Shown: piece after piece, positions 1-47,829 of the stretch
Numbering within the stretch: the first letter of the stretch is position 1
How the letters are laid out: each line of letters begins with the position of its first letter
NCBI GenBank assembly: GCA_031178105.1
Contig: JAPSJX010000006.1
Location: 1 to 47,829, forward strand
Reading direction: 5' to 3'
DNA: 47,829 bases
DNA from: Agrococcus sp.
GTDB taxonomy: Bacteria > Actinomycetota > Actinomycetes > Actinomycetales > Microbacteriaceae
The notes under the pieces: generated by a model
Told to the model about the DNA's origin: nothing
Database searches by the model: none
What the model saw: the letters and a program-made list of their open reading frames with translations, nothing else
Program-made: the position numbers and the translations under genes

Positions 1-748
1 TCGCCCTGCCGCCCGCCGAGGGCGGCAGGGCGAGACGGCCGCGGAACATGCCGTCGGCGCACTGCCGGAACGAGAACGACCGCTGTGCGATCTGCTCCTC
101 CTCGCGCGGCTCGGCGCCGTCGGGGTCGAACGCCTGCAACCAGACCCTCGCGGTCGTCGCGAGCTGCTCGGGCGGGGCCGGCACCGCGTCGTCGTAGCCG
201 CGCTGGCCCGCAGGGACCTCGCCGACCGCATCGGCGACGAGCGAGGCCTCCGCGGCGAGCCGGTCGTCATCGCTGATCCGGCTGCCCGCCTCGCCGAGCC
301 GCTCGACGATGACGCGCGCCTGGTCGATCCCGATCGCGCCCGCGACGAAGGCGTCGGCGATGTGCGGGAAGCGCGGCTCGAACGGCAGGCCGGTCGGCGT
401 CAACCGCGGCGTCGCGGCGAGCGCGACCTGCACAATCGCCTTCGCGCGACCGGCGGTGACGCCGAGCTCGTGGCGCAGCGCGTCCTTGGTGCTGCGGTAC
501 CCGAACGACCGGGCGAGCGACGGGGCGTCGGCGGCCGGCGCGACCTGCTGGAGCAGTCCGGCGATGCGCACGGCGGCGCTGTCGGCGCACTTGACGAGCT
601 CGCCGACCGCGGCGAGCGCATCCCACCGCTGCGCGTCACCGAGCCCCTCGAAGGCGGAGGTGACGGCGAGCACGTGCCGCTGCAGCCCGTCGAGCGCCGC
701 GCGCAGCTCGGCCGCCTCGGCCGACCTGCCCTGCGCCTGCTGCTCCAC
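1..748 (-). CDS. DUF222 domain protein (N-terminal part of an HNH-endonuclease-type gene), truncated by window edge
   Basis: The reading frame is open from a GTG at 748 to position 1 and continues off the left edge, so only about 249 N-terminal residues are visible. The start is chosen because GGGAGG lies just upstream and the protein begins VEQQAQGRSAEAAEL. The helical stretch with GELVKCADSAAVRIAGLLQQ, SFGYRSTKDALRHELGV and FVAGAIGIDQARVIVERL is typical of DUF222, which in actinobacteria usually precedes a C-terminal HNH nuclease domain; that domain would lie outside the window. A perfect LexA-type box lies 73 nt upstream, so SOS control is likely. The biological role of this family is not established. 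Confidence 0.85.
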   Translation of the reverse strand, partial: MEQQAQGRSAEAAELRAALDGLQRHVLAVTSAFEGLGDAQRWDALAAVGELVKCADSAAVRIAGLLQQVAPAADAPSLARSFGYRSTKDALRHELGVTAGRAKAIVQVALAATPRLTPTGLPFEPRFPHIADAFVAGAIGIDQARVIVERLGEAGSRISDDDRLAAEASLVADAVGEVPAGQRGYDDAVPAPPEQLATTARVWLQAFDPDGAEPREEEQIAQRSFSFRQCADGMFRGRLALPPSAGGRA

Positions 749-820
749 CGGAGCCTCCCGGACCACCGCGTGAGACCACCGCCGTCGGTGGTGCTCGATG
801 GGTCCATCCTACCACTGACG

Positions 821-836
821 TCGAACACACGTTCGA
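821..836. promoter_or_regulatory. LexA (SOS) box
   Basis: TCGAACACACGTTCGA is a perfect 16-bp match to the actinobacterial/Gram-positive SOS consensus CGAAC-N4-GTTCG. Reading leftward it is followed 9 nt later by TAGGAT, a good -10 element, so the box covers the -35 region of the DUF222 gene promoter. Repression by LexA and induction on DNA damage is the inference. Confidence 0.85.
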
Positions 837-864
837 GACTTCGACGATATGTGGAGAACTCGCG

Positions 865-1317
865 TCAGCCTTCCAGCAGCGCGGCCAGGCGGTCGATCGA
901 CGCCGCGAGGTTCGCAGCCTGCGTGCGACGGGCCCGCGCGAGACGCCGCTCGTCGCGCAGCTCGGTCCAGTCGTAGGTGTGCGTCACCCTCGTGCCGGCG
1001 CCCTCCGGCTCCAGCTCCCAGCGCCACAGGTGCCCGATGGGCGGCGTGCCCTGCTCGGCCGGCATCCACGCGATGCGCCGGCCCTCCTCGAACTCGACGA
1101 CGTGGTTCTCGCGCACAGCGCCTTCGCCCGTGAGCGTCATCGAGAACACGTCGCCGGTGCGGCGCACCCGCTGCCCCTCTGCCGCCTCCGCGAGGTTGTC
1201 GTTGCCGTCCCACGCCGGCTGCTTCGCCGGGTCGGCGATGTGCTCGAAGATGATGTCGGCGGGCGCCGCGATCACGCGGCTCGCGTGCACGACTCGGGAC
1301 TCGTCGGTATCGCTCAT
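865..1317 (-). CDS. SRPBCC family (START-like/polyketide cyclase fold) protein
   Basis: A 150-aa protein starting at MSDTDESR; a further upstream in-frame ATG would add 30 residues of unlikely composition. The opening VVHASRVIAAPADIIFEHIADP, followed by FSMTL, VVEFEEGRRIAWMP and LWRWELEPEGAGTRVTHTYDW, is the ordinary layout of SRPBCC ligand-binding proteins. These form a helix-grip cavity for small hydrophobic ligands; the ligand cannot be predicted here. The gene is alone, divergent from the Hsp20 gene. Confidence 0.85.
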   Translation of the reverse strand: MSDTDESRVVHASRVIAAPADIIFEHIADPAKQPAWDGNDNLAEAAEGQRVRRTGDVFSMTLTGEGAVRENHVVEFEEGRRIAWMPAEQGTPPIGHLWRWELEPEGAGTRVTHTYDWTELRDERRLARARRTQAANLAASIDRLAALLEG

Positions 1318-1421
1318 GCCGTCATCCAAGCATCCGCCGCCGATTGAGTCGCCCCAGCAACCGGAGTAGACATGGGTCATCGACGGCCCCGCATCGACGG
1401 ACCGCACGGAGGGAGCTCGAC

Positions 1422-1844
1422 ATGACCGCTGAGGCCTCGCGCAAGCACCCGATCTTCCCGCCGTTCACGGAGTGGTTCGACGCGTTCGCGCTGCTCGGCG
1501 GCTGGGACGGCAAGGGCCCGCTCCCGGGCATCCGCGTCGAGGAGGTCCTGGAGAACGACGCGTTCGTGATCCATGCCGAGCTGCCCGGGCTCGACCCCGC
1601 GCGCGACATCGACGTCAAGGTCGAGCACGGCGTGCTGACGATCCACGCCGAGCGCCACCCCGACCGGCGCGAGGCGCAGCGCTCGGAGTTCCGCTACGGG
1701 GCGCTCGCGCGCGCCATCCGCCTCCCGATCGGCTCCCGCGACGACGGGATCACCGCTACCTACGCAGACGGCATGCTCACGGTCCGCGTCGCCCTCGACC
1801 CCGCGGCCGCGAAGCCACGGCACATCCCGATCGAGCGGCGCTAG
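1422..1844 (+). CDS. Hsp20/alpha-crystallin family small heat-shock protein
   Basis: A 140-aa protein with GGAGGGAG about 6 nt before the ATG. The alpha-crystallin core spans about residues 33-130: VLENDAFVIHAELPGLDP, DVKVEHGVLTIHAERH, the conserved arginine-rich FRYGALARAIRLP, and GITATYADGMLTVRVAL. The final IPIERR matches the C-terminal I-x-I/V anchoring motif of small heat-shock proteins. It acts as an ATP-independent holdase in the cytoplasm. No CIRCE or HAIR operator was seen upstream. Confidence 0.92.
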   Translation: MTAEASRKHPIFPPFTEWFDAFALLGGWDGKGPLPGIRVEEVLENDAFVIHAELPGLDPARDIDVKVEHGVLTIHAERHPDRREAQRSEFRYGALARAIRLPIGSRDDGITATYADGMLTVRVALDPAAAKPRHIPIERR

Positions 1845-1849
1845 GACGG

Positions 1850-2161
1850 ATGCGCGAGACCACCCGGACCGACGACGGCCGCTGGATCGTCGTGGATGGC
1901 AGACGCTGGCGCGCCGAGGACCCGTCGCTCCCGCCGGATGCCGCCCGACGGCTCCGCTCTCACCTCGGCCGCGCGCGATCGGCGGTGCGCCTCGCCGAGT
2001 CGGACGACGCGCGCGATGCGGCACGGGACCGGGTGCAGCTCGCGAAGGAGGGCCTCGGCGAGCGCGGCGACGCGTGGTGGGAGCTGTCGGACGCGGATCG
2101 GGCCGCCCGCGCGACGGACCGGCTCGCGAGCCTCGACGAGCTGGCACCGCCCGCGCACTGA
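1850..2161 (+). CDS. small conserved hypothetical protein, charged helical
   Basis: 103 aa, starting 5 nt after the Hsp20 stop, so probably co-transcribed with it. The N-terminus (DDGRWIVVDGRRWRAEDPSLP) forms a short beta-like segment, followed by an Arg/Ala/Glu-rich helical region with RSAVRLAESDDARDAARDRVQLAKEGLGERG and WWELSDADRAARAT. Proteins of this type are common next to stress genes in Microbacteriaceae, but I do not know a function. No membrane segment or cysteine pair is present. Confidence 0.75.
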   Translation: MRETTRTDDGRWIVVDGRRWRAEDPSLPPDAARRLRSHLGRARSAVRLAESDDARDAARDRVQLAKEGLGERGDAWWELSDADRAARATDRLASLDELAPPAH

Positions 2162-2191
2162 GTCGCCACCGGTGCGCAGCGAGGAGACGCC

Positions 2192-2779
2192 ATGGCTGAG
2201 CTGGCAGTGCACCCCGCCACGCACGAGCGCTTCGACGACCTGAGGATCGTGATCGGGCCGAAGCGAACGGACGCATCCGTGTGCTGGTGCCCGAGCCACC
2301 GGGTCGACGCGAAGACGAACGCCGCCCTGCAGGGCCCTGAGCGCGGCGCGCACATGGAGGCGCTCACGCGCAGGCGCATCGCGCCGGGCGTGCTCGCCTA
2401 CGACGGCGACGAGGTCGTCGGATGGGCCGCGGTCGCGCCGCGCTCCGAGCTGCCGTTCCAGCGCTCGAGGAAGATCCCGCACGTCGACGACCAGCCGGTG
2501 TGGTCGATCTGGTGCATCAGGGTGCGGCCCGGACACCGCGGCCAGGGGATCTCGCACGCACTGCTCGCCGGCGCCGTCGACTACGCCGCCTCGCAGGGAG
2601 CCCCCGCGGTCGAGGGCTACCCCGTCGACAACGGGGCGGCCCGCGTCGACCTCACGATGGCGTACGTCGGCACCAGGCGGCTCTTCGAGCGCGCGGGCTT
2701 CACGCTCGCCGCCACCACCGACGCCGTCTCCGGTGGCTTCCCGCGCGTGGTGATGCGCAAGCAGCTCACGGCGCCGTGA
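2192..2779 (+). CDS. GNAT family N-acetyltransferase
   Basis: 195 aa with GAGGAG shortly before the ATG. The acetyl-CoA binding motif A is clear: VWSIWCIRVRPGHRGQGISH at about residues 102-122, carrying the R-x-x-G-x-G/A signature. FERAGF at about 167-172 is the usual motif-B end. A CWCPSH segment near residue 31 is typical of one actinobacterial GNAT subgroup. Substrate unknown. The stop codon lies inside a 16-bp palindrome that recurs at 26943. Confidence 0.9.
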   Translation: MAELAVHPATHERFDDLRIVIGPKRTDASVCWCPSHRVDAKTNAALQGPERGAHMEALTRRRIAPGVLAYDGDEVVGWAAVAPRSELPFQRSRKIPHVDDQPVWSIWCIRVRPGHRGQGISHALLAGAVDYAASQGAPAVEGYPVDNGAARVDLTMAYVGTRRLFERAGFTLAATTDAVSGGFPRVVMRKQLTAP

Positions 2780-2799
2780 GGGGCGCGCCGCTCGGCGCG
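2765..2799 (+). terminator. tandem hairpins at the end of the GNAT gene
   Basis: CTCACGGCGCCGTGAG (2765-2780) is a perfect palindrome spanning the GNAT stop codon. It is followed at once by CGCGCC-GCTC-GGCGCG (2784-2799), a 6-bp stem with a 4-nt loop. There is no T-run, as is usual in high-GC actinobacteria. It lies between convergent genes, so it may serve both. Confidence 0.45.
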
Positions 2800-2862
2800 T
2801 CAGGTAGCGCGTGACCGGCGCCCGCCCCGCTGCACAGTGGTGCGGATGCGCAGATGGCGGCG

Positions 2863-3069
2863 TCAGGGATGCTTCTTGAGGGCCGACTCCTTGTGCGCCG
2901 CCTTCGCGCCGCTCTTCGACGACTCGACGATGTAGTACGGGTCGTCGTCGGAGGCGCGGAACTGCTGGCCGTCGAACTGGAAGCCCTTGACCCGCTTCTC
3001 CTGCACCGTGCCGTGCGTCTCGCCCTGGCTCGTGTTCCAGCTGACCTCGTCGCCGTTGCTGAACGCCAT
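2863..3069 (-). CDS. DUF2945 (HVA1/Tudor-like) small protein
   Basis: 68 aa. The sequence FSNGDEVSWNTSQGETHGTV, then KGFQFDGQQFRASDDDPYYIVES and a C-terminal lysine-rich AAHKESALKKHP, is the characteristic pattern of DUF2945, also called the hypervirulence-associated TUDOR domain. Family members are small single-domain proteins of 60-75 aa with no established biochemical role. GGGAGCGGGC precedes the ATG. Confidence 0.88.
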   Translation of the reverse strand: MAFSNGDEVSWNTSQGETHGTVQEKRVKGFQFDGQQFRASDDDPYYIVESSKSGAKAAHKESALKKHP

Positions 3070-3143
3070 GCGCCCGCTCCCCTCGCTGGTGGTGGTCGTG
3101 GCACAGTATGCCCGCCGGGTGCGTGGAGGCGTAGGGTCCGTGC

Positions 3144-3692
3144 ATGGGTCGGCAGATGTTCGTGGCGGTCGTGCCGCCGGACGACGTGCGCGAGGACCTC
3201 GCGGCCTTCCTCGAGCCGCGCGATGGCCTGCGGTGGACGCCGGCCGACCGCCTGCACCTCACGCTCGCGTTCCTGCCGGACGTGCCGGACCGCATCCTCG
3301 AGCCGCTCGACGAGCGCCTGCGGGTCGCCGTCGCCGACCTCGCGCCGTTCCCCTGTCGCGTGGCGGGCGCCGGCGCCTTCCCGCATCCGGATCGGCCGGC
3401 GGTGCTGTGGCTCGGCGTCGACCGCGGCCACGCCGAGCTCGAGCACCTGGCGCGGCGCGTGCGCGGCGCCGCGAACGCGGTGGGCGCCGCCCCCGACGGG
3501 CAGCGCTTCGTGCCGCACATCACGCTCGCGCGGCCGCCGCGGCAGCGGAGCGCCGTGCGATGGCTCCGCGTGCTCGACGGCTACGGCTCACGCATCTGGA
3601 CCGTGGACGAGGTGTCGGTCATCGAGTCGCAGCTGCAGGGGCGCGGACGGCCGCGGCACGTCGAGGTGGCGGTGCTGCCGCTCGCCGGGTGA
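3144..3692 (+). CDS. thpR: RNA 2',3'-cyclic phosphodiesterase (2H/LigT family)
   Basis: 182 aa. It contains the two H-x-T/S-x motifs of the 2H phosphoesterase fold: HLTL at about residue 38 and HITL at about 130, each supplying a catalytic histidine. The spacing and total length match ThpR/LigT, which opens 2',3'-cyclic phosphates on RNA ends. TAGGGT at 3132-3137 lies 6 nt before the ATG and there is no obvious Shine-Dalgarno, so the mRNA may be leaderless. Confidence 0.9.
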   Translation: MGRQMFVAVVPPDDVREDLAAFLEPRDGLRWTPADRLHLTLAFLPDVPDRILEPLDERLRVAVADLAPFPCRVAGAGAFPHPDRPAVLWLGVDRGHAELEHLARRVRGAANAVGAAPDGQRFVPHITLARPPRQRSAVRWLRVLDGYGSRIWTVDEVSVIESQLQGRGRPRHVEVAVLPLAG

Positions 3693-3857
3693 CCGCTGGA
3701 GCGGCCGCCGTGAGCGCCACGTCGACCCGCGTGCTTCCTGCCTCCGACATTGCAGGCTCTGCGCCGGGCAGACGCGATAGTCGCGCCCGCTCGCCGCTGA
3801 GCCTGCGATAACGGAAGGGACCTGGTGGGAGCGTGCAGGCGTGGCCAGGATGGGCGC

Positions 3858-4187
3858 ATGGATCACTACCTGATCTCGTTCCCGAGCGCGACGATGCAGC
3901 TCACCGATGACGAGTTGCCGGAGGTCGTGCGCGCGTCGCACGAGGTGATCGAGGAGGCGAAGGCGGCGGGCGTCTACGTCTTCGGCGGGGGCATCGACGA
4001 GAGCGTCGCGCCAGTGCTCGTCCATGCCGACGGGACGATCACCGAGGAGACATCGCATCTGGACGGCGGGTTCTGCGTGCTGAGGCTCGCGTCGCGCGCG
4101 GAGGCGGAGCAGTGGGCGGCGAGGATCGCGGCCGGATGCCGCACGCCGCAGGAGCTGCGGATGTTCGGGTACGACCCAGCCTCCTGA
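3858..4187 (+). CDS. YCII-related domain protein
   Basis: 109 aa starting MDHYLISF; an upstream in-frame ATG is not needed for the domain. The pattern YLISFPS, HEVIEEAKAAGVYVFGGGI, HLDGGFCVLRLASRAEAEQWAARIAAGC is the ferredoxin-like fold of YCII/DGPF proteins. Many are found next to sigma factors, but here the gene is solitary. The usual catalytic-like His-Asp pair of YciI is not obvious, so I assign no enzyme activity. CAGGAT lies 6 nt before the ATG. Confidence 0.82.
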   Translation: MDHYLISFPSATMQLTDDELPEVVRASHEVIEEAKAAGVYVFGGGIDESVAPVLVHADGTITEETSHLDGGFCVLRLASRAEAEQWAARIAAGCRTPQELRMFGYDPAS

Positions 4188-4215
4188 CGCATACCCGCCG
4201 TGAGGCGGCCACCTC

Positions 4216-4536
4216 CTAGGCGTCCTCCACGCGGAAGTGGCGCACGCGCTCATCCCGCTCGAGCAGGTACGCGTCGTCCTCCGGGTAGTAGACAGCGCGT
4301 TCGAGGTCCTGCCCGGCGAACGCCTCGATGGCCGCGAGCGACACCCAGCGGGAGATCGTCGAGATCTCGGTGCGCTCGTCCCCGAGGTCGCGCGTGACGA
4401 TCCAGGCGTCGAGGTTGCCGGGCGTCTCGCGGTACTGCTCGACGCCGGTCCGGCGCACGTAGTCGACGTAGGCGTCGCGGTCGGTCGACCGGATGACGCC
4501 GGTCCAGATGCGCACGACCGCTCCCTGCTCGCTCAT
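4216..4536 (-). CDS. antibiotic biosynthesis monooxygenase (ABM)-like ferredoxin-fold protein
   Basis: 106 aa starting MSEQGAVVRIWTGVI. The RIWTG(V/R)I opening, YVDYVRRTGVEQYRETPGN, and ISRWVSLAAIEAFAGQDLERAVYYPEDDAYLLE are typical of the small ABM-fold proteins annotated as antibiotic biosynthesis monooxygenases. FAGQD and YYPEDD are recurring motifs in this subgroup. No cofactor site is visible and the reaction is unknown. Confidence 0.8.
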   Translation of the reverse strand: MSEQGAVVRIWTGVIRSTDRDAYVDYVRRTGVEQYRETPGNLDAWIVTRDLGDERTEISTISRWVSLAAIEAFAGQDLERAVYYPEDDAYLLERDERVRHFRVEDA

Positions 4537-4620
4537 GCCTCGGACGCTACTCCTCGCGCGCCCGGCACGGCAGGCCTCGGCACCCGGCTCCCCTTGCGGC
4601 GCGTGTGGGAGCATCCGCCC

Positions 4621-4767
4621 ATGGACCCCATCGTCATCCTCTGGATCGTGGTCATCGTCGTCGTCATCGCTGCCGTCGCCGCGCTCATCGTCGCCATGGC
4701 GCGAGGCGTGTGGAAGCGCCCTGACTCCGCCGACGAGCGGACGCCGGAGGACGACGACGTGCCGTGA
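4621..4767 (+). CDS. small single-pass membrane protein
   Basis: 48 aa: a very hydrophobic helix from residue 4 to about 28 (IVILWIVVIVVVIAAVAALI), then a basic WKR and an acidic tail (DERTPEDDDVP). The topology is N-out, C-in by the positive-inside rule. It ends at 4767, directly abutting the convergent ABC-F gene stop at 4768. Function unknown; such proteins are often unannotated. Confidence 0.65.
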   Translation: MDPIVILWIVVIVVVIAAVAALIVAMARGVWKRPDSADERTPEDDDVP

Positions 4768-6432
<1,665 letters not shown>

Positions 6433-6635
6433 CCGACCATCCTCTCAGGAGCGCCGATGAGGACGACATCGCCGTCATCGTCGACGAGCTCGACGCCTGC
6501 GCCACCCATCGGGTCGGGAGCCGGTCGTACCGCTTCCCCATCGATCCGCCCCTCGGCCGCGCTAGCGTGGAGGATGGTCCTCTGCCGCCCGGCCGCACCT
6601 GCGGTGCCGATCCGTCGGCCCTCCGGAGGTGCTCG

Positions 6636-6974
6636 GTGACGACCTCCCGCGCCGACGACCTGGTGCAACGACGCCGGGAGGCAGCCGCGCAGCTCGAGGA
6701 CGCGATGCGCGAGCTCGCCGAGCTGCGGCGCCTGCGCGAGGTCCAGTACGACGACGACGAGCACGATCCCGACGGCGTCTCACTCTCATCGGAGTGGTCG
6801 CGGCTCGAGGGCCTGAAGCAGACGAGGCTCGACGCGCTCGCCGCTATCGATGCTGCGGCCGCGCGCTTCGAGCGCGGCGAGGACGGGATCTGCAGCGTCT
6901 GCGGTCAGCCGATCGCACCAGCGCGACTCGAGGCACGGCCGGAGGCGACCACATGCATCCGCTGCGCTCGCTGA
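6636..6974 (+). CDS. DksA/TraR-type C4 zinc-finger protein
   Basis: 112 aa from a GTG preceded by GGAGGT at 6624-6629. Residues 1-85 form an Arg/Glu-rich coiled coil (AAAQLEDAMRELAELRRL), and the C-terminus carries CSVCG...CIRC, the four-cysteine zinc finger of the TraR/DksA superfamily. DksA-like proteins enter the RNA polymerase secondary channel. The acidic DXXDXA tip of true DksA is not seen, so a regulatory role on polymerase is only inferred. Confidence 0.82.
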   Translation: MTTSRADDLVQRRREAAAQLEDAMRELAELRRLREVQYDDDEHDPDGVSLSSEWSRLEGLKQTRLDALAAIDAAAARFERGEDGICSVCGQPIAPARLEARPEATTCIRCAR

Positions 6975-7040
6975 GCCGCCGTCCACGCGGTGCGCGGAGC
7001 AGCCGGGCAGCGGCTGGCGCGAGCCTGCGGTGCGCTGCTC

Positions 7041-7283
7041 TTAGTGCGTGCGCGCCCACGAGCCCTGGATGAGCTGGAACTCGACCCATCCACCGCCCTT
7101 CGCCTTCCCCGGCAGGCGCACGGAGCTCAGCACCCTCCCCGCTCGCACGAGCGCCGTGTGCACCTCGCGACGGGCCGCCCACCGGCGCAGGTCGAGCGGA
7201 TCCGGCCCGCACACTCGCAGCTCCTCGAGGATCTGGGCGATGTCGGCGGAGGAGTAGATGGCGTGCTGCGTCGGGTGGCCCAT
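7041..7283 (-). CDS. hypothetical protein, 80 aa
   Basis: Starts [21 protein letters not shown] helix-rich first half ([21 protein letters not shown]) is followed by a basic segment and a beta-like ending [19 protein letters not shown] do not recognise the family. The balanced composition and codon use suggest a real gene. It stands alone between the zinc-finger gene and the UvrA-like gene. Confidence 0.6.
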
Positions 7284-7373
7284 GACCGGAGCGTATGCCC
7301 GCGCACGTCCGCCACGCGTGGCGACGCGACAAGCTCGCTCGTCCGACTCGCGAGACGCGACCTGTCGAGCGGG

Positions 7374-9971
7374 TCAGACGGAGGGCGACCGGCGGCGCAG
7401 CGCCGCCGCCAGGTACGGCGCCGTCGCGCTCGACCGGCTCGCGGCGACGTGCTCGGGCGTCCCCGCTGCGACGACCCGGCCGCCTGCATCCCCGGCGCCC
7501 GGGCCCAGGTCGACGACCCAGTCGGCCTCCGCCACGATGCGCATGTCGTGCTCCACCATGATGACCGTGCTGCCGCCGTCGACGAGGTGGTGCAGGTGAG
7601 CGAGCAGTCGGTCGGCATCTGCGGGATGCAGCCCCGACGTGGGCTCGTCGAGCAGGTAGAGGGTGTCGCCCCGCTGACCGCGCCGGAGCTCTGACGCGAG
7701 CTTCACCCGCTGCGCCTCGCCGCCCGAGAGCTGGGTGGCCGGCTGGCCGAGGGCGACATAGCCGAGGCCGACGTCGAGCAGGGCGTCGAGATGGCGGTGC
7801 ACCTCGTCGTCGGAGCTCCACGCCCGAGCGTCGCTGACGCTCATGGCGAGCACGTCGGCCACCGTGCTGCCGTGCAGCTCGATCTCGAGCGTCTCGGGGT
7901 TGTAGCGGCTGCCGCCGCACGTCGCACATGGCGCGTGCACCGTCGGGAGGAAGAGCAGCTCGACCGCCATCGTCCCCTCGCCCTTGCATGTCGGGCACCG
8001 CCCTGCAGGCAGGTTGAAGGAGAAGCGGCTCGCGCTGTACCGACGACGACGCGCCTCCGCCGTCGCCGCGAAGAGCGTCCGGATGCGATCGAACACGCCC
8101 GTGTAGGTCGCGACGTTCGACCGCGACGTCCGGCCGATCGGCTTCTGGCTCACCTGGACGATGCGGCGCAGCCTGCCGGCCGGCCCGTGCGCGCGGCCGG
8201 TCGTCTCCTCCTCCGCCCCCTGCGCCAGCGGATCCTCGACGGCCGCAGGCGCCTCGTCCGCATCGGACGCACGCTCGTCGACCTCGGTCGACAGGCTCGC
8301 GCGCAGCAGGTCGGGCAGCGCCTGCACGACGAGCGAGGACTTGCCCGAGCCGGAGACACCGGTGACCGCCGTCAGCGCCCCGAGCGGGAACGCGACCGAG
8401 AGGTCGCGCACGTTGTGCCGGGAGACGCCCTCCAGCTCGAGCTGCTCGACGCCCGGTCTGCGCTCGCTCGCGACCCGCTCGATCTGCGGGTGCTCGAACA
8501 GGTAGCGGCGGGTGACGGACTCGCTCGCATCCCGCAGCCCCGCGAGGGGACCCGAGTAGATGACCGTCCCTCCCTCGGCGCCGGCGCCCGGCCCGATGTC
8601 GACGATCCAGTCGGCGTTCCGGATGACGTCGAGCGCATGCTCGACGAAGTACACGGTGTTGCCGCTGTCGCGGAGCGTCGCCAGGATGCGCAGGAGCGAC
8701 TCGGTGTCAGCCGGGTGCAGGCCCGCCGACGGCTCGTCGAGCACGAAGACGACGCCGAACAGCTGCGACAGCACCTGGGTCGCGAGCCGCATGCGCTGCA
8801 GCTCCCCGGACGAGAGCGACGACGTCGTTCGATCGAGCGAGAGCGATCCCAGCCCCAGGTCGATGATCGGTGACAGCCGAGCGAGCAGATCCGTGACGAG
8901 GCGGCGCGCCGCGAGCAGCTGCTCGGGATGGGCGTCGCGGGATGCGGATGTCGGCGACCCCGTCGACCGAGGCCGCCAGTCGGGCTCGAGCACGGCGCCG
9001 AGCACGCGTACGACATCGTCGAGCGGCATCGCGGCGAGCTCCATGATGTCGACGCCCTCGAACGTCACCGCCAGTGCCTCGGGCTTCAGGCGCCTGCCTC
9101 CGCACCGAGGGCACGCGGCGCTCACCATGAACGATGCTGCGCGCTCGCGCATCCTCGCGCTCTTCGAGCCCGCGAAGGTGTTCAGCACGAAGCTCCGCAC
9201 ACCCTGGAAGGTGCTCATGTACCGGGGCTCGACGCCTGCCGCGACGGCCTCGCGCACGGCCGCCGGCTCGCGGTCTGTGAAGACCGGCACCTGCGGCGAC
9301 TCGTCGGTGAAGAGCACCCAGTCGCGCTGCTCCCGAGGCAGGTCGCGCCACGGGACGTCGATGTCGTAGCCGAGCGAGATGAGGCTGTCGCGCAGCTGCT
9401 TGCCGTGCCACGCCGTGGGCCACGCCGCGAGCGCCCCCTCGCGGATCGTCAGCGACGCGTCGGGCACCATCAGGTGCTCGGGCACGTCATGGACGCGGCC
9501 GAGCCCGTGGCAGGTCGGGCAGGCGCCCTGGACGGTGTTGGTGGAGAAGTCCTCGGCCAGGAGCATCGGCGCATCCTGCGGGTAGGTGCCCACCCGCGAG
9601 TACAGCATGCGCAGGACGTTCGCGATGCTCGTCGCGCTGCCGACGGTCGAACGGGCAGACCCGCCGGAGCGCTGCTGCGGCAGGGCGACCGCAGGCGGGA
9701 GCCCTTCGATCGCATCGACATCAGGACTGCCGACCTGGCTCATGAGCCGGCGCGCGTAGGGCGCGACCGACTCGAAGTAGCGGCGCTGGGATTCTGCGTA
9801 GATCGTGCCGAACGCGAGCGAGCTCTTGCCGGAGCCGGAGATCCCGGTGAACGCGACCAGCGCGTCACGTGGGATGTCGAGGTCGACGCTGCGCAGGTTG
9901 TGCTCGCGGGCGCCGCGGACCCGGACACGCCCGAGCCCGGAGTCGTGCGGCGAGCGCTCAGGTGCATCCAT
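7374..9971 (-). CDS. UvrA-like ABC ATPase, short form (UvrA2/drug-resistance type)
   Basis: 865 aa, about 100 residues shorter than canonical UvrA. It has both ATPase sites (GISGSGKSS near 42-50 and GVSGSGKSS in the second half), signatures [12 protein letters not shown] and [15 protein letters not shown], and zinc-binding pairs [25 protein letters not shown] and CATCGGSRY. The shortened N-terminal half suggests that the UvrB-binding region is reduced, as in UvrA2-class proteins linked to drug or DNA-intercalator tolerance. No LexA box was seen upstream. It may act without UvrB/UvrC; that is inference. Confidence 0.88.
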
Positions 9972-10016
9972 GTGCGCCAGTGTCTCGCGTGCCCGCTGAG
10001 CCCGAGCGCTGACCGC

Positions 10017-10742
10017 TCAGGGCAGCGACCGTCGGAGGGCGGCGAGGCGCTCCAGCGCACGGTCGATCGAGGCGCGGTCGGTGCCGCGCACGACGATGTT
10101 CGTGCCGTAGCCGGATCCGTCCCGGAACGGGTACGACCCGATGCTGAGCTGCGGCATCTCGGCGGCGAGGTCGCGCAGCGGCGCGGCGATGCGCCCCTCG
10201 CCCACCTCGAAGCGCAACTCGCCGGAGAGCAGGGGTCGCCCCGCTTCGAGGCCAGGCAGCAGCGCGTCGAGCATGGCGACGAAGATCGAGGGGACGCCGG
10301 CCATGACGTGCACGTTCTCGACGCTGAACCCGGGAGCACCGCTGATGCGGTTGTCGATGAGGTCGGCGCCGTGCGGGATGCGCGCCATGCGCAGGTGCTC
10401 GGGCGTCAGCGTGCGGTCGCGCCCGACCGCGGCCTGCAGGAGGGCACGGGCGTCGTCGCGCACGTCGATGCCGACGCCGAACGCCGCGGCGATCGCATCC
10501 GCCGTGATGTCGTCATGCGTCGGGCCGATCCCACCGGAGGTGAACACGTGCGTGTGCCTCGCGCGGAGCGCGTTCAGGGCCTCGACGATCACGGCGTGGT
10601 CGTCCGGCACGACGCGGATCTCGCGCAGGTGGATCCCGAGCGGCTCGAGCCGCCCTGCGAGGTGGTGCGCGTTCGCCTCTCGCGTGCGGCCCGAGAGGAT
10701 CTCGTCGCCGATCACGAGCATCGCGGCCGTCGGGTTCGTCAT
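10017..10742 (-). CDS. CinA-type molybdopterin-binding (MoaB/Mog fold) domain protein
   Basis: 241 aa starting MTNPTAAMLVIGDEILSGRT. VIGDEILSG, RVVPDD, FTSGGIGPTHDDITADAIA and GAPGFSVENVHVMAGVPSIF are the hallmark motifs of the CinA N-terminal domain, which acts on ADP-ribose/nucleotide-type substrates in some bacteria. The C-terminal nicotinamide-nucleotide amidase domain of full CinA is absent. It is 36 nt downstream of the UvrA-like gene's start region in the same direction, but separate. Confidence 0.87.
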   Translation of the reverse strand: MTNPTAAMLVIGDEILSGRTREANAHHLAGRLEPLGIHLREIRVVPDDHAVIVEALNALRARHTHVFTSGGIGPTHDDITADAIAAAFGVGIDVRDDARALLQAAVGRDRTLTPEHLRMARIPHGADLIDNRISGAPGFSVENVHVMAGVPSIFVAMLDALLPGLEAGRPLLSGELRFEVGEGRIAAPLRDLAAEMPQLSIGSYPFRDGSGYGTNIVVRGTDRASIDRALERLAALRRSLP

Positions 10743-10947
10743 GCAGGAAGACTGCCGTGTCGTGCTGGGGGAAGGCCGGGCACGGAACGGGGATGCGCAT
10801 GTGTGCCTCGACGTCGCTCGCGCCAAGCGCTGGGCATGGATGCTCGCGCCCCTGCTCAAGCGCAACATCGTGATCCCTCAGCGAACGCCTTGGAGCGCAC
10901 GTCGCGCGTCGCCGGCGAGCACCGCGAAGCTAGCTTCAAACGCATGA
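10741..10947 (+). CDS. possible small hypothetical ORF
   Basis: A 68-aa open frame (MQEDCRVVLGEGRARNGDAH...). Its ATG overlaps, on the opposite strand, the start codon of the CinA-like gene, and its stop forms an ATGA overlap with the next ORF. Codon use in the first half looks coding, but there is no room for a promoter of its own unless transcription starts inside the CinA gene. Kept as a weak candidate. Confidence 0.22.
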   Translation: MQEDCRVVLGEGRARNGDAHVCLDVARAKRWAWMLAPLLKRNIVIPQRTPWSARRASPASTAKLASNA

Positions 10948-11141
10948 CCACCGCAGCGATCGACGACGCCCACACCAAGGACCTTGCCGCGCGGCTCCTC
11001 GAGCTGCTCGCCCAGATCGAGGACGCGGAAGCCGCACCGCGATGGGATCCGCGCGCCGAGCAGCAGCGGGCGCTCTGCGCCGAGGTCGAGGCGCTCCTCC
11101 GCGCTCGAGCCGAGGCCCGGCCCCCGCGGCAGCGCGTCTGA
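10944..11141 (+). CDS. hypothetical helical protein, 65 aa
   Basis: MTTAAIDDAHTKDLAARLLE leads a predicted helix-turn-helix hairpin rich in Leu, Ala and Glu. TAGCTT (10931-10936) lies 7 nt before the ATG with no Shine-Dalgarno, the leaderless pattern seen elsewhere in this window, which supports this start. Function unknown; there is no partner gene. Confidence 0.6.
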   Translation: MTTAAIDDAHTKDLAARLLELLAQIEDAEAAPRWDPRAEQQRALCAEVEALLRARAEARPPRQRV

Positions 11142-11189
11142 GTCCGCGGCTGGGAGCAGCGCTCAGCGCTCGCACATCGACGGAGACCG

Positions 11190-12446
11190 CTACGGCGTCG
11201 CGCTCGTCTCGGTGACCTCTGGAGCGAGCGCGCGATGCCCGGGCTCGTCGGTGCGTGGGACGGTGTCCCGCAGCCGAGGAGCCCACAGCAGCATCACGAG
11301 GCTGACCGCGCCGAGCACGCCGAGGCTGCCCAATGCCGCAGGGACGAGGCCTGTCGCGTTGCCGACCCACCCGATCAGCGTGATGACCACCGCCGAACCG
11401 GTGTAGTTCGCCGCCGCGAAGAGGGAGGCGAGAGCGCCCTGGCGCGAGGGTGCTGCGCCATGCGTCAGCACCACGAGCGACGCCCTGAAGCACGTGCCGA
11501 TCCCGAGTCCCAGCAGCGCGAACCCGGCGACAGCGATCCACTCGATCGCGACCCAGGCCCCGAGGGTGATGCACGCTGTCCCGAGTGCCGCGGCGACCAC
11601 GCCACTGACCCATGGCGCAACGCGCGCGACAGCCGGGCTGGCGAGCTGAGCGACGGCGCTCGAGCCGAGCAGCAGGGTCGGTCCCACAGCCTGCACGAAG
11701 GGCTGCCCCAGCTCGGCGAAGACCGTCGCCCCGAACGCCACGCCGACGCTGACCGTCATCCCCGCGATCGTCCCGACGGCCACCATGCGCCATCCCGCTG
11801 GCCCGATGCGCGCCTTCGGCACGACTCCCGGGACGCCGAGCAGAGCGATGCGATTCGCATGACGACGCTGCCACAGCACGGCCGCGGTCGCAGCGAGCAG
11901 GAGGCCGGTGAGCACGGCATGGCCGACGAAGACGACCTGCGGAGCGGCAGCGCCGAAGAGCCACAGGCACAGCTGCGCTCCGCCGGCGCCGATGACGCCG
12001 CCGACGAAGTTGCCCGTCACGGTCACGGCGCGTCCAGGAGCGCCGATGGCGGCGACCACGAGCGCGGATGCGCTGCCCGTGCCGAGGCCGCCTGCGACGC
12101 CCGTGAGCATGCGCCCCGCGAGGATCGACCACTCGTGCGGGAGCGCCTGCAGGACGTCGGCCGCGATCAGCGCGGTGAGGCTCACGAGCAGCAGCGCCAC
12201 TGCATGGCGACCGAACGCCGGTCGAGCCAGAGCGAACAGCGTGACGGCGAGCACGGCGACGTACAGCGCGAAGGTCAGCGACAACGTGAACGGGTCGAGC
12301 GCCAGCGAGTCGCGATAGACGGGCAGGAGCGGGTTCATCGCGTTCGAGGCGACGAACAGCATCGCGAACGACAGGGCGACCACCGTGGCCTGCGCACGCG
12401 CGGCGGTGCGTCCGGCCACCGCGACAGGGGACCCCGCAGTCCTCAT
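11190..12446 (-). CDS. MFS transporter, 12 TM (drug-efflux-like)
   Basis: 418 aa from MRTAGSPVAVAG; an in-frame ATG at 12539 would add 31 basic residues. Twelve hydrophobic segments are visible, with GRHAVALLLVS after TM2 and AGRMLTGVAGGLGTGSA in TM4-5, the usual motif positions of proton-driven antiporters. N-terminal segment 20-35 (ALSFAMLFVASNAMNPLLPVY) resembles drug exporters. The gene is preceded by a strongly foldable leader (12480-12550) and by an 11-codon ORF (12479-12444) whose stop overlaps this ATG as ATGA. Substrate unknown. Confidence 0.87.
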   Translation of the reverse strand: MRTAGSPVAVAGRTAARAQATVVALSFAMLFVASNAMNPLLPVYRDSLALDPFTLSLTFALYVAVLAVTLFALARPAFGRHAVALLLVSLTALIAADVLQALPHEWSILAGRMLTGVAGGLGTGSASALVVAAIGAPGRAVTVTGNFVGGVIGAGGAQLCLWLFGAAAPQVVFVGHAVLTGLLLAATAAVLWQRRHANRIALLGVPGVVPKARIGPAGWRMVAVGTIAGMTVSVGVAFGATVFAELGQPFVQAVGPTLLLGSSAVAQLASPAVARVAPWVSGVVAAALGTACITLGAWVAIEWIAVAGFALLGLGIGTCFRASLVVLTHGAAPSRQGALASLFAAANYTGSAVVITLIGWVGNATGLVPAALGSLGVLGAVSLVMLLWAPRLRDTVPRTDEPGHRALAPEVTETSATP

Positions 12447-12479
12447 GCGTCGCGGCCGGGCGGGACGGCGATGTGCATG

Positions 12480-12550
12480 GGCGTGCCTCGTTCGCTGAGC
12501 GGCGCTTGCGCCTGACGGCTGCCCCGAAGGGAAGCCCATCGAGGCACGCC
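12480..12550 (-). promoter_or_regulatory. structured 5' leader of the MFS gene (candidate attenuator/riboswitch)
   Basis: Reading leftward, GGCGTGCCTCG (12550-12540) pairs perfectly with CGAGGCACGCC (12490-12480), closing a 49-nt interior. That interior can itself form GGCT-t-CCC(TTCG)GGG-c-AGCC with a UUCG tetraloop, and GGCG-CAAG-CGCC. The result is a three-way junction. TAGATT (12560-12555) sits just upstream as a -10, placing the RNA 5' end near the closing stem. A FNT terminator function is a competing explanation. Confidence 0.5.
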
Positions 12551-12603
12551 ACTCAATCTACCGAGTCCGGCCTGGAGCCGATCGACGCCGAGGACGGACT
12601 GGC

Positions 12604-13446
12604 TCAGCTCCCCTGCTCCTCCGCGCTCTCGAGCGGGATGGTGCCGGACCGGATGCCGCGCAGCACCCGGAACGTGCGGCCGACGCGCGGCACCGAGATG
12701 ATGAGCAGCCCGCCCAGGATGTTGGCCGGGATGACGATGGCGAACCACCCGACGAAGTCACCGATCGAGATGTCGGCGCCGGCGAGCATCGCGCCGAAGA
12801 TGATGATGGCGTTGAGCGCCCCGTGCAGCATCCCGAGCCCGATGACGAGCAGGCCGGAGATCATGCACGTGATCGCCGTGACCACGTCGTCGGTCGACCC
12901 CTGCTGCATCCGCGTCGACAGCGTGATCGTCGCGCCGGCGAGCACGGCGAGCGCGATCATGACGGGCAGCGACGGCTGATCGATGTAGGCGACCGCCGAA
13001 TCGATGAGCGTCTGGTGGTAGTCGGGGAGGCCGACGACGACGATCGCCATGAAGGCGAGGCCGCCGAGCAGGTTGGTGATGAGCGTGACCACCCACAGCC
13101 GGAGCATCTGCATCCACGTGCCCTGCCCGGCGATCACGGCGTTGAGCGGAAGCAGGAACTCCTCCGTGAAGAGCTCCGAGTGCGCGAGCTTGAGCGCCAG
13201 CAGCCCGACACCGAACGCCATGCCGGCGAGGATGTCGGAACCTGTCGCCTCCTTGACTAGCATCATCGCGAGGATGCCGAGACCGACGTCGACGCCGCCG
13301 AAGAGGCCGGTGATGATCAGCTCCGGCCACCTGCGGTTCAGCCGCTCGCCGCCCTTGACGACGGTCGTGACCGCCTCGTCCAGCAGCGCGTCCTCGATGT
13401 CGAAGTCGCTGTCGCCCAGCTTGCGCCGCTGCTCACCGTCGTCCAT
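12604..13446 (-). CDS. formate/nitrite transporter (FNT) family channel
   Basis: 280 aa with a 45-residue charged N-terminus (MDDGEQRRKLGDSDFDIEDA). Six hydrophobic segments follow, with FGVGLLALKLAHSELFTEEFLLPL, a variant of the FNT loop/half-helix signature, and the late GMLHGALNAIIIFGAMLAGA segment. FNT proteins are pentameric channels for formate, nitrite, hydrosulfide or related acids. This branch, with an extended N-terminus and ELFTE, is common in actinobacteria and its substrate is not fixed. Confidence 0.85.
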   Translation of the reverse strand: MDDGEQRRKLGDSDFDIEDALLDEAVTTVVKGGERLNRRWPELIITGLFGGVDVGLGILAMMLVKEATGSDILAGMAFGVGLLALKLAHSELFTEEFLLPLNAVIAGQGTWMQMLRLWVVTLITNLLGGLAFMAIVVVGLPDYHQTLIDSAVAYIDQPSLPVMIALAVLAGATITLSTRMQQGSTDDVVTAITCMISGLLVIGLGMLHGALNAIIIFGAMLAGADISIGDFVGWFAIVIPANILGGLLIISVPRVGRTFRVLRGIRSGTIPLESAEEQGS

Positions 13447-13551
13447 GCGCTCAGCGTACGGATGCGATCCCGCGTCGGGCTCAGTCGTCGCTGCTCCGAA
13501 GCCGGATGCACCGCGCGCAACGCCTCACGCGCCGGACTCCAGCACCTCCGC

Positions 13552-13749
13552 CTACTGCCGCTTGAGCCGCTTCTTGGTCGCACGCTCCGTCAGGACCACG
13601 AGGAAGTCCTGCACCGGGCTGTCCGCGAGGGCATCGAGCTCCTCGCGCGCCACACGCTCGATCTCTGCCGCGTCCCACTCGGGCCGCGCGGCGGCGAGCT
13701 TGCCGCTGACCTGAGCGACGATCTCGTCGTGGTCGATGTTCGTCGTCAC
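13552..13749 (-). CDS. stand-alone three-helix bundle (dimerisation) domain protein
   Basis: 65 aa. The helices EIVAQVSGKLAAARPEW, EIERVAREELDALADSPVQD and LVVLTERATKKRLKRQ align in pattern with the extra module in the ArsR-ArsC fusion (about 19895+405) and in the N-terminus of the third ArsC (21394). The motif is [V/A]-R-E-x-[L/Y]-x-x-L-A, then L-V-x-L-x-[E/Q]-[R/F]-A-x-x-R-L. The family is known as a small actinobacterial dimerisation module; a partner for this copy is not evident. Confidence 0.72.
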   Translation of the reverse strand: MTTNIDHDEIVAQVSGKLAAARPEWDAAEIERVAREELDALADSPVQDFLVVLTERATKKRLKRQ

Positions 13750-13889
13750 CGCGCAATCGTGCCATGCGGCGGGCGACGCGACGCTCGGAGCTGAGTGAAC
13801 AGCCGCTCAAGAGATGCGGGGCGTGGCGGTTGAGGCCGGGGCGTTCGCCGTCGATCGCGATCGGCAGCAGCAGCAGCGATGCTCGCCGA

Positions 13890-14225
13890 TCAGCTCGAGC
13901 CGAACGCTGTCGAGACGAGCAGCGCGTAGCCGGTCGTGCCGCCAGCGATGCTCAGGAGCATGTTCGCCTTCCAGAGGTGCAGCGCCGCGGTGACGAGCAC
14001 TCCGATCGCTGCCGGGACCACGCTCGAAGCGTCGACGACGTCGACGTGCCGGAGCGTGTAGACGGTGAGGATCACCATCACGCCGATCGGGATTCGTTCC
14101 GCCAGGTGCGGCAGGAGCTCGCTTCGACGCAGCGGAGCGAGGATGACGAACGGCAGGGCGCGCAGCCCCCAGGTCACGCTCGCAGCGAGCAGCGTGACGG
14201 CGAGGATGTGGTGGAGTTCATGCAC
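13890..14225 (-). CDS. azlD: AzlD family branched-chain amino acid exporter small subunit
   Basis: 111 aa, four hydrophobic segments. TWGLRALPFVILAPLRRSEL and RIPIGVMVILTVYTLR are conserved AzlD features. Its start overlaps the azlC stop by 8 nt, so the two are translationally coupled. Together AzlCD export branched-chain amino acids or azaleucine-like analogues across the cytoplasmic membrane. A divergent Lrp-type gene lies upstream of azlC. Confidence 0.9.
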   Translation of the reverse strand: MHELHHILAVTLLAASVTWGLRALPFVILAPLRRSELLPHLAERIPIGVMVILTVYTLRHVDVVDASSVVPAAIGVLVTAALHLWKANMLLSIAGGTTGYALLVSTAFGSS

Positions 14226-14946
14226 GGCGAGCCTGCCGTTGCTTCCATCCGTAGGAGACCAGCAGCACGGCGACGAAGGCTCCCATCGCTGGGAGGATCA
14301 TGGCGTCGCCGGCGAACACGGCGAAGAGCATCGCGCAGACGAGAGCGAGCAGTGGGACCGGCACGGAACGGCGGGCGCGGAACGCGTCGATGCCGAGGAC
14401 CAGGAAGAACGCGGTGATCGCGAAGTCGAGCCCCACGACGCTCGATGGGATGAAGGATCCAGCGAGCACACCGACGGTCGCGCTGACGACCCAGTTCACG
14501 TAGAACACCGCCTGGACGCCGAGTATCCGTGCTCCCGTCCAAGTGCGCGCCTCGGGGTGCGCGGTCAGTGCCCACGCCTCATCGCAGAGGACGTACGTGC
14601 TCAGGACCCGGAGGCCGCGCGAGCGAACTCGGTGCAGCGGGAAGGAGAGCGCGTAGAAGACGTGCCGGAAGTTCACCAGCAGCGCCGTCAGCGCCACGGA
14701 GGCCAGCGGCGCGGCAGCCAGGATCATGCCCACCAGCAGGAACTCGAGCGACCCGGCGAAGATCACGCCGGTGAACAGCGGAGCCGTCCACCAGGGCAGG
14801 CCGGACTGCGAGATCAGCACGCCAAGCGCCATGCCGAGCGGTGCCATCGCGAGCCCGACGGGCAGCGCGATGCTGATGCCAGCGAGTGCTTCGCGAGCGC
14901 TGCTCGGCGCAGCGAGCGCCTCCTGGCTGAGCGTCGACTCGGTCAT
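14218..14946 (-). CDS. azlC: AzlC family branched-chain amino acid permease large subunit
   Basis: 242 aa starting MTESTLSQEAL. GISIALPVGLAMAPLGMALG, the TGVIFAGSLEFLLVGMI segment and LLVNFRHVFYALSFPL (the F-R-H-x-x-Y signature) identify AzlC. Seven or eight membrane helices are visible. It is the first gene of azlCD. The 71-nt region to the divergent Lrp gene holds an 8-bp inverted repeat, a probable operator for that regulator. Confidence 0.93.
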   Translation of the reverse strand: MTESTLSQEALAAPSSAREALAGISIALPVGLAMAPLGMALGVLISQSGLPWWTAPLFTGVIFAGSLEFLLVGMILAAAPLASVALTALLVNFRHVFYALSFPLHRVRSRGLRVLSTYVLCDEAWALTAHPEARTWTGARILGVQAVFYVNWVVSATVGVLAGSFIPSSVVGLDFAITAFFLVLGIDAFRARRSVPVPLLALVCAMLFAVFAGDAMILPAMGAFVAVLLVSYGWKQRQARRA

Positions 14947-14967
14947 GGGGCAATCGTAGAGATGAAG

Positions 14968-14998
14968 GGACGCACAGTGGTTGCCGAGTGGTGCGTCC
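14968..14998. promoter_or_regulatory. inverted repeat between azlC and Lrp gene (probable Lrp operator)
   Basis: GGACGCAC (14968-14975) and GTGCGTCC (14991-14998) are perfect inverted arms separated by 15 nt. The dyad is centred between the azlC start (14946) and the regulator start (15018), so one protein dimer could control both directions. Lrp/AsnC regulators typically bind such dyads next to their own gene. Confidence 0.55.
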
Positions 14999-15017
14999 AC
15001 ACCCAAGAATAAGCAAT

Positions 15018-15461
15018 ATGAGCAACATCGATGCGCTCGACCGCGCAATCATCGAGCATCTGCAGGCGGACGGTCGGATCAGCAACCTGGATCTGGCGAA
15101 GCGGGTGGGGCTCACTGCGGCACCGTGCCTGCGTCGTGTCCGGCGACTCGAAGCCGACGGTGTGATCGCGGGCTACCGTGCAGTCATCGACCACGAGAAG
15201 CTGGGGCGTCGCCTGGAAGTCACCGCGGCCGTCGAGGTCAGGAGCACCGATACGCAGACGATCGCGGAGTTCGAGCGGGCCGTCGTCGCGTTCGACGAGG
15301 TGGTCGAGGCGAGGAAGGTGTTCGGCAATCCCGACTACTTCCTCAGGATCGTCGTTCGTGATGTGGACGAGTACGAGGAGTTCCAGATGCACAGGCTCAC
15401 CGCGCTGCCGGCGGTCTACCGCGTCGACTCGCACCAGACGATGAAGGTCCTGAAGAACTAG
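15018..15461 (+). CDS. Lrp/AsnC family transcriptional regulator (AzlB-like)
   Basis: 147 aa from MSNIDALDRAIIEHL. An N-terminal winged helix (LDRAIIEHLQADGRISNLDLAKRVGLTAAPCLRRVRRLEADGVI, here in three parts: recognition helix APCLRRVRRLE) is followed by the RAM ligand-binding domain ending DYFLRIVVRD...LPAVYRVDS. A GTG at 14988 would add 10 residues, but would place the start inside the operator. Its position divergent to azlCD fits the azlB-azlCD arrangement, so leucine or another amino acid is the likely effector. Confidence 0.92.
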   Translation: MSNIDALDRAIIEHLQADGRISNLDLAKRVGLTAAPCLRRVRRLEADGVIAGYRAVIDHEKLGRRLEVTAAVEVRSTDTQTIAEFERAVVAFDEVVEARKVFGNPDYFLRIVVRDVDEYEEFQMHRLTALPAVYRVDSHQTMKVLKN

Positions 15462-15573
15462 TCGTTCCACCGGCGTCGAGCCGGGTCTCCGCGTCGCATC
15501 CTGCCGCATCTCGCGCGCTGACGGAGCGAAGCGAGTGGCCAGCGCGTCGTACTCTGTCGGGACAGGTCGGGGG

Positions 15574-16770
15574 TCAGCTGAACCGCGCCAGCATCAACCC
15601 GACGATCGCGAGTACGGCGGCGACCAGCCCCATCGCTGCGTACGAGCCGGTCGCGCTCGCGAGGACGGGGCCGAGCGCGGGCCCGATCGCGGTCACCGCG
15701 GTGATCGGCGCGGCGAACACGCCGTTGATCGCCCCGTAGTTCCGCGTTCCCCACCGATCCGCCACGGCGGAGCCCTGCACGAGGGTCTGCGCACCGCGGA
15801 CGGCGCCCGCGCCGATCCCGATGAGGATGAGCAACCACGGCGGGCCAGGCACGATCGCCAGCAGTGCAAGAGTGATGGCGCTCAGCCCTGCGGTGAGCGA
15901 CAGCGGCACCCATGGCGACGCCGCATGCGGCAGCACGACGTAGACGATGCGCCCGAGCACCTGCCCAGCCCCGAGCAGTCCGAGCCCCCACGCCGCGAGC
16001 TCGAAGGTCATGCCCCGCTCGGTGTACAGCGGGATGATCGCGAGCGTCACGCTGTACAGCGCCGCCGCGACGGCGATCATCGCCAGCTCCAGCGTCCAGA
16101 AGCGACGGGTCCGCAGCACCGCCGACACGGACTCGTGCGGCTCCTCGGCCACTCGCACCGACCGTGGCGGCCACATCCGCTCGAGGCTCCACCAGTGGAG
16201 CGGCGTCGTGGTCGCCACCAGGACGACCGCGAGCGCGAGCATGGTCGCCCGCCAGTCGAGCACGCTCAGCATCCCGGCCACCACAGGCGCGAACACCGTG
16301 GACGCGAGCCCACCCGCCAGCGTGACGACGGTCATCGCCCGGCGCCGGTCGGATGGATGCCTGCGGGTGATGACCGTGAACGCGGCTTGGTAGAGCACGG
16401 CGGACTGCCCGATCCCGACCACGATCCAGCCGAGCACGAACACCGGCAGATCCTGGGCAGCGCTGACCACCACGAGGCCGAGCGCGCCGACGACGCTGCC
16501 GCACGTCATGACGACGCGTGGGCTGCCCCTGTCGAGCCATCGCCCGACGAGCACGCCGGCGATCGCGGAGGTCACCAGACCGGCCGAGAACGCGAGCATC
16601 ACCGATGCGAGCGCCCAGCCCGTGTCGGTCGCGACGACCGGGGCGGCGACGATCAGCGCGTAGTAGAGGATGCCCCAGCTGATGACCTGCCCGATGGACA
16701 GCGCCGCGAGCCGCCCCCGGCGAGCGCCCGGTGTGAGCTCGACCGCGTCGGGCCGAGCGCCCGTGCTCAC
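15574..16770 (-). CDS. MFS transporter, candidate arsenical efflux
   Basis: 398 aa, GTG start, 12 hydrophobic segments. LVGRWLDRGSPRVVMTCGSV is the loop 2-3 motif-A region, and GWIVVGIGQSAVLYQAAFTVI a TM4-5 motif. It is 13 nt downstream of arsR and so almost surely in its operon. MFS proteins in ars clusters (ArsJ, ArsK types) export organic or trivalent arsenicals. No GAPDH gene is adjacent, so ArsJ function is unlikely; the substrate is an inference from context. Confidence 0.8.
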   Translation of the reverse strand: MSTGARPDAVELTPGARRGRLAALSIGQVISWGILYYALIVAAPVVATDTGWALASVMLAFSAGLVTSAIAGVLVGRWLDRGSPRVVMTCGSVVGALGLVVVSAAQDLPVFVLGWIVVGIGQSAVLYQAAFTVITRRHPSDRRRAMTVVTLAGGLASTVFAPVVAGMLSVLDWRATMLALAVVLVATTTPLHWWSLERMWPPRSVRVAEEPHESVSAVLRTRRFWTLELAMIAVAAALYSVTLAIIPLYTERGMTFELAAWGLGLLGAGQVLGRIVYVVLPHAASPWVPLSLTAGLSAITLALLAIVPGPPWLLILIGIGAGAVRGAQTLVQGSAVADRWGTRNYGAINGVFAAPITAVTAIGPALGPVLASATGSYAAMGLVAAVLAIVGLMLARFS

Positions 16771-16783
16771 CCGCCCACTCCCG

Positions 16784-17131
16784 TCAGAAGGCGCGCAGCG
16801 CGGCCGCCGCGGCGTCGAGCGCCGGGCGCACGACGGAGTAGTAGGCCCACTTCCCTCGCTGCTCGCGCACGACCAGCCCCGCTTCGGCGAGGATGCGCAG
16901 GTGGTGCGACACCGTGCCCTGCGAGAGCCCGACCGGGTCGGTGAGGTCGCAGACGCACGCCTCGCCCTCCTGGCCCGCGGCGATCAGCGAGAGGAGGCGG
17001 ACGCGCGTGGGGTCGCCCATCGCCTTGAAGACCGTGGCCGTCCGCGCCGCCTCTTGGCCCGACAGCGCAGGCCCTGCGGGCGTGCAGCACCCCTTGGAGG
17101 CGTCGGCGGCGATGGGCGTCGCGGAGGTCAT
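16784..17131 (-). CDS. arsR: ArsR/SmtB family arsenite-responsive repressor
   Basis: 115 aa. Residues 15-16 are CC and residues 59-61 are CVC in GEACVCDLTDPVGLSQGTVSHHLRIL (quoted in pieces: EACVCDL, SQGTVSHHL). The N-terminal Cys pair plus a Cys near the DNA-recognition region matches the As(III) site of Corynebacterium ArsR (Cys15, Cys16, Cys55). Metal binding releases the operator. It heads a leftward operon with the MFS gene and faces the rightward FAD gene over a shared 87-nt promoter region. Confidence 0.92.
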   Translation of the reverse strand: MTSATPIAADASKGCCTPAGPALSGQEAARTATVFKAMGDPTRVRLLSLIAAGQEGEACVCDLTDPVGLSQGTVSHHLRILAEAGLVVREQRGKWAYYSVVRPALDAAAAALRAF

Positions 17132-17152
17132 GGCGACAGTCTGCCACACGCA

Positions 17153-17194
17153 TTGACAGACGTCGATGCGATGATGCAGGATGACCGCATCGAC
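17153..17194. promoter_or_regulatory. ArsR-type operator/promoter between arsR and FAD gene
   Basis: TTGACA (17153-17158) with an 18-nt spacer to CAGGAT (17177-17182) makes a good rightward promoter. GTCGATGCG (17162-17170) and CGCATCGAC (17186-17194) form a perfect 9-bp inverted repeat, 15 nt apart, straddling the spacer and start point. This is where an ArsR dimer would block transcription in both directions. Confidence 0.6.
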
Positions 17195-17218
17195 AGTCTT
17201 CAATACGAGGAGCATGCT

Positions 17219-18517
17219 ATGCCGGACCTTCCCGTCGTCGTCGTCGGCGCCGGCCCACAGGGCCTCGCCGCGGCGGCCCACCTGCTCGAGCGCGGCTTCG
17301 AGCCGATCGTGCTGGAGCGCGGAACGAGCGCGGGCGCCGCGGTCTCGGAGTGGGGTCACGTGCGCCTGTTCTCGGCCTGGGACGAGCTCGTCGACTCGGC
17401 GAGCCGTCGACTGCTGCAGGCTGCCGGGCACGTCGTCCCGACCTCGGGCTATCCGAGGGGCGAGGCATGGGTGCGCGACTACCTCGCGCCGCTCGCGGCC
17501 GCGCTGGGCGACCGCGTCCGCTTCGGCCGCGAGGTGACGTCGGTCACGCGACTCGGCCGTGACAAGGTCGTCGACGGCGGCCGCGACCAGCAGCCGTTCG
17601 CGGTGCGCTTCGTCGACCGCGAGGGCCGCGAGCAGCGCCTGCTCGCGCAGGCCGTGCTCGACGCATCCGGCACGTGGAGCCAGCCCGGCCCGGCGGGCGC
17701 CGACGGCACGCCCGCGCTCGGCGAGCGAGCGGCAGCCGACCGCATCGACTACCGCATCCCCGCCGATGTCAGCGCGCTCGCCGGCGCCCACGTCGCCGTC
17801 GTCGGCGCCGGCCACTCGGCGGTGCATGCGGTGCTGCGGCTGGCGGAGCACGCGGAGCGCCACCCCGGCACGCGCGTCACCTGGCTCGTGCGACGCCCTT
17901 CGGTCGAGGGCGCGCTCGGAGGCGGCGAGGCGGATGCCCTCCCCCAGCGCGCGTCGCTCGGCGTGCGGGCGCGCCGCGCGATCGAGCTAGGTTCCGTGGA
18001 GCTCGTGACGGGCTTCCGGGTCGACGAGATCCGCCCCGCGAGCGACGGCATCGTGCTCGTCGCCGAGGACGGCCGTGAGCTCGGACCGGTCGCCCGGCTG
18101 TTCGCGCTGACCGGGTTCCGTCCTGATCTGTCGATGCTGTCGGAGGTGCGGATCGCCATCGATCCCGCGCTCGACGCGGTCGCCGGGTTGGCGGCGGAGA
18201 TCGATCCGAACATCCACTCGTGCGGCACGGTCGCCGCGACGGGAGCGGCCGAGCTGGCGCAGCCCGAGCCGGGCCTGTTCATCATCGGCGCGAAGAGCTA
18301 CGGACGGGCGCCGACGTTCCTGGCGCTCACCGGCTACGAGCAGGTGCGGAGCGTCGTCGCTGCACTCGCAGGTGACCACGAGGCGGCCGCGCGCAACGAG
18401 CTCGTGCTGCCCGAGACGGGCGTCTGCGGTGGCAGCGGCGACTTCGGCGGCAGCAGCTGCTGCGCGGCCCCCGCGGCAACGCAGCCGGAGCACCGCGAGG
18501 TCATCGCGGTGCTGTGA
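17219..18517 (+). CDS. FAD-dependent oxidoreductase/monooxygenase of ars cluster (ArsO-like), Cys-rich tail
   Basis: 432 aa; ATG at 17219 preceded by ACGAGGAG. GAGPQGLAAAAHLLERG (about 8-24) is the FAD-binding Rossmann motif and GAGHSAVHAVLRLAEHA (about 198) the NAD(P) one, so the layout is that of flavin monooxygenases. The C-terminus carries ETGVCGGSGDFGGSSCCAAP, four cysteines in 20 residues, suited to bind As(III). Genes of this type (ArsO) recur in actinobacterial ars operons; the reaction is not settled. A 68-nt gap with a new promoter separates it from the next gene. Confidence 0.85.
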   Translation: MPDLPVVVVGAGPQGLAAAAHLLERGFEPIVLERGTSAGAAVSEWGHVRLFSAWDELVDSASRRLLQAAGHVVPTSGYPRGEAWVRDYLAPLAAALGDRVRFGREVTSVTRLGRDKVVDGGRDQQPFAVRFVDREGREQRLLAQAVLDASGTWSQPGPAGADGTPALGERAAADRIDYRIPADVSALAGAHVAVVGAGHSAVHAVLRLAEHAERHPGTRVTWLVRRPSVEGALGGGEADALPQRASLGVRARRAIELGSVELVTGFRVDEIRPASDGIVLVAEDGRELGPVARLFALTGFRPDLSMLSEVRIAIDPALDAVAGLAAEIDPNIHSCGTVAATGAAELAQPEPGLFIIGAKSYGRAPTFLALTGYEQVRSVVAALAGDHEAAARNELVLPETGVCGGSGDFGGSSCCAAPAATQPEHREVIAVL

Positions 18518-18550
18518 CGCGGAAACGCAGTTCGCCGCGCCGCGCCGCAT

Positions 18551-18580
18551 TTGCATGCAGCATCGATACGCATCAATATA
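18551..18580 (+). promoter_or_regulatory. second ars promoter with ATCGAT-N4-ATCAAT operator
   Basis: TTGCAT (18551-18556) and the AT-rich CAATAT/AATATA (18574-18580) can serve as -35 and -10. Overlapping them, ATCGAT-ACGC-ATCAAT (18562-18577) is an imperfect inverted repeat of the SmtB/ArsR operator type, unusually AT-rich for this DNA. The next ATG lies only 5 nt after, implying a leaderless transcript. Confidence 0.5.
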
Positions 18581-18585
18581 GAAGC

Positions 18586-18762
18586 ATGTCTATGCAGCAC
18601 ACCGACCTCGCGCGCGTCCCTGCCGCGGGCGACCTCGTCGCCTACCGCCAGGCGATCACCGCCGCCGGCACCGGCTGCGCAGCCGCGCAGGACGGCCCGC
18701 ACTTCCTCGCGGTGCTCGAGCTCGCAGAGCCCGCCCACCGCGTCGAGAGCCTCGTCGCGTGA
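18586..18762 (+). CDS. small ORF coupled to the arsenite pump, 58 aa
   Basis: MSMQHTDLARVPAAGDLVAY opens a soluble 58-aa frame with GTGCAAAQDGPHFLAVLELAEP. The stop overlaps the GTG start of the ACR3 gene (GTGA), so translating this ORF would deliver ribosomes to the pump. The start lies 5 nt from the predicted -10, so it would be read as a leaderless mRNA. I do not know a family; it has one cysteine. It may be a functional micro-protein or a translation leader. Confidence 0.6.
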   Translation: MSMQHTDLARVPAAGDLVAYRQAITAAGTGCAAAQDGPHFLAVLELAEPAHRVESLVA

Positions 18763-19898
18763 CCGTCGCGACCAGCGCCGAGCCGGCTGCGATCAGCGCG
18801 ACCACTCCGCCCCGGCTGTCCGCACTGGACCGCTGGCTGCCGCTGTGGATCGCGCTTGCGATGGGCGCCGGGCTGCTGCTCGGCAGCACCGTGCCCGCCG
18901 TCGGCGCGCTGCTCGCGCAGCTCGAGATCGGCGGCATCTCGCTGCCGATCGCGCTGGGCCTGCTCGTGATGATGTACCCGGTGCTGGCGAAGGTCCGCTA
19001 TGACCGAGTGGCGGCCATCACCGGCGACCGCCGCCTGCTCATCTCGTCGCTCGTGCTCAACTGGCTCGTCGGACCGGCGCTCATGTTCGCCCTCGCCTGG
19101 CTGCTCCTGCCCGATCTCCCCGAGTACCGAACCGGCCTGATCATCGTCGGGCTCGCGCGCTGCATCGCCATGGTCGTCATCTGGAACGACCTCGCCTGCG
19201 GCGACAGGGAAGCGGCGGCCGTGCTCGTCGCCATCAACTCGGTCTTCCAGGTCGTCGCCTTCGCGCTGCTGGGCTGGTTCTACCTGACCGTGCTGCCGGC
19301 ATGGCTCGGCCTCCAGACCCAAGGGCTCGACATCTCCATGGCCGAGATCGCCGTCAACGTGCTGATCTTCCTCGGCATCCCGCTCGCGGCCGGATTCGCA
19401 TCGCGCTGGATCGGCGAGCGCACCCGGGGCAGGGACTGGTACGAGCGCACCTACCTCCCCGCTGTCGGTCCCTGGGCGCTGTACGGGCTGCTCTTCACGA
19501 TCGTGCTGCTGTTCGCGCTGCAGGGCGAGAACGTCGTGCAGCGGCCGCTCGACGTCGCCCGGATCGCGCTGCCGCTGCTCGCCTACTTCGCGCTGATGTG
19601 GTCGATCGGCCTCGTCACGGGCAAGGCGTTGGGGCTCGGCTATGCCCGCTCCACCACCCTCGCGTTCACCGCCGCGGGCAACAACTTCGAGCTCGCGATC
19701 GCCGTCGCGATCGGCACGTTCGGCGCCGCATCCGGGCAGGCGCTGGCCGGTGTCGTCGGACCGCTGATCGAGGTGCCCGTGCTCGTCGGCCTCGTCTACG
19801 TCTCGCTGTGGGCGGGCCGCGTCTGGTTCCGAACCGGTCCAGTGCCGCCTGTCCTCGACGTGGCCTCGCAGCCCGGCCCGGATCGGAGCACAGCATGA
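18759..19898 (+). CDS. acr3: ACR3 family arsenite efflux transporter
   Basis: 379 aa, GTG start overlapping the preceding stop. Ten hydrophobic segments are visible. LGLLVMMYPVLAKVRYD, then IIVGLARCIAMVVIWNDLA with the conserved essential Cys in TM4, and FTAAGNNFELAIAVAIGTFG and GPLIEVPVLVGLVYV are diagnostic ACR3 motifs. It exports As(OH)3 using the proton motive force; it is called arsB in some genomes, but the fold is ACR3 (BART), not ArsB. Its stop overlaps the next ATG (ATGA). Confidence 0.95.
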   Translation: MTVATSAEPAAISATTPPRLSALDRWLPLWIALAMGAGLLLGSTVPAVGALLAQLEIGGISLPIALGLLVMMYPVLAKVRYDRVAAITGDRRLLISSLVLNWLVGPALMFALAWLLLPDLPEYRTGLIIVGLARCIAMVVIWNDLACGDREAAAVLVAINSVFQVVAFALLGWFYLTVLPAWLGLQTQGLDISMAEIAVNVLIFLGIPLAAGFASRWIGERTRGRDWYERTYLPAVGPWALYGLLFTIVLLFALQGENVVQRPLDVARIALPLLAYFALMWSIGLVTGKALGLGYARSTTLAFTAAGNNFELAIAVAIGTFGAASGQALAGVVGPLIEVPVLVGLVYVSLWAGRVWFRTGPVPPVLDVASQPGPDRSTA

Positions 19899-20872
19899 GC
19901 GCCACAGCGCAAGCTGCACCCTGCTCGCCCGCGACATCGCAGGCGATCAGTGAGCATGCTGCCGCGACCGTCGCGGCGACGCTGAAGTCGCTCGCCGACC
20001 CGCTACGGCTGCGCATGCTGTCGGCCATCGCCTCCGACCCGCGGGGCGAGTCATGCGTGTGCGATCTCGCCGAGCTCGCGGACGTCTCCCAGCCCACGGT
20101 CTCCCACCACCTCAAGGTGCTCAAGGACGCCGGCGTGCTCGTCTCCGAGCGCCGGGGCTCGTGGGTCTGGTACTCGATCGACGCGACCGCTCGTCCCGCG
20201 ATCACCACCCTGCTCGAGGGCTTCGCACCCGCAGCACTCGCGGCGCCCCGCGACACGGACGCCTACCACGGTCTCGACGACGTCGACGAGGCACTCACGC
20301 ACCTGGCGTCCTCGCTGATGTCGCGGTTCCCCCAGCTGAGCCCGGACGCCGTCACGGGCGTCGTGCGCGAGTCGTACGCCGGACTCGCCCGAACAGCACG
20401 GATCACAGCTCACCTCGTGCCGCTGACGGAGCGGTTCGCCCGGCAGCGCCTCTCCGACCTGACGCGCGACCGCTCGACGGGCGTGCCGCAGGTGCTGTTC
20501 GTCTGCGTCGCCAACGCGGGCCGGTCGCAGCTCGCAGCTGCCCTCGTCAACCAGGCAGCACGCGGCCGCGTCGTCGCACGCTCCGCCGGCTCGTCGCCCG
20601 CCTCTGCGATCCACCCGAACGTGCGTCCGCTGCTCGAGGCCATCGACGGCTCCGACGCAGAGGCCTTCCCCAAGCCGCTCACCGATGACGCGGTCCGGGC
20701 CGCGGATGTGGTCGTCACCATGGGTTGCGGCGACGTCTGCCCGATCATCCCCGGCGTCCGGTACGAGGATTGGGCTGTCGGCGACCCCGCACTCGCGTCG
20801 TACGAAGGCGTTGCCGCGATCCGCGACGACCTCGCGCAGCGCGTCGAACGTCTCGTCGCCGAGCTCGTCTGA
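19895..20872 (+). CDS. ArsR-ArsC fusion: arsenic-sensing repressor plus arsenate reductase
   Basis: 325 aa in three parts. Residues about 20-105 are an ArsR winged helix with CVCDLAELADVSQPTVSHHL (metal site CxC). Residues about 125-190 are the three-helix bundle module (ALTHLASSLMSRFPQL, VVRESYAGLARTAR). Residues about 195-325 are a low-molecular-weight-phosphatase-type ArsC with VCVANAGRS (nucleophile Cys) and TMGCGDVCP (resolving Cys). The frame has no interruption and overlaps acr3 by 4 nt. The protein could couple arsenate reduction directly to derepression. Confidence 0.93.
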   Translation: MSATAQAAPCSPATSQAISEHAAATVAATLKSLADPLRLRMLSAIASDPRGESCVCDLAELADVSQPTVSHHLKVLKDAGVLVSERRGSWVWYSIDATARPAITTLLEGFAPAALAAPRDTDAYHGLDDVDEALTHLASSLMSRFPQLSPDAVTGVVRESYAGLARTARITAHLVPLTERFARQRLSDLTRDRSTGVPQVLFVCVANAGRSQLAAALVNQAARGRVVARSAGSSPASAIHPNVRPLLEAIDGSDAEAFPKPLTDDAVRAADVVVTMGCGDVCPIIPGVRYEDWAVGDPALASYEGVAAIRDDLAQRVERLVAELV

Positions 20873-20940
20873 GCAGCTGTCCATCCCCCGCACCACGAGC
20901 GTTCACTCGCACGACATCCCCAACCCCTAGAAATGCAGCG

Positions 20941-20960
20941 GTGCCGGTCGAGACCGGCAC
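20941..20960 (+). promoter_or_regulatory. perfect hairpin in the leader of the second arsC
   Basis: GTGCCGGTC-GA-GACCGGCAC is a 9-bp perfect inverted repeat, 20 nt before the arsC ATG. There is no T-run, so it is either an RNA-stabilising/processing hairpin or a weak attenuator in the 108-nt gap between the fusion gene and arsC. TAGAAA at 20928-20933 just before it could be a -10 for a separate promoter. Confidence 0.45.
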
Positions 20961-20980
20961 ACCACCGAGAGAGAGCCACC

Positions 20981-21391
20981 ATGAGCGAGAACCCCACCGT
21001 CCTGTTCGTCTGCGTGCACAACGCCGGCCGATCCCAGATGGCCGCCGGCTTCGCGTCTGCGCTCTCCAACGGCGCCGTCGAGGTGCTCTCCGCCGGCAGC
21101 GCACCGAAGGACCAGATCAACCCCGTCGCCATCGAGGCAATGGCAGAGGTCGGCATCGACATCGCCGGCAACACCCCGAAGGTGCTCACGGTCGACGCCG
21201 TCCGCGAATCCGACGCCGTCATCACCATGGGCTGCGGCGACGCCTGCCCCATCTTCCCTGGCAAGCGCTACGAGGACTGGGAGCTCGAGGACCCGGCCGG
21301 CAAGGACATCGAGACCGTCAGGCGCGTTCGCGACGACATCCGCGGCCGGGTCGAGCGACTGCTCGCCGACCTCGTGCCGAGCGCGGGCTGA
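20981..21391 (+). CDS. arsC: arsenate reductase ArsC (LMW-phosphatase type)
   Basis: 136 aa starting MSENPTVLFVCVHNAGRSQM; GAGAGAG serves as ribosome site. The CVHNAGRSQMAAGF P-loop holds the catalytic Cys; SAGSAP is the typical beta-turn and TMGCGDACPIFPGKRYEDW carries the second/third cysteines. This actinobacterial type takes electrons either from thioredoxin or from mycothiol/mycoredoxin; the sequence does not decide which. Reduces As(V) to As(III) for export by Acr3. Confidence 0.93.
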   Translation: MSENPTVLFVCVHNAGRSQMAAGFASALSNGAVEVLSAGSAPKDQINPVAIEAMAEVGIDIAGNTPKVLTVDAVRESDAVITMGCGDACPIFPGKRYEDWELEDPAGKDIETVRRVRDDIRGRVERLLADLVPSAG

Positions 21392-21393
21392 CC

Positions 21394-22059
21394 ATGGACC
21401 AGCTCGACGTCAGCGCACGCCGCGGCCTGCCCGGCATCACCTATCCCGAGCGCTTCCTGCACACGCTCACCGACGAGCTGAGGGCAGACTTCGAGGGGAT
21501 CTTCGCGGCCGAGACGATCGAGCGGTACGTCCTGGAGTCCTACACGGCGCTGCTGCGCACATCGGCGGTGAAGGCGCACCTCGTCACACGCGTCACCCAG
21601 TTCGCGAAGGACCGGCTCCACGCTCTCGCCGAGGCGAAGGGCGCGATCCCGCAGGACCGCCCCAGCGTGCTGTTCGTGTGCGTGCAGAACGCGGGACGCT
21701 CGCAGATGGCCGCCGCCATCGCCGCCGAGCGCTCCGGAGGCCGGCTCGTCGTGCGGTCCGCGGGCTCCATGCCTGCCGCTTCCTTGCACCCCGCCGTCGT
21801 CTCGGCGATGGCGGAGGTGGGGCTCGACCTGACCGCGGAGTTCCCGAAGCCGCTGACCGATGACGTCGTGCGGGCTGCGGACGTGGTGGTCACGATGGGC
21901 TGTGGCGACGCGTGCCCCATCTACCCCGGCAAGCACTACGAGGACTGGCAGCTCGACGACCCCGAGCACGCGACCCCGGAGGATGTGCGACGCGTCCGCG
22001 ACGAGATCACCGACCACGTCGACCGCATGCTGGAGCAGCTCGGCGTGGCTCCCGCCTGA
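21394..22059 (+). CDS. arsenate reductase with N-terminal three-helix module
   Basis: 221 aa, starting 2 nt after the arsC stop. Residues about 15-80 form the three-helix bundle (ERFLHTLTDELRADFEGIF, RYVLESYTALLRTSAV, AHLVTRVTQFAKDRLHAL). Residues about 88-221 are ArsC with VCVQNAGRSQMAAAI and TMGCGDACPIYPGKHYEDW. In effect it is the ArsR-less version of the fusion gene two positions upstream, suggesting it arose by duplication. Last gene before the mini-island. Confidence 0.92.
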   Translation: MDQLDVSARRGLPGITYPERFLHTLTDELRADFEGIFAAETIERYVLESYTALLRTSAVKAHLVTRVTQFAKDRLHALAEAKGAIPQDRPSVLFVCVQNAGRSQMAAAIAAERSGGRLVVRSAGSMPAASLHPAVVSAMAEVGLDLTAEFPKPLTDDVVRAADVVVTMGCGDACPIYPGKHYEDWQLDDPEHATPEDVRRVRDEITDHVDRMLEQLGVAPA

Positions 22060-22167
22060 GGTCGACAGCGCGGGCACCGTCACCGCGCAGCTGCAGTGCG
22101 CCACTGGGGCTGTGTGCTCTCGGCGTGAGCGCTCCTCCGGTGTCTCGAGATGTCGCAACGACCTTCT

Positions 22168-22184
22168 ACACGTTGAAGCGGAAC
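22168..22184 (+). repeat. left att copy, 17-bp direct repeat
   Basis: ACACGTTGAAGCGGAAC is identical to 24434-24450 inside the 3' end of ychF. On the minus strand this copy reads TTC CGC TTC AAC GTG TAG, that is, the last five ychF codons followed by a stop codon, although no ychF body is attached. That is expected if an element inserted here and displaced the original gene end. Confidence 0.8.
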
Positions 22185-22454
22185 GTTAACGCCTGACGTG
22201 TCCAGCGCCGGCGAATGCTGGCTCCCCTGTGCTTCTGTGGAATCCGAGAGTCTCGAAACATCGATGGTTCCGTGCTCTATGGACGCTCGTGCGGCATGTC
22301 TGCGGACTCAATGCCGACTGCGTCTCCCTTCGCACGCCGGTCGTCCGGTGGGCCTCCTAAGTGCCTTGCCGTCAGGCGGAATCAACGAGAGCAGCTGGAC
22401 GAGGGGCGTGAGGCCAGCGCTCAGGTTCGTCGAGACAGGCATGGGTGCGAGCCT

Positions 22455-22489
22455 CGCTAGTGCGCTAGTCAAGTGGCCGATCACTAGCG
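22455..22489. repeat. iteron-like CGCTAGT repeats
   Basis: CGCTAGTG (22455-22462) and CGCTAGTC (22463-22470) are tandem, and CACTAGCG (22482-22489) is the inverse of the first. Spacing suggests binding of a dimeric protein, either a regulator of the downstream gene or a recombination accessory factor. No such protein gene is inside the element. Confidence 0.45.
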
Positions 22490-22627
22490 CCAGCGGTGCC
22501 TGCTGCCGACGGGAAGCGGTTCGCTGGCTCGCTTGGCACGCAACGTTGACCGGGGCCTAGCATCGTCACTGCTCACTACACTGAGGCTCTCTCAGCCGTC
22601 ATCTCCGAGCAAAGGGACGCAGGCACC

Positions 22628-24214
22628 ATGAGCATTCTCTACCGAGCTGTCTGGTCGGACGGTGCGATAACCGATGTCGGCCATGCGCTCGAAGCACTGC
22701 GCACACGAGTCGCAGGGTGGACGCAGGAGTCCGCCGAGCCTGCTCCCTTGACCGAAGGCCAAAGCGAGTTCCGCGTGTCGCAGAGGCGGCAACGCCGCGT
22801 GACGCACCGCTCCATCGGTGATGAGGGCTTCGAGGTCATCGCGACCGATCAAATTCCCGGAGATCCGACCGAGTGGGTGACGACCGTCCGGGTCGTCGCG
22901 GAGGGCGAGCAGCTCCACACATTGGTCGAGCTCAGCATGTCCTCCGACGACCTCATGCGACGCGTCGTAGTCGGGCGGCCCGGAGTTGTGCGCGAGCTGC
23001 TGGACGCTGCGACGAAACCAAGGCTCGCCGGGAGCGCCGTGCTCAGCGCGCCGCTGGAGGTCCCTGCGTCCCAGATCACAGCACTCACGGACCTTCTCGC
23101 GTCTCCTGAGCGCGCCCTGCCGTTCATCATCTGCGCGGAGCCGAGCGGAGAGCATGACGGCTTGTGGCTTAAACTCGCCGACAAGATCGGGACGCGAGCA
23201 GAGGGCGTCGCAATGGTGCTCACACTCGATCGCGAGGCCGTGTATGCCTTCCGGCGGGAGTTCGGCTCCCTCGCCATCTGGGATGGTGGCATACGTGTCT
23301 ACGCGCCCGGCTCCGTAACGCCGGGCTCGGATGGCTGGCGGCACCGCTACTACGTGCGGTCTCGGCTGCAGGAGGCGACCCAGCCCACGATCGACCGCAT
23401 CGTGTATTCGGTCGCGCAGCTTTCCACCCGACGCAGGGTGCCCAGCGTCTTCGCTGCCTTCGGCGAACAAGCAGGCCTGCCCGCTGACTCCCTCGATGGC
23501 ATGATTCCGGCTGCCGAGCTGACCCGGGCGCTCGAGGCGTGGGAGCACGAGCGTGCAGTAGCGCTCGATGAGCAGAGCGCGGTCGAGAAGGAGCTTGCCG
23601 GCGCGAATGGCCACCTTTCACGTCTCAAGGACGCACTCGTCGAGCAGGGCCTGAGGGATTTGATTTGGGGAACCAAGCACGAGGATGGCGCGTCGATACC
23701 TGACGAAGTGCAAGACACCTCCGAAGCAGTCATGGCCGCGCAGGCCTACCTTTCCGACTGGCTTGTGCTCCCAGACTCAGCCGTCCGAGAACTGGAAGAC
23801 ATCGATGCTGCCCCTGAGTCGTACAACTGGGGCAACAAGACGTGGCGCGGGCTGCGTGCACTGGCTGCGTACGCCAAGGACCGCGCAGAGGGCTGGGACG
23901 CAGGCGGCTACTGGGAATGGTGTGCCTCCGGGCCGCTGCTCGGTTGGCCGGCGTCCCCCAAGAAGTTGTCGATGACCGAGAGCGAGACGGTCCAGAACAA
24001 CGCCAGGCTCAGTCGCACACGCGTGTTCAAAATCGACACACGAGTCGATGTCTCGGGAGAGCTCACCATGCTTGCGCATCTCAAGATCTCCGAGGGCGGT
24101 GGCAGCATGGCGCCTCGCGTCTACTTCCACGACGACACCGGCGGTTCGACTGAGAAGGTCCACGTCGGCTTCGTCGGACCGCACTCCCTCGTTCCCAACA
24201 AGTCAGCGAACTGA
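22628..24214 (+). CDS. unrecognised 528-aa protein, cargo of the ychF mini-island
   Basis: The start MSILYRAVW has AAAGGGA about 12 nt upstream. I recognise no named family. Visible parts: an alpha/beta N-terminal region (1-120); a middle region (about 140-250) with LPFIICAEPS, AMVLTLDREAVYAFRRE and GGIRVYAPG; a coiled coil (about 295-345, ALEAWEHERAVALDEQSAVE); a Trp-rich segment YNWGNKTWRGLRAL (about 410); and a C-terminal domain with MLAHLKISEGG, PRVYFHDDTGG and KVHVGFVGPH. No membrane helix, Walker or nuclease motif is clear. As sole island cargo, a defence or island-maintenance role is possible but unproven. Confidence 0.8.
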   Translation: MSILYRAVWSDGAITDVGHALEALRTRVAGWTQESAEPAPLTEGQSEFRVSQRRQRRVTHRSIGDEGFEVIATDQIPGDPTEWVTTVRVVAEGEQLHTLVELSMSSDDLMRRVVVGRPGVVRELLDAATKPRLAGSAVLSAPLEVPASQITALTDLLASPERALPFIICAEPSGEHDGLWLKLADKIGTRAEGVAMVLTLDREAVYAFRREFGSLAIWDGGIRVYAPGSVTPGSDGWRHRYYVRSRLQEATQPTIDRIVYSVAQLSTRRRVPSVFAAFGEQAGLPADSLDGMIPAAELTRALEAWEHERAVALDEQSAVEKELAGANGHLSRLKDALVEQGLRDLIWGTKHEDGASIPDEVQDTSEAVMAAQAYLSDWLVLPDSAVRELEDIDAAPESYNWGNKTWRGLRALAAYAKDRAEGWDAGGYWEWCASGPLLGWPASPKKLSMTESETVQNNARLSRTRVFKIDTRVDVSGELTMLAHLKISEGGGSMAPRVYFHDDTGGSTEKVHVGFVGPHSLVPNKSAN

Positions 24215-24226
24215 CGGGTCGCTCGT

Positions 24227-24245
24227 TTCGCGGCGCTGCCGCGAA
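24227..24245 (+). terminator. hairpin after the island gene
   Basis: TTCGCGGC-GCT-GCCGCGAA is a perfect 8-bp stem with 3-nt loop, 12 nt after the stop of the 528-aa gene. No T-run follows. The rest of 24246-24431 shows no gene; it separates the hairpin from the ychF stop. Confidence 0.55.
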
Positions 24246-24431
24246 CTGATCACCTTGCGGGCGAAGGGCCGGCCTGAGGTTCGACGCCGACGGCCCGCGC
24301 CTCCTCCCGGTCCGGGTGCAGGTGAGACGCCCTGCTTGTGCGACCGCTGGCGGGCCGAGGGACTCTTATCTGCGGAGCCCCCGATGAACTGACTGCAAAT
24401 TCCGCGTGATGCAGAGAATCTCAGGCAACAC

Positions 24432-25505
24432 TCACACGTTGAAGCGGAACTCCACGACGTCGCCGTCGGCCATGACGTAATCCTTGCCCTCGATGCGCAC
24501 GCGGCCGGCGGCCTTCGCCTCGGCCATCGAGCCCGCCGCATCCAGGTCGGCGAACGAGACGACCTCGGCCTTGATGAAGCCGCGCTCGAAGTCGGTGTGG
24601 ATGACGCCGGCGGCCTGCGGGGCGGTCCAGCCCTTGCGGATCGTCCAGGCGCGCGACTCCTTCGGCCCGGCCGTCAGGTAGGTCTGCAGACCGAGCGTCT
24701 CGAAGCCGATGCGGGCGAGCTGGTCGAGGCCCGACTCCTCCTGCCCGAGCGACTGCAGCAGCTCGAGCGCCTCTGCGGGCTCGAGGTCGACGAGCTCCGA
24801 CTCGACCTTGGCGTCGAGGAACACGGCCTTCGCGGGCGCGACGAGCGCCGCGAGCTCGGCCTTGCGGTCCGCATCCGAGAGCACGTCCTCATCGACGTTG
24901 AAGACGAACAGCACGGGCTTCCCGGTGAGGAGGCCGAGCTCCTTGATGGGCGTCGTGTCGAAGCCGGCCTGGCCCAGCGTCCGGCCCGAGTTCAGGATCT
25001 CGTTGGCCTCGACCGCGGCCGCGAGCACGGAGGCGTCGGCCTTCTTGCCCTTGACCTCCTTCTCGAGGCGCGGGATCGCCTTCTCGAGCGTCTGGAGGTC
25101 GGCGAGCATCAGCTCGGTGTTGATCGTCTCCATGTCGGAGGACGGGTCCACCGTGCCCTCGACGTGCACGACATCGCTGTCGCCGAAGCCGCGCACGACC
25201 TGCGCGATGGCGTCGGCCTCGCGGATGTTCGCGAGGAACTTGTTGCCGAGCCCCTCGCCCTCGCTCGCGCCCTTGACGATGCCGGCGATGTCGACGAACG
25301 ACACCGCAGCGGGGAGGATGCGCTGCGACCCGTGGATCTCGGCGAGCCGCGTCAGGCGCTCATCCGGCAGCTCGACCACCCCGATGTTCGGCTCGATCGT
25401 GGCGAACGGGTAGTTCGCCGCGAGCACGGTGTTCTTGGTGAGCGCGTTGAAGAGGGTCGACTTGCCCACGTTGGGGAGTCCGACGATGCCGATCGTGAGT
25501 GCCAC
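24432..25505 (-). CDS. ychF: redox-regulated ATPase YchF (Obg-like universal GTPase family)
   Basis: 357 aa, full length. GLPNVGKSTLFNALTKN (8-24) is the G1 loop, FVDIAGIVKGASEGEGLGNK the G3/switch region, and FVFNVDE replaces the usual NKxD, the mark of YchF, which prefers ATP. The C-terminal TGS domain ends DGDVVEFRFNV. YchF binds ribosomes and modulates the oxidative stress response. The last five codons form half of the island's att pair, and the TGA stop plus downstream DNA come from the island. Confidence 0.96.
   Translation of the reverse strand: MALTIGIVGLPNVGKSTLFNALTKNTVLAANYPFATIEPNIGVVELPDERLTRLAEIHGSQRILPAAVSFVDIAGIVKGASEGEGLGNKFLANIREADAIAQVVRGFGDSDVVHVEGTVDPSSDMETINTELMLADLQTLEKAIPRLEKEVKGKKADASVLAAAVEANEILNSGRTLGQAGFDTTPIKELGLLTGKPVLFVFNVDEDVLSDADRKAELAALVAPAKAVFLDAKVESELVDLEPAEALELLQSLGQEESGLDQLARIGFETLGLQTYLTAGPKESRAWTIRKGWTAPQAAGVIHTDFERGFIKAEVVSFADLDAAGSMAEAKAAGRVRIEGKDYVMADGDVVEFRFNV
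24434..24450 (+). repeat. right att copy within ychF 3' end
   Basis: ACACGTTGAAGCGGAAC, identical to 22168-22184. It covers codons Phe-Arg-Phe-Asn-Val of ychF plus the first base of the stop. Protein-coding 3' ends that stay intact after insertion are common targets of tyrosine or serine recombinases. Confidence 0.8.
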
Positions 25506-25569
25506 GACAGATCAGCCTACCGGCGACCCGCGAACCGCCGACCCGAGTGCCGCCGACCCGGCGCCGGCC

Positions 25570-25947
25570 TCAGCCGATCTCGCGGCCGATCAGGCCGATG
25601 ATGTTGCCGGCCGGATCCGTGAACCACGCGATCTCGACGCCCATGCTCCGCGAGATGCCGCGCGCGTCCTGCTCGAAGCCCTCGTAGAACTCGAAGCGCA
25701 CGCCCTTGTCGGCGATGTCGTCGACCGCAGCCTCGATGTCCCCGACGACGAGGTTCAGGATCGTGAAGACCGCTGGCTGGTGGTCGTCCTTCTGGTAGAC
25801 GAAGACCCGTCCACCGCCGGGCAGCGTCAATGCCAGCTGCCCCATCGCCTCCCCCACCTCGAGCCCGAGCACGTCGCTGTAGAACGACCTCGCGACCTCC
25901 AGGTCGGGCACGGCGAACCCGCTGAACGCATCCGTGAACTGCACCAT
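25570..25947 (-). CDS. VOC family (glyoxalase/bleomycin-resistance fold) protein
   Basis: 125 aa from MVQFTDAFSGFAVPDLEVAR, with GGGAGGTGC before the ATG. SFYSDVLGLEV, VFVYQKDDHQPAVFTILNLVV and GVEIAWFTDPAGNIIGLI are two beta-alpha-beta-beta-beta units of the VOC fold. The metal-ligand positions are partly replaced (D/Q in the first unit), so enzyme activity or simple ligand binding both remain possible. Confidence 0.87.
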   Translation of the reverse strand: MVQFTDAFSGFAVPDLEVARSFYSDVLGLEVGEAMGQLALTLPGGGRVFVYQKDDHQPAVFTILNLVVGDIEAAVDDIADKGVRFEFYEGFEQDARGISRSMGVEIAWFTDPAGNIIGLIGREIG

Positions 25948-26084
25948 CTCGGCACCTCCCGAGCGCATCATCCGCCGCATCGGCGCCCCGCGCCAGACGC
26001 GACTTGTCGACGCCCTGGTCACCTCCAGGCTCCGGTCGTAGCGTGGTGCCACCGCGCCACCCGGGCGCACGTTGAGGAGCGATC

Positions 26085-26510
26085 ATGGGCACGAACGACG
26101 ACAATCCCCCGCACGACAGCCGCGAGGGCCTCCCGGTCTACGAGGGCGCCGACCAGCCCGACGGGCAGGGCGCATCGCAGCGCCACACGCCTGCCGACGA
26201 CTCGCTCGGCCAGGACACGACCCCGCAGCACGACAACCGCGAGGACGACCAGACCTTCCAGGCGCCGCCGCCCCCGGGCACCGGAGGCGCCGACTCGTTC
26301 GACTCCCGCCACAACGAGTTCGACGAGTCCGAGGGCCAGCGCGGCGCCGGCGTCGACAAGCAGACCGGCGAGGCGGTCCACGGCGACGGCCTCGCGCACG
26401 AGCAGGCGGAGGAGGCCAGGTCCGGCGGCTTCGACGCCGAGCAGCCGGCCGGCAACGACGTCGTGCCCGAGGACGAGCCGAACGCGGAGCAGCCGCGGGA
26501 GCGGCGCTGA
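26085..26510 (+). CDS. hydrophilic, probably disordered protein, 141 aa
   Basis: Very rich in Asp, Glu, Gln, Gly and Pro (for example DDNPPHDSREGLPVYEGAD, FQAPPPPGTGGADSFDSRHN), with no hydrophobic core, Cys or Trp. Such proteins are common and unassigned in Microbacteriaceae; a similar short one lies at 28147. Its TGA stop overlaps the putative CTG start of the acylphosphatase gene. Confidence 0.7.
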   Translation: MGTNDDNPPHDSREGLPVYEGADQPDGQGASQRHTPADDSLGQDTTPQHDNREDDQTFQAPPPPGTGGADSFDSRHNEFDESEGQRGAGVDKQTGEAVHGDGLAHEQAEEARSGGFDAEQPAGNDVVPEDEPNAEQPRERR

Positions 26511-26785
26511 CGACCGACCGCATCCGCCGACGCTTCGTCGTGCACGGCAGCGTGCAGGGCGTCGGCTTCCGCTGGGCCGCGCGCGCCGAGGCCGAGCGCC
26601 TCGGCGTCGCGGGCAGCGTCCGCAACCGCTTCGACGGCACGGTCGAGGCGGAGGTGGAGGGCGCGCCGGATGCGGTGGCGGCCATGGGCTCATGGATGGG
26701 GCATGGCCCGTCCTCCGCGCGCGTCGATCGCGTCGACGCTGACGAGCTCGAGGTGCGCGGCGACAGCGGCTTCCGCATCGCCTGA
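26507..26785 (+). CDS. acyP: acylphosphatase
   Basis: About 92 aa. FVVHGSVQGVGFRWAARAEAE contains the phosphate-binding loop and catalytic Arg, and SVRNRFDGTVEAEVEG the catalytic Asn; DAVAAMGSWMGHGP and a final GFRIA complete the fold. No ATG, GTG or TTG is available at the right place: the expected N-terminus coincides with CTG at 26507, overlapping the upstream stop as CTGA. It hydrolyses acyl phosphates in the cytoplasm. Start codon uncertain. Confidence 0.85.
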   Translation: MTTDRIRRRFVVHGSVQGVGFRWAARAEAERLGVAGSVRNRFDGTVEAEVEGAPDAVAAMGSWMGHGPSSARVDRVDADELEVRGDSGFRIA

Positions 26786-26818
26786 GCCGCGGCCGCCGCG
26801 CAGGCGGCCGTGTCGAGC

Positions 26819-26958
26819 TGCGCAACGGCACGGCCCCGTGGGGCGCGACCCTTGCGCGCGGTGCGCAACGGCGACGGTCCTGCTTGCGCGCGGCGCGCAT
26901 CCGGAGCATCATCGGGGTCAGCCGCGCGACCCGCGGCACCACCTCACGGCGCCGTGAG
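26819..26958. repeat. repeat-rich leader of the leucine dehydrogenase gene
   Basis: TGCGCAACGGC occurs at 26819-26829 and 26862-26872, and CTTGCGCGCGG occurs twice (near 26851 and 26883). CTCACGGCGCCGTGAG (26943-26958) is a perfect 16-bp palindrome 32 nt before the start codon, identical to 2765-2780. The remaining 26786-26990 sequence has no gene. The repeats may be operator sites for the amino acid catabolic gene. Confidence 0.45.
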
Positions 26959-26990
26959 ATCCGCGACGCCATGCACCGAGAAGAGCTGCC

Positions 26991-28055
26991 ATGAGCGTCA
27001 TCCCCGAGTTCACCCACGAGCGCGTCCTGACCTCCATGGGCGCCAGGAGCGACGTCGTCATCACCGTGGCGCTGCATTCGAGCGTGCTGGGACCCGCGCT
27101 CGGCGGCTGCCGGATGTGGACGTACCCGACGTGGGCCGACGGGCAGGCGGATGCGCTGCGGCTCTCCGCCGCGATGACGCTCAAGAACGCCGCTGCCGGC
27201 CTCGACGCCGGCGGCGGCAAGGCCGTGATCGCGCTGCCGATGGGCACGCACGTCGACGCCGAGCGCCGTCGCGCCGCGCTGCTCGACCTCGGCGACCTCG
27301 TCGAGGCGCTCGACGGGCGCTACCGCACGGCCGAGGACGTGGGCACGACCGAGCGCGACATGCTCGTCGTGCGCGAGCGCACCGAGCACGTCGTCGGCCT
27401 GCCGACCGAGAACGGCGGCGCCGGCGAGCCCGCTGGCGCGACCGCGCTCGGCGTCTACTCGTCGATCGTCCCGACGCTCGAGGAGGCCTTCGGCTCCGAC
27501 GACATCGCCGCCCGCTCCTTCGTGATCTCGGGCCTCGGCCAGGTCGGCAGCCGCCTCGCGCGCATGCTCGCGGGCCATGGTGCCACGCTGTTCGTCACCG
27601 ACATCGACAGCCGCAAGCGGCTGCTCGCCGACGACCTCGGCGCCACCTGGATCGCGCCCGACGCCGCGCTCACCACCGAGGCCGACGTGCTCGTGCCCGC
27701 CGGCCTCGGCGGGATCCTCACCGACGAGGCGATCGACGCGCTGCCCGTGCGAGCGATCATCGGCCCCGCCAACAACGTCCTCGCGGACCGCTCGGGCGCC
27801 GCGCGGCTCGCAGAGCGCGGCATCGTCTACGCGCCGGACTTCGTCGTCAACGCGGGCGGCGTCATCCACCTGCAGGGCATGGCCGAGGGCATGCAGTGGC
27901 CGGCGATCGCCGAGCGGCTCACGGGCATCGGCGACACGCTGCGCGACGTGCTCACCAGCGCGCGGCAGCGCGGCGTCACGCCGCTCGACGCGGCCGAGGC
28001 GCTCGCCGCCGAGCGCATCGACGCGGCCCGAAGGCACATGACCGTGAGCGCCTGA
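26991..28055 (+). CDS. Leu/Phe/Val dehydrogenase-like (Glu/Leu/Phe/Val dehydrogenase family)
   Basis: 354 aa. LGGCRMWTYPTWADGQADAL, the glycine-rich substrate site AAAGLDAGGGKAVIALP (Lys of GGGK), and DVGTTERDMLVV mark the catalytic domain. The NAD-binding motif GLGQVGSRLARMLAGHG is at about 182 and GPANNVLAD and NAGGVIHLQGM follow. It most resembles leucine and phenylalanine dehydrogenases (oxidative deamination, NAD-dependent), not glutamate dehydrogenase. Exact amino acid preference is not resolvable by eye. Confidence 0.9.
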   Translation: MSVIPEFTHERVLTSMGARSDVVITVALHSSVLGPALGGCRMWTYPTWADGQADALRLSAAMTLKNAAAGLDAGGGKAVIALPMGTHVDAERRRAALLDLGDLVEALDGRYRTAEDVGTTERDMLVVRERTEHVVGLPTENGGAGEPAGATALGVYSSIVPTLEEAFGSDDIAARSFVISGLGQVGSRLARMLAGHGATLFVTDIDSRKRLLADDLGATWIAPDAALTTEADVLVPAGLGGILTDEAIDALPVRAIIGPANNVLADRSGAARLAERGIVYAPDFVVNAGGVIHLQGMAEGMQWPAIAERLTGIGDTLRDVLTSARQRGVTPLDAAEALAAERIDAARRHMTVSA

Positions 28056-28146
28056 CGCCGCACCCGGCGGATGCGTGGCGGGCGCCCAGGTGCGCGGCGT
28101 ACGGTCGGCGTGCGCGGCGCCGACGCCGCGCGGAGAGAGGATCACC

Positions 28147-28332
28147 ATGAGCCAAGAGCAGCAGCCCGGCCACGACCACTCCAGCCAGGACGAGCCGGTG
28201 ACCGGCGGCTACGGCGACCCCGGCGAGGCGGAAGCGCTCACCGGCGAGTCCGACGGCGAGATCGACCCCAAGGAGCACCCGAAGGCGGACCCTGCCGAGG
28301 GCTCCGACCCCGAGAACCCGACCGGCCTCTAG
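28147..28332 (+). CDS. small acidic hydrophilic protein, 61 aa
   Basis: MSQEQQPGHDHSSQDEPVTG then DPKEHPKADPAEGSDPENPTGL. GGAGAGA lies 9 nt before the ATG. It has no hydrophobic core and is likely unstructured. Composition is similar to the 141-aa protein at 26085, but they do not align. Role unknown. Confidence 0.65.
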   Translation: MSQEQQPGHDHSSQDEPVTGGYGDPGEAEALTGESDGEIDPKEHPKADPAEGSDPENPTGL

Positions 28333-28354
28333 CCCGGCGCGCGGCCGGCGACGA

Positions 28355-28936
28355 TCAGTCGCCGGTCGCCTCCGCGGTCGCGCGCAGGCGATCGACGTAG
28401 GCGCTCCACCACTCGGCATCCTGATCGGGCAGGTTCGAGACCCCGTCGCGGAGGCCCGCGGCGCCGTCGATCGACTCGCGCACGATGTCGGCGTGACCCG
28501 CGTGCCGCGCGATCTCGGCGATCATGTGCACGATGAGCCGGTGCAGCGTCGTGTCGGCGTTCGGGCCCCACCACGGCACATGCGCGGGCGCGTCGAGCGG
28601 CAACTGGGCGATCGACGCATCGGCGTGCGCCCAGACCCGGTCCCACAGCGCCAGCACCGACTCGCGGCTCTCGTCGGGACCCGCCCACATGTCGGCGTTG
28701 TCCTCGGCGTCCTCGTCGTTCCACGCGAGCCGCTCGGGGAAGGGCCGGCCGACGCACGCGCCGAAGTAGTCGGAGGCGACCGTCGCCACGTGCTTGACGA
28801 GCCCGAGCAGGTTCGTACCGGTCGGTGTCATCGGCATGCGGGCGTCCCGCTCGGACAGGCCCTCCAGCTTCCAGCGCAGCGCGTCGCGCTGCACGCGCAG
28901 GTAGCGGGCCAGCGTCTCGGCGGCGTCTTCGCTCAT
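28355..28936 (-). CDS. DinB/DUF664 family protein
   Basis: 193 aa starting MSEDAAETLARYLRVQRDAL. KLEGLSERDARMPMTPTGTNLLGLVKHVATVASDYFG carries the first His ligand in HVATV, and MIAEIARHAGHADIVRESIDG the last two His. This four-helix fold binds a metal and occurs in mycothiol/bacillithiol S-transferases. The DUF664-like wording PTGTNLLGLVKH is typical of the actinobacterial group. Thiol partner not tested. Confidence 0.87.
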   Translation of the reverse strand: MSEDAAETLARYLRVQRDALRWKLEGLSERDARMPMTPTGTNLLGLVKHVATVASDYFGACVGRPFPERLAWNDEDAEDNADMWAGPDESRESVLALWDRVWAHADASIAQLPLDAPAHVPWWGPNADTTLHRLIVHMIAEIARHAGHADIVRESIDGAAGLRDGVSNLPDQDAEWWSAYVDRLRATAEATGD

Positions 28937-28988
28937 GCCAGCATCCTGGCACTCGCAGGCACCGAGTTCGCGCACCGTCGTCACGCCT

Positions 28989-29008
28989 CTAGTTGACAAG
29001 TCGACTAG
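28989..29008. promoter_or_regulatory. PadR-type dyad operator
   Basis: CTAGTTGACAAGTCGACTAG is a 20-bp inverted repeat with one mismatch pair. It contains the -35 TTGACA (28993-28998) and is 21 nt before the GTG of the PadR gene, with TGGACT (29017-29022) as -10. Autoregulation is likely. Confidence 0.6.
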
Positions 29009-29029
29009 CGGCGTGGTGGACTCACCCCC

Positions 29030-29551
29030 GTGATCCTCTCCCGCATCATCCTGGGGCTGCTGGCGATCGCGCCGATGACCGGCGCCGACCTCAAGCGCCA
29101 CTTCGACTCGACCGTCACGCACCTCTGGTCCGCCGACAAGGCGCAGATCTACCGCACGCTCGCGGCGCTCGTCGAGCAGGGCTTCGCCAGCGTCACCGTG
29201 GTGCCCGGCACGAACGCGCCCGACCGCCAGGAGCACCGCCTCACCGACGCCGGCCGCGCCGCACTCCTCGCGTGGCTCCGCTCCGACCTCGACCGGCAGC
29301 CCGAGCGCGAGGCGTTCCTCGCACGGCTCTTCGTGGCGGATGCGCTCGACGACGCCGATGTCACCGCGCTCGTCCAGCGACGCCGCACTGCCGCGCTCGA
29401 GCAGCTCGCGCTCTACGACGGCATCCGCGCGTCGACGCCGGCCGCCACGGACCGCGGACAGCGCCTGCGCCTCGCGACGCTCGACCACGGCATGCGCCAC
29501 GTCCGCACCGAGCTCGAGTGGCTCGATTCGCTCGAGGAGCAGCTGCGATGA
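29030..29551 (+). CDS. PadR family transcriptional regulator
   Basis: 173 aa with GTG start 7 nt after the -10, so leaderless. ILSRIILGLLAIAPMTGADLKRHFDSTV and SADKAQIYRTLAALVEQGF are the PadR winged-helix pattern; the C-terminal half is the Vir_act_alpha_C-type coiled coil (RRRTAALEQLALYDGIR). Its last codon overlaps the alpha/beta hydrolase ATG, so the hydrolase is its likely target. A PadR usually responds to phenolic or antimicrobial compounds. Confidence 0.9.
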   Translation: MILSRIILGLLAIAPMTGADLKRHFDSTVTHLWSADKAQIYRTLAALVEQGFASVTVVPGTNAPDRQEHRLTDAGRAALLAWLRSDLDRQPEREAFLARLFVADALDDADVTALVQRRRTAALEQLALYDGIRASTPAATDRGQRLRLATLDHGMRHVRTELEWLDSLEEQLR

Positions 29552-30345
29552 CGTCGTTCCCCGAGGTGCACCCGGCACGGCAGCCGGCCGGCGCCGACGA
29601 CCACCGCCCCGTCGTGCTGCTCCACGGCGGCAACGTGGCCAACTGGATGTGGGAGCCGCAGCTCTCCGCCGTCACCGACCGGCTCGCGCTCACGCCGCAC
29701 CTCCCCGGCTTCGGCGCCCGGACCGCCGAGCACTGGCCGGGCCTCGCCGGCGCCGCCGACGACGTGGCCGCGCGTATCCGCGAGCTGTGCGGCGACCGCA
29801 GCGTCGACGTCGTCGGGCTCTCGCTCGGCGGCGTCGTCGCGCTGCACCTCGCCGCCCGCCACCCCGACCTCGTGGCGTCGGTGCTCACGAGCGGCGCCGC
29901 CGTCGAACGGGTCGGCGGGGCGGCGCGCGCGACGTCCGCGCTGCAGCTCGCGCTCTGGCACCGCCGCTGGTTCTGGAAGGCACAGGCGCTCGCCTTCGGC
30001 CTGCCGGCCGACTCGCACGCGCCCTACGTTGAGCACGGCGTCTCGATCCAGCGCGAGACCGCCGCGGCGATGCTCGCCGAGGTGTACGCAGGCGGCATCC
30101 CCGACGGGCTCGAGCGGTACCCCGGGCGGATGCTGCTGGTCGCGGGCGAGCGGGAGCCCACCGTCATGGCCCGCTCGCTCGCCGCGCTCCGCCGCACCGT
30201 GCCGCACGCCCAGACGCGCATCGCACCGCGCATGCACCACGTCTGGAACGTCGAGGACGTCGACCGCTTCAACGCGATGCTCCGCGCGTGGCTCGGAGGC
30301 GGTGTCGACGACTGGCTGCGCCAGCCTGCCGCGGCCGCTCGCTGA
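29548..30345 (+). CDS. alpha/beta-fold hydrolase
   Basis: 265 aa. VVLLHGGNVANWMWEPQL is the oxyanion HG region, VDVVGLSLGGVVALHLAARHP the nucleophile elbow with G-L-S-L-G, and MHHVWNVEDVDRFN has the catalytic His near the end. The acid is probably in LLVAGEREP. ATGA overlap with the PadR gene implies co-translation. Substrate unknown; a detoxifying ester hydrolase is a reasonable inference. Confidence 0.88.
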   Translation: MTSFPEVHPARQPAGADDHRPVVLLHGGNVANWMWEPQLSAVTDRLALTPHLPGFGARTAEHWPGLAGAADDVAARIRELCGDRSVDVVGLSLGGVVALHLAARHPDLVASVLTSGAAVERVGGAARATSALQLALWHRRWFWKAQALAFGLPADSHAPYVEHGVSIQRETAAAMLAEVYAGGIPDGLERYPGRMLLVAGEREPTVMARSLAALRRTVPHAQTRIAPRMHHVWNVEDVDRFNAMLRAWLGGGVDDWLRQPAAAAR

Positions 30346-30448
30346 GCCGGCGACGACCCGCAGCGACGAGGCGGCGGTGGCGGGATCTTGCCGGACCCCG
30401 ACCGCCCTGCGGCTCGTGGCCGGTGGCGACCGACCGTAGGCTCGCCGG

Positions 30449-31357
30449 GTGACCGCAGCACCCCTCCGCGCCCGAGCATCCGTCATCCTCGCGATCGTCG
30501 TGACGCTGCTCGCCTGGGCGTCGGCGTTCGTCGTCATCCGCGCGGTCGCCGCCGACTTCGATCCAGGTGCGCTCACGCTCGGCCGGCTCGGCGCCGCCGC
30601 GATCGTGCTGGGCGTCGCGCAGCTCGTCCACGGCAGATGGGTGCGCCCGACGGGCCGTCAGTGGGCGCTGCTCGGCGTGTTCGGCATCTCGTGGTTCCTC
30701 GTCTACAACCTCGCGCTCAACGCGGCCGAGCACCTCCTCGACCCGGGCACCGCGGCCCTGCTCGTGAACGTCGCACCGCTCATCGTCGCGCTGGTCGCCG
30801 GCACGATGCTCGGCGAGGGATTCCCGCGCTGGCTCATCATCGGCGCGATCGTCGCGTTCGGCGGCATCGCGATCATCGGGGCGGCGACCGCGACGGGCTC
30901 CCTCAGCCTGCTCGGCGTCGTGCTCGCGCTCGTCGCCGCCGTCACCTACGCGATCGCGGTGCTGCTGCAGAAGCCGCTGCTCGCGACGCTCCCCGGGCTG
31001 CAGGTGACGCTCATCGGCGTCGCGATCGGGCTCGTGGGCAGCCTGCCGTGGGGCGGCTCGCTCGTCGCCCAGCTCTCGACGGCCCCGAACGCGTCGACGA
31101 TCGGCGTCGTCTACCTCGGCGTCGTGCCGACCGCGATCGCGTTCCTCGCCTGGGCGTACGCGCTCAAGCGGATGCCCGCCGGTCGCCTCGCCATCACGAC
31201 CTATCTCGTGCCCGTGATCGCGACCGGCATGGCCTGGGCGCTGCTCGCCGAGGTCCCGCCCCCGCTCGCCCTGCTCGGCGGACTCGTCTGCCTGAGCGGC
31301 GTCGCCCTGACCCGCGTGCCGGCTCGCGCGAGCCGCGCGGCAGCGGTCAGTCGCTAG
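30449..31357 (+). CDS. DMT superfamily EamA-type transporter
   Basis: 302 aa, GTG start. TAGGCT lies 6 nt before it, without a ribosome site, so the mRNA is likely leaderless. Ten hydrophobic segments in two repeats: LLAWASAFVVIRAVAADFDP and GTAALLVNVAPLIVALVAG in the first EamA unit, IGVVYLGVVPTAIAFLAWAYALKR (in part: VVYLGVVPTAIAFLAW) in the second. These export small metabolites or amino acids. It overlaps the DUF488 gene stop by 11 nt in convergent orientation. Confidence 0.9.
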   Translation: MTAAPLRARASVILAIVVTLLAWASAFVVIRAVAADFDPGALTLGRLGAAAIVLGVAQLVHGRWVRPTGRQWALLGVFGISWFLVYNLALNAAEHLLDPGTAALLVNVAPLIVALVAGTMLGEGFPRWLIIGAIVAFGGIAIIGAATATGSLSLLGVVLALVAAVTYAIAVLLQKPLLATLPGLQVTLIGVAIGLVGSLPWGGSLVAQLSTAPNASTIGVVYLGVVPTAIAFLAWAYALKRMPAGRLAITTYLVPVIATGMAWALLAEVPPPLALLGGLVCLSGVALTRVPARASRAAAVSR

Positions 31358-31883
31358 CGCCGCCCCGCCAGCGCACGGCGCCGTCGACGACGACGGCCGC
31401 CTCGCTCAGCGGATGCGGCCGGAGCGTGCCGTCGTGCATCAAGTGCTGCACCTCGGTGCCGTGCAGCGCCGTCGCGACGTCCGCGACGACGCGGCGATGG
31501 CACCGCCACCACACGGCCTCCGAGCACATGACGGCCGTGCGCCGGCCCGACGCATCCGCGAGCACGGAGGCGAGCCCGTCGGCGAAGTCGGCGGTGCGCG
31601 TCCACGCCGCGTAGGCGCGGAACGCGTCGACGCGCCACCAGCTGTCGGGCGAGGCGGCGTCCTCTGCGGCGCTGAGCGTCCGCCGTCCGCCGAGCCGCTC
31701 CTCCCAGCGCCAGCCGATCCCGCCCGCGGCGAGCTCCGCCTCGATGGCGTCCCGCGCGGCTGCGGGATTCGCGCGGCTGCCGGGGAACCGGCGGATGTCG
31801 ACGACCAGCTCGACGCCGGCGCCTGTCAGCAGCGCGCGCAGCGCGTCGCCGTCGAGCCTGCCGTGGCCGACCGTCAGCAGCAC
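31347..31883 (-). CDS. DUF488 family protein
   Basis: 178 aa, GTG start, 4 nt after the ddl stop, so probably the last gene of the leuC-to-ddl operon. LLTVGHGRLDGDALRALLTGAG and VELVVDIRRFPGSRANP are the family opening; RTAVMCSEAVWWRCHRRVVAD holds the conserved C-S-E/A...C-H-R cysteine-histidine motif. The function is not established; the Cys-rich motif suggests redox or metal chemistry. It is an unexpected member of this operon. Confidence 0.9.
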   Translation of the reverse strand: MLLTVGHGRLDGDALRALLTGAGVELVVDIRRFPGSRANPAAARDAIEAELAAGGIGWRWEERLGGRRTLSAAEDAASPDSWWRVDAFRAYAAWTRTADFADGLASVLADASGRRTAVMCSEAVWWRCHRRVVADVATALHGTEVQHLMHDGTLRPHPLSEAAVVVDGAVRWRGGASD

Positions 31884-31887
31884 GCCG

Positions 31888-32994
31888 CTACCGGTCCTCC
31901 TGCAGCCCGAGCTCGATGAGCTCGGTGATGAGGTCGGCGTAGGCGATGCCGGTCGCCTCCCACAGCACCGGGAACATCGAGATCGAGGTGAAGCCGGGCA
32001 TGGTGTTGATCTCGTTCACGACGATGCCGTGCTCGGCCGACACGAAGAAGTCGACGCGTGCGAGCCCGGCACCCTCGATCGCCTCGAACGCGCGCACCGC
32101 GGTGGCCTGCAGCGCGGCGAGCGTCTCGTCGTCGACCGGCGCCGGGCACACGACGCGCGCACCGTCGCCGCCGCGGTACTTCAGGTCGAAGTCGTAGAAC
32201 CGGCCCTCGTCGAGCTCGATCTCGCCGGGCACCGACGCCCGCGGCAGCTCGCCGGCGCGACCGGACAGCACACCCAGCTCGATCTCGCGCCCGCTGACGC
32301 CCGCCTCGACGAGCGCGCGGGAGTCCTCGGCGAGCGCGACGGCCATCGCGCGGTCGAAGCCGAGGATCGAGTCGACGCGGCTCACCCCGACCGACGAGCC
32401 GGCTCGCGCGGGCTTCACGAACACCGGCAGCGGGAAGTCGCCGAGCCGCGCGCGCACCGCATCCGGGTCGCGCTGCCACTCTCCGCGCGACACCGTCATC
32501 CACGGGGCGACGCGGATGCCCGCGTGCTCGAGCACCGTCTTCGTGTAGTGCTTGTCCATGCCCACGGCGCTCGCGAGCACGCCGTTGCCGACGTAGGGCA
32601 GCCCGGCCAGCTCCAGCGCACCCTGGATCGTGCCGTCCTCACCGAAGGGCCCGTGCAGGATCGGGAAGACGACGTCGACGGTGATGCTGCGCTCGCCGGC
32701 CTCGTCGTGCACGGTGAGCTCGCGCTCCCCCGCCACCTGCGGGAGCCGCACGCGCGAGCCGTTGTCGGCGACGACGGCCATCGCCTCGAGGGTGAGGTCG
32801 GCAGGATCGCCGTCCCACAGCGTCCAGGCACCCTCACGCGTGATGCCGATGACGACCGGCTCGAAGCGCTCGCGGTCGAGGTGCCGCAGCACGCTGCCGG
32901 CGGTCGCGCACGAGATCGAGTGCTCGCTCGAGCGGCCGCCGAACAGCAGGGCGACGCGGATCCGCTGGGCGGCTCCGGAGGGGGTCTCGGGCAC
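31888..32994 (-). CDS. ddl: D-alanine-D-alanine ligase
   Basis: 368 aa, GTG start, 4 nt after the gpsA stop. LLFGGRSSEHSISCATAGSV, LHGPFGEDGTIQGALELAGLPY and the ATP-grasp FVKPARAGSSVGVSRV are the Ddl motifs, and NEINTMPGFTSISMFPVLW is the metal-binding end. It joins two D-Ala for peptidoglycan. Its position after murA and gpsA groups cell-envelope steps. Confidence 0.96.
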   Translation of the reverse strand: MPETPSGAAQRIRVALLFGGRSSEHSISCATAGSVLRHLDRERFEPVVIGITREGAWTLWDGDPADLTLEAMAVVADNGSRVRLPQVAGERELTVHDEAGERSITVDVVFPILHGPFGEDGTIQGALELAGLPYVGNGVLASAVGMDKHYTKTVLEHAGIRVAPWMTVSRGEWQRDPDAVRARLGDFPLPVFVKPARAGSSVGVSRVDSILGFDRAMAVALAEDSRALVEAGVSGREIELGVLSGRAGELPRASVPGEIELDEGRFYDFDLKYRGGDGARVVCPAPVDDETLAALQATAVRAFEAIEGAGLARVDFFVSAEHGIVVNEINTMPGFTSISMFPVLWEATGIAYADLITELIELGLQEDR

Positions 32995-32998
32995 GGTG

Positions 32999-33997
32999 CT
33001 ACTCCTCGATCGGCTCGTCGTCGGTCGTCAGGTGCGGGGCGATCTCGCGCGGGTCCATGGCGCCGTCGAGCACGAGCCGCACCTGCTCGAGGATCGGCAT
33101 CCGCACCCCCTTCGCCTTCGCGAGCTCGGCGACCGGGTCGACGGATGCGAGCCCCTCGGCCACCTGCTCCATGCGCGCGACGACGTCGGTGCGCGAGTAC
33201 CCCATGCCGAGCAGCCGGCCGGCCGTGAAGTTGCGCGACAGCGGCGAGCCGCACGTCGCGATGAGGTCGCCGAGCCCGGCGAGGCCGCGCAGCGTCTCGC
33301 GCTCGGCACCGTGGGCGACCGCGAAGTCGGTGAGCTCGGCGAGCCCGCGCGTGATGATCGACGCCTTCGTGTTCTCGCCGTAGCCGACGCCGTCGACGAT
33401 GCCGATCGCGAGCGCGACGAGGTTCTTCAGCACGCCGCCGAACTCGGTGCCGATCACGTCGGTGTTGATGAAGGAGTGGAAGTAGTCGTTGCGCGCGCGC
33501 TTCGCCACGTCGCGAGCGGTGTCGAGGCTCGTCGACGACACGACCGCCGCAGTCGGGTGCTCCTGCGCGATCTCGAGCGCGAGGTTCGGGCCGGAGACGA
33601 CCGCGATGCGGTCAGCGTCGATCCGCAGCTCCTCGGCGATGACCTCGCTCATGCGCAGTCCCGAGCCCGCCTCGACGCCCTTCATCAGGCTGACGACCGG
33701 CGCCCCCGGCTCGATCGCGTCGCCGTGCTCGCGCAGCAGGTGCCGCAGCTGCTGGCTGGGCACGGCGAGGTAGACCTGGGATGCGCCGGCGAGCGCCGCG
33801 CGGATGTCGCTCGTCGCGCGCAGCGACGCGGGCAGCGTGATGCCCGGCAGGTAGCGGGTGTTGCGGCGCGACTCGTCGATCTCGCGCGCCGCCTCGGGCC
33901 TGCGCGCCCACAGCACCGTCTCGGCGCCGCCGTCGGCGAGGGCCTTCGCGAAGGTGGTGCCCCAGCTCCCGGCACCCAGCACCGCGACGTCAGCCAC
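32999..33997 (-). CDS. gpsA: NAD(P)-dependent glycerol-3-phosphate dehydrogenase
   Basis: 332 aa. GTG at 33997 overlaps the plsC stop by 8 nt. VLGAGSWGTTFAKALADGG is the NAD(P) fold, VVSGPNLALEIAQ and EFGGVLKNLVALAIGIVDG contain the catalytic Lys, and TCGSPLSRNF the usual substrate region. It makes glycerol-3-phosphate for phospholipids, matching plsC just upstream. Confidence 0.96.
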   Translation of the reverse strand: MADVAVLGAGSWGTTFAKALADGGAETVLWARRPEAAREIDESRRNTRYLPGITLPASLRATSDIRAALAGASQVYLAVPSQQLRHLLREHGDAIEPGAPVVSLMKGVEAGSGLRMSEVIAEELRIDADRIAVVSGPNLALEIAQEHPTAAVVSSTSLDTARDVAKRARNDYFHSFINTDVIGTEFGGVLKNLVALAIGIVDGVGYGENTKASIITRGLAELTDFAVAHGAERETLRGLAGLGDLIATCGSPLSRNFTAGRLLGMGYSRTDVVARMEQVAEGLASVDPVAELAKAKGVRMPILEQVRLVLDGAMDPREIAPHLTTDDEPIEE

Positions 33998-34766
33998 GCG
34001 GCGGCCCGCCGTCGCCGTCCTCGAAGCGCCCGATCTCGGACTGGCCGGCTGCCGACGGGTTCCAGCGCTCGGCCGGGGGCGTCTCGCCCCGCAGCTCACC
34101 GAGCAGGGCGGCGATCGCGGCCATCAGCCGGTCGGTCGCCTCGTTCATCGCCGCCTGGTCGGTGCGCCCGGCGAAGTCGCTCAGGTCGACCGGCGGGCCG
34201 AAGAGGACGTCGATCCGCTTCCGCGGGAACGGGTGGATCGCCTTGCCGTAGCGCGGCATGAGGTGCTGGGTGCCCCAGTGCGCGGCGGGGATGAGCGGCA
34301 CGCCGGCCTCGAGCGCCATGCGGACCGCCCCGGTCTTCCCGCGCATCGGCCAGAGGTTCGGGTCGCGCGTCAGCGAGCCCTCGGGGTAGATGATCACGCC
34401 CAGCTCGTCGCGCACGACCTGCCGGGCCGCCTCCATCGGCGCCCCCTGCGATGCGCGGCCGGCGCGCTCGACGGGGATCTGCCCGGCGGCCGCGAGGAGG
34501 CGCCCCACCACCGGGATCCTGAAGAGGCTCGCCTTGGCCATGAACCGCGGGATGCGCCCCGCGCGGTAGATCGCCACCGCCATGATGAGCGGGTCGATCT
34601 CGCTGTAGTGGTTGGGCGAGAGCACGAACGCTCCCGTCGCCGGCACGTGCTCATGGCCGCGGATGCGCAGCTTCGCCATCGCGTCGATCGCGGGGAGCAC
34701 GATCGCCGCGAGGCCGCGGTAGACCGGCACGCGCTCCGCGCTCGGCGGCTTGCCGGGCAGCGTCAT
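33990..34766 (-). CDS. plsC: 1-acyl-sn-glycerol-3-phosphate acyltransferase
   Basis: 258 aa. LSPNHYSEIDPLIM contains the H-x4-D catalytic motif, IPVERAG and VIIYPEGSLTRD the substrate-binding blocks, and GVPLIPAAHWGT the fourth. ATG overlaps the murA stop (ATGA). It acylates lysophosphatidate in membrane lipid synthesis, next to gpsA, which supplies the glycerol backbone. One hydrophobic N-terminal segment may associate with the membrane. Confidence 0.95.
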   Translation of the reverse strand: MTLPGKPPSAERVPVYRGLAAIVLPAIDAMAKLRIRGHEHVPATGAFVLSPNHYSEIDPLIMAVAIYRAGRIPRFMAKASLFRIPVVGRLLAAAGQIPVERAGRASQGAPMEAARQVVRDELGVIIYPEGSLTRDPNLWPMRGKTGAVRMALEAGVPLIPAAHWGTQHLMPRYGKAIHPFPRKRIDVLFGPPVDLSDFAGRTDQAAMNEATDRLMAAIAALLGELRGETPPAERWNPSAAGQSEIGRFEDGDGGPPRG

Positions 34767-36127
34767 CAGCCCTCCACGTCGAAGTCGGCACCCAACGTCT
34801 CGAGCTTCTCGATGAAGCGCTCGTAGCCGCGGGCGATGATCCCGACGTTCGAGATGCGGCTCGTGCCCTCGGCGGTGAGCGCGGCCACGAGGTGGCTGAA
34901 GCCGCCGCGCAGGTCGGGCACGACGACGTCGGCGCCGTGCAGCTGCACCGGCCCCGCGATGACCGCCGAGTGCTCGTAGTTGCGCGCGCCGAAGCGGCAG
35001 GCGTGGCTGCCGAGGCAGTCGGTGTGGATCTGGATGCGCGCACCCATCTCGACGAGCGCCTCCGTGAAGCCGAAGCGCTGCTCGTAGACGGTCTCGTGCA
35101 CGATCGAGATGCCGTTCGCCTTCGCGAGCGCCACGACGAGCGGCTGCTGCCAGTCCGTCATGAAGCCGGGGTGCACATCCGTCTCGACGACGACCGGCTT
35201 GAGATCGCCGCCCGGGTGCCAGAAGCGGATGCCGTCGTCCTCGATCTCGAAGGCGCCGCCGGCCTTGCGGTAGACGTTGAGGAACGTCGTCATCTCGGGC
35301 TGGCGCGCGCCCTCGAGGAAGACGTCACCGCCGGTCGCGAGCGCGGCGCACGCCCACGAAGCGGCCTCGTTGCGGTCGAACAGCGCCGTGTGCTTGTAGC
35401 CGAAGAGGCGGTCGACGCCCTCGATGCGGATCGTGCGGTCGGTGTCGACCTGGATCTCGGCGCCCATCTTCTGCAGGATCGCGATGAGGTCCAGGATCTC
35501 GGGCTCGACGGCGGCGTTCTTGAGCTCCGTGCGGCCCTTCGCGCGCACGGCGCCGAGCAGCACCTGCTCCGTGGCGCCGACCGACGGGTACGGCAGGTGG
35601 ATCTTGGCGCCGTGCAAGCCGTTGGGCGCCGACATGCGGATGCCGCTCGGCAGCTTCTCGACGACGGCGCCGAAGTTGCGCAGCACCTCGAGGTGGAAGT
35701 CGATCGGGCGGTCGCCAATGTGGCAGCCGCCGAGGTCCGGGATGAACGCCTCGCCGAGCTGGTGCAGCAGCGGCCCGCAGAACAGGATCGGGATGCGGGA
35801 GGAGCCCGCGTGCGCGTTGATCGACGTCTCGTGCGCGGTGCGCACGTTCGACGGGTCGAGGCGGAGCGTGTCGCCGTCGCGCCGGACGGTGACGCCGTGC
35901 AGCTCGAGCAGCCCCTCGACGACGCGCACGTCGCTGATCTCGGGCACGCTGCGCAGCTCGCTCGGCGTCTCGCCGAGCAGCGCCGCGACCATCGCCTTCG
36001 TGACGAGGTTCTTCGCGCCCTTCATCTGGATGCGGCCGTGCAGCGGCTTGCCGCCCCGCACCGTGATGCGGTCGACGTTCATGCCGACGGCGGCGCCTGC
36101 GTTCTTCGAGAACTCGGTCAGGTTCAC
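34766..36127 (-). CDS. murA: UDP-N-acetylglucosamine 1-carboxyvinyltransferase
   Basis: 453 aa. GTG at 36127 overlaps the leuD stop, forming [44 protein letters not shown] (with the Cys of the PEP adduct loop), and [16 protein letters not shown] are clear MurA motifs. It starts peptidoglycan precursor synthesis and is the fosfomycin target; the Cys is present, so the enzyme would be expected to be fosfomycin-sensitive in principle. Placement between leuD and plsC is typical of Microbacteriaceae. Confidence 0.96.
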
Positions 36128-36732
36128 GCTGTTCCTTCCCTGACGGGCTGCGTCGTGGGCATCCACGCCGGTCGGTTCGCTTCGAACGCGGTGATCGCGT
36201 CCTCGTCGCGCAGGGTCAGCGCGATGTCGTCCAGGCCCTCGAGCAGGCGCCAGCGAGTGTAGTCATCGATCTGGAAGTCGTGCGTGACGCCACCGGCGGT
36301 CGCGGTGCGCGCCTCGAGGTCGACGGTCACCGGCTCGCCCGGGCTCGCCTTCGCGACGGCCCACAGCGCCTCCGTCGCCTCCTCCGTGATCTGGCCGACC
36401 AGCAGTCCCTGCTTGCCCGCGTTGCCGCGGAATATCTCGCCGAAGCGCGGGCCGAGCACGGCGGTGATGCCGAAGTCGCGCAGCGCCCACACCGCGTGCT
36501 CGCGGCTCGAGCCGGTGCCGAAGTCGTAGCCGACGACGAGCACGCCGCCCTGGCGGTACGGCTCCTGGTTGAGCACGAACGCGGGGTCCTGCCGCCACGA
36601 GTGGAAGAGCGCGTCGTCGTAGCCCGTCTTCGTGACGCGCTTGAGGAACACCGCGGGGATGATCTGGTCGGTGTCGACGTTCGAGCGCTCGAGCGGGATG
36701 ATCGGCCCGGTCAGTGTGCGGATGGCATCCAT
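36124..36732 (-). CDS. leuD: 3-isopropylmalate dehydratase small subunit
   Basis: 202 aa. [21 protein letters not shown] and [20 protein letters not shown] are the LeuD swivel-domain motifs; [12 protein letters not shown] follows. One nucleotide separates it from leuC. With LeuC it isomerises 2- to 3-isopropylmalate in leucine synthesis. Confidence 0.96.
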
Positions 36733-36733
36733 G

Positions 36734-38179
36734 TCAGGCCTCCTCGCCCGTCGTCGCGGGGTGCAGCTCGGGGGTGTGCTCGAGGTCCCAGGGGCTCGAC
36801 AGCGTGCCGCGGATCGCGGTCGCGGCCGCCACGAGCGGCGACACGAGGTGCGTGCGGCCACCCTTGCCCTGCCGGCCCTCGAAGTTGCGGTTCGACGTCG
36901 ACGCGCAGCGCTCGCCCGGAGCCAGCTGGTCGGGGTTCATGCCGAGGCACATCGAGCAGCCCGCGAAGCGCCACTCGGCGCCGAAGTCGGTGAAGACCTT
37001 GTCGAGCCCCGCGGCCTCGGCCTCGAGGCGCACCCGGGCCGAGCCCGGCACGACCATGACGCGCACGCCATCCGCCTTCTTCTTGCCGCGCAGGATGTCG
37101 GCGGCGGCTGCGAGGTCCTCCATGCGCGAGTTCGTGCACGAGCCGATGAAGACGGTGTCGACCGGGATCTCCTTGAGCTTCGTCCCAGGCTCGAGGTCCA
37201 TGTAGGCGAGCGCGCGCTCGGCGGCCGCCCGGTCGGTGGGGTCCTCGAACGACGCGGGGTCGGGCACGACGCCCGAGAGCGACGCGCCCTGGCCCGGGTT
37301 CGTGCCCCAGGTGACGAAGGGCTCGAGCAGGTCGGCGTCGATCGTGATCTCGTTGTCGAAGACCGCGTCGTCATCGGTCGGGAGCGTGCGCCAGTACTCG
37401 AGCGCGGCATCCCAGTCGGCGCCCTTCGGCGCGTGCGGCTTGTCCTTGACGTATGCGAAGGTCGTCTCGTCGGGGGCCACCATGCCTGCCCGGGCGCCGG
37501 CCTCGATCGACATGTTGCAGATCGTCATGCGGCCCTCGATCGAGAGCGCGCGGATCGCGCTGCCGCGGTACTCGAAGACGTAGCCGGCGCCGCCGCCGGT
37601 GCCGATCTTCGCGATCACGGCGAGGATGATGTCCTTCGCAGTCACGCCCGGGCGCAGCGTGCCCTCGACGTTGATCGCCATCGTCTTGAAGGGCTTGAGC
37701 GGCAGCGTCTGCGTCGCCATCACGTGCTCGACCTCGCTCGTGCCGATGCCGAACGCCATCGCGCCGAACGCGCCGTGGGTCGACGTGTGCGAGTCGCCGC
37801 ACACGACCGTGACGCCCGGCAGCGTCAGCCCCAGCTGCGGGCCGACGAGGTGCACGATGCCCTGCTCCTTGTCGCCCAGCGAGTGGATGCGCACGCCGAA
37901 CTCCGCGGCGTTGTGGCGCAGCGTCTCGATCTGCTTGCGGCTCGTCGGGTCTTGGATCGGCTTGTCGATCGCGAGCGTCGGGGTGTTGTGGTCCTCGGTG
38001 GCGACGGTGAGGTCGGTGCGCCGGAGGCCGCGGCCCGCCTGGCGCAGGCCGTCGAAGGCCTGCGGGCTCGTCACCTCGTGGACGAGGTGGAGGTCGATGT
38101 AGATGAGGTCGGGCGAGCCGTCCTGGCCCTTCACGACGACGTGGTCGTCCCACACCTTCTCAGCGAGCGTCCTGCCCAT
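36734..38179 (-). CDS. leuC: 3-isopropylmalate dehydratase large subunit
   Basis: 481 aa from [15 protein letters not shown] with GGAGAC as ribosome site; an upstream ATG would add 35 basic residues. [38 protein letters not shown] and [13 protein letters not shown] supply the three Cys of the [4Fe-4S] cluster. First gene of a seven-gene operon. TAGACT at 38229-38224 is a probable -10, about 45 nt upstream. Confidence 0.96.
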
Positions 38180-38342
38180 ATCCGTCTCCCCAGCGCTTGT
38201 CGGCCGTGACCGGCCATCTCCCAAGTCTACGCGGGGGCGCGGTCCGCTCCCCGGAGGGCGAACACGCGCGGCAGGGCGCGGCATTCCCGACTGCCCGGAT
38301 CAGCGCCGCGCGCCCTGGTCTCGCCGGGGCCGGAGGTGCACG

Positions 38343-39338
38343 ATGGACGCCATGACCGCACCCATCACGATCGCCGTCACCGGCGGCGCCGGCCAGATCG
38401 GCTACCAGCTGCTGTTCCGCATCGCCGCCGGCGACATGCTGGGCCCCGACCAGCCCGTGCGGCTGCGCATCCTCGAGGTGCCGCAGGCGCTCCCCGCGCT
38501 GGAGGGCGTCGTGATGGAGCTGCAGGACGCGGCGTTCCCGCTCCTCGCCTCGGTCGACACGACGGCGGATGCGTCCGTCGCCTTCCAGGGCGCCGAGCAC
38601 GCGCTGCTCGTCGGGGCCCGGCCGCGCTCGAAGGGGATGGAGCGGGCCGACCTCCTCGCCGCCAACGGCGCGATCTTCGCCGAGCAGGGTCGCGCGATCC
38701 AGGACGGCGCGAGCGACCGCATCCGCATCACCGTGACGGGGAACCCCGCCAACACGAACGCGCTCATCGCGGCCGCGGCCGCGCCGGACATCCCTCGCGA
38801 GCGCTTCTCGGCGCTCACCCGGCTCGACCACAACCGTGCGATCGCGCAGCTCGCGGCGAAGGCCGGCGCGTCGGTCGCCGAGGTGCGGCGGATGATCGTG
38901 TGGGGCAACCACTCGGCGACGCAGGTGCCCGACATCACGCACGCGACCGTCGGCGGCTCGCCCGCGGTGAACCTCGTCGACCGCGAGTGGGTGAAGGGCG
39001 AGTTCGTGCCGACCGTCGCGAACCGCGGTGCGGCGATCATCGAGGCGCGGGGGGCCTCCTCTGCCGCCTCGGCGGCGTCGGCGACGATCGACCACGTGCG
39101 CGACTGGGTGCTCGGCACCGCGGAGGGTGACTGGACCTCGATGTCGGTCATCTCGCGCGGCGAGTACGGCGTGCCGGAAGGACTCGTGTCGTCGTTCCCG
39201 GTCACGACCGCCGGCGGCGACCGGTCGATCGTCGAGGGCCTCGAGCTCGACCCGGATGTCGAGGTGCAGCTGCGCGCATCCGTCGCCGAGCTCGACGACG
39301 AGCGGTCGCAGGTGCGGGCGCTGGGCCTGCTCGGCTGA
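38343..39338 (+). CDS. mdh: malate dehydrogenase
   Basis: 331 aa; GGAGGT lies 6 nt before the ATG at 38343 (a second ATG is at 38352). [20 protein letters not shown] is the NAD loop, [13 protein letters not shown] and [17 protein letters not shown] carry substrate-binding Asn/Arg, and [12 protein letters not shown] the catalytic His. It belongs to the cytoplasmic-type MDH of actinobacteria, oxidising malate in the TCA cycle. Its stop codon lies in the first of three 16-bp tandem repeats. Confidence 0.96.
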
Positions 39339-39372
39339 CCGCCTGCTCGGCTGACCGCCTGCTCGGCTGAGC
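39325..39372. repeat. three 16-bp tandem repeats over the mdh stop codon
   Basis: GCCTGCTCGGCTGACC is repeated at 39325, 39341 and 39357 (third copy ends GAGC). Each unit contains the codons for Leu-Leu-Gly-stop, so loss or gain of a unit would not change the protein. Probably replication slippage. Confidence 0.8.
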
Positions 39373-39421
39373 GTCCGCCGCTGCGCCACTCCTGCGCGCG
39401 GCCGCCGCTGGGGCGCTCGCG

Positions 39422-39862
39422 TCAGCCCAGGATGTCGCCGAGCCAACCGCGGCTGCCGCGCTGCTGCTGCCTGCGCTGACCGCTCGAGCGCTCCTGCACC
39501 ATGCGCAGGGCCTTGTCGGCGAGCTTCCCGACCGTGTCGCTCGAGCCGGACGACTGCCCGTACGGCTGCTGCGGCTGGCCGTGGGGCTGCTCGTGGCCGT
39601 AGGACTGCTGCCCGTGGCCCTGCTGCTGGCCGTGGCCCTGGCCGTAGGACTGCTGCTGACCGGAGGGCTGCTGCTGACCGTAGGGCTGCTGCTGACCGTA
39701 GGGCTGCTGGCCGTAGGCCGCCTGCGGCTGCTCGGAGCGCTCGATGAGCTTGTCGAGCTCGCCGCGGTCGAGCCAGATGCCCCGGCACTGCGGGCAGTAG
39801 TCGATCTCGATGCCGCTGCGCTCGCTCATCACGAGGGTGGATGCGTCGTTGGGGCACTGCAT
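39422..39862 (-). CDS. zinc-ribbon (zf-TFIIB type) protein with Q/G/Y-rich low-complexity tail
   Basis: 146 aa from [19 protein letters not shown]-x2-D... and [21 protein letters not shown] form a zinc ribbon (C3, C24, C27 region). Residues about 50-115 are tandem repeats such as [17 protein letters not shown], then [11 protein letters not shown], a prion-like, aggregation-prone composition. A charged C-terminus ends [11 protein letters not shown]. Nucleic-acid or protein binding is possible; function unknown. Confidence 0.85.
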
Positions 39863-40101
39863 GGGGCGTCTCCTTCCAGACCCGACGAGACTCCCGCATC
39901 CGCCTGTGCCGACGCCCAGCACGGGCGCGTGACACGCAGAGAGGCGAAGCTGCGGAACGGACCTCAAGGAGAGGCCCGATCGGCCTCCACCAGTGGCTCG
40001 CGCCTCTGCCCGTGACCGCGCGCGGGCGCCAGACCATCCGGTGCTCCACAGGTCCGTCCCGGGCAGCGCCGTGCGTCGACCCGGATCTGCACGATGGGCC
40101 G

Positions 40102-40947
40102 ATGCGTGACCTCACCACCGAGCTGCTCGCCGCGGGCGGCGCGGCGACCCGCGGGTCCTTGCTCCGCCTCGGGCACTCGTACCGGAGCATCCGGCTCGCG
40201 GTGGATCGCGGCGAGCTCCGCGCCATCGGCAGGCACTGGGTGGTCCTCCGCGGCGTGAATCCGTCGATCCCGGTCGCGCTCGAGCAGCGTGGCGTGCTCG
40301 GCGGCGCGAGCGCGCTGCGGTCCTATGGCGTGTGGGTGACGCATCAGACGCCCGTGCAGATCGCGACGCGACCGCACGCCGGCCTCGGCCCTGCGATCGA
40401 GGGCGAGCGCATCTGGGGGTCGTTCGAGTGCGACGTCAAGGAATGGCGCGTCTCGGTGGTCCACGCGCTCGCGCAGCACGGCGAGCGGGTCGAGCGGGAT
40501 GACGCGATCGCCGCCATCGACAGCGCGTGGCATCGCGGACTCATCGGTGAGCGAGAGCTCGACCGGGTCTTCGCACTGCTGCCCGCCCGTTGCCGGTCGT
40601 GGCGGCGCCTGCTCGACCCCGCTGCTGCATCCGGCTTGGAGTCGCTGCTGCGCGTGCCGTGCGTCGAGCGCGGCTGGTCGGTGGTGACGCAGGCTCCCGC
40701 GCCCGGCGGCGGTCGCAGCGATCTGCTGATCGACGGCTGGCTGTACGTCGAGGCCGACGGCAGCGAGTGGCACGACGATCCCGCCCGAGCGGCGAAGGAT
40801 CGCCGACGCAACAGCGCCATCACCGCGGCGGGCGGGCGCTGGCTGCGCTTCGGCTACGCGGACGTCGTCCACGATCGCGCACGAGCGCTCGCGCTCATCG
40901 CGCTGGTGCTCTCGCAGGGCGCGCCCACTCGGCGCCTCGCCGGGTGA
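40102..40947 (+). CDS. DUF559/Vsr-like endonuclease-fold protein with AbiEi-type N-terminus
   Basis: 281 aa from [20 protein letters not shown]. The first 60 residues resemble the winged-helix of AbiEi-type antitoxins ([23 protein letters not shown]). The C-terminal part has [20 protein letters not shown] and [15 protein letters not shown], the E-x-D/GxxxH pattern of DUF559, a PD-(D/E)xK-related fold. Such genes are abundant, mostly orphans, in Microbacteriaceae; a toxin partner is not visible here. Confidence 0.8.
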
Positions 40948-41123
40948 CGCGATCACGGAGGGAGGTGATTCGGTCGCGAGATCTCGTCTGGCACCTCCGC
41001 CCGTGGCAGGGATCGCAGCATCGCCTCGCGCTGTGACGGCAGGGCGATCAGCGCACGCATCGCGCCACGACGCTTGTCGGGCCTGGCACCGCACCGTATG
41101 CTCGTACTCAGTAGTTGAAGCGG

Positions 41124-41142
41124 GCGTTCAGATATAGAACGC
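41124..41142. promoter_or_regulatory. dyad operator of the FAD monooxygenase gene
   Basis: GCGTTC-AGATATA-GAACGC is a perfect 6-bp inverted repeat with a 7-nt AT-rich centre, 48 nt before the start codon. Outer bases continue the match (GG/CC). A TetR, MarR or IclR-type regulator is expected. The half-site GAACGCGC recurs at 47299-47306 before the IclR gene. Confidence 0.5.
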
Positions 41143-41190
41143 GCCGAGACAGAGTCGTCCGACGTCCCACAGAGAAGTGAGGCAGCTGCC

Positions 41191-43086
41191 GTGCAGTTCC
41201 ACCACCACGGATACGTGTCCACCGACCCGCGCATCCAGCCGGCAGCAGGCATCGGTTTGGACCGGCCGGCAGACCTGCCCGACGAGGTCGACGTGCTCAT
41301 CGTCGGCACCGGACCGGCGGGCATGATCACCGCGGCGCAGCTCGCGCAGTTCCCGGACGTCAACGTGCGCATCATCGAGCGCCGCCCCAGCCGGCTTGCG
41401 ATCGGCCAGGCCGACGGCATCCAGGCCCGCAGCGTCGAGACGTTCCAGGCCTTCGGGTTCGCCGAGCACATCACCGCCGAGGCGTACCGGATCACCGAGA
41501 TGGCCTTCTGGGGGCCGGACCCGGAGGACCCGACGCGCATCGTCCGCGGCGCCACGCCCGACGACGACCCCGCGGGCATCAGCGAGTTCCCGCACCTCAT
41601 CGTCAACCAGGCGCGCGTGCTCGACTACTTCGCCGAGGCGGCCCGCTTCGCGCCCGGTCGTGTGGTGCCCGACTTCGGCTACGAGTTCAAGAGCCTCGAC
41701 GTGACCGAGGAGGGCGAGTTCCCGGTCGTCGTCACCCTCGCGCACACCTCGGGCGACAAGAAGGACGAGGAGCGGGTCATCCGCGCCAAGTACGTCGTCG
41801 GCGCGGACGGCGCCCGCAGCGCGGTCCGCTCGGCGATCGGCTGCACCCTGGCGGGCCAGTCGGCGAACCACGCGTGGGGCGTCATGGACGTGCTCGCCGT
41901 CACCGACTTCCCTGACATCCGCACGAAGTGCGCGATCCAGTCGGCGTCGGGCGGGAACATCCTGCTCATCCCCCGCGAGGGCGGCTACCTGTTCCGCATG
42001 TACGTCGACCTGGGCGAGGTGCCCGCGGACGACCACGGCAACGTCCGCAAGACCACGGTCGAGCAGATCATCGCGAAGGCGAACGCGATCATCGCGCCCT
42101 ACACGCTCGATGTGCGCGACGTCGCCTGGAGCAGCGTCTACGAGGTGGGTCACCGGCTCACGGACCGCTTCGACGACGTGCTCGCGGAGGAGCGCGGCAC
42201 CCGCACGCCGCGCGTCTTCATCGCAGGCGACGCGTGCCACACGCACAGCGCGAAGGCCGGCCAGGGCATGAACGTGTCGATGCAGGACGGCTTCAACATC
42301 GGCTGGAAGCTCGGTCACGTGCTCGACGGCCGCGCGCCCGAGGCCCTGCTCGACACGTACTCGCTCGAGCGGCAGGTCGTCGCGCAGGCGCTCATCGACT
42401 TCGACAAGGAGTGGTCGACGCTCATGGCGAAGCCCGTCAGCGAGCTCGGCAGCCCGCAGGAGGTCGCGGAGTTCTACACGCGCACGGCCGAGTTCCCGGC
42501 CGGCTTCATGACGCAGTACGAGCCGTCGATGATCGTCGGCACCCCCGAGCACCAGGCGCTGGCGACCGGCTACCCGATCGGCAAGCGCTTCAAGTCGGCG
42601 CGCGGCGTCAAGGTGTGCGACACGAACCCGGTGCACATCGGCCACTTCCACCAGGCCGACGGACGCTGGCGCATCTACGCCTTCGCCGACAGCGCCGCCC
42701 CCGGACGGGCCTCGGCGCTCGCCGACTGGGGGGCGTGGCTCGCGCACGACCCGCGGTCGCCCATCGCCGTCCACACCCCCGAGGGCCGCGACACGAGCGC
42801 GCTGTTCGACGTGCGGGCGATCTACCAGCAGGGCCACCACGACATCGACCTGAACGACGTGCCGGATGCGTTCAAGCCGATCGTCGGGCCGTTCCGCCTC
42901 ATGAACCTCGAGAACGTCTACGCGACGCTGCCCTCCGACGACATCTTCGAGGCCCGCGGAATCTCGCGGGACGGCGCTGTCGTGGTCGTGCGGCCCGACC
43001 AGTACGTGGCGCAGGTGCTGCCGCTGTCGGCGACGGAGGAGCTCGCGGCGTTCTTCCGCGGGGCGCTGACGCCGGCCGCTGCGTAG
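41191..43086 (+). CDS. FAD-dependent aromatic monooxygenase (3-hydroxybenzoate 4-/phenol 2-monooxygenase type)
   Basis: 631 aa, GTG start (VQFHHHGYV). LIVGTGPAGMITAAQLAQFP (about 36-55) binds FAD, YVVGADGARSAVRSAIGC is the DG motif, and FIAGDACHTHSAKAGQGMN the GD motif; the long C-terminal thioredoxin-like domain (after about 440) is typical of the phenol hydroxylase group. It likely hydroxylates a phenolic ring. No ring-cleavage or decarboxylase genes are nearby, so the pathway is not defined. A hairpin follows at 43134. Confidence 0.9.
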   Translation: MQFHHHGYVSTDPRIQPAAGIGLDRPADLPDEVDVLIVGTGPAGMITAAQLAQFPDVNVRIIERRPSRLAIGQADGIQARSVETFQAFGFAEHITAEAYRITEMAFWGPDPEDPTRIVRGATPDDDPAGISEFPHLIVNQARVLDYFAEAARFAPGRVVPDFGYEFKSLDVTEEGEFPVVVTLAHTSGDKKDEERVIRAKYVVGADGARSAVRSAIGCTLAGQSANHAWGVMDVLAVTDFPDIRTKCAIQSASGGNILLIPREGGYLFRMYVDLGEVPADDHGNVRKTTVEQIIAKANAIIAPYTLDVRDVAWSSVYEVGHRLTDRFDDVLAEERGTRTPRVFIAGDACHTHSAKAGQGMNVSMQDGFNIGWKLGHVLDGRAPEALLDTYSLERQVVAQALIDFDKEWSTLMAKPVSELGSPQEVAEFYTRTAEFPAGFMTQYEPSMIVGTPEHQALATGYPIGKRFKSARGVKVCDTNPVHIGHFHQADGRWRIYAFADSAAPGRASALADWGAWLAHDPRSPIAVHTPEGRDTSALFDVRAIYQQGHHDIDLNDVPDAFKPIVGPFRLMNLENVYATLPSDDIFEARGISRDGAVVVVRPDQYVAQVLPLSATEELAAFFRGALTPAAA

Positions 43087-43133
43087 CCACCCGCGGCTGC
43101 GCAGCCAGCCGACGCCGCGGGCGCTGCTCACCA

Positions 43134-43164
43134 GGAGGCCCGGTCGCTCGCCGGCCGGGCCTCC
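43134..43164 (+). terminator. terminator hairpin after the monooxygenase gene
   Basis: GGAGGCCCGG (43134-43143) and CCGGGCCTCC (43155-43164) form a perfect 10-bp stem with an 11-nt loop, 47 nt after the stop. No strong T-run, as usual in this DNA. Confidence 0.7.
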
Positions 43165-43201
43165 TGCGTGCAGCTGATGCTCGAGTCCCGGCCGAGACAG
43201 C

Positions 43202-43234
43202 GAAGCGGCCCCGGTCGATGACCGGGGGCGCTTC
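43202..43234 (-). terminator. terminator hairpin of tRNA-Glu
   Basis: GAAGCG then CCCCGGTC (43209-43216), loop GAT, GACCGGGG (43220-43227), CGCTTC (43229-43234). The stem is 14 bp with one G-G mismatch. It begins 10 nt beyond the tRNA 3' end, read leftward. Confidence 0.75.
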
Positions 43235-43243
43235 TTCTCACTG

Positions 43244-43316
43244 TGACCCCAGCGGGATTCGAACCCGCGTTACCGCCGTGAGAGGGCGGCGTACTAGGCC
43301 GCTATACGATGGGGCC
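43244..43316 (-). tRNA. tRNA-Glu (anticodon CTC)
   Basis: 73 nt on the minus strand. Acceptor GGCCCCA pairs with TGGGGTC; the anticodon arm CCGCC-CTCTCAC-GGCGG has anticodon CTC; the T-arm is GCGGG-TTCGAAT-CCCGC with the conserved TTCGA. No CCA is encoded. An upstream TTGGCG with an 18-nt spacer to CACACT (near 43370-43350) is a plausible promoter. Confidence 0.97.
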
Positions 43317-43521
43317 TTGCTGCTTCCTCGCGAAAGCAACCTGGATAGTGTGCCACACGGATCCGCGTCGCGCCAAATCGGCCGCGCATCCGCATCCTCC
43401 AGTACCGATCCGCGGGTGCTCGTGGACTGCCGCACAGACCTGCGGTACGGAAGTGCCGCTCGAAGGCCACGCAGGCGGCGCTTCGGTACCGGAACCGGCA
43501 CGCGGATCGCGGCAGCCGCCG

Positions 43522-44412
43522 TCAGGGCAGCCGGTGCACCTGCAGCGCGCCCGGCATGACGCTGCACCGCACGGGCAACCGGCCGACGATCTCGCCGTCG
43601 GCGCAGACGATCACCGTCTCGTCGCTCGCGATCTCGGCGGTCTCGCAGTCGACGACGGTGACGCGCCGGTCGCCCGTGTGGGTGCCGCGCAGCACGCGCG
43701 AGAGCAGCGCGAGGAACGCCGGATAGCGCAGCTCGTCGGCGAGGACCGCCGTGAGGCGCCCGTCGCGCAGCGACGCGTTCGGCGCGATCGGGATGCCGCC
43801 GCCGAAGGTGCGGTTGTTGGCGATGGCGGCGACGAGGGTGCGCCAGGTGCGCTCCGCTCCCCCGTCGAGCCGCACCCGGAACGTGCGGTGCTGCGGGCGC
43901 AGCACGGTGGCGAGGATCGACGCCTGGTAGCGGAGGCGGCTCGGCACCCGGGTGAACCGGAACGAGCGCACGTTGACGTCGGCGTCGAAGCCGACCGAGA
44001 CCACGCCCGCCGCGATGGTCACGCCGTCGGGGTGCTCGATGCGGAGCAGGTCGACGCGGTCGGGCTCCGAGCCGAGCATCTGAGCGAGCCCGTCGAGGGA
44101 GGTCTGCACCGACCGGATGCCCAGCGCCGCCGCGAAGTCGTTGCCGCTGCCCGCCGGGATCACGACGAGGCGCTTCGACGTGCCGCCGACGATGTTCACA
44201 CCCAGGTGCACCATGCCGTCGCCGCCCACCACCACGAGCGCATCCGCGCGGATCATGGCGAATCGCGTCTGCTCGAGCTGGCCGGCGTAGTCGGCGGCGG
44301 CGATGTGCTCCACCTCGTTGCCGAGGTCGGCGATGCGCGCCGCGACGATCGCTCCGAGCGCACCGTCGCGGTTGAAGCGGGCGGAGGGGTTGGAGGCGAC
44401 GACGATGCGCAC
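43522..44412 (-). CDS. diacylglycerol kinase family lipid kinase
   Basis: 296 aa, GTG start. IVVASNPSARFNRDG and ALVVVGGDGMVHLGVNIVGG (variant of GGDGT-x-x-E) form the nucleotide-binding core; VVIPAGSGNDFAAALGI is the second glycine motif, and GVVSVGFDADVN follows. Family members phosphorylate diacylglycerol or sphingoid-like lipids. The T of GGDGT is M here. Separate from, and divergent to, the MBL gene. The 205 nt to the tRNA show no gene. Confidence 0.9.
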   Translation of the reverse strand: MRIVVASNPSARFNRDGALGAIVAARIADLGNEVEHIAAADYAGQLEQTRFAMIRADALVVVGGDGMVHLGVNIVGGTSKRLVVIPAGSGNDFAAALGIRSVQTSLDGLAQMLGSEPDRVDLLRIEHPDGVTIAAGVVSVGFDADVNVRSFRFTRVPSRLRYQASILATVLRPQHRTFRVRLDGGAERTWRTLVAAIANNRTFGGGIPIAPNASLRDGRLTAVLADELRYPAFLALLSRVLRGTHTGDRRVTVVDCETAEIASDETVIVCADGEIVGRLPVRCSVMPGALQVHRLP

Positions 44413-44488
44413 CCGTCAGAGCCTAGGTGCGGATGCGCGCGTCGCCCGAAGTGCGCACCTGCTGCCGCGAGCGCGTACCGTGGAGCCC

Positions 44489-45121
44489 ATGCGAGTGACG
44501 AAGCGAGAGCACGCCTGCATGATCCTCGATGAGGAAGGCCAGCAGCTCGTCATCGACCCGGGCAACCGGACCGGCCCCATCACGGCGCGCGGGCTCAAGG
44601 GGATCGTGATCACGCACGAGCACGCCGACCACTGGGACGCGCCGCACCTCGAGGCGCTGCGCGCGGCCCACCCGTCGGTGCCCATCTTCGCCCCCGCGGG
44701 CGTCGGCGCCGCGGCCGAGGCCTTCGGCATCACCGTGGTCGAGGCGGGCGAGCGCGTGACGGCCGGGCCCTTCCGGCTGCGCTTCTTCGGCGGCAAGCAC
44801 GCCGAGATCCACCGCTCGATCCCGCTCGTCGACAACCTCGGCGTGCTCGTGAACGAGCGCTTCTACTACCCGGGCGACTCGTACACGACGCCGGACGTGC
44901 CGGTCGCGCTGCTCGCGACTCCCGCGGGCGCCCCTTGGCTCAAGATCGGCGAGGTGATGGACTTCGTCGTCGAGGTCGCGCCGCGCGCGACCTTCGCCGT
45001 GCACGACGCGCCGCTCTCCGCGATGGGGCTCGAGATGGCGCACGCGCGCATCGAGGGCGCCGTCCAGCACGGCGGCGGCGAGCACCACCGACTGGAGCCC
45101 GGCGACTCGATCGAGGTCTAG
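44489..45121 (+). CDS. MBL-fold metal-dependent hydrolase
   Basis: 210 aa. VITHEHADHWDAPHLEAL is the H-x-H-x-D-H metal site; GGKHAEIHRSIPLVDNLGVL and YYPGDSYTT (the bridging Asp) follow, with FAVHDAPLS holding the last His. This UlaG-like group is often annotated as a lactonase-type hydrolase of unknown substrate. TACCGT (44476-44481) lies 7 nt before the ATG, suggesting a leaderless mRNA. Confidence 0.9.
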   Translation: MRVTKREHACMILDEEGQQLVIDPGNRTGPITARGLKGIVITHEHADHWDAPHLEALRAAHPSVPIFAPAGVGAAAEAFGITVVEAGERVTAGPFRLRFFGGKHAEIHRSIPLVDNLGVLVNERFYYPGDSYTTPDVPVALLATPAGAPWLKIGEVMDFVVEVAPRATFAVHDAPLSAMGLEMAHARIEGAVQHGGGEHHRLEPGDSIEV

Positions 45122-45152
45122 TGCCGCGTCCGCTGCCCGGGGCGGCGTCGGC

Positions 45153-45911
45153 GTGATCGACCCCCTCACGCTGCTGCTCTACGCGGCAGCGCTCCTCACC
45201 GCGACCGTCGCCCAGCGCGTCATCGGCCTCGGGTTCGGCCTCATCATCGGGCCGGTGTCGGTCATGGTGGCCGGCCCGATCGCCGCCGTGCCGCTGAACT
45301 GCATCTTCGCGACCGTCGGCTGCGTGCTCATGCTCCCCGGCGTCTGGCGCGACGTCGACTGGCGCCGCCTTGCGTGGCTCGTGCTGCCGGCGATCCCTGC
45401 GAGCGTCGCCGGCCTCCTGCTGGCGCGCGTCGTCCCAGCGGACGCGCTCCGCATCGCCGTCGGCGTCGTCACGATCGCGGGCCTCCTGCTCTCGCTCGCC
45501 TTCACCCGGACTCGGTACACGCTCGACGGCCCGGCGACGCGCATCACCGCCGGGCTCGCGATCGGCGGGCTCAACGCAGCCGTCGGGGTCGGCGCGCCTC
45601 CCGTCGGCGTCTACGTGCTCGTCAGCCGCTGGACGCCGCGCACCATGGCCGCGACCATGCAGCCGTTCTGGGTCGTGCTGAACCTCGCGACCCTCGCGGG
45701 ACGCGAGCTGCTCGTGCCGCAGGGCTTCCCGGAGTGGCCCTGGTGGGCGTGGATCGGCGCGTCGGCCGCCGCCGCCCTCGGCACGCTGCTCGCGCACCGC
45801 ATCGCGCACCGCGTGCCCGAAGGGGTCGCCCGCTGGACCATCGTGGTGCTGTCGCTCGCCGGCGGCGGCGCGGTCATCGCGACCGGCGTCGCCGGGCTCC
45901 TCGCCGCCTAG
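45153..45911 (+). CDS. TauE/SafE family permease
   Basis: 252 aa, GTG start, eight hydrophobic segments. RVIGLGFGLIIGPVSVMV and GGLNAAVGVGAPPVGVYVLV are the two inverted TauE/SafE repeat signatures. These transport sulfite, sulfonates or other small anions. It ends 4 nt into the convergent thioredoxin-reductase-like gene. Substrate not predicted. Confidence 0.9.
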   Translation: MIDPLTLLLYAAALLTATVAQRVIGLGFGLIIGPVSVMVAGPIAAVPLNCIFATVGCVLMLPGVWRDVDWRRLAWLVLPAIPASVAGLLLARVVPADALRIAVGVVTIAGLLLSLAFTRTRYTLDGPATRITAGLAIGGLNAAVGVGAPPVGVYVLVSRWTPRTMAATMQPFWVVLNLATLAGRELLVPQGFPEWPWWAWIGASAAAALGTLLAHRIAHRVPEGVARWTIVVLSLAGGGAVIATGVAGLLAA

Positions 45912-46822
45912 CCGATCAGCGCGCGCACGACGCCGAGGGCGGCCATCTGACCGGCGGCGGCGCTCGCGATCACCGAGTGCCCGGGGCCGGCGGCCGCCCG
46001 GTGCGCCGCGTCGCCGGCGGCGAACACGCGCGGCACGCTCGTCGCGCCGACCTCGTCGACCTCGATCGCGCCATCGGGGAGCAGCGCGCAGCCGAGCGCA
46101 GCCGGCAGCGCGGAGCGCTGCACCCACATGCCGCCCGCCAGCACGCCGTCGCACGGCAGCACCTCGCCGTCCTGGAGACGGATGCCGATGAGCCTCCCGC
46201 CCCGCTCCTCCACACCCGTCGCGCGTCGCGCATCCACCACGACCCCGAGCGGCTCGAGCCCTGCGACGACCTCTGGTTCGAGCTGCACCCCGTCGGTGAG
46301 CCACGTCAATTGCTTCGCGACGCCCGCCATCATCCGCACCGGATGCTCGCGTTGCGGCTCGCCACCCAGCACCACGACGCGCTCCCCCAGCTCCTGGCCG
46401 TGGCAGAAGGGGCAGTGCGCGACCTGGCCGCCCCAGTAGGGCGCGAGCTCGGGCAGCGGCAGCGGCAGATCGGCGACGCCGGTCGCGAGCAGCAGGTGCC
46501 GGGCCTGCAGCCGCGCGCCGTCGGCGAGATCGACGACGACGCCGTCGTCCCCGGCCCGGGCATCCGCGGCGGCTCCGTCCACGAAGCGCACCGTCTCGTA
46601 CGCGGCGAGCTGTGCGCGCGCGATGGCACGGAACTCGGCGGGCGGCGTGCCGTCGCGCGTGACGACGTTCTGCATGTGCGCGGCGGAAGCGTTCCGCCCG
46701 GGCCCCTCGTCGACGAGCGCGACGGTGCGGTGCACGCGGGCGAGGGTGAGGGCGGCCTGCAGCCCCGCGGGGCCGCCGCCGACGACGATGCAGTCGAGCG
46801 GTTCGATGTCAGGAGTTGCCAT
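45908..46822 (-). CDS. thioredoxin-reductase-like FAD/NAD(P) oxidoreductase
   Basis: 304 aa from MATPDIEPLDCIVVGGGPAG. FAD motif GGGPAGLQAALTLARVH; the redox-active pair is CPFCHGQELG at about 140 (C-x2-C), and VFAAGDAAHRAAAGPGHSV closes the FAD site. The NADP domain is poorly conserved: VLGGEPQREHPVRMM lacks the usual GGGDSA form, so electron donor use is uncertain. Promoter has a 19-nt spacer holding a dyad, the form driven by MerR regulators; the divergent gene is a MerR. Confidence 0.88.
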   Translation of the reverse strand: MATPDIEPLDCIVVGGGPAGLQAALTLARVHRTVALVDEGPGRNASAAHMQNVVTRDGTPPAEFRAIARAQLAAYETVRFVDGAAADARAGDDGVVVDLADGARLQARHLLLATGVADLPLPLPELAPYWGGQVAHCPFCHGQELGERVVVLGGEPQREHPVRMMAGVAKQLTWLTDGVQLEPEVVAGLEPLGVVVDARRATGVEERGGRLIGIRLQDGEVLPCDGVLAGGMWVQRSALPAALGCALLPDGAIEVDEVGATSVPRVFAAGDAAHRAAAGPGHSVIASAAAGQMAALGVVRALIG

Positions 46823-46835
46823 GCGCACCAGCATG

Positions 46836-46861
46836 TGACTTCATGTCGACATGAGGTCAAG
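46836..46861. promoter_or_regulatory. MerR-type promoter with dyad in a 19-nt spacer
   Basis: Reading leftward, TTGACC (46861-46856), a 19-nt spacer, and CATGCT (46836-46831) form an over-spaced promoter for the thioredoxin-reductase-like gene. The spacer carries TCATGTCGACATGA (46841-46854), a perfect 14-bp palindrome, extended by TGAC/GTCA arms. MerR activators untwist such promoters. The palindrome also overlaps the MerR gene start codon. Confidence 0.72.
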
Positions 46862-47300
46862 CCTGCTCTCCATCGGCGAGCTCGCGAGCGAGTTCGGGCT
46901 CGAGCCGCACGTGCTCCGGCACTGGGAGGCCGAGGGCGTGCTCGAGCCCGCCACCCGCGTCGGCGGCAAGCGGCGCTACGACGACGCCGCCCGGATGCGC
47001 ATCCGAACGATCCTCCGCGGCCAGGACGCGGGCATGTCGCTCGCGGCGATCCGCGCCGTGCTCGCGACCTCGAGCGCGGCGGAGCGGCACGCGATGCTCG
47101 CCGATCAGGTCGCGGCGCTCGAGCAGCGCCAGGCGGAGCTCGAGGCGGCGCTCGCGGTGATCCGGCACCTGCAGTCGTGCGAGCACAGCGACTTCGCGCA
47201 GTGCCCGGGCTTCCGCGAGCTGATCACGGCCGAGCCGCAGCCGATCGCGCACGCACCCCGCACCCACGCCCGCGCGCAGCGCCGCCGAGCCGCTATCTGA
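46851..47300 (+). CDS. MerR family regulator with C-x7-C sensor motif
   Basis: 149 aa. LLSIGELASEFGLEPHVLRHWEAEG (in parts: SIGELASEFGL, VLRHWE) is the MerR winged helix, RVGGKRRYDDAARMR the wing, and a dimerisation coil DQVAALEQRQAELEAALAVI leads to CEHSDFAQCPGF. The two Cys are 8 apart (C-x7-C) as in the metal loop of CueR, so a thiol or metal signal is plausible. It likely controls the divergent oxidoreductase. The ATG lies inside the operator, so the transcript may be leaderless. Confidence 0.88.
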   Translation: MRSSLLSIGELASEFGLEPHVLRHWEAEGVLEPATRVGGKRRYDDAARMRIRTILRGQDAGMSLAAIRAVLATSSAAERHAMLADQVAALEQRQAELEAALAVIRHLQSCEHSDFAQCPGFRELITAEPQPIAHAPRTHARAQRRRAAI

Positions 47301-47376
47301 ACGCGCTGTTCTATGCTTGCGACACGCGCTCGGCGCAGCAGACGGCGAGCGGATGCGATGACGAGAGCGAGCGACG

Positions 47377-47829
47377 ATGCCCGAGCCCCGCACGACAGCC
47401 ACGCGCGCGGGCGGCGGCACGGCTGACACGAGCGGCTCGCAGACCCTCTCGCGCGGCCTCACCGCCCTCGCACTGCTCGCCGACCACGGCAGCCAGACGA
47501 TCCAGTCGCTCGCCGACCTGCTCGGCGTGCACCGCTCCGTCGCCTACCGGCTCGTGCGCACGCTCGAGGAGCACCGGCTCGTCGTGCGCGCCGGCGGGCT
47601 GCTGTCGCTCGGGCCGCAGCTCGTCGTGCTCGCGCGCGACGTCGAGCACGACCTGCAGTCCGCATCCCTCCCGCACCTGCAGCAGCTCGCCGACGAGCTG
47701 GGCATGACGGCGTTCCTCGCGGTGCGCGACGGCGACGACGCCGTGACGCTCGTGACGGCCGTGCCGCGCGGCGTCAACGCATCCGTCGCCCAGCACCCCG
47801 GCCATCGCCACCCCATCGCGCTCGGCGCA
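47377..47829 (+). CDS. IclR family transcriptional regulator, truncated by window edge
   Basis: 151 residues visible. After a flexible N-terminus, TLSRGLTALALLADHGSQTI and QSLADLLGVHRSVAYRLVRT form the IclR winged helix; LVVRAGGLLSLGPQLVVLAR and SLPHLQQLADELGMTAFLAV start the effector domain, which continues past the edge. TATGCT (47312-47317) is a candidate -10, preceded by GAAC-GCGCT-GTTC (47299-47311). Effector unknown; aromatic acids are common for the family. Confidence 0.88.
   Translation, partial: MPEPRTTATRAGGGTADTSGSQTLSRGLTALALLADHGSQTIQSLADLLGVHRSVAYRLVRTLEEHRLVVRAGGLLSLGPQLVVLARDVEHDLQSASLPHLQQLADELGMTAFLAVRDGDDAVTLVTAVPRGVNASVAQHPGHRHPIALGA

Follow-up and report, generated by a model that had tools for sequence, protein, structure and literature searches.

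At rlmH, a conserved protein gene of staphylococci, SCC elements are inserted in tandem at the 3' end, where the tail of the gene is restored by each, and they rely on ccr serine recombinases. Minimal phage satellites such as PICI and PICMI are small, have an incomplete set of mobility genes, carry defence cargo, possess an integrase and are helped by another element. A CIME (cis-mobilizable element) is, by the definition given in the available part of the source, what remains after an ICE or IME has decayed (PMC5704250). The accessible portion of a report on Dehalococcoides describes islands arranged in tandem at ssrA with short direct repeats of the 3' end of this single-copy gene, 16 of them with an integration module and 15 without (PMC3146451). 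Pneumococcal prophages and satellite prophages are placed in an intergenic region upstream of ychF in the excerpt available from one paper (PMC10383233), and between a DUF951 gene and ychF in that from another (PMC8637289). For Actinobacteria, the section available of a further paper reports no complete integron and a few CALIN, and calls integrons extremely rare (PMC9024848). Among the matches listed in the open-access literature, with the gene searched as ychF only, no report of integration at the ychF 3' end was found.

The locus described here lies in a contig of Agrococcus sp., and the window is the whole stretch of 47,829 nucleotides that was analysed. The target gene, ychF (24432..25505, minus strand), is identified by PF06071 (YchF-GTPase_C, E=3.7e-38) and by TIGR00092 (428 bits against a cut-off of 279), and a 2.25-kb island abuts its 3' end. 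We read this island, with a probability of about 0.82, as a non-autonomous integrative element inserted at the ychF 3' end by a ychF-specific integrase of class A, a term defined in this analysis for tyrosine-integrase elements that target this site. The Dehalococcoides islands differ, as far as the available portion of that report describes them, in combining a tmRNA gene with the serine recombinase DsiB, whereas the target here codes for a protein and the enzyme is a tyrosine integrase. The pneumococcal elements, in the parts of those papers that are accessible, are of phage type and lie beside ychF, but not at the 3' end of its coding sequence.

An earlier note on this DNA had proposed that a 17-bp direct repeat flanks the segment. 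The repeat, ACACGTTGAAGCGGAAC, is present at 22168-22184 and 24434-24450, on the plus strand and in direct orientation in both cases, and it exceeds chance: with up to three mismatches there are exactly two matches in the window, compared with a mean of 0.04 in 100 shuffles, none of which reached two. With up to two mismatches, just those two matches exist in the genome at hand (G000, 1.94 Mb, 65% complete), which makes the repeat unique within that 65%. The right copy does comprise the last codons of ychF, here with its TGA stop codon (24432..24450, minus strand), and the left attachment-site copy (22166..22184, minus strand), made up of the exact repeat and a stop codon, does read F-R-F-N-V-TAG on the minus strand, its TAG standing against the TGA of ychF. 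Copies of the ychF end are thus found at both island borders, one of them inside ychF, as class A membership demands. The segment between the repeats has the lower GC content claimed for it (65.0% versus 72.3% for the rest), and the GC minimum among the contig's 2,250-bp intervals, at 22001-24250, overlaps the island. The open reading frame list and a home-made tyrosine-recombinase profile, built from sequences in hand, agree with the proposal of a single large cargo frame without a recombinase; the profile detected no tyrosine recombinase in the whole window.

The cargo gene (22628..24214, plus strand) encodes a 528-residue candidate defence protein. Its probable anti-phage role is predicted from resemblance to two PADLOC candidate defence families, HEC-07 (E=7.3e-15, residues 48-270) and NsnC (E=1.9e-4, residues 450-523); no Pfam family scored above its cut-off, and there was no NCBIfam or PHROGs match. 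Related sequences are present in 20 of 297 genomes of the order, its own included, the best of the others being 44% identical over residues 1-526, and were not found in the 23 other genomes of the same genus, leaving the window's own as one in 24. A pattern search of viral contigs gave no match, and the seven plasmid records retrieved are all partial and below 60% identity. Inspection by eye of the gene's neighbours in three other genomes revealed no consistent partner. Within the 2.25 kb, which hold this one large frame, no phage-satellite gene for an integrase, replication or packaging interference was seen, and neither was a conjugation or packaging gene.

The island resembles a CIME in lacking visible integration and transfer genes and in its tandem position where a target gene ends. 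Core copies of the attachment site stand on both sides, with a clear left interior and a weak right one. The loss of integration and transfer genes that marks a CIME is inferred from the single large frame, the absence of a Pfam family above its cut-off and the absence of a tyrosine recombinase, without a gene-by-gene search for transfer functions. It differs in showing no conjugation gene, and the element of a class A relative (G192) carries a phage tape-measure protein, so the parent may have been a phage satellite or prophage. PICI and PICMI, unlike the island, possess an integrase, and no packaging gene was seen in the island.

A search for related elements with an integrase at the ychF end, as the earlier note advised, was successful. 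The genomes given G numbers below are species representatives, which rules out strain-level comparison. A 15-mer of the ychF end was found in 168 of 398 family genomes searched, 27 of which hold two or three copies; the places of the extra copies are known for 21 of these, and in 17 they share one contig. It is therefore common in the family for the ychF end to be present more than once. In G192, an open integrase of 383 residues lies at ychF, with 33 bp between the stop codons, in a 10.5-kb element with copies at both ends, and in Paenarthrobacter sp. AR 02 an open integrase frame of 368 residues lies 31 bp from ychF. Broken or truncated integrases occur at ychF in G017, G315, G352 and Arthrobacter sp. 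EpRS71; the island of G013 also contains a broken integrase. Among 23 integrase-relative loci, the two adjacent to ychF are those of 66% and 68% identity, and the other 21 (32-60% identity) have no ychF in the available stretch. In G448 and G352, relatives of the integrase with 63-64% identity lie without a ychF in the surrounding 1.5 kb, so the target is not fixed by sequence alone. A TrwC-like relaxase, named by eye, was seen at a divergent ychF in G368.

Site-specific insertion at the ychF 3' end, the central claim of the note, gains support independent of the repeat from class A left-end sequence at the same distances. The left copy diverges immediately past GGAAC, like the ychF-integrase elements. 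Further inside, a left end block (22219..22244, plus strand), probably an arm-type site region, is common to these elements: at equal offset from the core, 21 of 26 positions are identical to the locus L051 (G017), a level reached in 0 of 20,000 shuffles. The block matches L036 (G016) and L064 more weakly (15/26, P about 0.017 each) and does not match L035 (G013, P 0.56); the shuffles behind all end-block P values preserve base composition only. A probable pair of arm-type sites, 11 bp apart (22290..22309, plus strand), consists of a degenerate TGCGGCATG at 22290 and an exact TGCGGACTC at 22301. Measured from the copy, pairs resembling TGCGGACTC lie at +125/+136 in L051 and L064 and at +124/+135 in L036, with +125 in L147 and an exact site at +136 in the window. 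A 150-bp profile of four class A left ends, with the core omitted and the window excluded, gave its best score among 95,360 positions to the left interior of the window (rank 1, z 5.9), and in exact register. The window scored -3, compared with -84 or lower for 19 other ychF-end copies and -136 for G013, and leave-one-out ranks of the profile's own four ends were 1, 1, 2 and 104. The profile was not blind: the likeness between the window, G017 and G016 had been noticed by eye before the training ends were chosen, and G013, which has an interior unlike the window's despite its broken integrase of the class A kind, was omitted. A further model, R2, contains the window and served solely to seek additional left ends.

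The right end offers less. A degenerate arm-type site, TGCGGAGCC (24371..24379, plus strand), lies 61 bp ahead of the right stop codon, and L051 has TGCGGACTC 62 bp ahead of its right copy. An interior block, AAATTCCGCGTGATGC (24397..24412, plus strand), gives short matches at equal offset to L051 (13/16, P=2e-4) and L064 (12/16, P=0.003). With a 110-bp right profile, consisting mostly of integrase coding sequence that the window lacks, the window was not significant (rank 25,786 of 95,440). Judged by sequence likeness, the island retains the left landing sequence of class A, and its right end matches weakly and over a short stretch. Having no integrase of its own, it is termed a non-autonomous member of class A, not a full one.

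As we infer the event, the island would have been circular and a ychF-specific class A integrase would have inserted it at ychF, with the crossover falling within the shared 15-17 bp. The island would then supply a new FRFNV-stop tail, leaving ychF intact. An island without an enzyme was either moved by the integrase of another element or lost its own after insertion. The second course, in which the island began as a complete integrase element, was stripped of the integrase and most other genes by internal deletion after insertion and is now immobile, remains a serious possibility that we hold at a little under even odds. In its favour are the degenerate state of two arm-type sites in the window, the frequency of broken integrases at ychF (G013, G017, G315, G352 and EpRS71) and a right end that retains only short matches; against it, the left end is well preserved over 150 bp and the cargo frame is open. 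The 11.8-kb ars island of G016, in which no integrase was detected and which has TGCGGACTC-like repeats at both ends, also argues against decay, being a second such member. For the non-autonomous element as we read it, past mobility is favoured and present mobility is left undecided. That the island moved in trans is plausible and has not been shown: neither a helper integrase, in the available 65% of the genome, nor a clean empty site came to light, the likeness at the right end is short, and decay would leave the same picture. Since the element is small, lacks an enzyme and has a landing end that can be recognised, such movement lends itself to a simple test.

The island would have landed, by accretion, beside an older class A element. 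To its left lies an arsenic-resistance region (15573..22060, plus strand), whose genes, going by sequence comparison, are probably the cargo of that older element at ychF, of the same family as the island. In G011, ars genes 83-90% identical over three main blocks are situated between a class A left end, the same as here, and an open related integrase. This element is about 390 kb from ychF and 1.8 kb from a CinA-like gene, so its link with ychF rests on the left end and on that nearby gene. In G019 the ars genes occur together with the left end, and the ars part recurs also in G016 (L036) and G002 (L047). In the window, a CinA-like gene (10017..10868, minus strand), with NCBIfam CinA-type matches below their cut-offs, forms the conserved left border of the variable region. 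In comparison with 17 relative loci, conserved gene order ends there, at about 10.74-10.79 kb, wherever the stretch includes the gene, and between it and ychF the ars part alone recurs at these loci, in G016 and G002. The 17-bp repeat bounds part, not the whole, of the variable region. The homologous left flank of G016 stops at window position 22162, and the left copy starts at 22166. An empty site on the same left flank, close to the check that the earlier note had advised, was seen in 0 of 23 relatives, and no joined ars-ychF empty site was found among them. Rather than a lone event, the island is probably the most recent of several layers at ychF. Defence and resistance cargo thus docks recurrently at the 3' end of a protein gene, ychF, where many different small elements are inserted in related bacteria.

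A second group of insertions at this site, here called class B, is a more surprising result than the island itself. In relatives, ychF anchors arrays of cassettes of about 1.4 kb with 50-bp sites between them, which mostly encode the YchF tail. The 35 sites read for this tail are matches to a model, R1, trained on 17 sites chosen for their resemblance to the ychF end, so the reading is partly built in. The sites lie on one strand in 36 of 37 loci with at least two sites, the exception being L057 (G161); all R1 match rows were counted except L037, which is the same stretch as L092, and several matches are the ychF end itself. Array frames were chosen by our own codon-composition rule, hence gene counts are rough, and cargo names (hydrolase, NUDIX, HigA, TrwC) were assigned by eye, those for G011, G185 and G029 having been tested.

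That the island is itself a class B cassette is very improbable. The docking gene is shared and single-gene defence cassettes do occur in class B, such as AbiD in G185, but the island has no full site: the match to R1 is confined to positions 1-19 at the left copy (22166) and to 1-34 at ychF, the left copy diverges after GGAAC, ahead of the class B crossover, and the left interior is of class A type, which together largely refute this origin. Still less credible is the absence of any site-specific event, with 17 bp arising from chance, duplication or recombination of unrelated DNA and low GC marking ordinary foreign DNA: the missing clean empty site would fit, but the repeat is beyond chance and unique in G000, ychF-end copies recur across family genomes, and the end sequences match class A, which refutes the idea unless that match is coincidence.

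With the island retained as an integrase-type element that shares the docking site, we give an even chance to the view that ychF anchors a second, integron-like cassette system, in which a recombinase encoded elsewhere exchanges the cassettes at a fixed point. Cassettes bearing toxin-antitoxin modules, small-molecule enzymes and defence genes would be stacked in one direction beside ychF, and because the first half of the site mostly encodes the YchF tail plus stop, a new cassette could make good the gene's 3' end on entering it. The arrays resemble integrons in their small accessory cassettes of one direction, site-specific crossover and toxin-antitoxin and acetyltransferase-like cargo (by eye). 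They differ in the docking at a housekeeping gene, in having no IntI found beside them and in showing no attC-like folding (z of -1.61 to +0.58 when six of the sites were folded as DNA). They share tandem, tail-restoring arrangement with SCC, but the serine recombinases examined have no class B site in their vicinity.

No recombinase for the arrays was found. Across 54 sources (arrays, other ychF loci and the window), the home-made profile detected class A integrases in L035, L051 and L064 and nothing else. G006 and G014 have two PF00589 matches each, of which one in G014 is XerD-like and the rest are taken as Xer by score. The top-scoring integrases were rejected as a special array recombinase: those of G000 and G241 and the eight that come from array genomes are alike among themselves, as a single housekeeping recombinase would be, and we take this to be XerD. 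Other integrases of array genomes (12 loci) have no ychF-end core in the fetched stretches. The large serine recombinases of array genomes are mutually related, with 0 class B sites in 212,318 bases around them, and the same kind occurs in G011 and G004, which have no array, so no link is shown.

The class B system therefore has a mapped crossover point and an unidentified recombinase. One partner of a three-cassette block shared at 99%, G003, is fragmented (490 contigs, 78% complete) and its array contigs are possibly misplaced, which makes exchange between genera less certain than where the block edges lie. Those edges fall inside the site, within the same few bases, and the crossover would lie inside CGGAAC-TCNACC-rCGTTCC.

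The 3′ end of ychF is used by two apparently different recombination systems, and two classes of its repeats (‘copies’) were distinguished in the genomes compared (G-numbers). The copies of class A, the tyrosine-integrase elements that target ychF, have 15–19 bp in common and diverge directly after GGAAC; by this divergence, the class takes in the copies at 22166 of the window and in G192, G013, G017 and Arthrobacter sp. EpRS71, together with the outer copy of G016. The copies of class B, arrays of ~1.4-kb cassettes, continue into a conserved 50-bp site. Some copies, such as those of G066 and G368, are not clearly fitted by either class.

The 15-mer ACGTTGAAGCGGAAC from the ychF end is present in 168 of 398 family genomes, its reversed control giving a single match in each of 2 genomes, and 27 of the 168 hold two or three copies. 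Among the 21 multi-copy genomes with places listed, the copies lie on one contig in 17 and on different contigs in 4. They all point in the same direction in 16 of the 17 single-contig genomes, G161 having an extra inverted copy. Inverted copies that break this orientation rule were seen at G161:C1:1057376-1059503 and at G024:C1:762, C1:17359 and C2:1988. Across the loci fetched, neighbouring copies are spaced by 0.35 to 13 kb, and most retain a YchF-frame stop codon; when the YchF tail was searched for in degenerate form, 592,572 bases of reversed control gave no match. In G043, ychF was not seen in the first stretch examined and lies ~9 kb away; in G201, it was not found in the stretch examined; in G368, it is divergent (46% identical). 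At this divergent gene, a pair of copies 12.8 kb apart was observed (locus L059), with a large ORF resembling a TrwC-type relaxase by eye. Gene order in 17 relative loci is conserved up to the CinA-like gene (window 10017-10868, minus strand), wherever that gene is within the stretch; the interval from there to ychF differs among them, and only its arsenic-resistance (ars) part recurs, in G016 and G002.

The window's island (22168-24450) had been described in the earlier note as GC-poor DNA between 17-bp direct repeats, with a left copy encoding Phe-Arg-Phe-Asn-Val-TAG, and each of these features was recovered. The two 17-mers are exact and directly oriented, with 2 matches in the window at up to 3 mismatches, against a mean of 0.04 in shuffled windows (0 of 100 shuffles reached 2). 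They are also the only matches in the available part of the genome at up to 2 mismatches. GC content is 65.0% in the island vs 72.3% in the rest, and the 2,250-bp segment with the lowest GC anywhere on the contig (22001-24250) overlaps it. In the YchF frame, the left copy reads FRFNV-TAG and ychF’s own copy FRFNV-TGA.

The proposed site-specific insertion at the ychF 3′ end gained support from the island’s left interior, which matches the ends of the ychF-targeting integrase elements. Common to class A left interiors are a block at offset 34–60 and TGCGGACTC repeats around +125 and +136, and the window carries an exact TGCGGACTC at +136. Its left block agrees with G017 in 21/26 bases at an equal offset (matched by 0 of 20,000 shuffles) and with each of G016 and G192 in 15/26 (P about 0.017 each), and shows no likeness to G013 (P 0.56). 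With the core left out and the window itself excluded, a 150-bp left-end profile was built from G017, G192, EpRS71 and G016; among 95,360 positions scored, the window comes out on top, in exact register (z 5.9, score -3.0; the runner-up has -31.7). None of 19 other ychF-end copies scored above -84, G013 included at -136; the training ends ranked 1, 1, 2 and 104 when left out in turn, and these four had been picked after part of the likeness was already noticed by eye. The right interior shares 13/16 bases with G017 (P=2e-4) and 12/16 with G192 (P=0.003); the window's match to a 110-bp right profile, mostly integrase coding sequence, was not significant. Judged from sequence likeness alone, the island belongs to class A.

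The 10.5-kb element of G192 has a copy at each end and contains an open tyrosine-integrase frame of 383 aa (PF00589, 84 bits), whose stop codon lies 33 bp before that of ychF. The element also encodes a phage tail tape-measure protein (locus L064, 4905-7439) and could therefore be a small prophage or a phage satellite. An open 368-aa integrase, 66% identical, is found in Paenarthrobacter sp. AR 02 at a distance of 31 bp from the ychF stop codon, and EpRS71 retains an integrase fragment (68%) with both copies, 8.2 kb apart. These are the 2 ychF-side loci among 23 loci with integrase relatives in named genomes; the stretches available for the other 21 showed no ychF. At E<=1e-60, integrase relatives occur at 14 places in 13 of the 398 family genomes: three adjoin ychF, namely the one in G192 and the broken ones in G315 and G352 (second match); the fragment of G013 is located within that genome’s island, and no ychF turned up within 1.5 kb of the remaining 10. 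In G017, outside this sample, a truncated integrase adjoins ychF.

Two members carry ars genes. In G016, an 11.8-kb island with an ars cluster carries TGCGGACTC-like repeats at each end; no tyrosine recombinase was found in it. In G011, an open integrase (64%) and an ars region matching window 15573-22060 accompany a class A left end, which lies 1.8 kb away from the CinA-like gene. This element is ~390 kb from ychF (G011:C1 near 2,057,110 and 2,446,995) although the CinA-like gene is so close to its left end; a chromosomal rearrangement probably occurred. From these two members, the window’s ars region (15573-22060) is inferred to be older cargo of the same element family, and the mini-island to have come in afterwards. 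Neither a left end of the putative ars element in the window nor any element’s right-end sequence to the left of the copy at 22166 was seen.

Class B was followed with a site model (R1) of 17 sites; at least 39 of 398 family genomes have matches that extend to model position 46 or further, not each confirmed to lie outside ychF. When every match except those of locus L037 is used, sites are present in 40 loci, of which 37 hold at least two and the fullest holds 7; sites lie on a single strand in 36 of the 37, the exception being L057 (G161). The median length of inter-site segments (n=80, 250-6,500 bp) is 1,357 bp, and the mean GC of cassette segments (n=79) is 0.62. Of 35 class B sites listed outside ychF, 31 have a YchF-frame stop and 26 end in FNV-stop. 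Co-oriented arrays of small cassettes anchored at ychF were seen in L115, L117, L118, L041, L040 and others, their 50-bp sites mostly encoding the YchF tail. One cassette is 99.0% identical over 1,469 bp between G016 and G018, whereas their ychF genes are 89.6% and flanking DNA 71-82% identical. Contigs of G003 and G431, from two genera, have three consecutive cassettes in common (99.1% over 3,002 bp); the ychF of G003, compared over 234 bp, has 77.8% identity with the ychF of G431. The class B crossover is placed within TCNACC by inference from the edges of this block, because identity begins at ACCGCGTTCCG and ends after CGGAACTC. No recombinase could be linked to the arrays among the integrases and large serine recombinases of the genomes examined. 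A group of the latter (L188-L198, L207) is shared between genomes, about 47-99% identical for most pairs; several of these ORFs continue, by eye, into tRNA-like read-through tails, which makes tRNA genes their probable location.

Tandem islands without an integrase have been described before at the 3′ end of single-copy genes (PMC3146451, PMC5704250), and the window’s island is rated a variation on these. In pneumococcus, elements are known that integrate adjacent to ychF (PMC8637289, PMC10383233); as far as the portions of these sources consulted go, those elements lie upstream of the gene, whereas the window’s island lies at its 3′ end. No report of the ychF 3′ end as an integration site was found in the open-access literature searched, mostly by titles and abstract starts, and novelty is likeliest for the class B arrays.

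The window’s cargo gene matches the PADLOC candidate families HEC-07 (E=7.3e-15) and NsnC (1.9e-4). Since 3 of seven other ychF-side loci, picked by eye, gave clear PADLOC matches, ychF often, though not always, hosts defence genes. The three are a CBASS-like set in G011 (cyclase, E1-E2, JAB, TIR-SAVED; locus L050, 7162-11851), directly beside the ychF 3′ end and with no left copy detected, AbiD in G185, and an AbiLi/AriA-like ATPase in G029. The ychF-side loci of G335, G202 and G241 had no PADLOC match, and the only one for the 1,357-aa protein of G013 was mad1.
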